In this document: piece by piece, positions 1-52,507 of the stretch
Layout: each line of letters begins with the position of its first letter
Numbering within the stretch: position 1 is the stretch's first letter
Origin: a virus
DNA: 52,507 nt
Strand: one strand, 5' to 3'
Virus record (IMG/VR): IMGVR_UViG_3300045999_003393
Location: 1 to 52,507 of that record
Notes under the pieces: model-generated
Databases searched by the model: none
Told to the model about the DNA's origin: nothing
Seen by the model: only the letters and a program-made list of their open reading frames with translations
Translations under genes and position numbers: made by a program

Positions 1-275
1 ATTCACTTTGGACATTTGGTCCTGTGTATTGGATCCTCCGTGATTCCGGTAAGAAAAAAGATAGTATCCTTAGCATTGGATTTATGCGTCAAACAAGTTC
101 CCCATGGCGAACTGGAAAAGGTTTACAAGTTAGATGTAATAAATACATATTCCAACTAGGTCTTTGTAAGAAGGCAAACCAAACTGTTTCTGATGATGAT
201 CACAGCGGATTGCTGTACGCCCTAAAGGGTCATCAGTTGACAACACCTGTTAAAGAAATTAGGGAGTGGAAATGA
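1..275 (+). CDS. Hypothetical protein, 5' end cut off by window edge
   Basis: The frame beginning at base 3 is open from the left edge to a TGA at 273-275, so the true start probably lies outside the window; an internal GTG at 24 has no ribosome site. The visible 90 or so residues are basic and rich in Trp, Tyr and Cys, with no domain I recognise. The stop overlaps the ATG of the next gene (ATGA), so it is translationally coupled to the terminase side of the head operon. The small terminase subunit usually sits here, but nothing seen identifies this as one. Confidence 0.6.
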   Translation, partial: SLWTFGPVYWILRDSGKKKDSILSIGFMRQTSSPWRTGKGLQVRCNKYIFQLGLCKKANQTVSDDDHSGLLYALKGHQLTTPVKEIREWK

Positions 276-505
276 AGTTATTCATGCGTTCAAAAGAAGA
301 CCGTGCTACTAACAAACCCCACAACATTGATCGTATCCACCGAATGGATACTCCGTCCTTAATCAATTGGATGGACACCACAATAATGACAATGGGTAAC
401 GCATTTGATAGGTGGCGTTACCAAGGTGGTGAATCCACGGAAGTAACACAACATGTAGATGCTCTCTCTGCTCTTTGGGATGAGATACAAAGTCGCAAGA
501 GTTGA
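272..505 (+). CDS. Small hypothetical protein upstream of terminase
   Basis: A 77-residue protein starting at ATG 272, preceded by AGGGAG at 261-266. An in-frame GTG at 266 overlaps that ribosome site and is unlikely to be used. The sequence is mainly helical by appearance with several Trp and Met and no known motif. It overlaps the preceding stop by ATGA and ends two bases before the terminase ATG, so it belongs to the packaging operon. A small terminase role is possible from position alone, but no DNA-binding helix-turn-helix is obvious. Confidence 0.65.
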   Translation: MKLFMRSKEDRATNKPHNIDRIHRMDTPSLINWMDTTIMTMGNAFDRWRYQGGESTEVTQHVDALSALWDEIQSRKS

Positions 506-507
506 CC

Positions 508-2064
508 ATGGAAGAACTCGTAGAAGAAAACCTTCTTGAGGAAGACCTTGTAGAAGAACTAGATGAGACTTCCTCAGAATTCATTGAGCAACTCGTACTA
601 AAACTGATTGTTTTCCTTGAGGAATTCTGTGACGTTGAGTTGTTCCCATATCAGGTACCTATCGCACACCGCCTTATACAATCCATAGTTCTTGGAGACG
701 GTGAAGAACTGACTGTTGTTGCAACTCGTCAGTCTGGTAAATCGGAAGTGTTGTCAAACGTAATTGCTTCCCTAATGGTTATTCTTCCAAAACTGTCAAA
801 GGTTTACCCAACTTGGCTTGGAAAGTTTGAAAAGGGATTCTGGGTTGGCGTGTTTGCCCCCACAGAGGATCAGGCAGACACGGTGTTTAGTCGTGTTGTT
901 TCTAAACTTACTAGTGACCACGCCATGGATTTCCTCCTTGACCCCGAGATTGACGACAAGGCGGCTTCTGGTGGTTCCCGTGGTAAGGGCAAGATCATTG
1001 CTTTGAAAAACTCAGGATCACTTTGTCGTATGCAGACATGTAACCCAAAGGCAAAGATTGAATCAAAGACATACCACTTTGTAATGATTGACGAGGCTCA
1101 GGAAGCCGATGAGTTCATGATTTCAAAGTCCATCAAGCCAATGTTGGCGTTCAACAACGGAAGTATTGCTCTAACCGGAACTGCCACCCGCAATAAGTCG
1201 TATTTCTACAAGATGATCCAATTCAATAAACGACGTGACGTAAACGGTCGTCGTGGTCATAGACAAGCACACTTTGAGTACGACTGGCGTATAGCGGCTA
1301 AATACAATGATAACTACGCCAAGTTCATCGCCAAAGAAAAGGTACGAATTGGTGAAGACTCAGATGAGTTCCAGATGTCTTACTGTAATAAGTGGATTCT
1401 GGAAAAGGGAATGTTCGTGACAGACGACCGTCTGTCCTCTTTGTATGACCCCAGTATGGGACTCATTAAACAATGGTGGAGAACTCCAGTTGTTGCTGGT
1501 ATTGACGTGGCTCGTTCTAACGACTCAACAGTGGTGACCATCGTGTGGGTGGATTGGGATCACCCAGACCCATTTGGCTTCTACGAACATCGTGTACTTA
1601 ATTGGCTAGAAATCAACAATGAGGAATGGGAATCCCAGTACTTTGAGATCATTGACTTTTTACGCAATTACGATATATATCGTATTGGTGTGGATGCTCA
1701 AGGTGTTGGTGGAGCCGTAGCGGAACGTCTACAGGTGCTTTTGCCTCATATAGAAGTTATGCCCGTTACCTCAGATGCCAAGAACCAGAACGACCGCTGG
1801 GTGCATTTAACAGAGTTAATGCAAAGAGGACAATTGGTTATTCCGGGGCATTCCAAAGCCCGTAGAACTCGTTCTTGGAAGCGGTTTAATCAACAAATGT
1901 TGGACTTGGAAAAGGTCTACCGTGGACCCTACCTACTAGCCGAAGCCCCCGACGAAAAGGGGGCATTTGATGACTACCCAGACTCCCTCGCCATCGCATG
2001 CGCTCTGTCGGTTGCTGATACAATGCCAATGGTAACCGTATCTGATAACCCATTCTTCAGATAA
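508..2064 (+). CDS. terL: Large terminase subunit (packaging ATPase and nuclease)
   Basis: 518 residues, in the usual range for TerL. It pumps DNA into the prohead using ATP and cuts the concatemer. The ATPase has a Walker A ATRQSGKS at about 72-79, Walker B VMIDEA at about 192-197 and a coupling-type LTGTATR near 222-228. The RNase H-like nuclease has GIDVARS (Asp near 333), GVDAQG (Asp near 396) and an FDDYPDSLA acidic motif near the C-terminus. ATG 508 is preferred over TTG 502 because the weak AAGAG site lies about 7 bases upstream. The N-terminus is strikingly acidic. It sits upstream of the portal and scaffold genes. Confidence 0.97.
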   Translation: MEELVEENLLEEDLVEELDETSSEFIEQLVLKLIVFLEEFCDVELFPYQVPIAHRLIQSIVLGDGEELTVVATRQSGKSEVLSNVIASLMVILPKLSKVYPTWLGKFEKGFWVGVFAPTEDQADTVFSRVVSKLTSDHAMDFLLDPEIDDKAASGGSRGKGKIIALKNSGSLCRMQTCNPKAKIESKTYHFVMIDEAQEADEFMISKSIKPMLAFNNGSIALTGTATRNKSYFYKMIQFNKRRDVNGRRGHRQAHFEYDWRIAAKYNDNYAKFIAKEKVRIGEDSDEFQMSYCNKWILEKGMFVTDDRLSSLYDPSMGLIKQWWRTPVVAGIDVARSNDSTVVTIVWVDWDHPDPFGFYEHRVLNWLEINNEEWESQYFEIIDFLRNYDIYRIGVDAQGVGGAVAERLQVLLPHIEVMPVTSDAKNQNDRWVHLTELMQRGQLVIPGHSKARRTRSWKRFNQQMLDLEKVYRGPYLLAEAPDEKGAFDDYPDSLAIACALSVADTMPMVTVSDNPFFR

Positions 2065-2077
2065 GTTCCTAAAAACA

Positions 2078-2086
2078 TGGTACTCT
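2078..2086 (+). promoter_or_regulatory. Extended -10 promoter upstream of 2127 gene
   Basis: TGG followed by TACTCT fits an extended sigma-70-type -10 (TGn-TAnnnT), followed by TATA four bases later. The predicted start near 2093 would give a leader of about 34 bases carrying a strong AGGAGG site. No good -35 is visible. The same motif recurs before other gene blocks in this window. Confidence 0.5.
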
Positions 2087-2126
2087 TTATATAGGTACCC
2101 CAACTCTCCATCAGGAGGAAATACAC

Positions 2127-2528
2127 ATGAATGTTGCTCCAGCCCCTATGTTCCCAGAAAAGGGAATGCCTATGTTTGAGCGCACTTACGCCCCTAGCAT
2201 CCCAATGAACCGTGGGCCTCTTCGTTTTGAGGAGGGCATTGCAACTGACTCTGACGTTCCCATGGACTTTGGTGTTGGTGCTTACGAGGACACCGCCCCA
2301 TCCCCCATGCGGATGAACCACAACAACCCTGAGATGTTCTACAAGTACCCCGAGGAGACCATGCGTGAACGTGCTCACGTTGGCTCCTCCACTTGGATTG
2401 AAGCACCAGCAATGTTGGGTGACTTCGTCAAGGGTGCTATGGCTGGTGACATGATGCCGACATTTGAGTATGTCTACAACACCGGCACCCACATGAATCG
2501 TCCAAACCCTACGGTGGTATCGGACTGA
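2127..2528 (+). CDS. Hypothetical Met/Pro-rich protein
   Basis: 133 residues beginning at ATG 2127, with a strong CAGGAGGAA ribosome site about 7 bases upstream. The N-terminal half is rich in Met, Pro and Asn with little predicted order; no domain is recognised. It sits between the terminase and a Cys-motif protein behind a probable promoter, so it may be made in quantity. A virion or head-associated role is an inference from position only. Its style resembles the disordered proteins of the 44-50 kb module. Confidence 0.75.
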   Translation: MNVAPAPMFPEKGMPMFERTYAPSIPMNRGPLRFEEGIATDSDVPMDFGVGAYEDTAPSPMRMNHNNPEMFYKYPEETMRERAHVGSSTWIEAPAMLGDFVKGAMAGDMMPTFEYVYNTGTHMNRPNPTVVSD

Positions 2529-2533
2529 TTTAA

Positions 2534-3604
2534 GTGGCTGAACCGCTTGAGAACATTCTTGCGACGGTACAACCTTCCGATCTTGATTTAAGTCGGAAGG
2601 GTATTGCCGACTCCCGCAGACGATTTCGTGAGTTTTCTACTTCTTTTGAAGGTGCTCACCCCAAAACCGGCGAGACAATAGTTGGTGGTAAATCCCCCTA
2701 TTTGATGACCACTGATAGTGCCAAACTGCGTCACAATGCTGGGGCAGAGGAAACTGCTGGTCACGGTCAAATAGTTCAGTATTCAGCACCAGCAAATGAG
2801 GCTAATGCCGCTATCAGAATGAACAACATGGTTCGTTCTTTGCGAGGAGAGCCACACATCCCGCTGGTAAACTCCTGTGTTTGTTCTTCAGCAGGATGTC
2901 GTGCCGCCTGTCTAAGTGGATCTGGTCAATTAGGATTCCCAGCACAACAACATGCCCTCCGTGTTCGGACGGCCTTTGCTTCCGCTCACCCAGAGCACTT
3001 CTTGACAATGCTCCACGCAAACCTAGAGAAGTTCCAAAATAAAGCGGCTGGAGCAGGTGTACGACCTGTTGTTCGCTTTAATGGAACAACTGATATCCGT
3101 TATGACATGTTGCCAACAGCGGATATCTTCTTTAAAGACTATGGTCGTGACAAAGTACAGTTCAACGAGTACACAAAGCATAATACTCGTGGAGCACTGT
3201 CTTCAGAAGAACTCGGTCAAGAAGACGCACGTTTGAAGGCAACTCCTAACCTGTATTATATCCACAGCCTTCATGAAGGAACCACCCCAGAGCGTGTGCG
3301 CCAACTGGCAAGCCGTAATCAAAACTTTGCTGTTCCTGTTGATATCTCTGAAAAGCATCCATTCTTTGGTGGTCACCAAACCGCAATGATCCCCGGTGGA
3401 AGATTCCATTTTGGTGGAGACGAGTACCAAACTATTAGTGGCTACCGACATGACATGCGATTCCTTGATCCGCAGGGTGGTCATGCCGTTGTACTTCCAG
3501 TACGTCGTCTCACCACGGGTGAAGAGCAGGTTGGATCTGGTGCTAATAGTTTCGTGCGCCCCCGTGGGTTCCTTAGCCACAACGGCGAATTCATCAAAGA
3601 CTGA
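2534..3604 (+). CDS. Conserved phage protein, Cys-motif GP88/DUF7227-like
   Basis: 356 residues from GTG 2534, with no clear ribosome site. The diagnostic part is a Cys cluster of the form CVCSSAGCRAACL, followed by a basic helix, a PEHFL segment and VVRFNGTTDIRYD. This layout recalls the phage GP88/DUF7227-type proteins (Cys-rich centre, then an Arg-x-Asn-Gly-Thr-Ser-Asp-like motif), whose function is not settled. The four cysteines could bind metal. It stands alone between the terminase and a small regulator-like block, and its codon use looks like that of its neighbours. The family name is from memory and unverified. Confidence 0.7.
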   Translation: MAEPLENILATVQPSDLDLSRKGIADSRRRFREFSTSFEGAHPKTGETIVGGKSPYLMTTDSAKLRHNAGAEETAGHGQIVQYSAPANEANAAIRMNNMVRSLRGEPHIPLVNSCVCSSAGCRAACLSGSGQLGFPAQQHALRVRTAFASAHPEHFLTMLHANLEKFQNKAAGAGVRPVVRFNGTTDIRYDMLPTADIFFKDYGRDKVQFNEYTKHNTRGALSSEELGQEDARLKATPNLYYIHSLHEGTTPERVRQLASRNQNFAVPVDISEKHPFFGGHQTAMIPGGRFHFGGDEYQTISGYRHDMRFLDPQGGHAVVLPVRRLTTGEEQVGSGANSFVRPRGFLSHNGEFIKD

Positions 3605-3635
3605 TCGCTAAAGTACAACCAAAATAACCGCACTC

Positions 3636-3644
3636 TGCTATCCT
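3636..3644 (+). promoter_or_regulatory. Possible extended -10 promoter
   Basis: TGC followed by TATCCT matches TGn-TAnnnT in the 68-base gap after the stop at 3604. A start near 3651 would lead into the small gene at 3673, which has its own AAGGAG. No -35 is evident, so this is a moderate call. Confidence 0.4.
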
Positions 3645-3672
3645 CTTCATCTACCGTGATTAAGGAGTGGCA

Positions 3673-3813
3673 GTGGGTAAAGTTAGTGCTGACCGTATTT
3701 TGTACTATTTAGAGCGAGTAACACCTCGTGGAAAAGATGAAGAACGAGATCTAATACATCTGATACAGTCTCTACGAGCGTTAGTACCACAAAAGGAAAA
3801 GAAAACGGCGTAA
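3673..3813 (+). CDS. Small hypothetical protein (46 aa)
   Basis: GTG 3673 follows AAGGAG at 3662-3667 with 5-base spacing and opens a 46-residue frame ending at TAA 3811-3813. The product is highly charged, begins GKVSADRILYYLERV and ends with a Lys-rich tail. It looks like one or two short helices and could be a DNA- or protein-binding accessory factor. It lies 24 bases before a second small gene with its own ribosome site, suggesting a short operon. No family is recognised. Confidence 0.7.
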   Translation: MGKVSADRILYYLERVTPRGKDEERDLIHLIQSLRALVPQKEKKTA

Positions 3814-3837
3814 GTCGTCAAACACAAGGAGCACAAG

Positions 3838-4110
3838 TTGTCAAAAAGCAATCTGGTGCAGGATCTATTAAGTAGAACCACTAACAGCACAAAGCAGAAG
3901 TGTGGTTACACACGAATTAAAGAATCAATGACTGATGAAGAGCAACAAGCCTTATCTAACATTGAAGAAGCAATACAAAAAGAAACAGGAAACGGTCGCT
4001 CACGAACATTCTCAGGAACTTGGTTATCTGAAGTTCTAAAAAAGAATGGTCACCAGATCAGTGCCAGTACGGTCCTCCGTCACTTCAATGGGCGGTGTGG
4101 CTGTGAGTGA
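3838..4110 (+). CDS. Small HTH-like DNA-binding protein
   Basis: 90 residues from TTG 3838, preceded by AAGGAG at 3826-3831. The C-terminal part (about residues 55-83) reads as a helix-turn-helix: TWLSEVLKKNG, then HQISASTVLRHF, ending in a short Cys-containing tail. It could be a transcription regulator or a small-terminase-type DNA-binding protein; the latter would be out of its usual place. Its 3' end overlaps the start of the phosphoesterase gene. Confidence 0.7.
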   Translation: MSKSNLVQDLLSRTTNSTKQKCGYTRIKESMTDEEQQALSNIEEAIQKETGNGRSRTFSGTWLSEVLKKNGHQISASTVLRHFNGRCGCE

Positions 4111-5266
4111 TCTCATTAAAGATCTAAAGGTGGCAGACCAAAAATCAAAACTTGGTCGCCTTGCAGACTTGTTGGATAAAAACAACATCAATGTTGACGA
4201 TATTGGAGATATCAAACGGGTATCCATCTATCAGTCACTCACTAAGAATGATGAGGGTGAGGCAGAAATTCATGACCTCACCGCTATCCAATTCAGTCCT
4301 AAGTGGGCTAGTGGTCCAGAATGGCCTGTCATTACACAAGGTCCGTCATACAAAGTTCCACCAATCAATGCTGGTACTAAACCAAACGGCAGTGATTACC
4401 AAACCGCAGTTATTCTCCCAGACATCCAGATTGGATATTACCGGTCACAGGACGATTCACTAGCAACAACACATGACGAAACTGCCCTGTCTGTTGCTTT
4501 AGCAATCACAAAGTCGGTTAAGCCAGACAAAATCATTCTGCTGGGAGACAACCTAGACTTTCCTGAGTTTGGTAAATACCGACTTAGCCCCGCTTACCAG
4601 CGAACAACGCAGGCAACAATTGATAGGGCAACCACACTATGTGCTGAGTTGCGTAACGCCGCTCCTAACGCAGAGATCATTTGGCTCGCTGGTAACCACG
4701 AAGAACGTCTCCCACGAATGCTGATTGACAACGCAGTTTCTGCGTTTGGCCTACGCAAAGGAAATACACCTGAGTCGTGGCCCGTTATGTCAGTGCCATA
4801 CCTATGTCGTATGGATGAGTATGGGGTCACATTCAAACCGGGGTACCCCGCATCCCATTACTGGGTAAACGAGCGATTGAAGATCATTCATGGTGACCGT
4901 GTGAAGTCAAACGGTTCCACTAGCCATATGTACCTGAACTCCGAGAAGGTGTCGGTCATCTATGGGCATGTTCACCGTCGTGAGTGGAATGAAAAAACAC
5001 GAGAAGATTGGGATGGTCCAAAAACCATTATGGCGGCATCCCCCGGATGTCTAGCCAAGACAACTGGGGATGTCCCATCCACTAAAGGTGGTTTGGATCT
5101 AGATGGTCGCCCATTGACCGTCGTAGAAAACTGGCAACAGGGTCTTGCTGTGGTTACATACCAGCCACAAGGTGAAGCCCGTTTCCACTATGAGCAAGTG
5201 CCCATTCACGACGGCGAAGCCTTCTACCGAGGAAAGATCTTCTATGGCAAAGAAAAAGAATCCTGA
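4088..5266 (+). CDS. Calcineurin-like metallophosphoesterase
   Basis: 392 residues from ATG 4088; an alternative GTG at 4103 is possible and neither has a clear ribosome site. The metal-binding motifs of the superfamily occur in order: PDIQ (about 111-114), GDNLD (153-157), GNHEER (202-207), HGD (268-270) and GHVH (293-296). Members hydrolyse phosphomonoesters or phosphodiesters with two metal ions; the substrate here cannot be read. About 100 N-terminal residues have no recognised domain. Its location between regulator-like and portal genes is unusual for a DNA-metabolism nuclease. Confidence 0.9.
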   Translation: MGGVAVSDLIKDLKVADQKSKLGRLADLLDKNNINVDDIGDIKRVSIYQSLTKNDEGEAEIHDLTAIQFSPKWASGPEWPVITQGPSYKVPPINAGTKPNGSDYQTAVILPDIQIGYYRSQDDSLATTHDETALSVALAITKSVKPDKIILLGDNLDFPEFGKYRLSPAYQRTTQATIDRATTLCAELRNAAPNAEIIWLAGNHEERLPRMLIDNAVSAFGLRKGNTPESWPVMSVPYLCRMDEYGVTFKPGYPASHYWVNERLKIIHGDRVKSNGSTSHMYLNSEKVSVIYGHVHRREWNEKTREDWDGPKTIMAASPGCLAKTTGDVPSTKGGLDLDGRPLTVVENWQQGLAVVTYQPQGEARFHYEQVPIHDGEAFYRGKIFYGKEKES

Positions 5267-5594
5267 AAAGGGTATACCCCGACTTGCCATAGTTGAGTGG
5301 CTTGATGCCTTTGATGGCCCTACGGGGTGGATATCAAAGGATAGGTACAAAGTTCATCCTATACGCCCATTTAGCGTTGGATGGATTATTGAAGAGATGT
5401 TAGATGACCACGTCAACCTAGTAGGGACATTCTTGGTAGATAGGAATGACGAATCATCTGATTTTATTTCCTACAGCAATCCCGCTCACATACCTGCGGG
5501 AATGGTACAATCAATAACGTACATTGATTTGCCTGCTAGTATTGTGCAATTGATGTTAAACGAACTACATACCCGAGGGTCTAATGCCGATTGA
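5244..5594 (+). CDS. Hypothetical protein upstream of portal
   Basis: 116 residues from ATG 5244, with GAGGAAAG at 5229-5236 upstream. The basic start (MAKKKNPEKG) is followed by a mixed alpha/beta-looking body with no recognised motif. It overlaps the phosphoesterase by 23 bases and the portal start by 11, so it is part of a tightly coupled head operon. Function unknown. Confidence 0.75.
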   Translation: MAKKKNPEKGIPRLAIVEWLDAFDGPTGWISKDRYKVHPIRPFSVGWIIEEMLDDHVNLVGTFLVDRNDESSDFISYSNPAHIPAGMVQSITYIDLPASIVQLMLNELHTRGSNAD

Positions 5595-7260
5595 TTTCTG
5601 GTCACCAAGTTATAGGGCTTCCTCAAGTGACCTTACGGTATCCGTATCCCCTTTGGGCTTGGTTGAACTAGCCGACGAAGAGTTTGAGGTACACGGTCCA
5701 AGACTTAACCGGTATTCCTCTTGTTGGGCTTGGTACCTTGGTCACCACTGGTCGTACCGTAGGGAAATGGGTGAACAAAACATCACCATGAACTACGTCC
5801 GAACCATGTCGGATTACATTACAAACTTCTGCTTTGGTAAGGGTATTCAGTTTAAGTGCCCAGAGCAGAATGCCGCCATTATCCCCTACCTGCTACATAA
5901 GGTATGGGAAGTACATAACTCAAAGCATTATGTACTCTGGGAAATGGGGCAGTTGGCTGGAGTTACCGGTGACTGCTTCGTAAAGGTTGCCTACGAGGAG
6001 CCTTATGTAGACAGTATCGGAATTCCTCATGAGGGAAGAATCCGAATCATCCCATTGAACCCGTCTCACTGTTTCCCTGAGTACCACCCTCACGACCGTG
6101 ACCGTCTTCTAAGGTTCAAGTTGAAGTACCGCTTCTGGGGAACCAGCCCTGAAGGAACTCGTCAAGTTTATACATTTACCGAGATCCTTACTGACGACCT
6201 CATTGAGCAGTACATCAATGACGAACTAATTGATCAGTACCCCAACCCAATTGGGCATATCCCAGTGGTCCATATGCCTAATACGACCGTATCGTCGTCC
6301 CCTTGGGGCCAATCCGACATCTGGGACATCATCCCGCTTAACCGTGAGTTAAACGAAAAGATGACCGAGGTATCGGACATTATTAACTACCACGCCGCCC
6401 CCGTAACCATTATTACTGGAGCCAAGGCCAGCCAGTTGGAGCGTGGTCCAAAGAAGGTTTGGGCGGGTCTTCCCAAGGAAGCCTCTGTCTTTAACCTTGA
6501 GTCCCGTGGAGAGATGGCTGGTGCACTTGAGTACATCTCATTCTTGAAACGGGCTATGCACGAGATTACAGGCGTACCTGAAACAGCCCTCGGTCAGTTC
6601 CAGCCTGTATCTAACACCTCAGGTGTGGCTCTAGCCATCCAGTACCAGCCCATGATGAACCGCTACATGATGAAGCGTATTCACTTCACTAAGGGTCTTG
6701 AGAAAATAAACGAACTGATCATTCGTACTGCTGTTGTTTTCCAACCTGAGTCTCTTATCTATAACCCAACTACGGCAGAAATGCCAGAACGTGATCAAGT
6801 AACACAACTTGATCCTGCGGATCCGCTCACATATCAGACGGAAATCCACTGGCCCGAGCCACTCCCAGTTGATGTACTCATTAAACTTAATGAAGTGCAG
6901 ACCAAGATGGCTCTTGGTTTGGAATCCAAGCGGGGTGCTCTTCGCATTCTTGGTGAGGAATTCCCCAACGAGAAGATGGCAGAAATCTTTGAAGAACTTA
7001 TGGAGGATGCTTTGGACCAAGGGGCACTTCAAATGCTCAATGCCCAAATTCAGCAATCCGTAATGCTAACAACTGGTATGCTTCCTGACGGCACACCCGC
7101 TATGGAAGGTGCTAGTGTTACACCAGCCGGTCAGGGTGGGGCGCAAGGCCCACTCCCCGGTATGCAAATAGGTGGTCCAGAAATGGACACGTTAAACAAA
7201 TTGATACAACGGGCATACGGGGCTAGGTTCGCCCAGCGTCGTACGCCTGACGAAGAATAA
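5584..7260 (+). CDS. Portal protein
   Basis: 558 residues, the normal size for a portal subunit, which forms the dodecameric ring at the head vertex that DNA passes through. Recognisable features are the Trp/Tyr-rich N-terminus, a mid-protein IWDIIPLNRELNEKM segment, TGVPETALGQF near residues 325-335, and a long helical C-terminus with Gln- and Gly-rich tail. It sits between TerL and scaffold/capsid genes as expected. The ATG at 5584 overlaps the upstream gene. Confidence 0.93.
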   Translation: MPIDFWSPSYRASSSDLTVSVSPLGLVELADEEFEVHGPRLNRYSSCWAWYLGHHWSYRREMGEQNITMNYVRTMSDYITNFCFGKGIQFKCPEQNAAIIPYLLHKVWEVHNSKHYVLWEMGQLAGVTGDCFVKVAYEEPYVDSIGIPHEGRIRIIPLNPSHCFPEYHPHDRDRLLRFKLKYRFWGTSPEGTRQVYTFTEILTDDLIEQYINDELIDQYPNPIGHIPVVHMPNTTVSSSPWGQSDIWDIIPLNRELNEKMTEVSDIINYHAAPVTIITGAKASQLERGPKKVWAGLPKEASVFNLESRGEMAGALEYISFLKRAMHEITGVPETALGQFQPVSNTSGVALAIQYQPMMNRYMMKRIHFTKGLEKINELIIRTAVVFQPESLIYNPTTAEMPERDQVTQLDPADPLTYQTEIHWPEPLPVDVLIKLNEVQTKMALGLESKRGALRILGEEFPNEKMAEIFEELMEDALDQGALQMLNAQIQQSVMLTTGMLPDGTPAMEGASVTPAGQGGAQGPLPGMQIGGPEMDTLNKLIQRAYGARFAQRRTPDEE

Positions 7261-7314
7261 TTAACAGTTGCTTTAAACCTGCTAATAACAGCCAAACTAA
7301 CAGAGGTAAAAAAC

Positions 7315-8094
7315 ATGCCAGTTAATTCAGAAGACGGGATTACCATTCCCGTTGAACAAACCATCATTGAGCCAAAGGCCCAGACCAAGGAAGAAAAGTA
7401 CTTCTCTGAAGAGGATGTTCAAAAGATCCGTCAGCAGGAGAAGGACAAGATGTACAAGCGTCTTGAGGATTCCGATGGTCGTGTCAAGCAAATGGAAGAG
7501 CAGTTGAACTTGCTTTCCCGTGAGCGTGAGCAGGCGATTAAAGAGGCAGAGGAACGTGCTCGTAAAGAGTCCGAACTGATGCGTCAGCGTGAAATTGAGG
7601 AACTGTCTGCCAAGGAACTCCTTGCCAAGCGTGAAGATGAGTTTAATAAACGAATCAATCAGGTTGAGCAGGAGTGGGGTCAGAAGTTCGCTCAGTTGGA
7701 GCAAGAGCGTCAGGCTCAGGATGCCCTCCTTGATAAGGAGCGTCAGGCACAGCAGTTGGAGACATACCGTCAGCGACGTATGGCTGAGGAGCAGGAAACA
7801 ATCATTCCTGAACTCCGTGATCTGATTGCAGGTAACTCACCTGACGAGATAGAAAATAGCATTGCTGTACTTCGTGATCGTAGTAGTGCTATAATTGAAT
7901 CAATCCAGCAGGCAAGTCAACCGACTCGCCTGAAAGGGGCACCGGTAACGGCTCCCCCGTCTGGACCAATGGATAACCAGATGGAATACCAGACGTTGTC
8001 AGCGGAGGATATCCGCAACATGCCGATGGATCAGTACATGAAAATGCGTGACCGCCTACTATCAGCAACCCGCCCACAGCGGGGACGCTACTAA
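7315..8094 (+). CDS. Capsid scaffolding protein
   Basis: 259 residues from ATG 7315 with an AGAGGT site. Residues about 25-170 form a nearly unbroken charged Glu/Gln/Arg/Lys-rich coiled coil, followed by a Pro/Ser linker and a short C-terminal helix. This composition and its place between portal and major capsid genes are typical of scaffolds that guide procapsid assembly and are then expelled. No protease motif is visible, so proteolytic removal is not implied. Confidence 0.9.
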   Translation: MPVNSEDGITIPVEQTIIEPKAQTKEEKYFSEEDVQKIRQQEKDKMYKRLEDSDGRVKQMEEQLNLLSREREQAIKEAEERARKESELMRQREIEELSAKELLAKREDEFNKRINQVEQEWGQKFAQLEQERQAQDALLDKERQAQQLETYRQRRMAEEQETIIPELRDLIAGNSPDEIENSIAVLRDRSSAIIESIQQASQPTRLKGAPVTAPPSGPMDNQMEYQTLSAEDIRNMPMDQYMKMRDRLLSATRPQRGRY

Positions 8095-8128
8095 TTCAAC
8101 TTAACCATATCCATCGGAGGATATTCAA

Positions 8129-9217
8129 ATGGCATACCCCACACCAAACGGTGGTGCAATTACCGGTACCACCGCTATTTCAGCAAACGGCTACGCTGGT
8201 AACGCCAGCGATGCCCTGACCCCTGCCATCCAGCAGATCTGGTCAAAGGAAATCCTGTTCCAAGCAATGCCAGTGCTTCGCTTTGAACAGTTCGCTGTGA
8301 AGAAGACCGAACTCGGCGTTATGCCCGGTTTGACCATCAACTTCATGCGTTACAACAACCTCGCAGTCACGGAGTCCGGCGCAGGTGCCGGTGCCACCCT
8401 GACTGAAGGTGTACGCATGGATCCAGTGGCTCTCTCAGCAAGCCAGATCCAGATCACCGTCACCGAACACGGTAAGGCTGTAGCAGTCACCGAACTGCTC
8501 CTCAATGCCTCGTTTGACGACGTGATGGCATCATCCAGCCGTCTACTCGGTCGCCACATGGCACAGAGCATGGACATTGAGGCTCGTAACACCCTCTACA
8601 GCAACGGTGTACCGTTCGGTGGTGGGTCGGCAGTAGCCCCAAGCGTCGTGTTCGGTCGTACCGCCGCCGCTAGCCGTGGATCAATCAGCCCCTACGATGC
8701 CGGTACCCTTGGTTCGGCTTCTGCCCCCGGTTACCTCTCACCAGCCACCATCAAGGACGCTGTTGAAGTACTCGCCGGTCAGAACATCCCTCGTTTGGGC
8801 GACACCTACGTCTGCTTCGTGCACCCCTCACAGGCTCGTTCACTCCGTGACTGGCCTGAGTTCATTGAAGTCACCAAGTACGCCGCCCCCGGCAACTTCA
8901 TGCTTGGTGAAATCGGTCGTATCTACGACGTAGTCTTCATTGAAACCACTCAGGTGAAGAAGGGTCTCAGCATTCCCGCAGACCTCAGCCCCACTCAGGG
9001 CGGTGCTCAGGCTCCGACCGCTGAGTCCTACAGCGCAATCATGCTTGGTGACAACGCCTTCGGTCACGCCATCGCCCTCCCGGTTGAACTCCGTGACGGT
9101 GGTGTCATTGACTTCGGTCGTGAGCACGGTCTTGCATGGTACGCCATCTGGGGCTTCGGTGTAATCACCCACGAGAGCCGTGTAATCCTCAACACCCTTG
9201 GTGGTGCAATCTCCTGA
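8129..9217 (+). CDS. Major capsid protein, N4-gp56 family
   Basis: 362 residues from ATG 8129 with a CGGAGGA site. The sequence matches the N4-gp56-type HK97-fold capsid protein: an N-terminal SALTPAIQQIWSKEIL-like region, a TESGAGAGATLTEG loop, and the central THPSQARSLRDW-like segment (here CFVHPSQARSLRDWPEF). Codon use here is more GC-biased than in its neighbours, consistent with very high expression. A strong hairpin follows the stop. It forms the icosahedral shell. Confidence 0.93.
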   Translation: MAYPTPNGGAITGTTAISANGYAGNASDALTPAIQQIWSKEILFQAMPVLRFEQFAVKKTELGVMPGLTINFMRYNNLAVTESGAGAGATLTEGVRMDPVALSASQIQITVTEHGKAVAVTELLLNASFDDVMASSSRLLGRHMAQSMDIEARNTLYSNGVPFGGGSAVAPSVVFGRTAAASRGSISPYDAGTLGSASAPGYLSPATIKDAVEVLAGQNIPRLGDTYVCFVHPSQARSLRDWPEFIEVTKYAAPGNFMLGEIGRIYDVVFIETTQVKKGLSIPADLSPTQGGAQAPTAESYSAIMLGDNAFGHAIALPVELRDGGVIDFGREHGLAWYAIWGFGVITHESRVILNTLGGAIS

Positions 9218-9232
9218 TAAAGGAGAAAGTTC

Positions 9233-9270
9233 GTGGGGTGGGGTCGTGTATTGATGCGGCCCCACCTCAC
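9233..9270 (+). other. Strong hairpin after the capsid gene
   Basis: GTGGGGTGGGGTCG at 9233-9246 pairs over 14 positions with CGGCCCCACCTCAC at 9257-9270 (two G-U wobbles), with a 10-base loop. There is no downstream U-tract, so it is more likely an attenuator, a processing or mRNA 3'-stabilising element than a classic terminator. Confidence 0.65.
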
Positions 9271-9305
9271 AAAACCTCGTACATACAGTAACAATTGGAG
9301 ACAAT

Positions 9306-9560
9306 ATGCCACGCAAACCAACTCAATCCTTTGTAGAAGTTGAAACAGATGACGACACAGATGTCATTGATGAAATCTCTTACGAACCACAGGTAGTTAG
9401 TAACTCTGGTTCAGATTTAGTAAACGCCCGTGTTAAGGGAACATGGAAAATGTTCTGGGGACGTGACTCTTACGATTTTGAAGACGGTAAGCGTTACAGA
9501 CTGCCCCGTGACCTCTATGGTTACCTTCGTCAAAACGGGAACATCTACGACACTCTCTGA
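9306..9560 (+). CDS. Small head-associated hypothetical protein
   Basis: 84 residues from ATG 9306 with TTGGAG upstream; a possible TACAGT -10 lies at 9284-9289. The N-terminus is acidic and the C-terminal 45 residues (RVKGTWKMFWGRDSYDFEDG then YRLPRDLYGYLRQNG) are aromatic-rich and compact. Similar small proteins after capsid genes are often head accessory or neck factors, but no family is recognised here. Confidence 0.75.
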   Translation: MPRKPTQSFVEVETDDDTDVIDEISYEPQVVSNSGSDLVNARVKGTWKMFWGRDSYDFEDGKRYRLPRDLYGYLRQNGNIYDTL

Positions 9561-9568
9561 GGTAGTAA

Positions 9569-10933
9569 ATGCCCCTTATAGTCCCTAACGCTACCGACAT
9601 TGGAACACTGTTTGGTGCCCTAGACCAAGCAGAACCTGATGCACTGGATTTCCAAATCCTTGGGGACCGTTCAACAGGGGTTCTTTCTGGATGTGCTGTT
9701 TCAGCGTCATCTGGAGTTGTGTCCGTAACTGAGGGTCACGTTGCTATTCAGGGTGTTGTACATGATGTCTCGTCAATTTCCCCACTGGGGATGCCAACAC
9801 CTCCGACATCAACCAACACACGGTTTGATCTGGTAGTTGCTCGTCTTTCCGGTTCTTCTACTTCCATTGTGGTTGTTCAAGGACCGGAAAGCACGACCAA
9901 CCCAACCTTCCCTCCGACTCCAAGTCGTATGTCTACTACGACTGGTGTCAACGTCTTAACGTACGTTAACCCAGCAACTGATGTTGTCCTAGCGGCTATT
10001 TTTCGTAATGGTTCTGCCACCATTACCAACTCCGCAATCGTTGATAAGCGTGTCAACGTACCCTCAACCACCAGCCTTAGAGGCGACAATGTTCCGTCAT
10101 CTGCCATTGGTTCTAATGGAGACTTTTACTACAAAAACACGGTAGGACCAAGTTCATCCGGTGTGTATGTAAAGCGTGATGGTTCATGGGTTGAGTTGAT
10201 TCTTCAATCCAATACTGGGTCTGTTACCCCAATTGGTGCGATCATTATGTGGCCCAGCACCACGGCTCCAGACCCCACATTCTGGAAAGAGTGTAATGGT
10301 CAACTTCTCTCAAAGAGTACCTACGGGACGCTGTTTGGTCTTCTAGGAACTACCTATGGTGCTGGCACTTCTACTCAGTTTGCCCTCCCTGACCTAAACA
10401 ACAAGTTTGTTCGGGGTAGTGGAACACCGGGTTCTACTGGTGGTGCCGACTCGGTCACCTTGGGAACTACCAATCTTCCAGCGCACACGCACACTCTTGC
10501 CAATCACACTCATGGAATTGGTACACACACTCACGCAATTAGTCTTCCGTCATCCACTGTTACGACCTCTTTGGCTGGTGCACACGCTCACCAAGGTGAC
10601 TCCAGCGGTAACAACGTCGTAGTTCGTCTAGGTTCTTACACCAGTCCAAACTACTTGGCTGGCTACAGCACCGACAATGATGGACTCATTGATGGTCTTG
10701 GAGTTGGTGCCCAAGGTGGTATGTCGGTTATTAACGTGGCACAGACCCAGACGGCTGGTAGTCACGACCACACAGTCACCATTACCGTATCTGGTAACAC
10801 CCAGACACCAACATCTTCCCCGACAGAAGGTCCAAGTGTGAACACCTCTGGATCTACCGGAAACGACCCAGCAACTGCTTTTAGTGTACTTCCTTCATAC
10901 ACTACAATGCGTTGGTTTATCCGGGTGTTGTGA
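9569..10933 (+). CDS. Tail fibre / receptor-binding protein with tail collar domain
   Basis: 454 residues. The C-terminal half carries a phage tail collar domain (about 219-281: PIGAIIMWPSTT, WKECNGQLLSKSTYGTLF, FALPDLNNKFVRGSG), then a run of HxH motifs (His 306/308, 313/315, 320/322, 339/341), and ends SYTTMRWFIRVL. In T4 gp12/gp37-type fibres, such HxH pairs bind metal ions in the trimeric shaft. It likely binds the host surface. Its position, between the capsid and neck genes, is unusual for a fibre. Confidence 0.9.
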   Translation: MPLIVPNATDIGTLFGALDQAEPDALDFQILGDRSTGVLSGCAVSASSGVVSVTEGHVAIQGVVHDVSSISPLGMPTPPTSTNTRFDLVVARLSGSSTSIVVVQGPESTTNPTFPPTPSRMSTTTGVNVLTYVNPATDVVLAAIFRNGSATITNSAIVDKRVNVPSTTSLRGDNVPSSAIGSNGDFYYKNTVGPSSSGVYVKRDGSWVELILQSNTGSVTPIGAIIMWPSTTAPDPTFWKECNGQLLSKSTYGTLFGLLGTTYGAGTSTQFALPDLNNKFVRGSGTPGSTGGADSVTLGTTNLPAHTHTLANHTHGIGTHTHAISLPSSTVTTSLAGAHAHQGDSSGNNVVVRLGSYTSPNYLAGYSTDNDGLIDGLGVGAQGGMSVINVAQTQTAGSHDHTVTITVSGNTQTPTSSPTEGPSVNTSGSTGNDPATAFSVLPSYTTMRWFIRVL

Positions 10934-11085
10934 TGTCGGAAAAGGTATCACCGCCATCAGGTAGCCCTAATGATATCCGTATCAAACGGGGAGTTACCGT
11001 TGGTCGTAGCCGAGAAGAACAACCAGCGATGAGTCAACCGACTCAGAAAACAGTTCCCGGTCCTAATCCTTCACTCCCACAGTAA
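10933..11085 (+). CDS. Small hypothetical protein (50 aa)
   Basis: ATG 10933 overlaps the fibre stop (TGATG) and opens a 50-residue frame ending TAA 11083-11085. The product is polar, Pro/Ser/Gln-rich and probably disordered (MSEKVSPPSGSPNDIRIKRG). Coupled translation with the fibre gene suggests a fibre assembly or accessory role, but this is only an inference. Confidence 0.6.
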   Translation: MSEKVSPPSGSPNDIRIKRGVTVGRSREEQPAMSQPTQKTVPGPNPSLPQ

Positions 11086-11087
11086 GG

Positions 11088-11093
11088 TACACT
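11088..11093 (+). promoter_or_regulatory. -10 element placed for a leaderless transcript
   Basis: GG followed by TACACT has its last base 7 positions before the GTG start codon at 11100, the distance at which transcription normally begins. The transcript would therefore start at or near the start codon. The only purine-rich stretch upstream (AAGGT at 11084) is too far to act as a good ribosome site, which supports leaderless translation. Confidence 0.5.
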
Positions 11094-11099
11094 TGTATC

Positions 11100-11900
11100 G
11101 TGGCTGAACTATCTGATATAGAAACAATTGCTCGTACCTATTTACGAGACTTCCCTAAGTTCTTTCAGACATCCTTTGATGCAGTAGGAAGAACTTACGA
11201 ATTGGGTCAGGTCAACGTAGACTCAACGTCTCTTTGGGTGGCTGTCTATACCTCTTCATCAGGTTCTGCGTCTGCACTAAGTTCATCCCAGTACAGTTTG
11301 GATGAGCGCAACGGCATCCTTCGCCTTACCACAACCTACCCAGCAAACACAAAACTGCTGATAGAAGGCTACTATTACGAATGGGTTACCCCAACTGATT
11401 TAACTTTCTACTCTAAGCATGCCTTAGAAAAGCACCTACACACAACGAACTTGGCAGTTAACCAATTGGCTGATGTGGTTATCAACGCAATTGGTATTGC
11501 GGCAATCTGTGAATGCCTATGGGCACTCATGACTGAATACAGCCGTGACATTGATGTTATTACATCAGAGGCCATTCATATTCCTGCAAGCCAGCGTTTC
11601 CGCATGGTGCAATCGCTTCTTATGCAATGGGAAAAGGAATACGAACGTCACGCCACAAACCTCAACATCGGCTTTGACCGTCTTGAGGTATTTAATCTAC
11701 GCCGTGTATCTCGTACTACTAACCGACTTGTTCCCTTGTACAAGCAAAAAGAGTTTGGGGACTACTCACCCACAGAGCGTCTATGGCCTGAGATTGACTC
11801 AGGAATCTTGGACCCAGAAGTCAAAGACGACAAACTTCGTGAAGACGTTTACGTTGACACTACCCCACTTACCGGTCAGACGACGAATGCGTACTACTAA
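11100..11900 (+). CDS. Head-tail connector / adaptor-like protein
   Basis: 266 residues from GTG 11100. It follows the capsid block and precedes three short neck genes, the usual place for the adaptor that docks on the portal. The sequence starts with a helical ELSDIETIARTYLRDFPKFFQ segment, has a beta-rich middle, and a long helix-rich body ending with an acidic tail. No definite family motif is seen; the call is from order and size. Confidence 0.65.
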   Translation: MAELSDIETIARTYLRDFPKFFQTSFDAVGRTYELGQVNVDSTSLWVAVYTSSSGSASALSSSQYSLDERNGILRLTTTYPANTKLLIEGYYYEWVTPTDLTFYSKHALEKHLHTTNLAVNQLADVVINAIGIAAICECLWALMTEYSRDIDVITSEAIHIPASQRFRMVQSLLMQWEKEYERHATNLNIGFDRLEVFNLRRVSRTTNRLVPLYKQKEFGDYSPTERLWPEIDSGILDPEVKDDKLREDVYVDTTPLTGQTTNAYY

Positions 11901-12436
11901 TGGACATTCGGCGTGAACTTAACAATATTCACGATAAGTACCGTAGATACCACAGTGTAACGGGCGAGTACGTCGTATGGTATGAGTTCCTTCCTCTAGG
12001 AACCTCAACATCTGCAAACAGCGTATACAACGATGTATACGACGAAGGTGTCTATGGGGCTGGTGGAAGGAACTACAAATCGGGTGTTTCACTCCCAGTG
12101 ATTACGGTAGAGGAGACGGAAGACGCTCGCCGGTCAATTGCCGATGGTCGCCAACCGACTCAGACGCTACAGATGAAGTTATCCATACGGGATATGAGGG
12201 ATGCTGGTATTGAGGCTGTTTGGGAATACCAACCCCACCTAAACGACATCTTCCTTTATGATGGTCGTTTTTATGGAATATCTGACTACCGTGTTCGGGG
12301 TCGTTTAAAGAGTGAGGTTTTTGTAACCATTCAGGGGTACGAAATCTATGTTGATCAGGAGATGGTCAACGATGTGGTTCCAACCGTTGGAAACATTAAT
12401 GCTCCTTGGCCTACGAGCCTTCCAATTATAGGGTAG
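11900..12436 (+). CDS. Neck protein, possible head-tail stopper
   Basis: 178 residues from ATG 11900, overlapping the previous stop by one base. The middle holds a beta-rich region (LNDIFLYDGRFYGISDYRVRG) reminiscent of small OB- or SH3-like head-closure proteins. It lies in the neck cluster between the adaptor and a gp10-like protein. Function inferred from order; no decisive motif. Confidence 0.6.
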   Translation: MDIRRELNNIHDKYRRYHSVTGEYVVWYEFLPLGTSTSANSVYNDVYDEGVYGAGGRNYKSGVSLPVITVEETEDARRSIADGRQPTQTLQMKLSIRDMRDAGIEAVWEYQPHLNDIFLYDGRFYGISDYRVRGRLKSEVFVTIQGYEIYVDQEMVNDVVPTVGNINAPWPTSLPIIG

Positions 12437-12464
12437 AATGTGTATACCTGATGAGCGTCAGGTA
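12434..12464 (+). promoter_or_regulatory. Possible -10 followed by a 5' hairpin
   Basis: TAGAAT at 12434-12439 matches TAnnnT, with TATA downstream. The predicted start near 12446 falls just at a perfect 7-bp inverted repeat, TACCTGA / TCAGGTA (12445-12464). The transcript could begin with a stabilising hairpin before the GGAG site of the 12493 gene. Confidence 0.4.
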
Positions 12465-12492
12465 ATCCAACGCCTAGAACTACGGAGTACGC

Positions 12493-12879
12493 ATGCTCGC
12501 TACCTCTGATCTCAGCCCTTATGCTGACCATGCCCATAGTTCTAAGTTGCCCCTATACGGACTTCCTGCATCCGTAGCCGCCGTGTTTGTCGTTGAAAAG
12601 AAGTTGGGTTCTTTTATTAAAAAAGCCCTAGATGAGTTTCAAGACCAAGTACGCACTGACGCTCGTTCATCATGGGGAGACGTTGCCGACACAATCAATA
12701 TTGTGTACAACGAAAACACTGAAGAGATTAATATCTATTCAACTAGCCCCCGTGCTCAAATCCTTGAGTACGGTGGGGACGGACAACCCCCTCGTCCTGT
12801 CCTTCGCAAAGCCGCATACTCTGCCCAGCAACGGGTGGCTGAACGTGTATCCCGTATGATATCGGAGGCTTTGTTCTAA
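12493..12879 (+). CDS. Neck/tail-completion protein, HK97 gp10-like
   Basis: 128 residues from ATG 12493 with GGAG 6 bases upstream. A helical N-terminus (EKKLGSFIKKALDEFQDQV) is followed by an ILEYGGDGQPPRPVLRKA segment, a pattern typical of gp10-like neck proteins (an E-x-G-T/G ... P-R-P-F-hydrophobic motif). These proteins help join or close the head-tail interface. It lies in the expected order before the terminator-type gene. Confidence 0.75.
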   Translation: MLATSDLSPYADHAHSSKLPLYGLPASVAAVFVVEKKLGSFIKKALDEFQDQVRTDARSSWGDVADTINIVYNENTEEINIYSTSPRAQILEYGGDGQPPRPVLRKAAYSAQQRVAERVSRMISEALF

Positions 12880-13577
12880 TGCCCAAGGGTTTCTTACTTG
12901 CCGAAGATGCCGCTGTTAAGGCTAGGTTTTCTGCGATTACGGTCACTGATGACCGTAATGCTGAACGACCTGTAAGCGTCTTCTTCCGGTACCCCGAAGG
13001 AGAAACAGAGAAGAAGTATCCGTTCATCACTATTGAACTAATTGATATCGCACACGATACTTCTCGCCAGCAGTCAGAAAACTATTACTACTATGGTTCT
13101 ACTGCCTCAGCATCCGCAAGGGCTGATTTTGTAAACTACTACCCATCTGAACTGACGGCTCAAGAACTAGCCGCTCAAACACAGGGGTCTAACTACTTGC
13201 GTATGGAATCGTTTGTACCAATGATCTTGGTATACCAAATTTCTACGTTTGCCCGTAGTGCCCTGCATGATCGTCAATTAACAAGTAAAATACTACGGCG
13301 TATTATGCCCTTTCGTAGGGGGTTCATTGAAATCCCAGAAGATGGCACAATCCGTCGTTTTGATCTAGCGGGGTGGGCATCTGCCGACCTTCTAGACCAA
13401 GAGGCTGGATTCAAAAAGCGTATATTTAGAAAAGTATATACAGTTCAATTGACAGCAGAAATGCCTACATCTGATCTGGTGGCTATCAAGCGTGTAACAT
13501 CCGTAGTTGGTAACATTAATAACGTAGACGTAACCAACCCATCTGTATTCACTGACCCATTTTCTGAGGAGTTTTAA
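12879..13577 (+). CDS. Tail terminator-like protein
   Basis: 232 residues from ATG 12879, overlapping the previous stop. It lies immediately before the sheath gene, where the terminator/tail-completion protein that caps the tube is expected. The alpha/beta-looking body includes a VFFRYPEGETEKKYPFITIELID segment consistent with the terminator fold. Length is somewhat greater than simple siphovirus terminators, closer to myovirus versions. No catalytic motif expected or seen. Confidence 0.65.
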   Translation: MPKGFLLAEDAAVKARFSAITVTDDRNAERPVSVFFRYPEGETEKKYPFITIELIDIAHDTSRQQSENYYYYGSTASASARADFVNYYPSELTAQELAAQTQGSNYLRMESFVPMILVYQISTFARSALHDRQLTSKILRRIMPFRRGFIEIPEDGTIRRFDLAGWASADLLDQEAGFKKRIFRKVYTVQLTAEMPTSDLVAIKRVTSVVGNINNVDVTNPSVFTDPFSEEF

Positions 13578-15092
13578 ATGCCGACATACAAGAACCCCGG
13601 CGTATATGTAACCGAGTCGGCTTTTGTAGCCAACACACAGCAGGGAAACCCAACAAGGTCCGTAGCCGCCTTCTTTGGTGAGGCAGGACGTGGACCCACT
13701 GTTGCAACCTTCGTTGACTCGTGGGCTTCATTCAAGTCACTCTATGGTGACCTTGATCAAGACTATGAGTTGGGCTTTGCTGTATACCACTACTTCGCTA
13801 ACGGTGGTAAAGAAGCCTATATCAACCGTGTAGTAGGTACTGGTGCCACCAAGGCAACCGCTACTGTCCCATACTACCCAACCGGTACTGGTAACGCTTC
13901 AGCAACTTTGTTCACTGCTACTGCTGTAAGCGAAGGTACATGGGGTAATGGTCTTACTTTTGAGGTAACTGCTGGAGTTGTAGCCGCATCTGCTTCACAG
14001 ATTCCTACATTTAACCTCGTCATCAAACTTGATGGTGTTGAGGTAGAGCGTTGGAACGAGTTGTCAGTTGATCCTTCAAGCAACCGTTATGTAGATTCTG
14101 TACTAGACAACTACTCCAAGTTTGTCACAGTATCAGTACCCACTATTGCCGCTAGTGCCACATGGGCTTGGTACACCACTGCCGTAACCAGTGCTAGTGG
14201 TACAAACGGTGCATCAATTGTTGATGCTGACTACACAGCCGCTCTTACCAATCTTGATGTGATCAACGGAGTGCTTCTCCTTAACGCAGTTGGAAAGACC
14301 ACAGCAACGGTTGTAAACGCATTCCTTGCCAAGGCAGAGGCACGAGGAAACTCGTTTGTCATCATTGACCCCGACAAGACCGCTACCGATCCATCTGTCA
14401 TTGGTGGAAGCGTCGTAGGTTCATACAACGTATCTTCATACGGTGCTGTGTACTACCCAGCCCTGAAGATGGTTGACCCCTCTAAGAGCGGCCCAGCCGC
14501 AATTCGTACCACCTATCCCGGTGGCGCAATTGCCGGTGCTTACATCCGCACAGAGATTTCACGAACTGTTGCTAAGGCTCCAGCAGGTAATAACGTAGAA
14601 GTACGAAATGCACTCGGTCTTGTAACTCAGTTTACTGAGACTCAGACCGGTCTTCTGTACGACACCTACAACGTGAACATGCTGAAAGCCATCCCCGGTG
14701 GAGGAATCATTGTCAACGGTGCTCGCACCCTTGTCAAGACCGAACCAGACAAGTTCATTCCAATCCGTCGCTCACTCAACTACTTGAAGCAGGCATTGAA
14801 GGATGCCACAGCCTTTGCAGTATTTGAGCCAAACGACGAGCGTCTGTGGTCACGTCTCAGTGTGGTCGCTTCCTCCTTGTTGTCAGAGTTCTGGCGTTCG
14901 GGTGGACTAAAGGGCGCAAACGCAGATCAGGCTTTTTATGTGACCTGCGATAGTTCAAACAACACGTCAACCACTATTAACAACGGGGAAGTTCACGTTG
15001 AAGTAGGTGTTGCTCTGCAATACCCCGCTGAATATGTAGTCATCAACATCAGTCAATGGACTGGTGGTTCAAACACCGTAGAGACACTCTGA
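13578..15092 (+). CDS. Tail sheath protein
   Basis: 504 residues. The start MPTYKNPGVYVTE is the typical sheath N-terminus, followed by an AFFGEAGRGP segment and the SFKSLYGD / GGKEAYINRVVG motifs. The C-terminal part has the PIRRSLNYLKQALKDAT and FEPNDERLWSRL segments of the sheath core. The protein forms the contractile tube surrounding the tail tube, so the phage is a myovirus. Its stop is 14 bases before the tube gene. Confidence 0.95.
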   Translation: MPTYKNPGVYVTESAFVANTQQGNPTRSVAAFFGEAGRGPTVATFVDSWASFKSLYGDLDQDYELGFAVYHYFANGGKEAYINRVVGTGATKATATVPYYPTGTGNASATLFTATAVSEGTWGNGLTFEVTAGVVAASASQIPTFNLVIKLDGVEVERWNELSVDPSSNRYVDSVLDNYSKFVTVSVPTIAASATWAWYTTAVTSASGTNGASIVDADYTAALTNLDVINGVLLLNAVGKTTATVVNAFLAKAEARGNSFVIIDPDKTATDPSVIGGSVVGSYNVSSYGAVYYPALKMVDPSKSGPAAIRTTYPGGAIAGAYIRTEISRTVAKAPAGNNVEVRNALGLVTQFTETQTGLLYDTYNVNMLKAIPGGGIIVNGARTLVKTEPDKFIPIRRSLNYLKQALKDATAFAVFEPNDERLWSRLSVVASSLLSEFWRSGGLKGANADQAFYVTCDSSNNTSTTINNGEVHVEVGVALQYPAEYVVINISQWTGGSNTVETL

Positions 15093-15106
15093 TAGGGGTA
15101 TAGATA

Positions 15107-15709
15107 ATGGCACGTTCAACAGCAAACGATCCGATTCGTAACTTTAAATTCCAAGTTCAAATCGTTCCTCCGGGTGGTGGCGGTCTAGCAACTGCGGCGG
15201 CTGGTATTGGTAACCTTGGCTTTTCTGTTATGTCTGGTATTTCAGTACAGAACGAAATGGTTGGTTACCGTGAGGGTGGTATGAACACCCACACCCATAA
15301 GTTGGTAGGTCAGTCAGACTTTGCTCCTGTGACCTTCAGCCGTGGCGTGTTTGCCGGTGGTGCAGACATGTGGCGTTGGCAGGAATTCTTGCACTCATGG
15401 AACCAAGCCAGCACTGGAAGCCGTAGTGGTAACAACGATTACCGATGCGACATTATCGTCAAGGTATTTGACCACCCAGTATCAGCCGGTAACTACCAAG
15501 AGCCAGAGCAGGCTAACTCTGCAAACCCAAATCTTGGCGATACCAAGTTGGCTATTAAGTTGTACAACTGCTGGCCCGGTGCTTACGCTCTCAGCGACCT
15601 TTCCGCTGGTGAAAGCGGTATTATGATTCAGCAGTTGACTGTTCACCATGAGGGTTTCTACATCGCATGGAGCGACACCGAAATCGCTGGAATCGCAAGC
15701 AAAGCATAA
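15107..15709 (+). CDS. Tail tube protein, T4 gp19-like
   Basis: 200 residues from ATG 15107 with GGGG upstream. Hallmarks are DPIRNFKFQVQI at the N-terminus, a GFSVMSGISV strand, EMVGYREGGMNTHTHKLVGQ and WRWQEFLHSW. These match the gp19-type tube subunit, which forms the inner channel for DNA delivery. Placement directly after the sheath confirms the assignment. Confidence 0.93.
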   Translation: MARSTANDPIRNFKFQVQIVPPGGGGLATAAAGIGNLGFSVMSGISVQNEMVGYREGGMNTHTHKLVGQSDFAPVTFSRGVFAGGADMWRWQEFLHSWNQASTGSRSGNNDYRCDIIVKVFDHPVSAGNYQEPEQANSANPNLGDTKLAIKLYNCWPGAYALSDLSAGESGIMIQQLTVHHEGFYIAWSDTEIAGIASKA

Positions 15710-15732
15710 TTAAACCATAAAGGGGTTACAAA

Positions 15733-16533
15733 TTGAGCACTGACACCAACGAGGTGGCATCGTTTAATGATGCCATTAAAGACAAGGTACCCAGCATTGG
15801 AAAGCCTGAGTCCCTGATTGTTGAACTACAGCGTGGTCTGGTAGACCCAACAACAGGACTTTGGCAGACCACCGCAGAGGTTCGTGAGTTGACTGGTGAA
15901 GATGAGGAGTACCTTGCGTCATTAGAGAATGACCGCAGTATGACGTACGCCAAATACATCAACACCCTGTTGGCTCGTGCAACAGATCGGATTGGCAACA
16001 TTACGATTAACGGTAACCAGAACTACCTACAAGATCTGGTAATTGGAGACCGTGATGCCCTGTTCTTAGGGGTTGTCAAGGCTACTTATGGGCCAGAGAA
16101 AACCTTCACCCGTACCTGCGAGTTGTGTGGTAAGGACAGCGATATCACTATCAACCTTGTTGATGACTTCCCGATATCCGTTCCAAACGTAGATGTAAAG
16201 AAGCCACTAGAAGTAACTTTGCGTAAAGGTACTAAAGTAAAGTTCCGTATACCAACTGGAAACGACAGCGTTCAGGTCGTGAAAGATGGTAAGACAACGG
16301 CAGAACAAAGCAGTCTCATGATTGCTCGCTGTGCCGTATGGGATGAGGGGGAAGCCCCAGAAGACCCCATCAAGTGGGCCAAGACCCTTAGTCTTGCAGA
16401 CCGTAACAAGATCATTAAGACCCTTCTCAGTGTGGAGATTGGTCCCAAGATCAAGGAGGTGAATACCCAATGCGCTCATTGTTCAGCAAACATGGACATC
16501 GCAATAGATTGGGTATCCCTTCTACTGGGTTAA
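15733..16533 (+). CDS. Tail assembly chaperone / baseplate assembly protein with zinc knuckle
   Basis: 266 residues from TTG 15733 (AGGGG upstream). A VRELTGEDEEYLASLEND segment near 50-68 and two CxxC pairs (Cys129/132 and Cys247/250) recall the T4 gp26-like baseplate-assembly family, in which the four Cys likely bind zinc. It lies between tube and tape measure, where phage chaperones are expressed in two forms through frameshifting. A second frame without a start codon directly overlaps its end (see 16508-16675), supporting this. Confidence 0.75.
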   Translation: MSTDTNEVASFNDAIKDKVPSIGKPESLIVELQRGLVDPTTGLWQTTAEVRELTGEDEEYLASLENDRSMTYAKYINTLLARATDRIGNITINGNQNYLQDLVIGDRDALFLGVVKATYGPEKTFTRTCELCGKDSDITINLVDDFPISVPNVDVKKPLEVTLRKGTKVKFRIPTGNDSVQVVKDGKTTAEQSSLMIARCAVWDEGEAPEDPIKWAKTLSLADRNKIIKTLLSVEIGPKIKEVNTQCAHCSANMDIAIDWVSLLLG

Positions 16534-16675
16534 TGTAAAATATCTATACTGGGAACACGAACTAATAGCCTCCGTCTACAAAGGGTTTAATCTCTCGGAT
16601 TTACGGTCAATGACCGTGCGCCAGCGGGACTTCTGGTTCCGTATGGCAAAATGGAGAAATGAGAACGGAGGTTAG
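16508..16675 (+). CDS. Frameshifted C-terminal extension of tail chaperone
   Basis: The +1 frame (relative to 15733) is open from after TAG 16505-16507 to TAG 16673-16675 and encodes a protein-like sequence (YLYWEHELIASVYKGF then SDLRSMTVRQRDFWFRM) with no ATG, GTG or TTG until ATG 16610. A separate start would lose the conserved-looking half. It is best read as the C-terminal extension made by a +1 (or -2) ribosomal frameshift somewhere in 16508-16533, adding about 47 residues for a product of about 313. The slip site is not identified. Confidence 0.65.
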   Translation: MGYPFYWVNVKYLYWEHELIASVYKGFNLSDLRSMTVRQRDFWFRMAKWRNENGG

Positions 16676-16677
16676 AG

Positions 16678-19452
16678 TTGGCAGACATAGGCGAAAGTGA
16701 AGTAAACCGTCTCCTTGGTGGAGCGGATACTGTGCTAACCAACCTCAAAATTGGTATTAAGCAGGATGAACAAACTCTTAATAACCTAAAGATTAAGTTC
16801 CATTCAATTCGGATGGAAGCAGAAGGTATTGCTAAAGCCCTGAAAGAGGCTGGTGCTTCTGCTGAGGCACTACAAAGTGCTACCCAAGGAACAAAGACAG
16901 GAACCCTTGGGTCCATTGGAGGCACCAAGGTTGCTGGAGGTCTCTTTACTCCTACCCCTATTGACAAGGGTACAGGAGGAGTGTCTGGTGGGAGATTTAA
17001 GAGTTGGCTCAATACGCCCCTTGGTGGGCAAACTCCTGAAGGTGGTATTGGTCTAACTCGTGGAGCCGCTATAGGCCAAGTTGCTACTTTTGCAAACCAA
17101 GCCTTTAACCAAACAATGGGTGCTATTGATGCCCGTGTTGACCGTAACCGTGAATACTCCCTAGCCGCTGACCGCACATCTGTTCTATTCCAGCAGATGA
17201 AGGGCATGAGTCAGGTTGCTGTACAGAACACCTACAGGCAACCTTTAACAAACTACCGACTTGGTGCTGGTGGAATAAACGCTCTCATGGGACTAGAAGC
17301 CCAGACTGGTATCAGTGGTCGCCAACAAGCATCAAGTGTTGAGGCACTAAGAACTATGTCGGGATTCACTCTTGGTGGACAAGAGGCAGTTGGAATGATC
17401 AACCAACTTGCCAGCCCAGATGTTGTCAACCGTATGTTCATGATGACCGGTCAAAGTCTTATTGGACCGGGTGGTAAACAACGATCAATGATGGACCTCA
17501 TGCAGGGGCTGGTACGCACGACTGGATTGTCAGATCCCCGTATCCTTAAAGGTGCCCTAGCCCCCGGATCGGTAACTCGTGCAAACCTTGCACAAATGGG
17601 TGTCACTGGGGATATGCAAACCCAACTTATTCAATACGCCATGCAGAATCAGACCTTTAAAGAAAAGGGTGGACAAGGAATGTACGACCCCTCTAAAAAA
17701 GAGGATCGTAGACTCATGGGTATTGAAGACAACTTTGCTACTCAAGCAGAGGAAACAGACCGACTAAGAACTCGTCGGGAAGAAAACTTCTACAGCCGTC
17801 AGGCTGACAACTTTGCTGATCTTGAGAAACAGACACAAAAACTTGTAGAAGTAATGGGCAAGTTTGAAGATGTGATGTCTGGAATAATCGGTGCCCGTAC
17901 CAGTAACCGAATTGGTATGAAGGTTGGAACTGGTTTAGGAATGGGTATTGGTGCTCTTTTAGGTGGCCCCCTTGGGGGCATGTTTGGAGGAATGGCAGGA
18001 AACTTTATTGGTGGAATGTTTGGAGACGGTAGTGGAGTAGGTAACGACTCTGGAGGCTCCGCAAGTCCAACTAATGGGACATCTTCAACACCAGCATCCT
18101 CAAGTGACTTAGTGACTATACCTTATGGAGATGGTAGCCAGAGAATCACAATTTCCGAATTGCGTAATAAACCTAAGTTTAAACGACTCAATTCAAGGTT
18201 CCAAGAGCAACTAATTAATATGTTTGTTGCCAACCCTAATGTTGGGTTTGGTGGCGGTTTCCGAACCGAACAAGAACAAGAATCTGGGTTCTTGAAAAGA
18301 TACAGACCAACCGACAAAGAAACAAATATATTCTGGAATGATAAGTATTGGGAAAAGATAAATCCGAGCGATGCCGACATGGCTCCCCCCGGAAGGTCAA
18401 TGCACGAAGTAGGCCTAGCGGCAGACCTCGTTGGAGATATATCATGGGTTACTGCCAACGCCGCAAGGTTTGGTCTTATTGAATTCTCAAAAGTAAATGA
18501 TGAACCATGGCACGTCCAACCTGCTGGAGTCCCAACATCTCGTAGAGGTTATGAAGCCGCAGGTTCTCCATGGGGTATGCCAGAAGGAGTAGGACCATCT
18601 AATTCTAGGTCTGGAACTACCCCAAATACACCAACCACTACGGCTACTTTTAGAGGTGGGTCTACCCCTGATTATTCTCCTGTTGAAAAAGGGTCCAGCG
18701 GGTTCTCATTAGCAACAGGAACCATTTCTCAGAAAGTAAAATCTCGTGCTCGTGTAAAGGGTGGCTCTGTTGGGTACCCAACGAGCCGGTCACGTCGTGG
18801 TAGATCATCAGGTGCTGGAAATAGTTCTTCCACATCAGATGTTCCTACTGGTGGAGGTTCTTTAAGTGGTCAACAGGTAGCGCAATTCTTATATAACGCT
18901 GGGTTTCGTGGGCAGGATCTTGTTACTGCTCTTGCCATTTCTTGGCGTGAGTCACGATGGAATCCACGAAGTTTCACTAGCGATGATGACGATTTGTCAT
19001 ATGGATTGATGCAAATCAACATGATTCCCGGTGACACAAATCCAGAGGGTAACCGAGCCGCTTGGGGTATCTCTAATAACGAAGCACTCTTTGACCCAGC
19101 CACTAACGCACGGATTGCATTTGAAAAGTACAAATGGAACAAGGGAAAGGGTCGTGACCCCTTCCAAGACTGGTCATTTAATGGAAGCCCACTAAATGGC
19201 ACAAACACCATCATGCCTGAGGCTACTCGTATTATCCAAGAGATGGGTAAATCAGGAGACCCGATGGGCGGCTCAACGAGAGCCGTAGGTGGTTCTACCA
19301 ATATCGTAGGTGGTCATACCATAACGATATCCCCAACAATTCAAATAATGTCAGGTGCAACTCCGGCTGACATTGACCTAGAGCGACTGGCTCAAAAGGT
19401 TGGGGTACTATTGGAGCGTGAAGTTAATACACGGATGTTGAGGCGTACCTGA
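16678..19452 (+). CDS. Tape measure protein with M15 peptidase and transglycosylase domains
   Basis: 924 residues from TTG 16678 with GGAGG 6 bases upstream. The N-terminal 400 residues are helical, followed by a Gly/Met-rich membrane-like segment at about 413-449. A VanY/M15-type peptidase lies at about 480-620, with SxHxxGxAxD (SMHEVGLAAD, His576 and Asp583) and EPWH (His612). A lytic transglycosylase lies at about 728-840, with catalytic Glu758 in SWRESRWNP and SYGLMQIN. It sets tail length and should also cut peptidoglycan cross-links and glycan strands during DNA entry. Confidence 0.9.
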   Translation: MADIGESEVNRLLGGADTVLTNLKIGIKQDEQTLNNLKIKFHSIRMEAEGIAKALKEAGASAEALQSATQGTKTGTLGSIGGTKVAGGLFTPTPIDKGTGGVSGGRFKSWLNTPLGGQTPEGGIGLTRGAAIGQVATFANQAFNQTMGAIDARVDRNREYSLAADRTSVLFQQMKGMSQVAVQNTYRQPLTNYRLGAGGINALMGLEAQTGISGRQQASSVEALRTMSGFTLGGQEAVGMINQLASPDVVNRMFMMTGQSLIGPGGKQRSMMDLMQGLVRTTGLSDPRILKGALAPGSVTRANLAQMGVTGDMQTQLIQYAMQNQTFKEKGGQGMYDPSKKEDRRLMGIEDNFATQAEETDRLRTRREENFYSRQADNFADLEKQTQKLVEVMGKFEDVMSGIIGARTSNRIGMKVGTGLGMGIGALLGGPLGGMFGGMAGNFIGGMFGDGSGVGNDSGGSASPTNGTSSTPASSSDLVTIPYGDGSQRITISELRNKPKFKRLNSRFQEQLINMFVANPNVGFGGGFRTEQEQESGFLKRYRPTDKETNIFWNDKYWEKINPSDADMAPPGRSMHEVGLAADLVGDISWVTANAARFGLIEFSKVNDEPWHVQPAGVPTSRRGYEAAGSPWGMPEGVGPSNSRSGTTPNTPTTTATFRGGSTPDYSPVEKGSSGFSLATGTISQKVKSRARVKGGSVGYPTSRSRRGRSSGAGNSSSTSDVPTGGGSLSGQQVAQFLYNAGFRGQDLVTALAISWRESRWNPRSFTSDDDDLSYGLMQINMIPGDTNPEGNRAAWGISNNEALFDPATNARIAFEKYKWNKGKGRDPFQDWSFNGSPLNGTNTIMPEATRIIQEMGKSGDPMGGSTRAVGGSTNIVGGHTITISPTIQIMSGATPADIDLERLAQKVGVLLEREVNTRMLRRT

Positions 19453-21230
19453 TGAATTACCGTAACGACCAGTTTTTCCCTAGCACTATTTTCTCTGATG
19501 GACGTAACGACCCAGATGAGAAGACAAACCCTCCATTTATTTACCCAGACCGAGTAGTACGGGTACTTGCTCATCAAAATGGTCAATGGGATCAACCACT
19601 TACATCAAAAGCCGTAACCCTTGATCGTGGTTTTATGCGTAATCTATACACAAAACTTGGGGCAGGTGAAACTCTTCCAAAGCGTCGTTTGAACTTTCAG
19701 TTCAACCCACAGGATATCCAACAGGTTGTGTCTCAACGTGAGGGTATGTACTTTAGTATTCTTCAGGATCCAGCGCAGTTCTTACAACCTACGGCTGGCA
19801 GTACCTCATTTGCCTTTGACTTGTTGTTTGACCGAACAATGGAAGTAGCAAACAACACTGGTCTAAACGCTTTTACTGCTGACCTTCAAAACCCAACTGA
19901 TAAAGATGCAAAAGATATTGGCGTTATGGCTGATCTAACGCAACTATTTAGCATCATTGGTCAAGGGTTTTCTAAGGACATGTTGGATTATCAAACAGCA
20001 AAATTAAAACAAGATGCAAAACGTGAATATGAACGAATGAAGGCTGATATTACAAATGAAGATGGATCAGTACAATTCACATATGATCAGCAGGCACCTG
20101 CGGCGTTAGATAAATTTGCATCAAGTATCAACTTAGGAAACTCTGCATTCCTTATTCCACAACCAGTTCGCATTGTATTTTCGTCTTTATTCATGGTTGA
20201 TGGTTTCATATCTAGTACTGACGTTCAGTTTACTAAGTTTAATACAAATATGGTACCTATACAATGCAAAGTTGTTTTACAGGTAAATGCTATTTACATT
20301 GGTTTTGCTCGTGATAAAACATTCTTAACAAACCAGTTAGACCAATCAAAACAACAACGGGATGATGAACAAAAGGCAGACAAGGATGCAACAACATCCC
20401 TTTACTACCTAGCGCAGAACTATTTAAATAAAATGGTTCTTGTGTATAGTGACAACATAGAGTTAATTGACACAGATTTTGATTCTGGGTATGCAAGTCA
20501 CCCAATTGTTGGGCTAATGACTAAGGGGTGGGTAGGACCGGGGTATCTATACCTCAATAATAAAGAGGTAAGTAACCCAACTGTTTGGGCTAGGTTGTAC
20601 ACAAGTGCAGACAACGTACCTGACGGTAACGAAGAGGAACCTATTCGTAAGTTGTTTAGAGACGGAGAACCATTAAAAATAGAATACACTGTGTTTGTTG
20701 ATCTATATGGTCCATATGATACTCAGGCTTTGGCTGATACCGCATCACAAAACTTGAGTAGTATTCCATCCACTAAAAAAGTAGGACAATACAGTTTTAG
20801 ACGAACCATAGCCAACGAAGATGAATGGGTACAACGATACACTGCGAACGTAAACGACCCAATCGGTGGTCGTTCAAATAGTGTTAACTCAGAGAACCAA
20901 TCTCAGTACGCTATGACTCTTGATAACTACCTAGATTTTGTACCGTCGGCAGGAAGTGTTGCGTTTGGTAGTGACGCAGAGTTATATCAATACCTATACG
21001 ATAACCTTAAGAATAAATACTTTATTATTTATTCAAGTGCAAGGGCTAAGATATCAAGAACATCAGAGTTCGGTGACTCTGTAATAGAGAAGTTCTCCAG
21101 CACCAAAGCAGTTCGTCAAGGTTCTTATGGAACAAACGCTTTTGGAGGACCGGCTGGAATGACTAGTCTATTCTTTGATTGGGTAGATACAAACAGACCC
21201 CCTGACCGTCTTGAGGAGGATTTGTCATAA
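19452..21230 (+). CDS. Baseplate/tube-initiation protein upstream of LysM
   Basis: 592 residues from ATG 19452, overlapping the tape measure stop by one base. The N-terminal part has FNPQDIQQVVSQREG and SFAFDLLFDRT segments, as in the CIS-tube N-terminal domain proteins found next to LysM baseplate proteins. Codon use shifts to A+T-richer here, continuing through 22.6 kb, compared with the capsid and sheath genes. It probably starts tube assembly on the hub. The precise family is unverified. Confidence 0.7.
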   Translation: MNYRNDQFFPSTIFSDGRNDPDEKTNPPFIYPDRVVRVLAHQNGQWDQPLTSKAVTLDRGFMRNLYTKLGAGETLPKRRLNFQFNPQDIQQVVSQREGMYFSILQDPAQFLQPTAGSTSFAFDLLFDRTMEVANNTGLNAFTADLQNPTDKDAKDIGVMADLTQLFSIIGQGFSKDMLDYQTAKLKQDAKREYERMKADITNEDGSVQFTYDQQAPAALDKFASSINLGNSAFLIPQPVRIVFSSLFMVDGFISSTDVQFTKFNTNMVPIQCKVVLQVNAIYIGFARDKTFLTNQLDQSKQQRDDEQKADKDATTSLYYLAQNYLNKMVLVYSDNIELIDTDFDSGYASHPIVGLMTKGWVGPGYLYLNNKEVSNPTVWARLYTSADNVPDGNEEEPIRKLFRDGEPLKIEYTVFVDLYGPYDTQALADTASQNLSSIPSTKKVGQYSFRRTIANEDEWVQRYTANVNDPIGGRSNSVNSENQSQYAMTLDNYLDFVPSAGSVAFGSDAELYQYLYDNLKNKYFIIYSSARAKISRTSEFGDSVIEKFSSTKAVRQGSYGTNAFGGPAGMTSLFFDWVDTNRPPDRLEEDLS

Positions 21231-21472
21231 TGGCTAGTTACCTATCTACAGACCGCTATAAACTTACTGATAGTAAGCGTTATGCTGATCGCAAGCCGCA
21301 GGAATCCACTAAGTTTGCTGTGTACACATCTAGAGATGGTGACACATTTGATTTGCTAGCAGTCAAATTCCTCGGTGACAGTAATAGGTACTGGGAAATT
21401 GCTGATATTAACCCACAGATTGAATGGCCTGACCAAATACCAACAGGAAGTTCTTTGCGTATTCCAATATGA
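21230..21472 (+). CDS. LysM-domain baseplate protein
   Basis: 80 residues from ATG 21230, overlapping the upstream TAA. Most of it is one LysM-type domain: YTSRDGDTFDLLAVKFLGD, then YWEIADINPQI and IPTGSSLRIPI. LysM proteins of contractile tails link hub and wedge parts and can contact peptidoglycan. Its ATG 21469-containing end overlaps the next gene (ATGA). Confidence 0.9.
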   Translation: MASYLSTDRYKLTDSKRYADRKPQESTKFAVYTSRDGDTFDLLAVKFLGDSNRYWEIADINPQIEWPDQIPTGSSLRIPI

Positions 21473-22629
21473 TTACCAAAAGTCTTCACCCATTATCCCC
21501 AAATGTTGAGTTTTCAATTGATGGGGTAGCCGTTGATTACACCGCCGTTCAAGGAATGGATTTGTATTTGACGGAGAATGAGCATGACATGCTCTCAATA
21601 GACATTGTTGGGTTACCCCCAAGAGCCGTAACTGATTATCTTGGTGCCGGTGTTTACGTTCTTGTTGACTCTGGGTATGGGAGAAGCCAGTCTTTTTATG
21701 GATATATCATATCAACTGAACCACAAATTGTTACAAGAAATGGGTTAGTAAATAGAAGTCCGGTACAGATAACACGGCTCAACTGTATTGGTGCATCTTT
21801 AAATATGAAGACCGTTTCATCTCGTGTATGGGATTACCCAACCCTTGGAAACATTATTAAAGAGATGGCGGCAAAATACCACTTTAGTGTGGATTACCCA
21901 AAGGATTCATTTAAGCCAACACGACTTGTTCAGTCGTCTGAAAGTGACTGGTCGTTTCTTCGTAAGGTTATAGATACATTTGGTTACACCATGTCTGTGC
22001 ATGGAACACATATGCACATATGGGACCGTGATAAATCAGTTGGAAGGCTCACTTCTTACCATGACTTATTAACAATGAAAACTGATTCTAATAACAGCCC
22101 GTGCTCTGTGATGTCTTTTTCCCCCTATTTAGGTCATCTATCATCACTAGGTAACTCAAGTAAAACAACCAACACGATCCTTGATCGTGAAGGAAATGTC
22201 TTTGAAATGGATGCAACTAACACAGATATTGCTAACCATAAGACAGTTCTTAGTTCTAAGTTTACTATTCCTCTAAAGACCCCGTACCAAACGGTGGAGG
22301 AAAACATAAGAGCAATAGCCTCTAGTGAACGCTACAAAAGTGTGTACCGAGCCAAAGCAGAGATAGCCGCTGGTGGTGGGATAGTACCCGGTGGTACCGT
22401 TAATTTAAATAAGTATGACTCAGCGTTTGATGGTTTATGGTATGTCTCAAGTGTTCACCATAAAATTGGAAAAGAAAAGTATGTAACTAATTTAGAGTTA
22501 TTTAAAAATGATGATTACACACAAGACCCTGAGGTACCAAACGTATCAAACTTCATAAAACCACCAACCCCCATAATGAAAAATGGGGTATGGGTATCAT
22601 CATTGGAGAAAGTTAATGAGTACACCTAA
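21469..22629 (+). CDS. Baseplate hub protein, gpD/VgrG-gp27-like
   Basis: 386 residues. The sequence pattern (NVEFSIDGVAVDY, SIDIVGLPP, GYIISTEP, then LVQSSESDWSFLRKV) is typical of the late control gene D/gp27-type hub domain shared with type VI VgrG. The hub forms the trimeric base for the spike. Neighbours LysM upstream and spike downstream confirm the position. Start overlaps the LysM stop. Confidence 0.88.
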   Translation: MITKSLHPLSPNVEFSIDGVAVDYTAVQGMDLYLTENEHDMLSIDIVGLPPRAVTDYLGAGVYVLVDSGYGRSQSFYGYIISTEPQIVTRNGLVNRSPVQITRLNCIGASLNMKTVSSRVWDYPTLGNIIKEMAAKYHFSVDYPKDSFKPTRLVQSSESDWSFLRKVIDTFGYTMSVHGTHMHIWDRDKSVGRLTSYHDLLTMKTDSNNSPCSVMSFSPYLGHLSSLGNSSKTTNTILDREGNVFEMDATNTDIANHKTVLSSKFTIPLKTPYQTVEENIRAIASSERYKSVYRAKAEIAAGGGIVPGGTVNLNKYDSAFDGLWYVSSVHHKIGKEKYVTNLELFKNDDYTQDPEVPNVSNFIKPPTPIMKNGVWVSSLEKVNEYT

Positions 22630-22852
22630 ACCAAATATGGATGTCTACCGTGCATTGGTAGTCCAGTCTGACACAACAACGGGAAATGTGTATGTAAAAA
22701 TACCCCACATTCTTGGACCATCAGAAAGTATTGCACTACATAAGCCTTCTAATGGGCAATACCTGACATGGGCACCACCTGTTGACTCACAGATTCTTGT
22801 TGCTGTTGAGGGTAATAACTTTGATAAAGTTTATCTACTTAATGTGATCTGA
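22616..22852 (+). CDS. Baseplate spike OB-fold protein (gp5/gpV-like)
   Basis: 78 residues from ATG 22616 with GGAG upstream, overlapping the hub gene. The sequence VYRALVVQSDTTTGNVYVKI then DSQILVAVEGNNFDKVYLL matches a minimal OB-fold module of the kind that connects hub and membrane-piercing spike. No beta-helix tip follows in this short gene, so the piercing needle either is absent or resides elsewhere. Confidence 0.75.
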   Translation: MSTPKPNMDVYRALVVQSDTTTGNVYVKIPHILGPSESIALHKPSNGQYLTWAPPVDSQILVAVEGNNFDKVYLLNVI

Positions 22853-22862
22853 TGGAGATGCC

Positions 22863-23264
22863 ATGAAATCTATGAAAATACCATTCTCATTTGATAACGG
22901 TCGGGTATCTATAACCCGAGAGTTAGAGACCATTACAGAGCAAAAGATTGCAAATGTGCTGGTCACAGAACCTTTGGAAAGAGTGTCTATCCCGACGTAC
23001 GGCTCTGGACTCATGGGAATGGTTCATGAAATAAACGATCCGTTAATCTTTTCTGACTACCGAACCGATGCCGTTATGGATCTGAAGGACAACATATCAA
23101 CAGCAAACATTAGTAATATGTACATGAACAATATGGGTTCATTACAGGAGAGCAAAAATGTTATGATGGTATACGTTGAATACAGATTGCCACTTGGTGT
23201 TACACAACTAGCCACTATCAAAGTAGCCTATCCCGGTACCATAACAGAAGACACTGCTTTCTAA
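22863..23264 (+). CDS. Baseplate wedge protein, gp25/W-like
   Basis: 133 residues from ATG 22863. The gp25/gpW pattern is seen: an N-terminal ISITREL-type strand, an ITEQKIANVLVTEPLERVSI segment (variant of the Glu-Arg motif), and PTYGSGLMGMVHE. Members bridge the sheath's first ring to the wedge. Its place before the gpJ-like gene fits. Confidence 0.87.
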   Translation: MKSMKIPFSFDNGRVSITRELETITEQKIANVLVTEPLERVSIPTYGSGLMGMVHEINDPLIFSDYRTDAVMDLKDNISTANISNMYMNNMGSLQESKNVMMVYVEYRLPLGVTQLATIKVAYPGTITEDTAF

Positions 23265-23272
23265 GGATAACT

Positions 23273-24742
23273 ATGGCTACTAACCCAGCATTTGATTACG
23301 CAAGTCGTAACTTTTCCAATATCAAACAAGACCTATTGCGCCGTGCATCCACGACGGTTCCCGAGTGGACTGATCGTGACCCCTCTGACTTTGGAATGAT
23401 GTTTGTAGACCTATGGTCGTATATGGGAGATGTCATTCATTATTACATTGATCGGGCATCTCAAGAGGCATTTATTGAGACCGCTACACAGCGAGAGAGC
23501 GTTCTTGCATACGCAAACCTGTATGACTATACGCCAAACTTTAAAACATCTTCTGAAGCAACTGTGTACGTTTCAAACTCTAGTTCATCATCGGTGAGCA
23601 TCCCTCAGTACACAGAGTTTGTTGGAATCTCAAACGATGAATACTTTTACTTCTATGCCACCTCAGAAGTAACAGCCGCCAGTGCCTCCACTGTATCGGT
23701 TCTTGTAAAAGAAGGAACTCGTGTCGTTGACCAAGTGCTGACTTCATCGTCTTCCGGTCAACCAAGCCAAAGGTATAAAATACCAACTACAAAAGTAGTG
23801 CCTTCAACTATTCAAGTGTACGTTACTGAAGAGGGAACGTCACAACGGTGGATTCGGTACGGAAACATCACCGATATTCCAATTGGTACCCCCGGTTATG
23901 TTCTTTACCTAACAGCCAATGACGAGATTGAAATTGTGTTTGGTAACCGTGCGAATGGACGTATACCTGTTGCTGGTAGCACCATCACAGTGACTTACAC
24001 CATTGGGTCTGGTTCTCTTGGAAACATACCGCAAAATGCAATCAGATCATTTAAGAGTTCTCCGTCTGCTTCACTCTCCATCTCTGGTTCCTCTGTTGCA
24101 ACAGGTGGTGGAGACGGAGAGAATGTTGAATCAATACGACGCTCTCTACAGGCAGTTGTACGGTCACAAGACCGTGCAGTTACCCTAGAGGACTACAAGG
24201 ATCTCGCACTTAGGGCAGATGGTGTGTATAAGGCTGTGGCTTCTTATACATCAGGAGCAGGTGGTGCATCAGTAACCGTGTACCCACTTCCTTATGTAAG
24301 TGACTACCTCAATCTGTCAGCAAACAGCATTAGCGTCTCTGCTGATCTTCAATCACTTGTTTCCGGCATAATTACCCCTAAAAAGGTACTTGGTACCACC
24401 CTCACTATTGCTAGTTCTTTGGTTGTCAATAAACTAAATATCAGCGTTGATGTAAAAGTGTCGGACAATTATGTAGCGGCTTGGGTTAAATCAGATGTAA
24501 GTGATGCGCTTGATGGTCTGTTTTCGTTTAGTTCTGTTGACTTTGGAAAAGAAATACGGGTAGCCGATGTATACAAGTTGGTTATGGCAGTTGAAGGTGT
24601 TGATTACTGCACTATTAGTACATTCCAAATGTATGACCCAAGTAATAACCCCATATCAACTGGGGCACTCTCACCTGTAGAACTATTGAAAAAGGGAACG
24701 GTAGTGGTAACAACAACTGGTGGAATGACCACGTCGGCATAA
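23273..24742 (+). CDS. Baseplate wedge protein J (gp6/gpJ-like)
   Basis: 489 residues from ATG 23273. Typical baseplate J features are the N-terminal FDYASRNFSNIKQDLLRR and DRDPSDFGMMFVDLWSYMGD segments, a domain of Ser/Thr-rich beta strands, and the later VTLEDYKDLALRADGVYKAV motif. It forms the wedge core that changes shape on contraction. Upstream gp25-like and downstream gpI-like genes complete the set. Confidence 0.9.
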   Translation: MATNPAFDYASRNFSNIKQDLLRRASTTVPEWTDRDPSDFGMMFVDLWSYMGDVIHYYIDRASQEAFIETATQRESVLAYANLYDYTPNFKTSSEATVYVSNSSSSSVSIPQYTEFVGISNDEYFYFYATSEVTAASASTVSVLVKEGTRVVDQVLTSSSSGQPSQRYKIPTTKVVPSTIQVYVTEEGTSQRWIRYGNITDIPIGTPGYVLYLTANDEIEIVFGNRANGRIPVAGSTITVTYTIGSGSLGNIPQNAIRSFKSSPSASLSISGSSVATGGGDGENVESIRRSLQAVVRSQDRAVTLEDYKDLALRADGVYKAVASYTSGAGGASVTVYPLPYVSDYLNLSANSISVSADLQSLVSGIITPKKVLGTTLTIASSLVVNKLNISVDVKVSDNYVAAWVKSDVSDALDGLFSFSSVDFGKEIRVADVYKLVMAVEGVDYCTISTFQMYDPSNNPISTGALSPVELLKKGTVVVTTTGGMTTSA

Positions 24743-24743
24743 T

Positions 24744-26435
24744 ATGGCTCGCAAATCCTTTACCCTACGCAGAACCACATTTGAAGGAGGGTCATACCTT
24801 CAGTATTACCCTTCTGACTCCTCTGCATCGGCAGGAGCCGCATCTGCTACATACCTGCGTGGTGATGAAATACAGATTGCCCCGAGTGGGGAAGTTGGTG
24901 CTGTCCTTAGTAGCCCAGAACTGTTTGAGGCTTACGCATATGACTACGGGAAGGTAAATCTAAATTGGGGTATAACCCTACAGACCCCAACAACCTCTAC
25001 CCCTGTTCCCTACTCTGTGTACATTGTGTATTCACCCTTTGGTCACCCCGAAACAATTGCTGAGGGTGTCACACTAATTAACACTAGAACTCAGTCGGAG
25101 ATAACACACACGGATGTTAGTGGGACATGGGCGTACTACACGATGTTCGTACGATTCCTTTCTAATGGCACTGATGATTACTACGAACCTGTAGCACGTT
25201 TGTCGGTTCTACTTCCTACTAATTATGGAAGTACTGATGCACTCTATAAACGAGTGCCTGCCTACTACCGAATGTTGGATCAAGAAAACGGAAGTCCGTT
25301 GTACAAATATCTTTCCATATTCGGATGGGACATGGATTATATCCGGTCGGTACTTGATTACATGATCGTTATGAAAGACCCCCAGATAGCCGAAGTGGAA
25401 ACTTTGAACAAGTTGGCCTATGAAATGGGTATCAACCTTACGGCTTCAGAACTGAGTAGTGAACGACTACGGAACCTCATGGATGCCGCAGGCATTATAC
25501 GACGAAGCAAGGGAACCATTTCGTCAATAGAAAAAGAACTAAGTGTGCTGGCTGGGGCACAAGCAACAGTTGATACAGCAACTAACACAATTAAAATCTA
25601 CACTCAGCGTTGTAACTTAATAAAAGACCCTATGCTGGTTAACGGGGTAGCGGCGGGTCTAGATGGTGGTTATCCATCTACTGACATGACCTCCGTTACT
25701 GTTTACGACGCAGGTCTTGCAGGGACGGTATCGTTTAGCCCTACTTATACCGGAGGCACACCAACAGATGGTGGAAGCAATGCCACAGTAACTACCCAGA
25801 AGTGGGTTGGTTACCCGAACCCATCTAATGGTACCCAGTTTGTTTTGGAAACAGCAGGAGCAGATGTTCCCGTTATCTCGGGGGATTCTTTGTACTTCTC
25901 TATCCAAACCGGAAGCCTTTTGAAGCCCGTTCAAGATGCTGTGGTATCAGTGGGGTTGTACACCTCTGCCTCAGCATTGATTGCCGAGGACACCTCTCCA
26001 GTTAGAGTGGGTTCAACTAAATACTGGAAACTTGATGTACCCAGCAGTTTCTCTAGTTACACTAACGCAAAGGTACGGATCACATTCACGTCTGTTTACA
26101 ACTCTGTAAACTATAACTTTGACGACTTTAAGTACCTCTTACTAGAGCGTAATTACGAGGGCGAATACTTTGATGGGTACACCCGTCTTGGTGGTTGGCT
26201 TGTTGACGGAGTGAACACAATTTCTGACTACCGCTGGTTAGACCCAGCAAACCCAAATGCGTCGTTCTCTGTATACACGGCTAACTATCAGAAGACCAAA
26301 AATGTGATCAAGAGATTGATCCCCAGTATCTTGCCAGCATCCGAATTGGTGACATCCGGTACTGTTTATAGTAATGTGATTCCAACTTCAAACCTGAAGT
26401 ACACAGTCACTTACAACAACATACCGGGATTATGA
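24744..26435 (+). CDS. Tail protein I-like baseplate protein with added beta domain
   Basis: 563 residues from ATG 24744. Residues about 165-275 hold the gpI-type module (VPAYYRMLDQENG, YKYLSIFGWDMDYIRSVLDY, then LGAQATVD-type end). The C-terminal region from about 290 (CNLIKDPMLVNGVA onward) looks like a galactose-binding-type beta sandwich with DFKYLLLE near its end, and could contact host sugars. The N-terminal 165 residues are also beta-rich. It is the last clearly assigned tail gene. Confidence 0.8.
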   Translation: MARKSFTLRRTTFEGGSYLQYYPSDSSASAGAASATYLRGDEIQIAPSGEVGAVLSSPELFEAYAYDYGKVNLNWGITLQTPTTSTPVPYSVYIVYSPFGHPETIAEGVTLINTRTQSEITHTDVSGTWAYYTMFVRFLSNGTDDYYEPVARLSVLLPTNYGSTDALYKRVPAYYRMLDQENGSPLYKYLSIFGWDMDYIRSVLDYMIVMKDPQIAEVETLNKLAYEMGINLTASELSSERLRNLMDAAGIIRRSKGTISSIEKELSVLAGAQATVDTATNTIKIYTQRCNLIKDPMLVNGVAAGLDGGYPSTDMTSVTVYDAGLAGTVSFSPTYTGGTPTDGGSNATVTTQKWVGYPNPSNGTQFVLETAGADVPVISGDSLYFSIQTGSLLKPVQDAVVSVGLYTSASALIAEDTSPVRVGSTKYWKLDVPSSFSSYTNAKVRITFTSVYNSVNYNFDDFKYLLLERNYEGEYFDGYTRLGGWLVDGVNTISDYRWLDPANPNASFSVYTANYQKTKNVIKRLIPSILPASELVTSGTVYSNVIPTSNLKYTVTYNNIPGL

Positions 26436-26689
26436 TAAGCATACTTTTAGCCTCACTAGCGGTATACAAAACGCTCCAATTCATAGACGCAGTTCTTCCC
26501 CGAGAAGCAATGCCGTGGGTAAAGATCTTGGCAGGGATCGTTCTTGGGTACGTTGCTGGACTCATCATCGGATGTGAAAATCTTGTGATTAATGGATTGG
26601 CGATTGCTTCACTGTCTGGTACAGTGCATGCTGTTCATCGCCTCCTTACGCTCAGTGGGGATGCGGCACACCGAAAGAGTTTGCGATAG
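26432..26689 (+). CDS. Small membrane protein, holin candidate
   Basis: 85 residues from ATG 26432, overlapping the tail gene (ATGA). The ISILLASLAVYKTLQFID segment and two further hydrophobic stretches (VKILAGIVLGYVAGLIIG and LVINGLAIASLSGTVHAV) suggest up to three membrane segments, with a short basic C-terminus. Holins have this size and topology and often end the tail block. No separate endolysin is seen in the window, so the lysis call stays tentative. Confidence 0.55.
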   Translation: MISILLASLAVYKTLQFIDAVLPREAMPWVKILAGIVLGYVAGLIIGCENLVINGLAIASLSGTVHAVHRLLTLSGDAAHRKSLR

Positions 26690-26696
26690 GAGCAAC

Positions 26697-27455
26697 ATGC
26701 AAGAGTTGTACGGGGTTATTGGATCAACCAATGAGGTTGAGCCATCCACAGTAATTGCTTCATTGGGGGATGTCTCCACAAAGGTTATGTACGTCGTGCC
26801 GTGGTACGGCAACAAGAAAGTGTCGGCATCCATGGAGATTGTTTACGACTGGATGTTGGATAACGACGCAATGTTTTCCTTGGTTGTCAGCAACGAGGGG
26901 CGTAAACCACCTAAGGTTCTCATGGACAAGGCTAAGGAAACGATTGAGTCCGACGATGTTGACTTTGATATCATCAACATACTTGCTGAACGTGATATCA
27001 AAGGTATTGCTTTGCTCGTTTGGGATGAGAGCCACCCTGAGCGATCCATTGAGATTGCCACATCCTGCATTGAATCAGGTATCCCTTCACTAGAACTCAC
27101 CAATGGACTGACCCCGATCATTATTGATGAGGTGTCTGAGCCTGAGAAGCCTGTCAGTGACGCAGAACTCCCTAGCGTTGGGGAGATGTCTTTTGATGAA
27201 GAGACCCTTCAGGTTATGCCAGCCGCATCTGTAAAGCGGATGGCTCGTGATGCCGGTCATGATGTGAAGACCAAAGAGGAAGCAATCCGTGTGCTTGTGG
27301 GCAACAACACCCATGAGGAAGACCCAAAGGAAAGCGACGGGGAGATCAGCACAATCATTGTGCTGTTCAACAACGGTGTTGAACTTGGGTTTAAGGGAGA
27401 CCCAGAACTTTTAAATAAAATGTTCAAGATGGTTGTCAGCCACACTACCCACTGA
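26697..27455 (+). CDS. Hypothetical protein, alpha/beta body with acidic linker
   Basis: 252 residues from ATG 26697 with AGGAG 5 bases upstream; the longer frame back to 26592 has no ribosome site. The first 150 residues look Rossmann-like (VMYVVPWYGNKK, IKGIALLVWDES), followed by an acidic linker and a small helical segment (ASVKRMARDAGHDVKTKEEA) that resembles a short SAP/HeH-type module. It is the last rightward gene before the terminator. Function unknown. Confidence 0.75.
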   Translation: MQELYGVIGSTNEVEPSTVIASLGDVSTKVMYVVPWYGNKKVSASMEIVYDWMLDNDAMFSLVVSNEGRKPPKVLMDKAKETIESDDVDFDIINILAERDIKGIALLVWDESHPERSIEIATSCIESGIPSLELTNGLTPIIIDEVSEPEKPVSDAELPSVGEMSFDEETLQVMPAASVKRMARDAGHDVKTKEEAIRVLVGNNTHEEDPKESDGEISTIIVLFNNGVELGFKGDPELLNKMFKMVVSHTTH

Positions 27456-27478
27456 TACAGTGCTCCATGACATACCGA

Positions 27479-27584
27479 TGTGAGTAATCACATTGGGCTA
27501 AATAAAAAACGTGGTTCCCCCACCACATGAAAAACCCCTAGCGCACGGCTAGGGGTTTTTCTATTACTCACAACTGTGAGTAAT
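27479..27584. repeat. TGTGAGTAAT inverted/direct repeats flanking terminator
   Basis: TGTGAGTAATCACA at 27479-27492 is itself an inverted repeat (TGTGA/TCACA, 4-base gap). Its first 12 bases recur at 27575-27586 as the right arm of a perfect 10-bp palindrome, ATTACTCACA/TGTGAGTAAT, at 27563-27584. One copy lies on each side of the terminator, in the convergent gap between the rightward and leftward operons, so they are a candidate protein-binding site. Confidence 0.6.
27530..27560. terminator. Bidirectional rho-independent terminator
   Basis: AAAAACCCCTAGC (27530-27542) pairs perfectly with GCTAGGGGTTTTT (27548-27560) across a 5-base loop. The A-run on one side and T-run on the other allow it to work for both strands. 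It lies between the rightward structural block (stop 27455) and the leftward small operon (stop 27593), ending both. Confidence 0.95.
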
Positions 27585-27592
27585 CAGTGAGT

Positions 27593-27709
27593 TCACTTCT
27601 TCTTCTTTGGGTCGGCTTTCTTTGCTGAAGCCTTCTTGCTGTTCTTTGGTCCCTTGCCGAAGCCGGGGTCTTTCTTGTCCTTGAGACCACACCCACATGA
27701 TGCACACAT
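27593..27709 (-). CDS. Cys/Lys-rich small phage protein (38 aa)
   Basis: On the minus strand, ATG (27707-27709) follows GGGAGGT about 8-9 bases upstream and opens 38 codons to TGA. The product starts MCASCGCG and continues with a Lys/Pro-rich tail ending KKKK. The CxxCxC cluster suggests metal binding and the rest is basic and disordered. Proteins of this layout occur in many phages, without known function. It is the last gene of the leftward operon, 33 bases before the shared terminator. Confidence 0.75.
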   Translation of the reverse strand: MCASCGCGLKDKKDPGFGKGPKNSKKASAKKADPKKKK

Positions 27710-27711
27710 AA

Positions 27712-27960
27712 TCACTTACCTCCCTTCCGGTGTTTCGCTGTCTTTTCTGCGATGCTCTTGGGCTGGGGAACAAACTGCTTTCCCTTTTTGTTTCCTTCAG
27801 CCTTGGCTTTATTGGTAGCGGCTTTCTCTTGTGGAGACAATTCATTCCACGCCTTATCAGGAAGGTACCGCTTCTTGCCCTTTGACTCTGAACCATCAGA
27901 AGTGCGCCACTTCTCTTTAGTCCACTTGTCTAAATCCTTCTGTGGTTCTTTCTTAGCCAT
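27712..27960 (-). CDS. Small basic protein, DUF5872-like
   Basis: 82 residues, starting at ATG 27958-27960 with AAGGAC upstream on the minus strand; the longer frame to 28032 lacks support. The pattern WTKEKWRTSDGSESKGKKRY, then LPDKAWNELSPQEKAA, is characteristic of a small phage/marine protein family I remember as DUF5872 (name unverified). It is Lys-rich and ends HRKGGK. It sits in a row of similar basic proteins, each with its own ribosome site. Confidence 0.72.
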   Translation of the reverse strand: MAKKEPQKDLDKWTKEKWRTSDGSESKGKKRYLPDKAWNELSPQEKAATNKAKAEGNKKGKQFVPQPKSIAEKTAKHRKGGK

Positions 27961-27962
27961 GG

Positions 27963-28154
27963 TCAGTCCTTGTACCCACCACCGGCTTCCTTGTACCGTT
28001 TGGCAAGGAGTTGGGCTTTTCGTGCTGACCATTCACCGGGGTCTCCCCCTTTTGTGCCAGCCTTAATCTCGTTGAAGAGACGCTTACGAAGGGCTGGCTT
28101 TGTGTAGTTACCAGCCTCGTTCACTTTTGATTCAGTCTTCTTTTTAGAAGCCAT
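27963..28154 (-). CDS. Small basic protein (SKVNEAGNYTK type)
   Basis: 63 residues from ATG 28152-28154 (GAGGAG 8 bases upstream on the minus strand). The motifs SKVNEAGNYTKPALRKRLF and GEWSARKAQLLAKRYKEAGG are shared by short proteins of many phages and environmental viruses (DUF6321-type in my memory, unverified). The ATG overlaps the TAA of the gene upstream. The role may be nucleic-acid binding or virion packaging, but that is inference from its charge. Confidence 0.75.
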   Translation of the reverse strand: MASKKKTESKVNEAGNYTKPALRKRLFNEIKAGTKGGDPGEWSARKAQLLAKRYKEAGGGYKD

Positions 28155-28372
28155 TATGCAGACTCCTCATCAGGGTTATTCTTTTCTTTTTGTATATTGG
28201 AGATCTGCTCTGCCCGTAGTTCTGCCTCTTCCATATGCTCAGGATGGGCAAACTGACTTGAAAGTACTTCTGACTTATGGGCAACATAACCCTTTGCCGC
28301 TCGCATAGTCCTTTTTGCCACTTCATCTCTGGGGGCATCAAACCATTCTGACATACGACTTTTCTTAGCCAT
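28154..28372 (-). CDS. Small hypothetical helical protein (72 aa)
   Basis: ATG 28370-28372 is used because AAGGAG lies 8 bases upstream; an in-frame ATG at 28378 is only 2 bases from it. The product is helical, beginning MAKKSRMSEWFDAPRDEVAK and ending in an acidic tail. No family is recognised. It overlaps neighbours at both ends (1 base each), so it is translated as part of the operon. Confidence 0.68.
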   Translation of the reverse strand: MAKKSRMSEWFDAPRDEVAKRTMRAAKGYVAHKSEVLSSQFAHPEHMEEAELRAEQISNIQKEKNNPDEESA

Positions 28373-28662
28373 CACCATTTCTCCTTGTTAGCCCAGTAGG
28401 CGGCTGACATCTTTCCCTTGGCAATGTTTTTAGCGTGACGAGCCTTGAATGACGCACGTTTATCTTTCATGCGCTCAGACTCTCCAGCCTTGGGCTTACC
28501 GGCAGTCTCGGCACCCTGCTCACCAAAGCGGATGGTCTTTACCTTGTCGCCTTCTTTGGCAACAACAATGTGCGACTTAGTTGGGTGGTCAGGCGTACGC
28601 TTTGGTTTGTTGTAACCATCAACACCTGCCCGTTCAAGACGGGGATCTTTTTTACTTGCCAC
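28372..28662 (-). CDS. Small basic protein (RLERAG...GKPKAGES type)
   Basis: 96 residues from a GTG at 28660-28662 with AGGAG upstream on the minus strand. The sequence (KDPRLERAGVDGYNKPKRTP, then KSHIVVAKEGDKVKTIRFGE and MSAAYWANKEKW) belongs to a short, widely spread phage protein type with no assigned function. It is Lys/Arg-rich throughout. It lies directly downstream of the Dps-like gene. Confidence 0.75.
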   Translation of the reverse strand: MASKKDPRLERAGVDGYNKPKRTPDHPTKSHIVVAKEGDKVKTIRFGEQGAETAGKPKAGESERMKDKRASFKARHAKNIAKGKMSAAYWANKEKW

Positions 28663-28670
28663 GGGAACTC

Positions 28671-29105
28671 CTATTTCGTTGATGCTTTAAGTTGCCAACG
28701 CCATTTCATATGCATATCAATGCGGTCAGCAAGTAAGTTGGCGATGCCCTGCTGTTTATCTTTAGTTGCCTGATCAAACGCTTCGTTAAGACGCTCAAGC
28801 AAGATGTCGTTAGCCTTCATCAGAGAACCAGCCATTGCCTTTGGACTTGGTTGTACATCCTTGAATTCAATGGTTCGTAGATCAATAAACTTCTGAAGGT
28901 TGAAAGGTGCGTAGTCGTCAAGTTTGCGGATGTTTTCTGCAAGTGGATCAATGGAACCGTACACATCCTCATAGATGTCGGAGAACAAAGAGTGGTACTG
29001 GCTGAAGTCCTGACCTTCCACGTTCCAATGGTACCCATGAGCCATGAAGTAGAAAGTAACTACATCGGACATGACCACTTTCAGCGATTTAATTAAATCT
29101 TTCAC
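28671..29105 (-). CDS. dps: Dps-like ferritin family protein
   Basis: 144 residues from GTG 29103-29105, where GGAG lies 5 bases upstream on the minus strand. The signature HGYHWNVEGQDFSQYHSLFS and the DPLAENIRKLDD segment match the Dps ferroxidase region (His, Asp/Glu residues shared between subunits), and LLADRIDMHMKWRWQL resembles the fifth helix. Dps proteins store iron and protect DNA from oxidative damage. It heads the leftward operon of basic proteins, all likely to act on DNA or in the virion. Confidence 0.85.
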   Translation of the reverse strand: MKDLIKSLKVVMSDVVTFYFMAHGYHWNVEGQDFSQYHSLFSDIYEDVYGSIDPLAENIRKLDDYAPFNLQKFIDLRTIEFKDVQPSPKAMAGSLMKANDILLERLNEAFDQATKDKQQGIANLLADRIDMHMKWRWQLKASTK

Positions 29106-29193
29106 TTTGTCTCCAGTGCTCGGCAAATTACAGAATATCACTCTGTGACGTGTGTTGCAGAGGGACAAAAAAGGTGATAACGTCCTCCACCTC
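29106..29193. promoter_or_regulatory. Divergent promoter region between operons C and D
   Basis: This 88-base stretch separates the leftward Dps operon from the rightward replication operon. On the minus strand, TGA followed by TATTCT (29132-29137) is a good extended -10 with a start near 29125, about 20 bases before the dps GTG. The matching rightward promoter is not obvious from the bases; TATCACT at 29136-29142 is the nearest candidate. Confidence 0.45.
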
Positions 29194-30420
29194 ATGGGAA
29201 CCAGTAATGTCTTCGGGGGTAGATTTATTGCTGTTCCTGAGTGGTCCGTGGACTACATCAACGAGCACGGGCAACCCCGAGACTTGCAGATTCTGGTCAC
29301 GTTGGTGTCCATGATGAGCCTCAACACCAAAGAGATTGACGCTTCCATTTCCGACATCGCCATCAAATCACGCACTTCCAAAGAGACTGTTAAGCGGTCA
29401 TTGAAGTGGTTGGAACAACACCACATCATTAATATTGTACGACGACCACGCCCCGCATCTTCGGTATATAAAGTGCATTATACACAGAAGGTAATAGGGT
29501 CACCCATGACCCCATATGGGGTCACCCATGACCCTATTATAGGGTCACCCATGACCCTATCCAATGAGGTTGATAGGGTCACCCATGACCCTATTGAAAT
29601 CAAAGAAACTCCAGCGTGTGACCAGCAAAACGAAAACCATAGAGTAATAATAGATAAAGAGATACATAGAGAATTATTAAAGAGGGCCGAGGGCGACATG
29701 ATCATTGGGGCAGACCCAGATAAACCTGAACAGACCAAGCAGTCAGAAACCAAACGGAAGCCACGCCCAGAGGTCAACGACCTGACGAACTACTTCGTCT
29801 ACCATCCACGGTCTGTCATGAACTGCTCGTACACCTTTCAGGACATGAACATCCTTCGGCGCAACATCCGGTTACTACTTGACGGTGGTCTTACCCGACC
29901 CACCATCAAGGGAATGATTGACCGGTTTTTCACCAACGAGCGGTTCATCAAAGCCGACTCCCCCGTGCTCATGTTCTGCACCAAGTCAGTACAGACCAGT
30001 CTCATGGAGAACATGCCAGTCACGTTGGATGACGACATGGGAGTGACCCTGCGGTTCCTGATGTCAGACTTTGACCGGTCAGGTATCAACCTTCCGTGGA
30101 ATGATGCCTTTGACAGTGTGATCCAGCAGGCTGTCATCCTCCGTGGATTAGATGCCTCCTACCGCTACCCTGAGTTGGTGGCTAGTATCATTGACACATC
30201 GTTTGATACCCCGAACTTCCAGCCCATGTTGAGTGCTTTAAACTCACTGGTTCGCTGGCATTTGGATGAGGAAGATGTTGATGTATCAGATATACATTCA
30301 ACATTATCTGATATTCCATTGCCAAAAGAATTGCTGTCAACAACAAAACAGAGCATTAGACCAGCGGCAGATAGCATAGTTTCTGCTGTGTACAACTACC
30401 GACGCATCAATCGTAACTAA
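29194..30420 (+). CDS. Replication initiator-like protein with winged helix
   Basis: 408 residues from ATG 29194; the frame extends upstream to GTG 29152 or TTG 29155, but none of the starts has a clear ribosome site. Residues about 27-96 form a winged-helix domain (DLQILVTLVSMMSLNTKEID, then SKETVKRSLKWLEQ and a wing ending YKVHY). The middle (about 101-135) encodes the four-copy repeat array described separately, and the rest is helical. It is the first gene before a DnaC-like loader, so it is a likely O/DnaD-type initiator. No ATPase motif is present. Confidence 0.78.
   Translation: MGTSNVFGGRFIAVPEWSVDYINEHGQPRDLQILVTLVSMMSLNTKEIDASISDIAIKSRTSKETVKRSLKWLEQHHIINIVRRPRPASSVYKVHYTQKVIGSPMTPYGVTHDPIIGSPMTLSNEVDRVTHDPIEIKETPACDQQNENHRVIIDKEIHRELLKRAEGDMIIGADPDKPEQTKQSETKRKPRPEVNDLTNYFVYHPRSVMNCSYTFQDMNILRRNIRLLLDGGLTRPTIKGMIDRFFTNERFIKADSPVLMFCTKSVQTSLMENMPVTLDDDMGVTLRFLMSDFDRSGINLPWNDAFDSVIQQAVILRGLDASYRYPELVASIIDTSFDTPNFQPMLSALNSLVRWHLDEEDVDVSDIHSTLSDIPLPKELLSTTKQSIRPAADSIVSAVYNYRRINRN
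29494..29594. repeat. Iteron-like array: candidate replication origin
   Basis: Four copies of GGGTCACCCATGACCC begin at 29497, 29519, 29542 and 29576 (steps of 22, 23 and 34 bases, close to 2, 2 and 3 helix turns). Each has arms GGGTCA/TGACCC around CCCA, and the outer bases add ATA and TAT. Because 22 and 34 are not multiples of 3, the copies are read in two alternating frames, so the repeats are conserved as DNA rather than as peptide. The host gene encodes a winged-helix initiator, as in oriλ inside gene O. Confidence 0.8.
29626..29684. other. A+T-rich stretch beside the iterons (possible unwinding element)
   Basis: Immediately downstream of the repeats, still inside the initiator gene, the sequence becomes A-rich and A+T-rich (29641-29682 has about one G or C in five). 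Such stretches next to iterons often serve as the site where the duplex first opens. Being in a coding region it is constrained by an ordinary peptide, which makes the low G+C less easily explained by codon choice. Confidence 0.5.
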
Positions 30421-30428
30421 GGAGTTCC

Positions 30429-31037
30429 ATGTCACAGACATATGTTGTTCCGACCGACTGGAAGTCGGAGAAGTGGTGGCGTAATCGCCCCGTAGACGAA
30501 CGCATGTTCCATTCTCGGGTACCCAATCGTTGGCGTTCTATCGGGCTAGATGACCTGACCATTTCCGACAAGGCGATGAAGTCAATCAACCACTGGGTTC
30601 ACAACTACGAGTTTGGTAACTCACTGATCCTGACCGGTGTCAACGGCAGTGGAAAGAGTGTTACCTCACAGGCGATCCTTCAGTACCTGATTCGTGAAAA
30701 AGGCGTGTCAGGTCGGTTCATTAGCGCAGACCGCTACATTGACATGCTGAAGGATTCCTTTGAAGGAGACAACGGTCTTCTCCCAGAGATGTACTCAATG
30801 CCTTACCTCTTGAAGTACATCCAAGGTGTCTTTGATGTCGTGGTGCTAGATGGTGTCGGGCAGGAACGTCAAACCGATTACTCAGTCCATGAGGTGGGTT
30901 CTTTGATTCGTCGTCGTTATGAGGACTCTCGTACGACGATCATCACCACGACGCTGTCACAGATTGACTTCACTCGTCGGTATGGTGACCGCATTGCCGT
31001 AGCAGTCTCTGACATGACGGGTATTCGGATCGCCTGA
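30429..31037 (+). CDS. DnaC-like helicase loader (AAA+ ATPase)
   Basis: 202 residues from ATG 30429 with AAGGAG. It contains a Walker A GVNGSGKS at about 74-81, Walker B VVVLDGVGQE at about 137-146, and an RTTIITTT sensor-like segment. The family loads DnaB on single-stranded DNA at origins. Its place right after the initiator and two genes before the helicase mirrors phage loader arrangements. The C-terminus overlaps the next ATG by one base. Confidence 0.85.
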   Translation: MSQTYVVPTDWKSEKWWRNRPVDERMFHSRVPNRWRSIGLDDLTISDKAMKSINHWVHNYEFGNSLILTGVNGSGKSVTSQAILQYLIREKGVSGRFISADRYIDMLKDSFEGDNGLLPEMYSMPYLLKYIQGVFDVVVLDGVGQERQTDYSVHEVGSLIRRRYEDSRTTIITTTLSQIDFTRRYGDRIAVAVSDMTGIRIA

Positions 31038-31480
31038 TGGAAAAGAACGACATTCATCCCGTGTCCCGTATCAAACAGGTCACCATGTTTGAAGGAGTTC
31101 TTGCATCCCCACCATCAACCATCGTTGGCAAGGTTAAGGGTGCTTACCATAAGCGAACATCTGACTGGTCATCTGTGATACCCCTATGGACTGTTCATGA
31201 TATGCCGATGCGGTCGCTCTCTGATTGCGTTAACCGGCGGGGCATCGCTACTCATGTCATCACTTTCCTTTCCCCTGATGCGGTTGATCCAATTGAGAAG
31301 TGGCTAATCCGTAAAGGTGTAAGCACCCCAGTTTTGTGGTACCCATCAATTATTGAGTTCGCAAGTGACTTGGTCTACGACCGTTCTGTTGCGGTTGTAT
31401 ACACACCACATGAGGACTATTCTTCAATTCTTGGATTGCGTGGTAAAGTTGTCAGCCCTGACAAGCCGTGGAGCATTTGA
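31037..31480 (+). CDS. Unknown protein between loader and helicase
   Basis: 147 residues from ATG 31037, overlapping the loader stop by one base; its own TGA overlaps the helicase ATG. The sequence has several beta-alpha stretches (ATHVITFLSPDAVDPI, then VAVVYTPHEDYSSILG) and no recognised motif. Its fixed place inside the replisome operon implies a function in helicase loading or assembly, but this is only context. Confidence 0.75.
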   Translation: MEKNDIHPVSRIKQVTMFEGVLASPPSTIVGKVKGAYHKRTSDWSSVIPLWTVHDMPMRSLSDCVNRRGIATHVITFLSPDAVDPIEKWLIRKGVSTPVLWYPSIIEFASDLVYDRSVAVVYTPHEDYSSILGLRGKVVSPDKPWSI

Positions 31481-32733
31481 TGTCGTCTAGCGAACTCTTA
31501 CTTATCTCAAAGATCATTCAAGAGAAAGACATCAACACCCCGGTTCGTGCAGGACTCAAGCCTGACCACTTCTCATCAACGTGGTCACCCATCTGGGAAT
31601 GGTTGCTTGACTTCAACCGCACCCATGGTGCTCTTCCTACAGACCGTGTGTTCAGCCAACAGTACGGGGACATCCAACTAGAAGACGCAACTGACGAGAC
31701 ATTCTCCCGTCTGCTGGACGAGGTGTTTGACTCTTACCGTCAGCGAATCATCGTTGACGCTTTGTCGTCTGCTATTCCAGCAATCAATGACAACGACATC
31801 AACACTGCTATCAGTTCGTTGTCGTCAGCCATTCAGAAATCCTCGGTAGAGGCATCACGTCTTCGTGACATTGACATCATTCAGAACTGGGAGAACCGCC
31901 TTGCTCGTTACGATGAGATGCGTCAACAACCCAATGCTCTTCGTGGCATTCCTACCGGATTCCATGGGCTTGACCGAATTACCCACGGACTACGTCCACA
32001 GCAGTTCATCGTCTTTGCCGGTGAACCCAAGCGTGGTAAGTCCCTCTTCGCTCTTATTCTCGCTAACTCCTCACACATCCACGGGAAACGGCCCCTCTTC
32101 GTTTCCTTTGAAATGAGTATTGAGGAACAAGAAGCACGTTATGACTCTCTGATATCCAAGGTTCCATACACACGCATTCTTAGTGGTGACCTTAACAAGG
32201 ATGATATGAAGAAGATTCGTCAAGCCTTGTCGCTACGCAAGCACATGCAACCCTTCGTGTTCAGTGAAGACACATCATCGCTTACGACTGTCAGTGCCCT
32301 CGCAGGAAAGATTCAGGAGTACAACCCTGACGTTCTGTTTGTTGACGGTGTGTATTTGATGGACGACGAGGAAGGTGAGCCAAAGGGATCACCACAGGCA
32401 TTGACCAACATCACTCGTTCTTTGAAACGGTTAGCACAGCGGTTTGATATCCCTGTCGTAGCCACCACTCAGGTTCTCTCATGGAAACTCCAAAACCGAA
32501 AGACCCGTGCGGTGACTGCTGACGCAATCGGATACACCTCTTCGTTTGCCCAAGATGCTGATCTGATTCTCGGTGTGGAGCGCAACCCAGATATGGATGA
32601 TCAAGCAATCATCCGTGTTGTGCTCGCTCGTACTGCCCCAACTGGAGAAGTCCACGTTAAGTGGGATTGGTCAACGATGGAGTTTGAAGAGATAAACGAC
32701 TATGACTCAAACATCAACCCCTCATACGACTAA
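31480..32733 (+). CDS. dnaB: Replicative DNA helicase, DnaB-like
   Basis: 417 residues from ATG 31480, chosen over GTG 31468 because ATG overlaps the previous stop. A DnaB-type N-terminal region is followed by RecA-fold core: GIPTGFHGLDRITHGL, Walker A GEPKRGKS (about 181-188), FVSFEMS and VLFVDGVY. It unwinds DNA ahead of the fork with the loader and the adjacent primase. The end overlaps the primase start by 32 bases. Confidence 0.93.
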   Translation: MSSSELLLISKIIQEKDINTPVRAGLKPDHFSSTWSPIWEWLLDFNRTHGALPTDRVFSQQYGDIQLEDATDETFSRLLDEVFDSYRQRIIVDALSSAIPAINDNDINTAISSLSSAIQKSSVEASRLRDIDIIQNWENRLARYDEMRQQPNALRGIPTGFHGLDRITHGLRPQQFIVFAGEPKRGKSLFALILANSSHIHGKRPLFVSFEMSIEEQEARYDSLISKVPYTRILSGDLNKDDMKKIRQALSLRKHMQPFVFSEDTSSLTTVSALAGKIQEYNPDVLFVDGVYLMDDEEGEPKGSPQALTNITRSLKRLAQRFDIPVVATTQVLSWKLQNRKTRAVTADAIGYTSSFAQDADLILGVERNPDMDDQAIIRVVLARTAPTGEVHVKWDWSTMEFEEINDYDSNINPSYD

Positions 32734-33625
32734 CCTCGCAGAAGTCCTACAGTCCGTAGGAGTAGAACTAAAGCGTGTCGGTGATCGGGAAATCACCGGC
32801 AAATGCCCAGTACACATACGCACTGTGGGGCGTGAAGACCGCTCACCTTCTTGGAGTATCAACGCCAACACTGGTCTATGGATCTGCTTTTCATGCGGTG
32901 CCCGTGGAACACTCTCGTCACTACTGGCAGAACTGACTGGGATTGAAGCCGGTCTTGAAATACAGAAGTTCTTGGTTTCCACGAACTTCAATAATCTCAC
33001 CCTTCCCAAAGAGGGTGAGGAAACTGTCTATGTGGATCGGGATGCTTTCTTTCGGTTTGACCGTGTGTCCGATGCCAAGTGTGCCTTCAAGAACCTAGAC
33101 CCAGACTTGGTACACCGATATGGAGTCCGTTGGAATCCCAAGTCAAAGGCGTGGGCGATCCCGATCATGTCTGCCACTGGTCGTTTAGATGGCTGGCAGG
33201 AAAAGAAGACTGGGTGGGTACGCAACTTCCCCGTAGGCGTAGAAAAGGGAAAGACCCTGTTTGGTATAGAACGCTTTCGCTCACGCACAGCCATCTTGGT
33301 GGAGTCCCCATTGGACATCATCCGATTTGCTGGGGTCTTTGAAAAACCACAGGCTTTAGCCACCTTCGGAGCACAGGTCTCAAAAGACCAGATGCACTTA
33401 GTAACCCATGTCGCTGATCGTGTTATTGTGGCTATGGACAACGACGAGGCTGGTATTGAATCCAGTAAGAAGTTGTACAAATTCATGAATCGTCCACGAA
33501 AAGGGTTGCTGTGGTGGAACTATGCTGGAACCTCAGCAAAGGATATCGGGGATATGACTGACGACGAAATAGAGAACGGTCTTAAAACAGCGACCGTCAT
33601 GCCACCGTGGATTCAAAATGTTTAA
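32702..33625 (+). CDS. DNA primase (DnaG type, short)
   Basis: 307 residues from ATG 32702. The N-terminus has a CHC2-type zinc finger (CPVH, then CFSCG near 66-71), followed by a Toprim domain with LVESPLD and AMDNDEAG, giving the catalytic Glu and Asp-x-Asp. The size is about half that of DnaG, with no helicase-binding C-terminal domain obvious. It synthesises RNA primers at the fork and is translated overlapping DnaB. Confidence 0.9.
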   Translation: MTQTSTPHTTNLAEVLQSVGVELKRVGDREITGKCPVHIRTVGREDRSPSWSINANTGLWICFSCGARGTLSSLLAELTGIEAGLEIQKFLVSTNFNNLTLPKEGEETVYVDRDAFFRFDRVSDAKCAFKNLDPDLVHRYGVRWNPKSKAWAIPIMSATGRLDGWQEKKTGWVRNFPVGVEKGKTLFGIERFRSRTAILVESPLDIIRFAGVFEKPQALATFGAQVSKDQMHLVTHVADRVIVAMDNDEAGIESSKKLYKFMNRPRKGLLWWNYAGTSAKDIGDMTDDEIENGLKTATVMPPWIQNV

Positions 33626-35165
33626 CGGAACTCTGTATCCCTACCAAGAAGAATCAGTTGAGAAGATGCTTGACCGTGGTCAAGTGCTACTTGGATTGGT
33701 CATGGGTGCTGGTAAGACGGTCACCACAATCGCCGCCGTAAATCGCTTGTTTGAACTTGGGGAGATTGACCGTTGCTTGGTGGTCGTCCCTGCTTCCCTT
33801 AAGTACCAATGGAAGCGTGAGATAGAAAGGTTTACTGATTCCCGTGTTGCCCTAATTGACGGCTCACCCAAAGCACGGGAGAAATCATGGCGTGGGGCAG
33901 TATCGGCTCAGTACATCATCGTGAACCCTGAGTCACTGATCAAAGACCAAGAGTTTCTCAAGCGCACCCCCTGTCAATGCATTGTCGTGGATGAAGCCAC
34001 GATGTTGAAGTCCCGCACAAGTAAGAGATCACGAATGATCAAACGTATATCAAAGCCAATCCTCTACCGGTATGCTTTGACAGGACAACCCATTGAGAAT
34101 CGCCCAGAAGAACTGTATTCTATTATGGAGTTTGTTGACCCAACAGTCCTTGGTAAGTTTGACGAGTTTGACCGTACTTTCATCGTCAGAGACTATTTCG
34201 GAAAACCTACTCGTTACCGAAACTTGTCTGTTTTGCATAAGTCCATGTCAGAGTGCATGATTCGTAAGACACGGGAGGACATTGCCGACCAATTGCCGGA
34301 CATTGTCCACCAGACCATTCCGATCCCATATGATACCCGTGGGGCAGGGCTGTATCGTAAGATATCAGAAGATCTGTTATACCATCTCCATCAAGCAATG
34401 AGCATGCATGGTGGGGCGTTCAACATCTGGAAGCACTACAACGACCCACAATCCAATGAGGCGCAAGGGGAGATCATGTCTCGTCTCACCGTCTTGAGGA
34501 TGCTTTGCGACAACCCAGAACTCATCGTTAGGTCGGCTGGTTTGTACAACGACAACACCAAGCCAGACGAGGGAAGTCGCTATGCGGCTACCTTGGTCAA
34601 GGCTGGGTTGCTGACAGGGGTTACCGCCACCCCGAAACTAGACGCAGTCGTTGAGTACATTGAAGATGTTCTTTATCAACATCCCGATAACAAAGTGGTG
34701 TTGTTCTCATTCTTTAAAGAGAATTTGCGCCTCATACAAAAGGCAACAGCCAAACTCACTAACAGTGTTTTATTCATGGGAGGCATGTCGGCTGAAGAGC
34801 GTGATGAGGCAAAACAACAGTTCTCTACCGATCCCAATACTCGTCTGTTCCTTTCATCGGATGCCGGTGGGTACGGTGTTGACCTTCCGATGGCTAACTA
34901 CCTGATATCTTATGACTTACCTTGGAGTAGCGGTAAGTTGGAACAACGAGAAGCACGAATTATTAGGTTGTCTTCCAAGTTTCCGCATGTTACGATTGCT
35001 ACGTTCGTTATGCAGGGGTCAATTGAAGAACGCCAATACGAGATGCTTCAGCACAAACGATCCGTCAACGAAGCCTTTGTTGATGGTAAACACCACGACG
35101 GCAAGGGTGGCATGGATATCACCCTCAGCAGTCTTTCAACTTTCTTACGAGAATCGGGAGTATAA
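33618..35165 (+). CDS. SNF2-type DNA helicase/ATPase
   Basis: 515 residues from ATG 33618, overlapping the primase by 8 bases. Helicase motif I is MGAGKT near 28-33, motif II is VVDEAT, motif III is ALTGQPIEN, and the C-terminal domain holds LFLSSDAGGYGVDLP and LEQREARIIRL. SNF2 helicases move on duplex DNA; phage versions may remodel nucleoprotein or aid recombination. The assignment of substrate is not possible from sequence. Confidence 0.9.
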   Translation: MFNGTLYPYQEESVEKMLDRGQVLLGLVMGAGKTVTTIAAVNRLFELGEIDRCLVVVPASLKYQWKREIERFTDSRVALIDGSPKAREKSWRGAVSAQYIIVNPESLIKDQEFLKRTPCQCIVVDEATMLKSRTSKRSRMIKRISKPILYRYALTGQPIENRPEELYSIMEFVDPTVLGKFDEFDRTFIVRDYFGKPTRYRNLSVLHKSMSECMIRKTREDIADQLPDIVHQTIPIPYDTRGAGLYRKISEDLLYHLHQAMSMHGGAFNIWKHYNDPQSNEAQGEIMSRLTVLRMLCDNPELIVRSAGLYNDNTKPDEGSRYAATLVKAGLLTGVTATPKLDAVVEYIEDVLYQHPDNKVVLFSFFKENLRLIQKATAKLTNSVLFMGGMSAEERDEAKQQFSTDPNTRLFLSSDAGGYGVDLPMANYLISYDLPWSSGKLEQREARIIRLSSKFPHVTIATFVMQGSIEERQYEMLQHKRSVNEAFVDGKHHDGKGGMDITLSSLSTFLRESGV

Positions 35166-35581
35166 TGTCAATTGACGAAGCCTACTACACACGTTTGACC
35201 AAAGAGTTTGAAGAGGCAAAGGAGTTTGCCAACCGTGCCCAACAGCGTGTGGATGAGATCAAGCAACTTCTCAATGACGCAGTTATTGCCCACGGGTACA
35301 CCGATGACAAGGGTCATCTGTGGCTAACCGTTGGTGATGTTCAGTTAAAGCGTGAACGACGTGTGTCCAACTCATTCAATGAAAACATGGCTGAAGGGTG
35401 GGCTAAAGCCTCAGGCAAATGGGATTTGGTCAAAGAGGTTCGTGAGTTTGTGAGCGAAGAGAAGATGCTCGGTCTCGCATGGGAAGACCCTAAACTGAAA
35501 GAACAGATGTCAGAGTTCTACAACCAGCGTGAGACTTGGGCTTTCAAGGTCGTAGCCAAGAAGGACTATAGCGATGACTAA
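35165..35581 (+). CDS. Hypothetical coiled-coil-like protein
   Basis: 138 residues from ATG 35165, overlapping the helicase stop (TAATG). The N-terminal 40 residues form an amphipathic helix (FEEAKEFANRAQQRVDEIKQ), then a small beta hairpin (HLWLTVGDVQLKRERR) and helical tail. Similar proteins are found in replication operons of actinophages, as I recall, but no function is known. Overlaps the next gene. Confidence 0.7.
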   Translation: MSIDEAYYTRLTKEFEEAKEFANRAQQRVDEIKQLLNDAVIAHGYTDDKGHLWLTVGDVQLKRERRVSNSFNENMAEGWAKASGKWDLVKEVREFVSEEKMLGLAWEDPKLKEQMSEFYNQRETWAFKVVAKKDYSDD

Positions 35582-35948
35582 TTATCCTGAGGTTATACAT
35601 CCAATCATCAAACGCTTTCGTGAAGACTTAAAACCCATAATTTCATGTGGTGAAGGTTGGTTTAATCTTCTCTCATCTCTAGATCGTGAACTGTCGTCGG
35701 TAGATCCTGACTACAAAGTAGTTCAAGTAAAAGAGAAGTTTGGTACCCTGCGTTACTACTTTGATATCTCTGACATGTCTAACAATGAGGTATCAGAGAA
35801 GATGCGAAACATCGTCCAGAAGTACGAACACATCAGTGCCATGACCTGCGAAATCACCGGAGGTCACGGGCAACTGATGAGCAAAAAGGGATGGTTGCGT
35901 ACTCTCAATCGTTCCTTTATCAACGAGGGGTGGACTCCCTTTGAGTGA
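35574..35948 (+). CDS. Phage protein with VQVKEKFGTLRYY motif
   Basis: 124 residues from ATG 35574. CGEGWFNLLSSLDREL and VVQVKEKFGTLRYYFDISDM match a small phage family that typically ends in a zinc-binding CxxC...H module. Here the end reads AMTCEITGGHGQLMSKKGWL, so most metal ligands are missing and the domain may be degenerate. Unknown function. Confidence 0.7.
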   Translation: MTNYPEVIHPIIKRFREDLKPIISCGEGWFNLLSSLDRELSSVDPDYKVVQVKEKFGTLRYYFDISDMSNNEVSEKMRNIVQKYEHISAMTCEITGGHGQLMSKKGWLRTLNRSFINEGWTPFE

Positions 35949-36378
35949 CGACCCCATCATGCGGATGTTTGGTGACCTTCCCGATTACCCCGGAAAGACT
36001 CCACCAAAGAATCGTAAGGGTTCAAAGCCACGTCTTGCCGAAGATCGGTACCGTGGAGCAAAATCCAAGGTATATTCCATCAATGGAGTTGACAGGGTGC
36101 TCTTTACTGTGGGAGAGTTTGCTCGTGCCTTAGGGCGCAAAGCAGTGACCATAAGGATGTGGGAACAGCAAGGTTGGATTCCGAAGGCGAACTACAGAAC
36201 GTCCGTACCAAAGAGTCCAACAATTGTTGGAAAACCCCCAAAAGGGCGTAGGCTTTACAGCCTTGAGCAGTTAGACTGCGTCCTAACCGGAGCGGAGCGG
36301 TATCAAATTGACGACCCAGTGAAGGCTAACTGGGAAGGCTTCCGCAAACACATAAAAGACAATTGGCCCAACACATAG
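35941..36378 (+). CDS. MerR-like DNA-binding protein
   Basis: 145 residues from TTG 35941, which overlaps the upstream stop. The middle part FTVGEFARALGRKAVTIRMW, then EQQGWIPKANYR, is a MerR-type helix-turn-helix, with a following SLEQLDCVLTGAERY segment. No Cys metal sensor is seen, so it is likely a DNA-binding adaptor or regulator rather than a metal sensor. It lies between replication genes and an SSB-like gene. Confidence 0.8.
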   Translation: MSDDPIMRMFGDLPDYPGKTPPKNRKGSKPRLAEDRYRGAKSKVYSINGVDRVLFTVGEFARALGRKAVTIRMWEQQGWIPKANYRTSVPKSPTIVGKPPKGRRLYSLEQLDCVLTGAERYQIDDPVKANWEGFRKHIKDNWPNT

Positions 36379-36389
36379 GAAAGAAGACC

Positions 36390-37094
36390 ATGAGCAAATA
36401 CGACGATTACGACGACGAAGACGAAGCCCCCATCAAGAACACGAAGACTCGCACCGTCACTGACGACGACGAGGATGAGATGGAAGAAACCGCCCCTGCT
36501 CGTCCTGCCAACGCCCCTCGCATCATCCGTCGTGGATGGGGTGCCGTGGAACAGGCAAAGACCGCTGACTCACCTTTCGCACAGCGTCTGCGTGTGACAG
36601 AGGAACCCACCATCATCAAGTTTGTTGAGGATGAGCCGTACGCAACATTCCGTCAGCACTGGCTGGAGCGTCAGGGTCAGAAGTCATTCACCTGCATTGC
36701 AGACATTGAAGACTGCCCCCTCTGCAAGGCTGGCAACCGCCCTGCAACACGCTTTGCGTTCAATGTTGTTCTCCTGTCCCCCGACACGGAGCCACTGTTG
36801 AAGTCCTACGAGGTCGGACCCCGTGTCATTGACCAGTTGAAGAACTTCCACACCGATCCCCGTCAGGGACCACTCTCCAAGCACTACTGGGCGGTCAGCC
36901 GTTCCGGTAAGGGTGCCACCTCCGCAACCAACCATCAGTTGGTCAAGGAGCGTGACCTTGACGAGTGGAAGATTGAGGCTCTTACTGAGACCGATATCAA
37001 GGCTCTCCGCAAGCAGGCTTACGGTCCTGAAATCATTCAGATTCCGTCACGCAAGGATCTCTTGAAGATCGCCGTGGAGGAATTGGACGATTGA
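36390..37094 (+). CDS. Single-stranded DNA-binding-like protein
   Basis: 234 residues from ATG 36390, with AGGAAAG upstream; the longer frame to 36363 overlaps the neighbour with no support. The N-terminal 38 residues are very acidic; the core has TFRQHWLERQGQKSFTCIAD, CPLCKAGNRPATRFAFNVVL and a Tyr/Trp-rich C-terminal domain. A short CxxC is consistent with a zinc site, as in several phage SSBs. Genome position between MerR-like and polymerase genes fits. Family assignment is moderate. Confidence 0.72.
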   Translation: MSKYDDYDDEDEAPIKNTKTRTVTDDDEDEMEETAPARPANAPRIIRRGWGAVEQAKTADSPFAQRLRVTEEPTIIKFVEDEPYATFRQHWLERQGQKSFTCIADIEDCPLCKAGNRPATRFAFNVVLLSPDTEPLLKSYEVGPRVIDQLKNFHTDPRQGPLSKHYWAVSRSGKGATSATNHQLVKERDLDEWKIEALTETDIKALRKQAYGPEIIQIPSRKDLLKIAVEELDD

Positions 37095-37096
37095 CC

Positions 37097-39187
37097 ATGA
37101 CTAACAGTCATGACAGCGTGGGGGGCTTCACAGCCCCCCACGTTGTTTCTACGGTAGAACAACTACAAGAAGTAGTTCGTATCTGCCAATCAACCGGACA
37201 CTTTGCATACGACGTTGAGACCCGTGGTGTTGTGGAACGCCACCCCGATGTCATGGCGTGGATTGACCAAGAGTGCAAAGCACATGTCTCTACCTTGAAG
37301 ACCAAGAATGACGACATCATCGCTCGTTCCCGTGAGATCATCGTGGATCGGTGGCGGTCAACTCTTGCTCTTGACCCAATGCGTAACGAGATCTTCTGGA
37401 TTGGCATCGCCACAGAAGGCATGTCATGGGCTATCCCCATGGGTCACCGGAACGGCGACATCATTGTTCCTGAAGAGCGTGGTGATGGATCAACGGTTCC
37501 ACCCACCGGCTACCGCAAACTACTTGCTAACGGTAAAGAATCAATGGCTAAGGCTCGCTACTTCAAGCCTGCCGTATTCTCAGAACCCCCCGTGCAACTG
37601 AATCGCTCTGATGTCTTTGAGATTCTTAAGCCCTTGTTCTTTAGTGACATCACAAAAGTAGGGCATAACGTAAAGTTTGATACCCGTTCTATACGGAAGT
37701 ACTACAACCAAGATCTCCCAAATGAACCTTTCTTGGACACGATGATTATGCAACACATCGTGAACGAGAACCTCTCGTCGTACTCTCTTCAGGGGTTAAT
37801 CGCCCACAACTTTAATGGGTACGACCCCTACAGCAAGATCGGCAAGATCGGTGCCACTATTGACTTTGAGCCATTCAATAAAGCATCTAAGTATGTGCAC
37901 CTAGACGTTCGTTGGACATGGTTGCTTTACCGCAAACTATGGTCCAAGTTGTCTTCAAACAATGAACTACTTGACTGTCTCCGTCAGGACATGCGAGTCC
38001 TGTATGTACTCATGGAGATGGAAGACAACGGAATCCCAGTGGATCAAAAGTCCATGAAGAAACTGGGTGTAGAACTTGATAAGAACCTTAACGAACTTCT
38101 TCTGTCCATGATGGACTACGCCCCTCCGGGGTTCAACCCCGATAGCACCAAGCACAAACAGCAACTGCTCTTTAACAAAAAGCGTGAAGGTGGTCTCGGT
38201 CTCAAGCCCACCAAAATAACTGGTACAGGAGCCGCCTCCGTTGATGAGGAGGTTCTCCGATCCATGGAGAACAAGCATCCGGTCGTACCCATGCTTATTC
38301 AATGGGCAGAAATGAAAAAGATGAAGTCAACCTACGTTGACAGCCTATTGACAAAGTTGTACCAAGGATCGCTTCACCCCTCGTTCCATCTTCACCGCAC
38401 CGCTACTGGTCGCCTGTCATCCAGCAACCCCAACTTGCAGAACATCCCCCGTGACAGCAGTGTCCGTGGTTTATTCGTCGCCCCTGCTGGGTACAAAATG
38501 TTGGTGGCTGACTACGACCAGATTGAACTGCGGGTTATGTGCATGTTCTCCGGTGATAAAAAGATGAGCGAGTTCTTCCTAACTGGGGAAGACATTCACT
38601 CAGGTGCGGCGGCTTTGGTACTTAATAAACCAGTTGAGGAAGTTACTTCTGAAGAACGCCAACTTGGTAAGGGTGTCAACTTCTTGACCGCCTACGGTGG
38701 TGGTGCCCACAAACTAGCCAACACCACAGGCATTGACTTGGATCACGCCAAGTTTGTAATTGACCGTTACTACCAGCAGTTTTCCGGTATCACCAAGTGG
38801 AAACAGCAGGTGATCCGTGACGGGGCTAAGAAGGGGTATGTAGAGACACTCTCTGGTCGCCGTCGCCGTTTGCCTGACCTTAGGTCCGATAGTAATGAAC
38901 TTCGTGCACGAGCCGAACGTCAAGCAGTAAACGCTGTTGTTCAAGGATCAGCGGCTGATATATGTAAAAAGGCTATGGTTAGGGTGTATGATACCTTCTA
39001 TAACACACCAGCAAAACTCTTGGTTCAAGTCCATGACGAGTTGGTGGTCATAGTTCCTGAGGACGAGGTAGACACCTACATGCCATTACTAATTACAGCG
39101 ATGGGAGATGGAGAAATCCATCAAGGTATCCCCCTCAAGGTTTCTTGCCACTCTGCATCTAGTTGGTCAGAGGCTAAAGGCAAGTAA
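37097..39187 (+). CDS. polA: DNA polymerase I (family A) with 3'-5' exonuclease
   Basis: 696 residues from ATG 37097 (TTG 37091 also in frame). The exonuclease domain has FAYDVETRG (Asp-x-Glu) and VGHNVKFDTRSI. Polymerase motif A is ADYDQIELRVM, motif B is ERQLGKGVNFLTAYGG, and motif C is VQVHDELVV. The motif B residue equivalent to E. coli Phe762 is Phe, not Tyr or Leu. No 5'-3' exonuclease domain is present. It copies the genome with helicase and primase. Confidence 0.97.
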   Translation: MTNSHDSVGGFTAPHVVSTVEQLQEVVRICQSTGHFAYDVETRGVVERHPDVMAWIDQECKAHVSTLKTKNDDIIARSREIIVDRWRSTLALDPMRNEIFWIGIATEGMSWAIPMGHRNGDIIVPEERGDGSTVPPTGYRKLLANGKESMAKARYFKPAVFSEPPVQLNRSDVFEILKPLFFSDITKVGHNVKFDTRSIRKYYNQDLPNEPFLDTMIMQHIVNENLSSYSLQGLIAHNFNGYDPYSKIGKIGATIDFEPFNKASKYVHLDVRWTWLLYRKLWSKLSSNNELLDCLRQDMRVLYVLMEMEDNGIPVDQKSMKKLGVELDKNLNELLLSMMDYAPPGFNPDSTKHKQQLLFNKKREGGLGLKPTKITGTGAASVDEEVLRSMENKHPVVPMLIQWAEMKKMKSTYVDSLLTKLYQGSLHPSFHLHRTATGRLSSSNPNLQNIPRDSSVRGLFVAPAGYKMLVADYDQIELRVMCMFSGDKKMSEFFLTGEDIHSGAAALVLNKPVEEVTSEERQLGKGVNFLTAYGGGAHKLANTTGIDLDHAKFVIDRYYQQFSGITKWKQQVIRDGAKKGYVETLSGRRRRLPDLRSDSNELRARAERQAVNAVVQGSAADICKKAMVRVYDTFYNTPAKLLVQVHDELVVIVPEDEVDTYMPLLITAMGDGEIHQGIPLKVSCHSASSWSEAKGK

Positions 39188-39633
39188 TGGGGTACAGCCC
39201 AGTAGAGCAACGCAACTTCTATTTGACCTTATCAGTATTAGAAGGTCAACAGTTAGCGCACTCTGCTGGCTTTTCCATACCCTCACCAGAGGTTCAAGAG
39301 AGCGAATTACTTGACATTATACAACGATGGATCACCCTCTCTGGAATAGGTGCCCTTGAATCCATAAAAGCCTGCTCCAACTGGATGTTAGACATGTTGG
39401 AGGACACCAATGAATGGGAAGCAGAAGAGAAAGAAAATATAAACAACATCATCGTTTCATTTGGTGTTGGTCTTCTGTCTCATTTAATAGACAGTGAGAT
39501 TGTGTTAATCAACCCTGAGGCACACAACCCTGATAACCTAAAGACGAACTTCATGGACTTCATGGGTTTGTTCTTAACAATCGTTCCAGCAGACGAATAC
39601 GATGAGGATGACGAGGATATAGAAGATGAGTAA
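39187..39633 (+). CDS. Hypothetical acidic protein
   Basis: 148 residues from ATG 39187, overlapping the polymerase TAA (TAATGG). The protein is helical with Ile/Leu-rich stretches and a very acidic C-terminus (DEYDEDDEDIEDE). No family recognised. Its tail could mimic DNA or bind basic partners. Overlaps the next gene by 8 bases. Confidence 0.7.
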   Translation: MGYSPVEQRNFYLTLSVLEGQQLAHSAGFSIPSPEVQESELLDIIQRWITLSGIGALESIKACSNWMLDMLEDTNEWEAEEKENINNIIVSFGVGLLSHLIDSEIVLINPEAHNPDNLKTNFMDFMGLFLTIVPADEYDEDDEDIEDE

Positions 39634-40036
39634 CGCTGATTGGTGGTCACGGCGCATCTCTGGTAACCAACCTGTACAGAGATCACAACCTTCATCAATT
39701 CCCCCGACCTCTCCTCCCTTGCGGTTCCCACCGCAACAGCAACAGCCTGTGTATCAGCAACATTCACAGACTGTTGGTAACCAACGCCTCCTTGATGAGT
39801 CCCAGCCTGCTGATGCCCAGATTGATATGGGCAGTGCTATCCGCATGTGGAAAGGTGGCGAGGCTATGCGTAAGCAAGGCGATCTGCGATGCCCCGAATG
39901 CGGTAGTTCAAATGTGTTCCACCGTGTCGCTAAAGGCGGTAACACCACCATCAACGGAAAAGCCCCAGCCCCACGATGCTTTGAGTGCGGTTGGAATGGC
40001 ATATACGACCAAGGTATAGAAACAAACTGGGCATAA
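39626..40036 (+). CDS. Zinc-ribbon protein with Pro/Gln-rich linker
   Basis: 136 residues from ATG 39626. Residues 15-60 are Pro/Gln/Ser-rich and disordered; the C-terminal third has CPECGSSNVF and, 20 residues later, CFECGWNGIY, making a CxxC...CxxC zinc ribbon of the transcription-factor/RNA polymerase type. It may bind DNA or a polymerase. It is directly before the RecA-like gene. Confidence 0.78.
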   Translation: MSNADWWSRRISGNQPVQRSQPSSIPPTSPPLRFPPQQQQPVYQQHSQTVGNQRLLDESQPADAQIDMGSAIRMWKGGEAMRKQGDLRCPECGSSNVFHRVAKGGNTTINGKAPAPRCFECGWNGIYDQGIETNWA

Positions 40037-40048
40037 CTAGGAGCCAAA

Positions 40049-41065
40049 TTGAAAACTGATCAACACGAAACGTGGCAATCTATTGTCGCATCTATCAACA
40101 AGAAGTACGGGAACAACACAATTGTTCAAGGTTCCTTTGTAAAGAAAGAACTGCCCCGTATTACTACCGGTATCTTGGCTTACGACCTCATGTTAGGTGG
40201 TGGGTGGCCCATGAACCAATGGTCAGAGATCATCGGTGATGAGTCATCGGGTAAGACCGCTCTTGCCTACAAAACAATTGCGTCCAATCAGGCTATTGAT
40301 CCTGACTGGACTGCCATGTGGATCGCCGCAGAAGAGTTCGTCCCAGAGTATGCACAGTCCATTGGTGTTGATCTTGACCGTCTATGGGTTATTGAAACCA
40401 ATATCATGGAGCAGGCATATGACCTGATTCTCCGTGCTCTTGAGAACCGTGCGGTTGACTGCATCGTCATTGACTCCCTACCTGCCCTTGTCCCTAACGA
40501 TGAGGCAGAGAAGATGATGGAAGAGTTCACCGTTGGTCTTGGCGCACGTCTGACTGGTAAGTTTCTCCGCAAGTCTTCTAGTTCACAGAAGCGTTCCATG
40601 ATTGATGACGACCGTGGATGTACTGGTCTCATCATTAACCAATGGCGTGAGAAGATCGGTGTGATGTATGGAGACAACCGTACAACACCCGGTGGTCGTG
40701 CTAAAAACTTTCACTACTTTGCCCGTGTTGAAGTCAAGCGTGACGAGTGGATTAAGGAAAAGGACGAGCCGGTGGGTCAGACAATTCGTGCTCGTACCAT
40801 GAAGAACAAGACCTACCGCCCCCAGCAGGTCGCCCAAGTGGACTTCTACTTTGCCGATAGTGGTGGTTTCCATATGGGAGAGTTTGATACCATCAAGGAC
40901 ATTGTCAACATCTGCATTGCGATTGAGGTTGTCAACCGAACTGGTGCGTACTACAACTACAATGGTCAGAAGTGGCAGGGTAAAGAGGCACTTCTCCTAG
41001 CCGTTCGTGAAGACCTTGATCTTCAAAATGAACTGAAGCAGAAGGCAACGGAGCATTTCCTATGA
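40049..41065 (+). CDS. RecA/UvsX-like recombinase
   Basis: 338 residues from TTG 40049 (AGGAG upstream). Walker A GDESSGKT lies at about 63-70, followed by IVIDSLPAL (Walker B), NQWREKIGVMYGD and TTPGGRAKNFHYFARVEV, the loops typical of RecA-fold recombinases. It promotes strand exchange during phage recombination and repair. Neighbouring resolvase-like nucleases suit a recombination module. Confidence 0.92.
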   Translation: MKTDQHETWQSIVASINKKYGNNTIVQGSFVKKELPRITTGILAYDLMLGGGWPMNQWSEIIGDESSGKTALAYKTIASNQAIDPDWTAMWIAAEEFVPEYAQSIGVDLDRLWVIETNIMEQAYDLILRALENRAVDCIVIDSLPALVPNDEAEKMMEEFTVGLGARLTGKFLRKSSSSQKRSMIDDDRGCTGLIINQWREKIGVMYGDNRTTPGGRAKNFHYFARVEVKRDEWIKEKDEPVGQTIRARTMKNKTYRPQQVAQVDFYFADSGGFHMGEFDTIKDIVNICIAIEVVNRTGAYYNYNGQKWQGKEALLLAVREDLDLQNELKQKATEHFL

Positions 41066-41403
41066 TCTTTGGTCGGGAAGACCCAAAGGACAAGCACCGT
41101 TCAATCATGAAAGCCTCCCGAAAGCAGGAGGAACGGTCAGCAAAGATCTACAAGGGAAGCCGTAACGCTGGATCGGGTTCTGGTTGGTTGCGTAAAAATG
41201 ATGTACGGTCTCATGACTTCTTAATTGAAAACAAGTTGACGACCAACACAAAGTCCTATACGCTCAAGTACAACGATTTAAAAGAATTGAACGAACGTGC
41301 GATTCTTCAAGATCGGATACCCGTACTACAGTTTGATCTTGCAGGTCATCACTATGTAGTACTAACCGAAGAAGACTTTCAACTAATGATTGGGGAACCA
41401 TGA
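41062..41403 (+). CDS. PD-(D/E)XK resolvase-like protein
   Basis: 113 residues from ATG 41062, overlapping the recombinase stop. The GSGSGWLRKNDVRSHDFLIENK segment has the Asp and Glu-x-Lys of a PD-(D/E)XK nuclease core, followed by FDLAGHHYVVL. Small enzymes of this kind act as Holliday junction resolvases or endonucleases in phage recombination. It is a shorter relative of the protein at 43699. Confidence 0.75.
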   Translation: MIFGREDPKDKHRSIMKASRKQEERSAKIYKGSRNAGSGSGWLRKNDVRSHDFLIENKLTTNTKSYTLKYNDLKELNERAILQDRIPVLQFDLAGHHYVVLTEEDFQLMIGEP

Positions 41404-41783
41404 AGAAGACACTACTAATTGGAGCACTGCTGTTAACAGCGTGTGGTGGTACCGATACTGTGTACATCACCGCAACAGAGGCTCCTGACACAACTACCAA
41501 AGTTGTCAAGACCACCGACGCACCAATTGCCTCATGGACAGATGAAGACGAGTTTCTTTACAACATTAAGAGTGAGGTTGGCAACACAGGTGTGAGTGAC
41601 CGTGACCTCCTTGAGACCGGATACCTTGTGTGCGACTCACTTCGTAACGGTGCTCAGGCGTGGGACGTTGCCACCGCACTAGACCGGTCTGCGACTGACT
41701 ACTACACTCAAAAGATGCTCATCGCACTCACTGCCTCCGCAGTTATCAACTTCTGCCCCGATCAGTTATGGAAGTTTGAATGA
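41400..41783 (+). CDS. Secreted lipoprotein, DUF732-like
   Basis: 127 residues from ATG 41400 (ATGA overlap). The N-terminus MKKTLLIGALLLTAC is a bacterial lipoprotein signal with a lipobox before Cys15. A Thr-rich linker follows and then a region like actinobacterial DUF732 (DEFLYNIKSEVGNTGVSD, CDSLRNG, FCPDQLW). DUF732 proteins are typical of mycobacteria and relatives, which supports an actinobacterial host. Being surface-anchored but inside a DNA-metabolism operon, it may block superinfection or alter the envelope. Confidence 0.82.
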   Translation: MKKTLLIGALLLTACGGTDTVYITATEAPDTTTKVVKTTDAPIASWTDEDEFLYNIKSEVGNTGVSDRDLLETGYLVCDSLRNGAQAWDVATALDRSATDYYTQKMLIALTASAVINFCPDQLWKFE

Positions 41784-42655
41784 GCAATCCCACGACAGAA
41801 TGGTACAAGCAGAACTTTAAGGACTCCTTGAAGTCAAAAGGTCGGCTACTCCCTGTTGTTTCTCAGGTTCTAGCAAACAAGACCGCTGACCGTAACTCAC
41901 ATCGTGACACTAAGCATCTTCATCCTTCGGAGATCTCTAAGAAGGACTGGTGTCCACGTTCATCTTGGTATAAAATAAAAGGGTACGAGGGTACTGAAGA
42001 CTCCATGTCGTTTGGTCGCCTGAATATCTTTGAGGAGGGTCATGCGATTCACGAAAAGTGGCAAGGGTGGCTCCGAGAAGCCGGTGTCCTCGCAGGTTCG
42101 TGGGAATGTATGGGATGCGGTGATCGTTGGTATGCAGTGTCTCCTGATAGTTGCCACGGGTGCGGTTATCTTGACGTTGTATATCGTGAAGTCCCTATAC
42201 ACAGCGATGAATATCGGATCATTGGACACGCCGATGGGGAGATACAAGACTCTCAAGGAAAAGCCCTACTTGAAATAAAGAGCGTTGGTTTGGGTTCCCT
42301 TCGTTGGGAGAATCCAACACTGTTCAATGCCTACACATCAGGTGAGGTCAAGTTTGAGGACTTGTTCAAAAACATAAAGAAGCCCTTTGCCTCCCACATC
42401 CGTCAGGGTAGTTTGTACATGTTGTGCACAGGTATCCACACAATCGTGTTTGTGTATGAGTGGAAGCCAACCCAAGAGGTCAAAGAGTTCACCGTTGAGT
42501 TTCAACAAGAACTGATTCAGCCGGTACTTGATGGTTGTAAGTCGGTAATAGAGCATCTTGATATGGATATCGTTCCTGATCGCCCTCAATGGGCTACCAC
42601 GTCCACAGCAAATGGTTGTAAGTATTGTCCTTACAAGAAAGTGTGCTGGGCATGA
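41780..42655 (+). CDS. Cas4/RecB-like PD-(D/E)XK nuclease
   Basis: 291 residues from ATG 41780 (overlapping upstream). The core has IIGHADGE and ALLEIKS (Asp, Glu-x-Lys), followed by a QGSLYMLCT-type Q-motif and a C-terminal CKYCPYKKVC cluster suggesting an Fe-S or zinc site as in Cas4. An inserted zinc-ribbon-like CMGC...CHGC sits near residues 111-128. It is an exonuclease candidate for processing DNA ends with the recombinase. Confidence 0.85.
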   Translation: MSNPTTEWYKQNFKDSLKSKGRLLPVVSQVLANKTADRNSHRDTKHLHPSEISKKDWCPRSSWYKIKGYEGTEDSMSFGRLNIFEEGHAIHEKWQGWLREAGVLAGSWECMGCGDRWYAVSPDSCHGCGYLDVVYREVPIHSDEYRIIGHADGEIQDSQGKALLEIKSVGLGSLRWENPTLFNAYTSGEVKFEDLFKNIKKPFASHIRQGSLYMLCTGIHTIVFVYEWKPTQEVKEFTVEFQQELIQPVLDGCKSVIEHLDMDIVPDRPQWATTSTANGCKYCPYKKVCWA

Positions 42656-43152
42656 GTCGTGTCATTCCCCGAGATGGTTCGGAAGATCCTGCTATTGCGA
42701 AGTTCAACAAGTCGTTTGCCCTTCCCGTACGCCCAGATGACTACCCACCGGATATCCCTGATCATCTAGACGACCTTAGCGACAGTGGCTTGATGGATTT
42801 GTACACTCAGTTCATGTCATGGGTTTCCTACATGAAAGCGCAACTGGTCAAGGCTGAGATTGACGAGGATCGGGAATCAAACCTGTGCCGTGTTACAGAA
42901 GCCCAAACTCTGATCAAACAATGGGGTGCTGATTCCAAAGGTGATCGTGTAACTATCGCTAAAGCAAAGAGGGATGTGACCCCTGAGGTCGTTGACCAGC
43001 AGGAGCGTTACCGAGTTGCCCGTGCCTATAGAAAACTCGTAGAGGCAATGTTTGAATCGTGCGAGCGTAGTTCGCAGTTGCTGTCTCGTGAACTCAGCCG
43101 TCGTATCGGTCTACATAGTAAAGAACAACGTACCCAACGATTTGGAGCATAA
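42652..43152 (+). CDS. Hypothetical helical protein after Cas4-like nuclease
   Basis: 166 residues from ATG 42652, overlapping the nuclease stop; the longer frame to 42625 is unsupported. It is mostly helical, beginning with a short loop (DYPPDIPDHLDDLSDSGLMD) and then long charged helices. It could be a nuclease partner or DNA-binding protein. No known domain. Confidence 0.68.
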   Translation: MSRVIPRDGSEDPAIAKFNKSFALPVRPDDYPPDIPDHLDDLSDSGLMDLYTQFMSWVSYMKAQLVKAEIDEDRESNLCRVTEAQTLIKQWGADSKGDRVTIAKAKRDVTPEVVDQQERYRVARAYRKLVEAMFESCERSSQLLSRELSRRIGLHSKEQRTQRFGA

Positions 43153-43329
43153 GTGCTTAACAACTTAAATGACTGGCGAGTCTTTGAGAGCATTCAATAC
43201 AAATGGGACACCGCCGTAAGCCAAGCAATTCTGGAGGCATTGAATCCACCAGCCCCGAACCGTGTGGATACCCTGATAGACCGCATTCGCCTGCGTTCAG
43301 CATTATTTGAGCAACAGACAAAGGAATAA
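43153..43329 (+). CDS. Small hypothetical protein (58 aa)
   Basis: GTG 43153 directly follows the previous TAA and opens a 58-residue frame to TAA 43327-43329. It is helical (DWRVFESIQYKWDTAVSQAI) with a basic end. No ribosome site is clear, so translation may be coupled. Function unknown. Confidence 0.6.
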   Translation: MLNNLNDWRVFESIQYKWDTAVSQAILEALNPPAPNRVDTLIDRIRLRSALFEQQTKE

Positions 43330-43330
43330 C

Positions 43331-43495
43331 ATGACGAGCATTCGTGAACTCAATGAAGATCTACGACAGCGTTCCATGCAAAACGCCGCCTTCACACAGA
43401 ACGATATCCTTCGTGATATAAAGAATGTTCTTATTGGTATCAAAGAGTCAATAGATTCTCTAACGAAAGCCGTCGCTGAACGTGACAATTCTTAA
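43331..43495 (+). CDS. Small hypothetical coiled-coil protein (54 aa)
   Basis: ATG 43331 with AAGGAATAAC upstream opens 54 residues, ending just after the next gene's start (overlap 14 bases). The sequence (RELNEDLRQRSMQNAAFTQND then IKNVLIGIKESIDSLTKAV) resembles a short coiled coil. No function recognised. Confidence 0.65.
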   Translation: MTSIRELNEDLRQRSMQNAAFTQNDILRDIKNVLIGIKESIDSLTKAVAERDNS

Positions 43496-43697
43496 TACCG
43501 CCAGTATCTGGGTCTCTCTTGAGAATGGTAAGACCGTTAATGACGTTCGTCTTTGGTTACACCGACTTGAAGAATTAGGTATACGGGACGACACCCCCTT
43601 ACAGGAGTGTATCCTTTCATGTGAATTGTTCACATCTAACATACATCCCATACTCACCGATACCGGTGTTAGTATCATCGTGGATAAAGAGGTTTGA
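43482..43697 (+). CDS. Small hypothetical protein (71 aa)
   Basis: 71 residues from GTG 43482 in a different frame from the coiled-coil gene it overlaps. It contains a WLHRLEELGIRDDTPLQECI segment, then a beta-rich end. Similar short proteins are common in phage operons, with no known role. Confidence 0.6.
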   Translation: MTILNTASIWVSLENGKTVNDVRLWLHRLEELGIRDDTPLQECILSCELFTSNIHPILTDTGVSIIVDKEV

Positions 43698-43698
43698 A

Positions 43699-44064
43699 AT
43701 GGCAAATAGAGCAAAGCAAAAGGGTACCTCCTTTGAGACGCTTATTGTTAACTACCTACATAATAAGGGTTTCGTAAAGGCATCAAGAACCACCTTAAAG
43801 GGGAGCGGTGACACTGGGGATATCAACGGTATCCTCAACTTCTGTGCAGAACGCCACCTAGCAATCCAATGCAAGAACCAAAGAAAGTTTGATCTCAGCG
43901 GGTGGCTGGATGCCACAGTTGAACAAGCCGCCCGTCTCGGTAAGTCTTTACCTGCCTTAGTTGTTAAACGTGCTGGTAAAGGTGAAAAAGCATTGGGTGA
44001 TACTTACGTTGTTATGCGCTTAGATGACTTTGTCACCCTGCTATCTGAGGGTGGGTACTCTTAA
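43699..44064 (+). CDS. Holliday junction resolvase-like PD-(D/E)XK nuclease
   Basis: 121 residues from ATG 43699; the ATG overlaps the previous TGA. It starts GTSFETLIVNYLHNKGF and has GSGDTGDI (Asp), AIQCKNQRKFDLSGWLDA (Gln-x-Lys variant of the ExK motif), and VVKRAGKGEKALGDTYVV. This layout matches small phage Holliday junction resolvases. It is the second nuclease of this type in the operon, and closes it before a hairpin. Confidence 0.8.
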   Translation: MANRAKQKGTSFETLIVNYLHNKGFVKASRTTLKGSGDTGDINGILNFCAERHLAIQCKNQRKFDLSGWLDATVEQAARLGKSLPALVVKRAGKGEKALGDTYVVMRLDDFVTLLSEGGYS

Positions 44065-44067
44065 AAT

Positions 44068-44091
44068 TTAAGGGTTGGAAACAACCTTTAA
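44068..44091. other. GNRA-capped hairpin before SpoVS gene
   Basis: TTAAGGGTTG (44068-44077) pairs with CAACCTTTAA (44082-44091), one G-U wobble, closed by a GAAA tetraloop. There is no U-tract, so it is more likely an mRNA stability or translation control element than a terminator. It lies 15 bases upstream of the ATG of the SpoVS-like gene. Confidence 0.55.
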
Positions 44092-44106
44092 CTTATGGAG
44101 TACACT

Positions 44107-44388
44107 ATGTCACAAGATTCAGTAGACGATGTCGTCAAGGTATCGGGAAGTAGCAACCCTCAGTCAGTAGGGTCTATTGTCGCCCGTTCGGTTATCGCCG
44201 GTCAGTCACCAAAGATGCGAGCCATCGGAGCAAGTGCTGTTAACCAAGCCGTTAAGGCTTGTGCTATTGCCCGTGGTTTCGTCGCCCCCCGTGGCGTTGA
44301 CCTTTGCTTTGTAATCGGATTTGATGATATTGAAGGAGAGAATGGAGATACCATTTCTGCCATATCCTTCAAGCCAGTACCTCGGTAA
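44107..44388 (+). CDS. spoVS: SpoVS-like protein (Alba-type nucleic-acid binding)
   Basis: 93 residues from ATG 44107 with GGAG 6 bases upstream; ATG 44095 is also in frame. VVKVSGSSNPQSVGSIVARS, AIGASAVNQAVKACAIARGF and VAPRGVDLCFVIGFDDI match stage V sporulation protein S, an Alba-like small protein found in sporulating and other bacteria. Its exact biochemical role is not settled; nucleic-acid binding is suspected. Here it is at the end of the replication operon, after a hairpin and resolvase gene. Confidence 0.85.
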   Translation: MSQDSVDDVVKVSGSSNPQSVGSIVARSVIAGQSPKMRAIGASAVNQAVKACAIARGFVAPRGVDLCFVIGFDDIEGENGDTISAISFKPVPR

Positions 44389-44403
44389 ATACTAACGAGT
44401 AGA

Positions 44404-44412
44404 TGGTATCAT
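44404..44412 (+). promoter_or_regulatory. Extended -10 promoter of the unknown module
   Basis: TGG followed by TATCAT, with TATG downstream, fits the recurring TGn-TAnnnT pattern. It lies in the 57-base gap after spoVS and gives a transcript start near 44419, about 27 bases ahead of ATG 44446. An imperfect inverted repeat (CTCGG...ACGAG, 44381-44399) overlaps its -35 region. Confidence 0.5.
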
Positions 44413-44445
44413 TGACATATGACCGCTATGGGAAGTGTTTGATAT

Positions 44446-45738
44446 ATGTCTATTGATCCAATATCAGCCTACGGAGAACCGTTCCCTGAAGGGTTTGATT
44501 CGTGGCACCCTGACGAACAGCACAACTGGAAGCAAGAGAAGGCAAGAAATGTCCTTCTTGGAAATCAAACTAAAGCCTTCACAAACCTCGCCGGAGACAT
44601 TGGTGCCAGTATCAAACTTCCCGATCCTGCACCAACATTATCCCAGCGGTGGGCAATGGGAGACATGACAACTGTTCATCCCACAACCAGCACAACACCT
44701 ATACAACCACATGTCGCTGATGCTTTAGCAGAGTTTGGTTTAACAGGATTTAGAACTGTTGGAGATGCCCTTAAACACATTCGTAATACTTCTCAGTATT
44801 TCGGATTTCCTGTTGGGCAAACCATGCGGATAACATCAGAAGGAAAGACTACCAACGAGGCAACACGTTTTCTTGCACAAGAGGCTGATCGTTCAGCAGA
44901 GGGTCAACGCATATTTACTGGTGAAGAAGCCCGTCTCTTTGACGAAGCCAGTACTCTCCATGATCTAATGAGTAAAATGATGGTTCATGGGCGTACCCCT
45001 ATGACTTCTATTACCGATTCCTTGGTTAGTGATTCCTTGGCTGACCGCCTCAAAAACAAAAAGACACGACCTACAATTGATAACGAGTCCCTTAATGTCA
45101 CCCCTACTATGGATAGAGAACGTGCGTCTCGGTCGGCTGGAGAAGCAATCCCGCCTAGCGAAAAAACAGTTAAAGCAGAAAAGGAATTTGAAAAACGAAG
45201 TGCCGAACGTGCGGTTCAAAGTACTCCAAAAACTCCGAAGTCTGTTGATGTCAAACATGTACCGGGTATCGTGTATGATCCTTCAATACATACACCCGAA
45301 TCCCACAAAGAAGCAATAAGATTGCAATTAGAGAGAGAACTTGCTCCAAAGCCAGCACCTAAAGTTAGTAAGGCACCTATGCCATACTTTGATACACCAC
45401 CTAGAGTAGAGGAAGCACCACCCGTGATGAAAGAAGACACACCAGAAGAAAAGCAAGCCAACCTTGCACGTCTAGCGGCACGAAAAGCAGAACAAGAAGA
45501 ACTTGACAAATACAACGAGAAGCGACTAAATCGCTACAGACTAACCCCTTCTATAAACACACGTCTAGATGTTGGACAACGTCTGGGAGTCCAATTGCCA
45601 GACGGTCGCATTTCTCCGTTAGAAGACCACCAACGACGTAACGTCATCATCTCACGCAACATCAATAATCCGCTTGAAACTCATGACCGGATCTTGGACA
45701 AAACCCCAATGGCAGGATACCCAATCGTTGAACTATGA
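44446..45738 (+). CDS. Hypothetical 430-aa protein, long disordered C-terminus
   Basis: 430 residues from ATG 44446, first gene of module E. The N-terminal 200 residues look partly ordered (EALAEFGLTGFRTVGDALKH-like segment, then a helical TLHDLMSKMMVHGR). From about 210 to 385 it is Pro/Glu/Lys-rich and disordered; the end has a short conserved-looking INTRLDVGQRLGVQLPDG. No catalytic motif or domain is recognised. It may be a virion, ejection or host-interaction protein. Overlaps the next gene. Confidence 0.7.
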   Translation: MSIDPISAYGEPFPEGFDSWHPDEQHNWKQEKARNVLLGNQTKAFTNLAGDIGASIKLPDPAPTLSQRWAMGDMTTVHPTTSTTPIQPHVADALAEFGLTGFRTVGDALKHIRNTSQYFGFPVGQTMRITSEGKTTNEATRFLAQEADRSAEGQRIFTGEEARLFDEASTLHDLMSKMMVHGRTPMTSITDSLVSDSLADRLKNKKTRPTIDNESLNVTPTMDRERASRSAGEAIPPSEKTVKAEKEFEKRSAERAVQSTPKTPKSVDVKHVPGIVYDPSIHTPESHKEAIRLQLERELAPKPAPKVSKAPMPYFDTPPRVEEAPPVMKEDTPEEKQANLARLAARKAEQEELDKYNEKRLNRYRLTPSINTRLDVGQRLGVQLPDGRISPLEDHQRRNVIISRNINNPLETHDRILDKTPMAGYPIVEL

Positions 45739-45899
45739 GAAACCTTAAAAAAGAAGATCTCCGTAAAATGGCTAACCAATACGGGGATGACTTTGATGAT
45801 GAATACGACGATCTACTTGAAAAAGAGATAATTAAGGAAGTCAAAGACATCCGTAAAGGTAAGCATCAAAAGCATGGCTTCAAAAAAGAAATCTACTAA
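45735..45899 (+). CDS. Small charged hypothetical protein (54 aa)
   Basis: ATG 45735 overlaps the previous stop (ATGA) and encodes 54 residues to TAA 45897. The N-terminal half is acidic (YGDDFDDEYDDLLE) and the C-terminal half basic (IRKGKHQKHGFKKEIY). It overlaps the next gene by 26 bases, in another frame. No family recognised. Confidence 0.62.
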   Translation: MRNLKKEDLRKMANQYGDDFDDEYDDLLEKEIIKEVKDIRKGKHQKHGFKKEIY

Positions 45900-46035
45900 G
45901 AAACTTGACAAGACTGTCAAGTCGGATAAAGTTAAAGGTAAGAAGCAGGTATCGCCACGCCCCATATCAGCATATGGAGGCGGTAGAGCAGGTACTACTC
46001 TGACTGGTATGGGCACAGGTGACGGTCGTGGCTAG
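45874..46035 (+). CDS. Small basic hypothetical protein (53 aa)
   Basis: ATG 45874 opens 53 residues inside the end of the preceding gene. The start ASKKKSTKKLDK is Lys-rich and the end is Gly/Thr-rich. Its coding is supported by tight overlap on both sides (its TAG overlaps the GTG start at 46028). Function unknown. Confidence 0.58.
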   Translation: MASKKKSTKKLDKTVKSDKVKGKKQVSPRPISAYGGGRAGTTLTGMGTGDGRG

Positions 46036-46528
46036 TGGTAACCAGCAGACCTTCAATAACTGGAGCGGTGGTTATGATCCGTATACCCCCGAAACACAGC
46101 CAGCCATCGGACCCAGTCCGGTATTCCGCACAGCCAAGGATGCTCAACTAGCCTCTTGGGGAGCCTCCCCTGACGTTCAATACCCCGATGGGTATCTGGG
46201 CACAATGTCCAGCAACCGCCGTGATGACAAGTTGACTAAAGCAGTCATGCGTACGAACACACGTTCTTACTCAAGAGGTGTTCACAAGGGTGAGAGAATC
46301 AACGCTGGCGATTACATCTGGCCTGCTGAATTCAACCTATACACCGGTCTCCAAATGGAGTCCAAGGGAAAGAAGTATGCCCCCGTTGGTGCTGAACCAG
46401 TACGTTTGACAAATGACGGAAAGGTTGGACCACGAGGTATCCCCCGTGGGCTGTCCCGCCCTGACCAAGAAGTGATTGATTTACAGCGTAGGTCAATGCT
46501 GAAATCACTAACACCACCGTGGAGATAA
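46028..46528 (+). CDS. Hypothetical Tyr/Pro-rich protein
   Basis: 166 residues from GTG 46028 (a GTG at 46019 is also in frame). The N-terminus is Gly/Tyr/Pro-rich (QTFNNWSGGYDPYTPETQP), followed by a basic, ordered-looking C-terminal half (NRRDDKLTKAVMRTNTRSYS, then VRLTNDGKVGPRGIPRGL). It could be a capsid or DNA-binding protein; nothing in the sequence decides. It overlaps the preceding stop. Confidence 0.68.
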   Translation: MASGNQQTFNNWSGGYDPYTPETQPAIGPSPVFRTAKDAQLASWGASPDVQYPDGYLGTMSSNRRDDKLTKAVMRTNTRSYSRGVHKGERINAGDYIWPAEFNLYTGLQMESKGKKYAPVGAEPVRLTNDGKVGPRGIPRGLSRPDQEVIDLQRRSMLKSLTPPWR

Positions 46529-46530
46529 AT

Positions 46531-46692
46531 ATGCCTTGGAAACCTAAAGATGCCAGTAAAAAGACTAAAAAAGCCGATACACCTGCTGAGAAAAAGCAAT
46601 GGGCAAAGGTAGCCAATAAAGTGCTACAATCTACAGGTGACGATGCAAAGGCTGTCCGTATCGCAAATGCTTCTATTAAGAAAAGAGGGTAA
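46531..46692 (+). CDS. Small basic phage protein (MPWKPKDA type)
   Basis: ATG 46531 with GGAG 7 bases upstream encodes 53 residues, MPWKPKDASKKTKKADTPAE then QWAKVANKVLQSTGDDAKAV. This short helical, Lys-rich type occurs in many phages and some plasmids. Possibly nucleic-acid binding. Function unknown. Confidence 0.72.
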   Translation: MPWKPKDASKKTKKADTPAEKKQWAKVANKVLQSTGDDAKAVRIANASIKKRG

Positions 46693-46697
46693 ACCAT

Positions 46698-47228
46698 ATG
46701 TTTAAAAAGAATAGTAAAGCAAAAGCAGAAGTTAAGAAAGACGAAAAGAGGCCACCGGCATCGCCCCCTCGTCGTGCGACCCCTCGCCCACCCGAAACAA
46801 CCAGCAAAGGTTCTTCCTCAAAGCCAGCACCCGCAAAAGACACTGTTAAGCGTCTTCCAAATGGAAATGTTGATGCAAGTGTTGACCGTTACTCAAAGGC
46901 TGACTTGGGAGCAATGAGCGACCGACAGTTGATTGACCACTACAAGAGAGCAAAGGCAGACCCTTCACACCAAGACAAGATGGGTTATGCAGACAATAAA
47001 AAGATGAAAGACATCCACGATGCACTTGCTTTGCGTAGCATGACCCCTGAAGCAGTAGACAGGGGCAAAATAACCTTTGATAGAACAGATAAGGCATCTG
47101 GTTCTTCCACAGTACCAGCAAGGGACGCTAAAGGCCGTGTTGATACATCTAAGCCACTGAAAGACGTACCTTTCAAAGGTAAGGGTAACGAAAACCAACC
47201 TAAACGACCATCAAGACCACCTAAGTGA
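46698..47228 (+). CDS. Hypothetical disordered Lys/Pro-rich protein
   Basis: 176 residues from ATG 46698. The N-terminal 55 residues (KKDEKRPPASPPRRATPRPP) are disordered and positively charged; a short helical region (MSDRQLIDHYKRAKADPSHQ then MKDIHDALALRSMTP) follows. The composition suggests RNA/DNA or scaffold interaction. No family known. Confidence 0.66.
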   Translation: MFKKNSKAKAEVKKDEKRPPASPPRRATPRPPETTSKGSSSKPAPAKDTVKRLPNGNVDASVDRYSKADLGAMSDRQLIDHYKRAKADPSHQDKMGYADNKKMKDIHDALALRSMTPEAVDRGKITFDRTDKASGSSTVPARDAKGRVDTSKPLKDVPFKGKGNENQPKRPSRPPK

Positions 47229-47260
47229 TCTAACTTCTCATCAAGTAAAGGAACCCGATA

Positions 47261-47683
47261 ATGGCTCTATTTAAGCGTAAACCCGCATCCAGTTCTTACG
47301 GAAAGCGTGGAGATTCCCCTCACGGTGGCGATAGTAAGTCTCTACACATGGGACATGTGCAGTGGGCGAAGGACGTGTACAACATGACTCCTCGCCAAGC
47401 ACGACGTAACAGTGCTGACGTTAAAACTGGATATGATAACCATCAAAGGCTGTACTCAGGTCTCAACCAAGATCAAGCCACAGGTATTGGGTTTGGTAAT
47501 TCCATTGACGACATTGCCCACAATTCGGCACAGCCAGCCGTTGCCGAAGCCAGCAATCGTCTACAAAACATTAAAAATAAGAACGACAAGAAGGACTGGA
47601 AAAAGGGCAAAAACTTACCACCACAGCCACGCATGTTCGGCAATATAGGAAAGAACATGCTCGGTGGCTCTCCCTTTGATTGA
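47261..47683 (+). CDS. Hypothetical basic protein
   Basis: 140 residues from ATG 47261 with AAAGGA upstream. A basic N-terminus, a central VQWAKDVYNMTPRQARRNSA stretch and a Lys-rich C-terminus (NKNDKKDWKKGKN) give a protein likely to bind nucleic acid or other virion proteins. No recognised domain. Confidence 0.66.
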   Translation: MALFKRKPASSSYGKRGDSPHGGDSKSLHMGHVQWAKDVYNMTPRQARRNSADVKTGYDNHQRLYSGLNQDQATGIGFGNSIDDIAHNSAQPAVAEASNRLQNIKNKNDKKDWKKGKNLPPQPRMFGNIGKNMLGGSPFD

Positions 47684-47716
47684 TTAATATTCTAATTACG
47701 AAAGTAGGAAAGTAAC

Positions 47717-48151
47717 ATGGCTAAAGGTCAAGACTCAGGATTAGACCCAAGTCGTAAAGTAACCCACGAAGCGCATATGGACAAGATGCATACTGAGTGG
47801 GCAACACGCATGGGAGTACCCAAGCAATGGGTAACCGGTCATAGCACCGCTAAGTTCAGCGGAAGTATTGCTGGGTTCACAGGTGCTAAAGGTGACGGAA
47901 ACATCCATTTTACGTCTGAATCCACTGGTGGAGGAGCCACCGATAGTCATTCCATTCCTTTCAAACACCCCTATATGGATTCTGGGTCAGCCCACCATTT
48001 CAACAAATTCTTTGGCACGAACCCTAATAACCCAAGTGCAGGTGCAAAGTGGGTAGCCGAGGGCAGGATGGCTCCAAACGGTATTCGTGCAGATTCCGGT
48101 CAATCAATGCATTGGACTCTTCGTCCCCATAACCCACAACTGGATGACTGA
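47717..48151 (+). CDS. Hypothetical protein with MAKGQDS tag
   Basis: 144 residues from ATG 47717 (TAGGAAAG upstream). It begins MAKGQDSGLDPSRKV, a tag shared with the protein at 48387. The body has a Gly/His/Ser-rich, beta-looking region (KFSGSIAGFTGAKGDGNIHF). The first 21 bases are identical in both genes, pointing to a recent copy or a conserved leader. Function unknown. Confidence 0.7.
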   Translation: MAKGQDSGLDPSRKVTHEAHMDKMHTEWATRMGVPKQWVTGHSTAKFSGSIAGFTGAKGDGNIHFTSESTGGGATDSHSIPFKHPYMDSGSAHHFNKFFGTNPNNPSAGAKWVAEGRMAPNGIRADSGQSMHWTLRPHNPQLDD

Positions 48152-48156
48152 TAACC

Positions 48157-48384
48157 ATGCCCTCCCCCAGTGGACCACAGTTTGCTCAACCCCTACAGCC
48201 CCAAGAGTTGACCCAATCTTCCAGCAACCCATTTCAAGTTAAATCTCCCCGTGATCTTGAATGGTCTATGTCAGATCAGGGTGGTATGAGCACCAGCCAA
48301 AAGTGGGAAAAGGGTATTACTGACCAATCTATGAAGGGCAACCAAGGTTACTTGCGTCAACCCGGACCCACACTGCGAGACTGA
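48157..48384 (+). CDS. Hypothetical polar protein (75 aa)
   Basis: 75 residues from ATG 48157, 6 bases after the preceding stop. It is polar and Pro/Ser/Gln-rich (FAQPLQPQELTQSSSN then RDLEWSMSDQGGMS), with no ribosome site seen and no domain. Its position between the two MAKGQDS genes supports one co-transcribed group. Confidence 0.62.
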   Translation: MPSPSGPQFAQPLQPQELTQSSSNPFQVKSPRDLEWSMSDQGGMSTSQKWEKGITDQSMKGNQGYLRQPGPTLRD

Positions 48385-48386
48385 AC

Positions 48387-48707
48387 ATGGCTAAAGGTCA
48401 AGACTCATCAAACCATCCGTCTCGTAAAGTGGACAGACCATCATTATCGCTGAGGGCACGGATGGAGTCATCCGATAATGCCAACCCACAAGGTATGGTA
48501 CGACCTCGCCTCCCTGTCAGCAACCAAGTAAGTCGCATGGGTAAAACCATTGCTGAAGGAATAAAAGGGATGGTTTACGGTGGCAGTGTCACCCGAGGAG
48601 CAGAGGCTATGGACTCCACAGCAGTTGGTGGTACTCCGTACACAGAACCAGATCCAGCCCCTCCGATGGGTATGAAACGACCGGTTATCAAAACTAAGAA
48701 GAACTGA
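48387..48707 (+). CDS. Hypothetical protein with MAKGQDS tag (copy 2)
   Basis: 106 residues from ATG 48387. It begins MAKGQDSSNHPSRKV, the same tag as 47717, then a basic body (SLSLRARMESSDNANPQGMV) and ends Lys-rich (PVIKTKKN). The tag is the only shared part, so it may be a signal for targeting or assembly. No known family. Confidence 0.66.
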   Translation: MAKGQDSSNHPSRKVDRPSLSLRARMESSDNANPQGMVRPRLPVSNQVSRMGKTIAEGIKGMVYGGSVTRGAEAMDSTAVGGTPYTEPDPAPPMGMKRPVIKTKKN

Positions 48708-48708
48708 T

Positions 48709-48873
48709 ATGACTATCAAGCCTGACTTGAGGCTGATTAGCGAAGATGGCACTCCGCAAGGTCACCACTACCCCCTCTCTATGGATGACCACCCTGCACG
48801 GTTCTTCCGATACAAGGACGCTTCTAACTTTTACGATCTAACAACCAACCCGAAGGATGGCGACAATGGCTAA
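48709..48873 (+). CDS. Small hypothetical protein (54 aa)
   Basis: ATG 48709 lies 2 bases past the preceding stop and encodes 54 residues to TAA 48871-48873. It has an ordered-looking middle (HHYPLSMDDHPARFFRYKD) with aromatic residues and a polar end. Its stop overlaps the next gene's start. Function unknown. Confidence 0.6.
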   Translation: MTIKPDLRLISEDGTPQGHHYPLSMDDHPARFFRYKDASNFYDLTTNPKDGDNG

Positions 48874-49162
48874 ACCATGGCAATCCCGTCAGGAGATGTT
48901 GGTTGATATCGCCCTTGAAACCGCTATCAGTGACCCTGAGACCATACGTCAAATTCGCCCTGCTGTTCCACAACAGTTGTTTCCCCAATCCAGAGGGATG
49001 ATCAAACAGGAACCAACCTTGGACAGCATCTTTAATATGTCTCGCTATGGGGTATCATATAGGTCGTGGGTATCGGGTATGCCCGTCATGCAAAATTACT
49101 TTAATCAAGGTGAGTTCTCCGGTTCCGGTCGGTACTCCATGAACAGTCTGGGAGGTGCATAA
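48866..49162 (+). CDS. Hypothetical protein (98 aa)
   Basis: 98 residues from ATG 48866 with GAAGG at 48852-48856; ATG 48857 is possible. It contains SRQEMLVDIALETAISDPET and an aromatic segment MSRYGVSYRSWVSG. A TATCAT with TATA nearby (49055-49064) lies inside but is probably part of the coding sequence. Function unknown. Confidence 0.65.
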   Translation: MAKPWQSRQEMLVDIALETAISDPETIRQIRPAVPQQLFPQSRGMIKQEPTLDSIFNMSRYGVSYRSWVSGMPVMQNYFNQGEFSGSGRYSMNSLGGA

Positions 49163-50400
49163 TGGCTCAACCACAAGGAGGAATGAGTTCCTTCCAATTC
49201 AAAGACCCATTTGACCTTCTTAGCGATCTCCATAATGCTCGCTTTCAGTTCATGTACAAAAACGAGTTTGCTCGTGGAAGTCGCCCCAACTTCAATGACG
49301 TTGGTGGCGGTGGCGTTAACTTGCCAGCATCGGAAGCCCGTACTCGTCTTCCTGTCAACGCCCCCATGTCCGAGATGGTTCGCCGTGCCCCAATTCGTGG
49401 TGGGCTTCCTGCCCCACGCCAACTCACTGCCCCACAGAACTTTGGGACACCACCTGTAGAAGGTGGAGAAGAAGATCGCATGGGGGCCACTGTCGGACCT
49501 CTTGCCAAAGAGGGCATTCCTCTAGCACAAAAGTTGTACGGTAACTACAAATTTAACAAGCAGTATGGTGCAGACGTTCAACGCCTAAGTGATCTTGATA
49601 AACAACAGGCGCAGGTTGGTCAGCAATATGACAACCTTAAAGAAACAATAGAAATCAATAAGAACCTTGCTGGTATGCGTGAACAATCACGACAGTCACA
49701 AGCACAATTGCGCCAACAAGATATTGCATCACGGGTTCAGGGAAACCTCCCCAATGTGGTAGCCAGTGTTACTGGAGACAGAACCAACCCTGCCAATGTC
49801 CTTGAACCCACGGTTGCTTCTGCTAATCGTATGGCTATGGGTCGTCTCAATACCCTTGAGACACAAGCCGCCGCCGCAGAAGCCAACGCAAACCGCCCCA
49901 AAGGTAGTCGCACCATTCAGGACGTTGTCAATGAGCGCAACGCCGAAAGGTTTGCCGGTACACGCAGTAGGATCCCCACCGTCACCGATCCTTCAATAAC
50001 CCCTGAAGGTTCTCCATACGGGATGCTTGGACCCACCGGTAAAGCAGGAAGCATGGGAGCACTACCATCCAATGTTTCTGATGCCAATCGTAAACTTCTT
50101 GAGAGCCTTGACGAGGCATATGCCAGTCAAGGTAGTGGTGGAGCACCTGCTCTACCTTCCCCTTCACAAATGCCTACCGCCCCCGGAGGGGGAGGAGGGT
50201 CATTCCCTTCTTTCCCAATCGTTCCTAACCCCAACCAACCACCAGCCGGTCCTTCTAGCCCGTTCCCCCAGCCCAAGCAATATGACAAGGGGACAAACAC
50301 ACAGGCTCTAGGCGGTGGACTAATCCCCCCTGCACCCTCTGCCCCACGACCGTCCCTCGCTGACCGTCGTCGTTCAAAAGGTCGGTTCCCCAGAAAATAG
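49162..50400 (+). CDS. Hypothetical Gly/Pro/Gln-rich protein
   Basis: 412 residues from ATG 49162, overlapping the previous stop (TAATGG). The N-terminus (MSSFQFKDPFDLLSDLHNAR) looks ordered; from about 110 to 240 there is a long helical Gln/Ala-rich region (QQAQVGQQYDNLKETIEIN), and the last 130 residues are Pro/Gly/Ser-rich, with a basic end. It could be a filamentous or virion-linked structure. It is the last gene before the leaderless gene at 50442. Confidence 0.68.
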   Translation: MAQPQGGMSSFQFKDPFDLLSDLHNARFQFMYKNEFARGSRPNFNDVGGGGVNLPASEARTRLPVNAPMSEMVRRAPIRGGLPAPRQLTAPQNFGTPPVEGGEEDRMGATVGPLAKEGIPLAQKLYGNYKFNKQYGADVQRLSDLDKQQAQVGQQYDNLKETIEINKNLAGMREQSRQSQAQLRQQDIASRVQGNLPNVVASVTGDRTNPANVLEPTVASANRMAMGRLNTLETQAAAAEANANRPKGSRTIQDVVNERNAERFAGTRSRIPTVTDPSITPEGSPYGMLGPTGKAGSMGALPSNVSDANRKLLESLDEAYASQGSGGAPALPSPSQMPTAPGGGGGSFPSFPIVPNPNQPPAGPSSPFPQPKQYDKGTNTQALGGGLIPPAPSAPRPSLADRRRSKGRFPRK

Positions 50401-50426
50401 TCGTTACCAAACGACCGACATAGATA

Positions 50427-50435
50427 TGGTAAAGT
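50427..50435 (+). promoter_or_regulatory. Extended -10 promoter for a leaderless gene
   Basis: TGG followed by TAAAGT ends 7 bases before the ATG at 50442, so transcription would begin at or next to the A of ATG. A perfect 6-bp inverted repeat, GTCGTT/AACGAC with a 4-base gap (50400-50415), lies at about -42 to -27 and could be an operator. No ribosome site precedes the ATG. Confidence 0.55.
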
Positions 50436-50441
50436 ATTGAT

Positions 50442-50639
50442 ATGGCTAAAAATGTATATCGTTCAATGAATAAAGACCTTCGCCTCGGTGTAGACGATGG
50501 TGCTTTTAAGAGTCTTGCCCCTGATCGTGGTGGAGATGTGGACATGCAGAATATCCATGAGCGAGCCACCCTTCTCCAGCCTCAGTACAACATTAGTGAT
50601 CTGAAGATGGGTGTCATCCAGACAGCACCATACAACTGA
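50442..50639 (+). CDS. Small hypothetical protein, probably leaderless
   Basis: 65 residues from ATG 50442. The sequence is basic to polar (MAKNVYRSMNKDLRLGVDDG) and short, ending with ATLLQPQYNISDLKMGVI. It has its own promoter and no Shine-Dalgarno site, so translation would start on a leaderless mRNA, common in actinobacteria. Function unknown. Confidence 0.7.
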   Translation: MAKNVYRSMNKDLRLGVDDGAFKSLAPDRGGDVDMQNIHERATLLQPQYNISDLKMGVIQTAPYN

Positions 50640-50674
50640 TCTAGACTATTCGTAACACTTACAAGGAGCACAAC

Positions 50675-51133
50675 ATGCCTAGACTTCTAGCCTGCCGTTC
50701 ATGCGGTACCATGTACAAAATGCGTGACTACACAGGGTCACCTGACTACGACATGGAACTTCAGGAACTGATCAACCGTCACCTTGGTCAGGCTCAGGAT
50801 AAGAATCCTGATTCCCATCAGTCCCTTATCTTCCGTGTGGACGAAGCCACATGGGAGAAACTTGGTGATGAGACAGCCGTTCAGAAGGAACTCCTGAAGA
50901 ACGAGTGGGCGGTACGGGAACTCCGTGACGATCTCAAGGTTGAAGCCCTGAAGTGCTTCCAACGCCATGGTGCTCCTAAGGGTATGTGCATTGACTATGA
51001 GAACGAAGAGAAGACCATCGGTCGTAAGATTGGCGTTCCCAAGGAAAACCGCCAATACCTTTGCCACTACTGCCCAGCATCTGCTTTCGTAACTCACAAG
51101 AACCGCCTTGCCAAAGGGATGTATGACGGGTGA
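50675..51133 (+). CDS. Zinc-binding hypothetical protein
   Basis: 152 residues from ATG 50675 with AAGGAG upstream. Two Cys pairs, CRSCG at the start and CHYCP near the end, frame a helical middle. The layout resembles a split zinc ribbon, and a further Cys-containing segment (MCIDYENEEKTIGRK) lies before the second pair. Possibly a nucleic-acid-binding protein. Confidence 0.72.
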   Translation: MPRLLACRSCGTMYKMRDYTGSPDYDMELQELINRHLGQAQDKNPDSHQSLIFRVDEATWEKLGDETAVQKELLKNEWAVRELRDDLKVEALKCFQRHGAPKGMCIDYENEEKTIGRKIGVPKENRQYLCHYCPASAFVTHKNRLAKGMYDG

Positions 51134-51603
51134 TTCTGTTCAACTTCTCCGTACTGGCTCGCCCTGCTGAGACACTCGCTCTACGCCAGCCTGATCCTGA
51201 CGGACGCAAGATATGGAATGCCCTATTTGATAACTCCATAGGGCGTATGTGCGTCATTATCAATGAAGACTACGAACGTCCGATCATTGAGCACTGGCTA
51301 AAGAAGGAGGGGTTCAAGCCTTCCTTCTATGAGATCCTTGATGAACCAAGCCCCAACTTGAGGGCTGAGAAGGTTCACCGAATCTCTGCTGTCTTTGGAA
51401 AGGTTGATTGGTACATTGACAATGACCCCCGTACCTGCGCCGAAACCTTGAGACTGGGCATTCCTACTCTCCTAGTTGCCTGCCCGTACATCATCCGACC
51501 GGAATGGGACGGTGGGCGTGTCATCAAAGAATGGGATACCATGGTTGAGGAAATGGACAATCAGGCAGTAAAGATGGCTGAGAAAGCGTGGAGAGAAGAA
51601 TGA
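51130..51603 (+). CDS. HAD-like protein (tentative)
   Basis: 157 residues from GTG 51130, overlapping the preceding stop. KVDWYIDNDPRTCAETLRLG and IPTLLVACPYIIRPE recall the late part of HAD-fold phosphatases (Asp-x-Asp-like loop followed by a Gly-Ile-Pro-Thr strand). The N-terminal nucleophile motif DxD is not obvious, so it may be degenerate or a different Rossmann protein. It is in the same operon as the partial gene that follows. Confidence 0.55.
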   Translation: MILFNFSVLARPAETLALRQPDPDGRKIWNALFDNSIGRMCVIINEDYERPIIEHWLKKEGFKPSFYEILDEPSPNLRAEKVHRISAVFGKVDWYIDNDPRTCAETLRLGIPTLLVACPYIIRPEWDGGRVIKEWDTMVEEMDNQAVKMAEKAWREE

Positions 51604-52507
51604 GAATCTTTCTAGGTGGAGCCGAGAAAGGCACCCACAGAAACCTCCTGATTGCTAACAACGTACAAAGAATGGGTGTCAATGTCACTCATCTCCCTGT
51701 TCCCAAACGGAAAGAGTTTGACCCTTCTGTTGTGTTCGCTGGAGCGGAACTGCTGGTCTACACCAGTGAAGGTGACGAGAACCTGACGGGGTACACGGAC
51801 TTTGTGCGTGAGTACGCCGACCATTTGACCTATGTAATTGGTCGCCCCGACATGGACGGCGAATGGCTTGGAGACAAGTACATCCCAGTTTGGAACGCCG
51901 GTGACGATTTAGAGCGTCTCGCTTGGATATGCCAGCGATATGGGCGTGTTGCTATATCTGATAAGGCTATTGATACTAAAACTCTTCCTCGCATTCGTTC
52001 GCTTTCAAACCGCTGGGACACCAAGTTGTTCGGTTTAACAAGTAAACCTGACATCATTGAAGCCCTGCCGTGGGAGGTCGTGGTCGTCGGATCATGGACA
52101 TCTGCTATCCGGTACGGCGAGACTCAGGTATGGGATGGTCATGGTCTACGGCGGTACCCAGCCCAGCAGAAAGAGTCATCACGCAAGAAGCATCGCCCCG
52201 ACATCATGCGCCTCGGAGTGGACTACGAAGCCGTTATGGAGGACAGTGTTGACGCTGTGGGAACCCTTGCAATCCGCTCGTGGTTGCAGTGGGAGGAGCG
52301 TACATTTGGGGGCTATGACCCATCCCCAACGGATGATGAGAATGAGTTTGTAAACTCTGAAGATGGGGAAATAGTTAATATATCCCCCTCAACCCCAAGT
52401 GGGCTTTCTATGGTTCCGAAGGGTACAAATGTTGATATACCCCCAGTACAAAAGAGGCACGACAGTGACCGTATGTTGCTACCGGTTATGGGTATTGAAC
52501 ACCTGCT
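51600..52507 (+). CDS. Hypothetical protein, 3' end cut off by window edge
   Basis: ATG 51600 overlaps the previous stop, and the frame is open for more than 300 codons to the window end. It begins MRIFLGGAEKGTHRNLLIAN, a Rossmann-like start, and continues with VVFAGAELLVYTSEGDEN and IPVWNAGDDLERLAWI; the later part is polar. No domain is recognised. Its true C-terminus is outside the window. Confidence 0.75.
   Translation, partial: MRIFLGGAEKGTHRNLLIANNVQRMGVNVTHLPVPKRKEFDPSVVFAGAELLVYTSEGDENLTGYTDFVREYADHLTYVIGRPDMDGEWLGDKYIPVWNAGDDLERLAWICQRYGRVAISDKAIDTKTLPRIRSLSNRWDTKLFGLTSKPDIIEALPWEVVVVGSWTSAIRYGETQVWDGHGLRRYPAQQKESSRKKHRPDIMRLGVDYEAVMEDSVDAVGTLAIRSWLQWEERTFGGYDPSPTDDENEFVNSEDGEIVNISPSTPSGLSMVPKGTNVDIPPVQKRHDSDRMLLPVMGIEHL

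Follow-up and report, generated by a model that had tools for sequence, protein, structure and literature searches.

The stretch of DNA analysed here, referred to below as the window, is a virus record of 52,507 bases, and a 93-kb contig is 98-99% identical to it across most of the window. Structural genes, including that for the tail sheath, identify the virus as a myovirus. The locus under study is an initiator-like gene that is followed by genes for a helicase loader, a DnaB-like helicase and a DnaG-like primase (Table 1), an order shared by almost every locus checked; beyond the primase lie genes for DNA polymerase A, RecA and a possible SSB. An initial annotation of the window had taken the gene after the initiator to be a DnaC-like loader, and its PHROG_50 match agrees. 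The gene that separates the loader from DnaB always occupies this interval in the relatives checked, with 33-52% identity. The longest open reading frame of the initiator gene begins at a GTG at 29152; the start is likely the ATG at 29194, with the relatives aligning from ...MGTSNVFGG. Of the 16 aligned members, 14 match replication-initiation families in PHROG, the best match being to phrog_270 (E 9e-12), and Crp/DeoR HTH models of Pfam match among these members; the window protein itself had no Pfam match.

Table 1 Features of the initiator locus in window coordinates. Initiator residues are numbered from the codon at 29200, and AlphaFold2 was run on the 16-member alignment.
Feature	Coordinates	Strand	Remarks
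Initiator-like gene	29152..30420	+	PHROG replication-initiation family matches
N-terminal winged-helix domain, residues 8-97	29221..29490	+	AlphaFold2
Recognition helix, residues 61-73, KETVKRSLKWLEQ	29380..29418	+	AlphaFold2; after helix 50-57
Codon of Lys65 (= Lys81 of P0001)	29392..29394	+	Recognition helix
Disordered linker, residues 98-185	29491..29754	+	Nearly all residues pLDDT <50
Iteron 1, ATAGGGTCA-CCCA-TGACCCCAT	29494..29515	+	
Iteron 2, ATGGGGTCA-CCCA-TGACCCTAT	29516..29537	+	Lost in 45/34-register relatives
Iteron 3, ATAGGGTCA-CCCA-TGACCCTAT	29539..29560	+	
Iteron 4, ATAGGGTCA-CCCA-TGACCCTAT	29573..29594	+	
A-rich, C-poor block, candidate unwinding element	29632..29679	+	GC minimum of gene
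Degenerate hairpin copy, GCC-GAG-GGC	29686..29694	+	Window P 0.25-0.29, not significant
Helical C-terminal domain, residues 190-404	29767..30411	+	AlphaFold2
DnaC-like AAA+ helicase loader	30429..31037	+	phrog_50, E 1.3e-20
Conserved neighbour gene	31037..31480	+	No Pfam/PHROG match; at all loci checked
DnaB-like replicative helicase	31468..32733	+	phrog_19, E 5.6e-68
DnaG-like primase	32702..33625	+	phrog_47, E 5.4e-32

Within the initiator gene, the 16-mer GGGTCACCCATGACCC occurs in four exact copies on the + strand (29497-29512, 29519-29534, 29542-29557 and 29576-29591), with start-to-start spacings of 22, 23 and 34, and the symmetric unit is a 22-bp hyphenated dyad, ATAGGGTCA-CCCA-TGACCCTAT. 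The four near-palindromes that the initial annotation had placed at 29494-29594, inside a winged-helix initiator-like gene, were reproduced in both coordinates and repeats, and so was their reading in alternating frames as GSPMT, VTHDP, GSPMT and VTHDP. It had also described the spacings as near whole helical turns; the intervals themselves were confirmed, but they correspond to whole turns only roughly. When up to three mismatches (<=3) were allowed, the window held 5 matches where 0.66 would be expected, and none of 100 shuffles had as many as 5. Codon-preserving shuffles of L022, the 98-99% identical copy of the window, yielded a mean of 0.26 sites against 4 observed, and a bias in the L022 peptide itself let the highest of 1000 shuffles reach 4 as well. 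In the relatives the same procedure gave means of 0.00-0.23 sites, and the observed 2-4 exceeded every shuffle save in L048, where 1 site was observed and the shuffle maximum was 1, and L047, whose altered arms are not counted by the pattern used in the test.

The window virus shares its in-gene array with at least 16 distinct relatives. When viral contigs were searched for exact copies of the 22-mer, 16 loci were recovered, the near-identical contig among them, and in each the array lies in a homologous gene; profile searches extended the family to 46 loci, and a further profile scan (A5) added no new lineage. Among related viral contigs that cover the linker region, the array lies at the same place in 45 of 45, representing 17 lineages whose proteins are about 35-56% identical to that of the window. 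Each of the 45 loci has three or four sites, and these keep to a set register of 22, 23, 34 or 45 bp apart from the small variants 23/22/23 and 22/33/33. The initial annotation had named close relatives with an intact initiator but no repeats as grounds for refutation; the opposite was seen, with the array kept in register down to ~35% protein identity. Scans for the array only (two dyads at 34- or 22-bp spacing, with no protein input) recovered the initiator gene family alone, divergent members included, and no further sites with a 4-bp centre were found outside the array in the fifteen contigs searched, up to 96 kb. The window initiator had no tblastn match in 50,697 phage records, nor did the more distant member L046, and neither relatives nor the exact 22-mer were found in genome_contigs (prokaryote genome contigs). 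The Streptomyces phages BRock and LuckySocke, whose DnaB is ~33% identical, were considered and set aside, as the surroundings of their loader genes showed no repeat array.

The pattern of conservation at these loci indicates selection on DNA rather than on peptide, as the initial annotation had argued. The arms GGGTCA/TGACCC are nearly invariant, and the 4-bp centre takes 14 forms in 44 copies from 12 representatives; the earlier description of arms around CCCA is accordingly correct for the arms, which are fixed in relatives, but not for the centre, which is unconserved and free. The encoded peptides change between relatives (GSPMT, GSSVT and GSRVT; VTHDP, VMDDP and VMGDP) while the DNA stays. 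Synonymous-codon identity, defined as codon agreement at identical residues in pairs of <65% protein identity, was 0.78, 0.96, 0.77 and 0.86 in the array bins versus 0.44 gene-wide, and 0.38 and 0.60 in two spacer/gap bins; the bins are set on the reference copy L022, which differs slightly from the window, and adding 29203 converts them to window coordinates. One may postulate that the array is a coding coincidence, or a recent tandem duplication of a peptide repeat, given that the peptide is repetitive and that in the L022 codon-preserving null alone four sites arise once in 1000. The copies lie in different frames, however, the peptides differ between relatives while the DNA is kept, and the register persists over deep divergence; this explanation is already refuted by the comparison, and we regard it as extremely improbable.

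The A+T-rich stretch that had been reported after the array is real. At 29632-29679 GC drops to 11/48, the gene's minimum, where 20.1 would be expected for that peptide (P<0.0005), and in 16 of 17 lineages the gene-wide GC minimum falls at the same place, 46-60 nt downstream of where the last site core starts, with a coding strand that is A-rich and C-poor. Block GC was below the codon-choice prediction in 14 of 17 lineages (P<0.05), although these P values are optimistic given that the block was picked as a local minimum. A second block of synonymous conservation, at 0.80-0.86, spans about 29632-29692, where protein identity is only 0.20-0.30. As a sequence feature, a candidate AT-rich unwinding element thus adjoins the array.

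Directly 3' of this block, 15 of 17 lineages carry a GC-rich inverted repeat with arms of 4-6 bp. The arms differ between relatives (GCCGC/GCGGC, GTCGC/GCGAC, GACCGC/GCGGTC, GTCCCC/GGGGAC, GCTCCC/GGGAGC, GGCTG/CAGCC and GGCC/GGCC), and the stems carry compensatory changes. By codon-preserving resampling the hairpin reached P<0.05 in each of the 15 lineages, in a post hoc test of a feature spotted while reading the alignment. Pairing that is kept while the sequence changes suggests recognition of a folded single strand, whether DNA or RNA. The hairpin has decayed in the window, so that this exact form cannot be essential. The relatives concerned are L093, L095-L100, L106, L107, L113, L118, L127-L130 and L138. 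The lambda origin has a further palindrome to the right of its AT-rich region, which we did not use as evidence.

In the AlphaFold2 model, the array, the AT-rich block and the hairpin all fall within the low-confidence linker that joins the two predicted domains of the initiator. Confidence in the winged helix was higher, with pLDDT mostly 80-91 over residues 11-80 and 60-71 over residues 81-100. An array at this position would be tolerated inside the gene because it codes for a disordered linker. A fold search against the PDB returned generic winged helices only, none with E <0.001; weak matches included ArsR/MarR-type repressors, TubR, the pNOB8 centromere-binding protein, and an 'initiator' structure (4pt7, and also 4pql), both of which entries we take to be RepA_N N-terminal domains. 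Viral matches included, by name, a replisome organizer, a replicon initiation protein and the lambda GpO N-terminal domain. The presence of TubR and the pNOB8 protein in this list, both of a kind that binds iteron arrays, raises the alternative that the winged-helix protein binds a centromere-like partition site or a packaging site. We consider this highly improbable, as the matches are all generic and below significance, none of the scanned proteins was recognised as a partition protein, the array and the terminase genes are far apart, and the neighbourhood is that of a replisome.

Variation in the arms offers a view of what may read them. In L107 the arms are AGGTCA/TGACCT in two of three copies and GAGTCA/TGACCT in the third, and in L138 they are GTGTCA/TGACAC in three copies, the fourth being degenerate; most copies in both lineages changed symmetrically, and as each of these lineages lies next to or among GGGTCA lineages on the tree, the arms changed twice independently. 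Lys65 is the only column of 406 residues that is invariant in all 15 lineages with GGGTCA arms and changed in both altered lineages, to Gln in L107 and Ile in L138. There are 49 invariant columns, six of them in the recognition helix, and L107 changes one (Lys65) and L138 four. By counting, the chance that both would change the same column is ~0.08, and that it would also lie inside the helix ~0.01, figures that are post hoc and based on two events. Again post hoc, this covariation suggests that the iterons are recognised by the initiator whose gene contains them.

These data also bear on whether the dyads instead act in mRNA, as hairpins for translation, decay or coupling in an initiator-loader operon. 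Predicted RNA folding of the array is strong (z -6.7 in the window and -9.1 in L047), G-U is commoner than A-C at the outermost pairs (17 versus 4 at pair 3), and the downstream hairpin retains pairing through sequence change. The inner arms are nearly invariant in 44 copies, however, which goes beyond mere complementarity and is as expected for a protein site, and within a lineage most copies show one and the same arm change, accompanied by change of a residue in the recognition helix. Moreover, the minimum-energy fold pairs neighbouring copies rather than forming single hairpins, and Rfam returned nothing at gathering score. An RNA element is therefore very unlikely.

An initiator that binds within its own gene could also be a regulator, and we counted this against reading the array as an origin. 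In such a scenario the initiator or another wHTH regulator would autoregulate the early operon by roadblock at an operator array, and the origin would lie elsewhere. Dyads of this size are typical of operators, and the winged helix resembles both ArsR/MarR-type repressors and the Crp/DeoR HTH models. Against this, the sites lie 300 nt inside the gene rather than at a promoter, with no further sites in the contigs searched, and a regulator would leave unexplained why an A-rich block and a hairpin are conserved at a set distance, why the protein matches PHROG replication-initiation families and why a loader gene is its neighbour. We judge an operator array unlikely.

The layout can be compared with that of characterised in-gene origins. 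In ori-lambda, an O dimer binds each of four iterons, which are hyphenated inverted repeats of 18-19 bp, and an AT-rich region of 38-39 bp comes next, all of it centrally within gene O (PMC6022878, PMC3349717); the origin lies between the DNA-binding and loader-binding domains of O, with the loader gene next (PMC6022878, PMC3349717, PMC7466680), and G residues of the iterons are protected in DMS footprints (PMC7466680). The window likewise has four dyad iterons and then an AT-rich stretch inside the initiator gene, adjoined by a loader gene, but it differs in iteron sequence and spacing, in a loader that is DnaC/IstB-like AAA+ and unlike lambda P, and in the phage having its own DnaB and primase. 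No lambda O homologue was found across the protein, the only matches to O-like PHROGs being weak and in the winged-helix region. Of the oriλ-like arrangement put forward in the initial annotation, the design of in-gene iterons, AT block and adjacent loader is thus retained, while the comparison gives no grounds for placing its proteins among the lambda O/P families. In SPP1, oriL, with its repeats and AT-rich unwinding element, lies inside gene 38, followed by the loader gp39 and the DnaB-type helicase gp40 (PMC6316719), and the window shares this succession of an origin-bearing initiator gene, loader and phage DnaB-type helicase. The SPP1 sites are described as direct repeats, whereas those of the window are dyads, and SPP1 has a second origin, oriR, whereas no second array was present in the contigs searched here. 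In pSK41, four Rep boxes lie centrally within rep, and the ori encodes a dispensable linker between the winged-helix N-terminal and C-terminal domains (PMC5703833); the AlphaFold2 model places the window element in a similarly positioned linker. pSK41 is a RepA_N plasmid and the window is a phage; the RepA_N domain PF06970 was not among the Pfam matches listed for the 16 aligned members, and the window initiator had no significant sequence or fold match to RepA_N. Very probably, then, the array shares the in-gene origin design of lambda, SPP1 and pSK41.

The explanation that we favour for these observations, and hold with considerable confidence, is, as the initial annotation had proposed, that the array marks where a dsDNA myophage carries its replication origin, inside the gene for its initiator. 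In the mechanism that we propose as part of this reading, each 22-bp dyad would bind one dimer of the N-terminal winged helix of the initiator, and with three or four dimers in place a nucleoprotein core would form, straining and melting the A-rich block that lies 40-60 bp downstream. The C-terminal domain would then deliver the exposed strand to the DnaC-like loader from the adjacent gene; this loader would load the phage's own DnaB, and primase would follow. Cumulative GC skew, which had been suggested as a check, proved uninformative and lends no support for an origin at the array, as no inflection was seen there in the window or in four contigs of 92-96 kb.

The locus may represent a family of in-gene phage origins not described before, built from dyad iterons, an A-rich block and a hairpin, in that order, with the hairpin conserved in pairing rather than sequence. 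In such a family the fit of initiator to origin would shift through coupled changes in Lys65 and the outer arm bases, and the melted strand would be where the hairpin acts, for instance in positioning loader or primase; we consider this reading as a whole possible but doubtful. The present case adds a separate myophage family, drawn from uncultured viral contigs only, to the few model in-gene origins (lambda, SPP1 and pSK41 as cited above). It also provides a predicted initiator-origin pair and a contact hypothesis, Lys65 with the outer arm bases, for which natural arm and Lys65 variants are available for swap tests, as well as a possible third origin element. Synonymous-site conservation of in-gene arrays could potentially map origins in uncultured phages whose GC skew is silent.

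Several minor observations concern the surroundings of the array. A Ferritin/Dps-like gene (window 28671-29195, - strand; Pfam Ferritin E 2.8e-14) is divergent from the initiator gene, and its upstream position is kept in nearly all relatives. Inside this gene, about 550-650 bp upstream of the array, some relatives carry a perfect palindrome with the same half-site, GGGTCAATTGACCC (L004:6012-6025 and equivalents in L002, L006, L014 and L046); it is absent in the window, and we rejected it as probably a coding coincidence of G-S-I-D-P codons. Elsewhere in the window, a Cas4-domain exonuclease-like gene lies at 41780-42655 (PHROG_2506 E 5.5e-30, PHROG_1990 E 2.6e-18). The gap between initiator and loader is 8 nt in the window versus roughly 190-410 nt in relatives (L093:6222-6569, L118:6231-6422, L138:6234-6626 and others), where it holds an open frame that in several of them encodes a CxxC...H zinc-finger-like motif.
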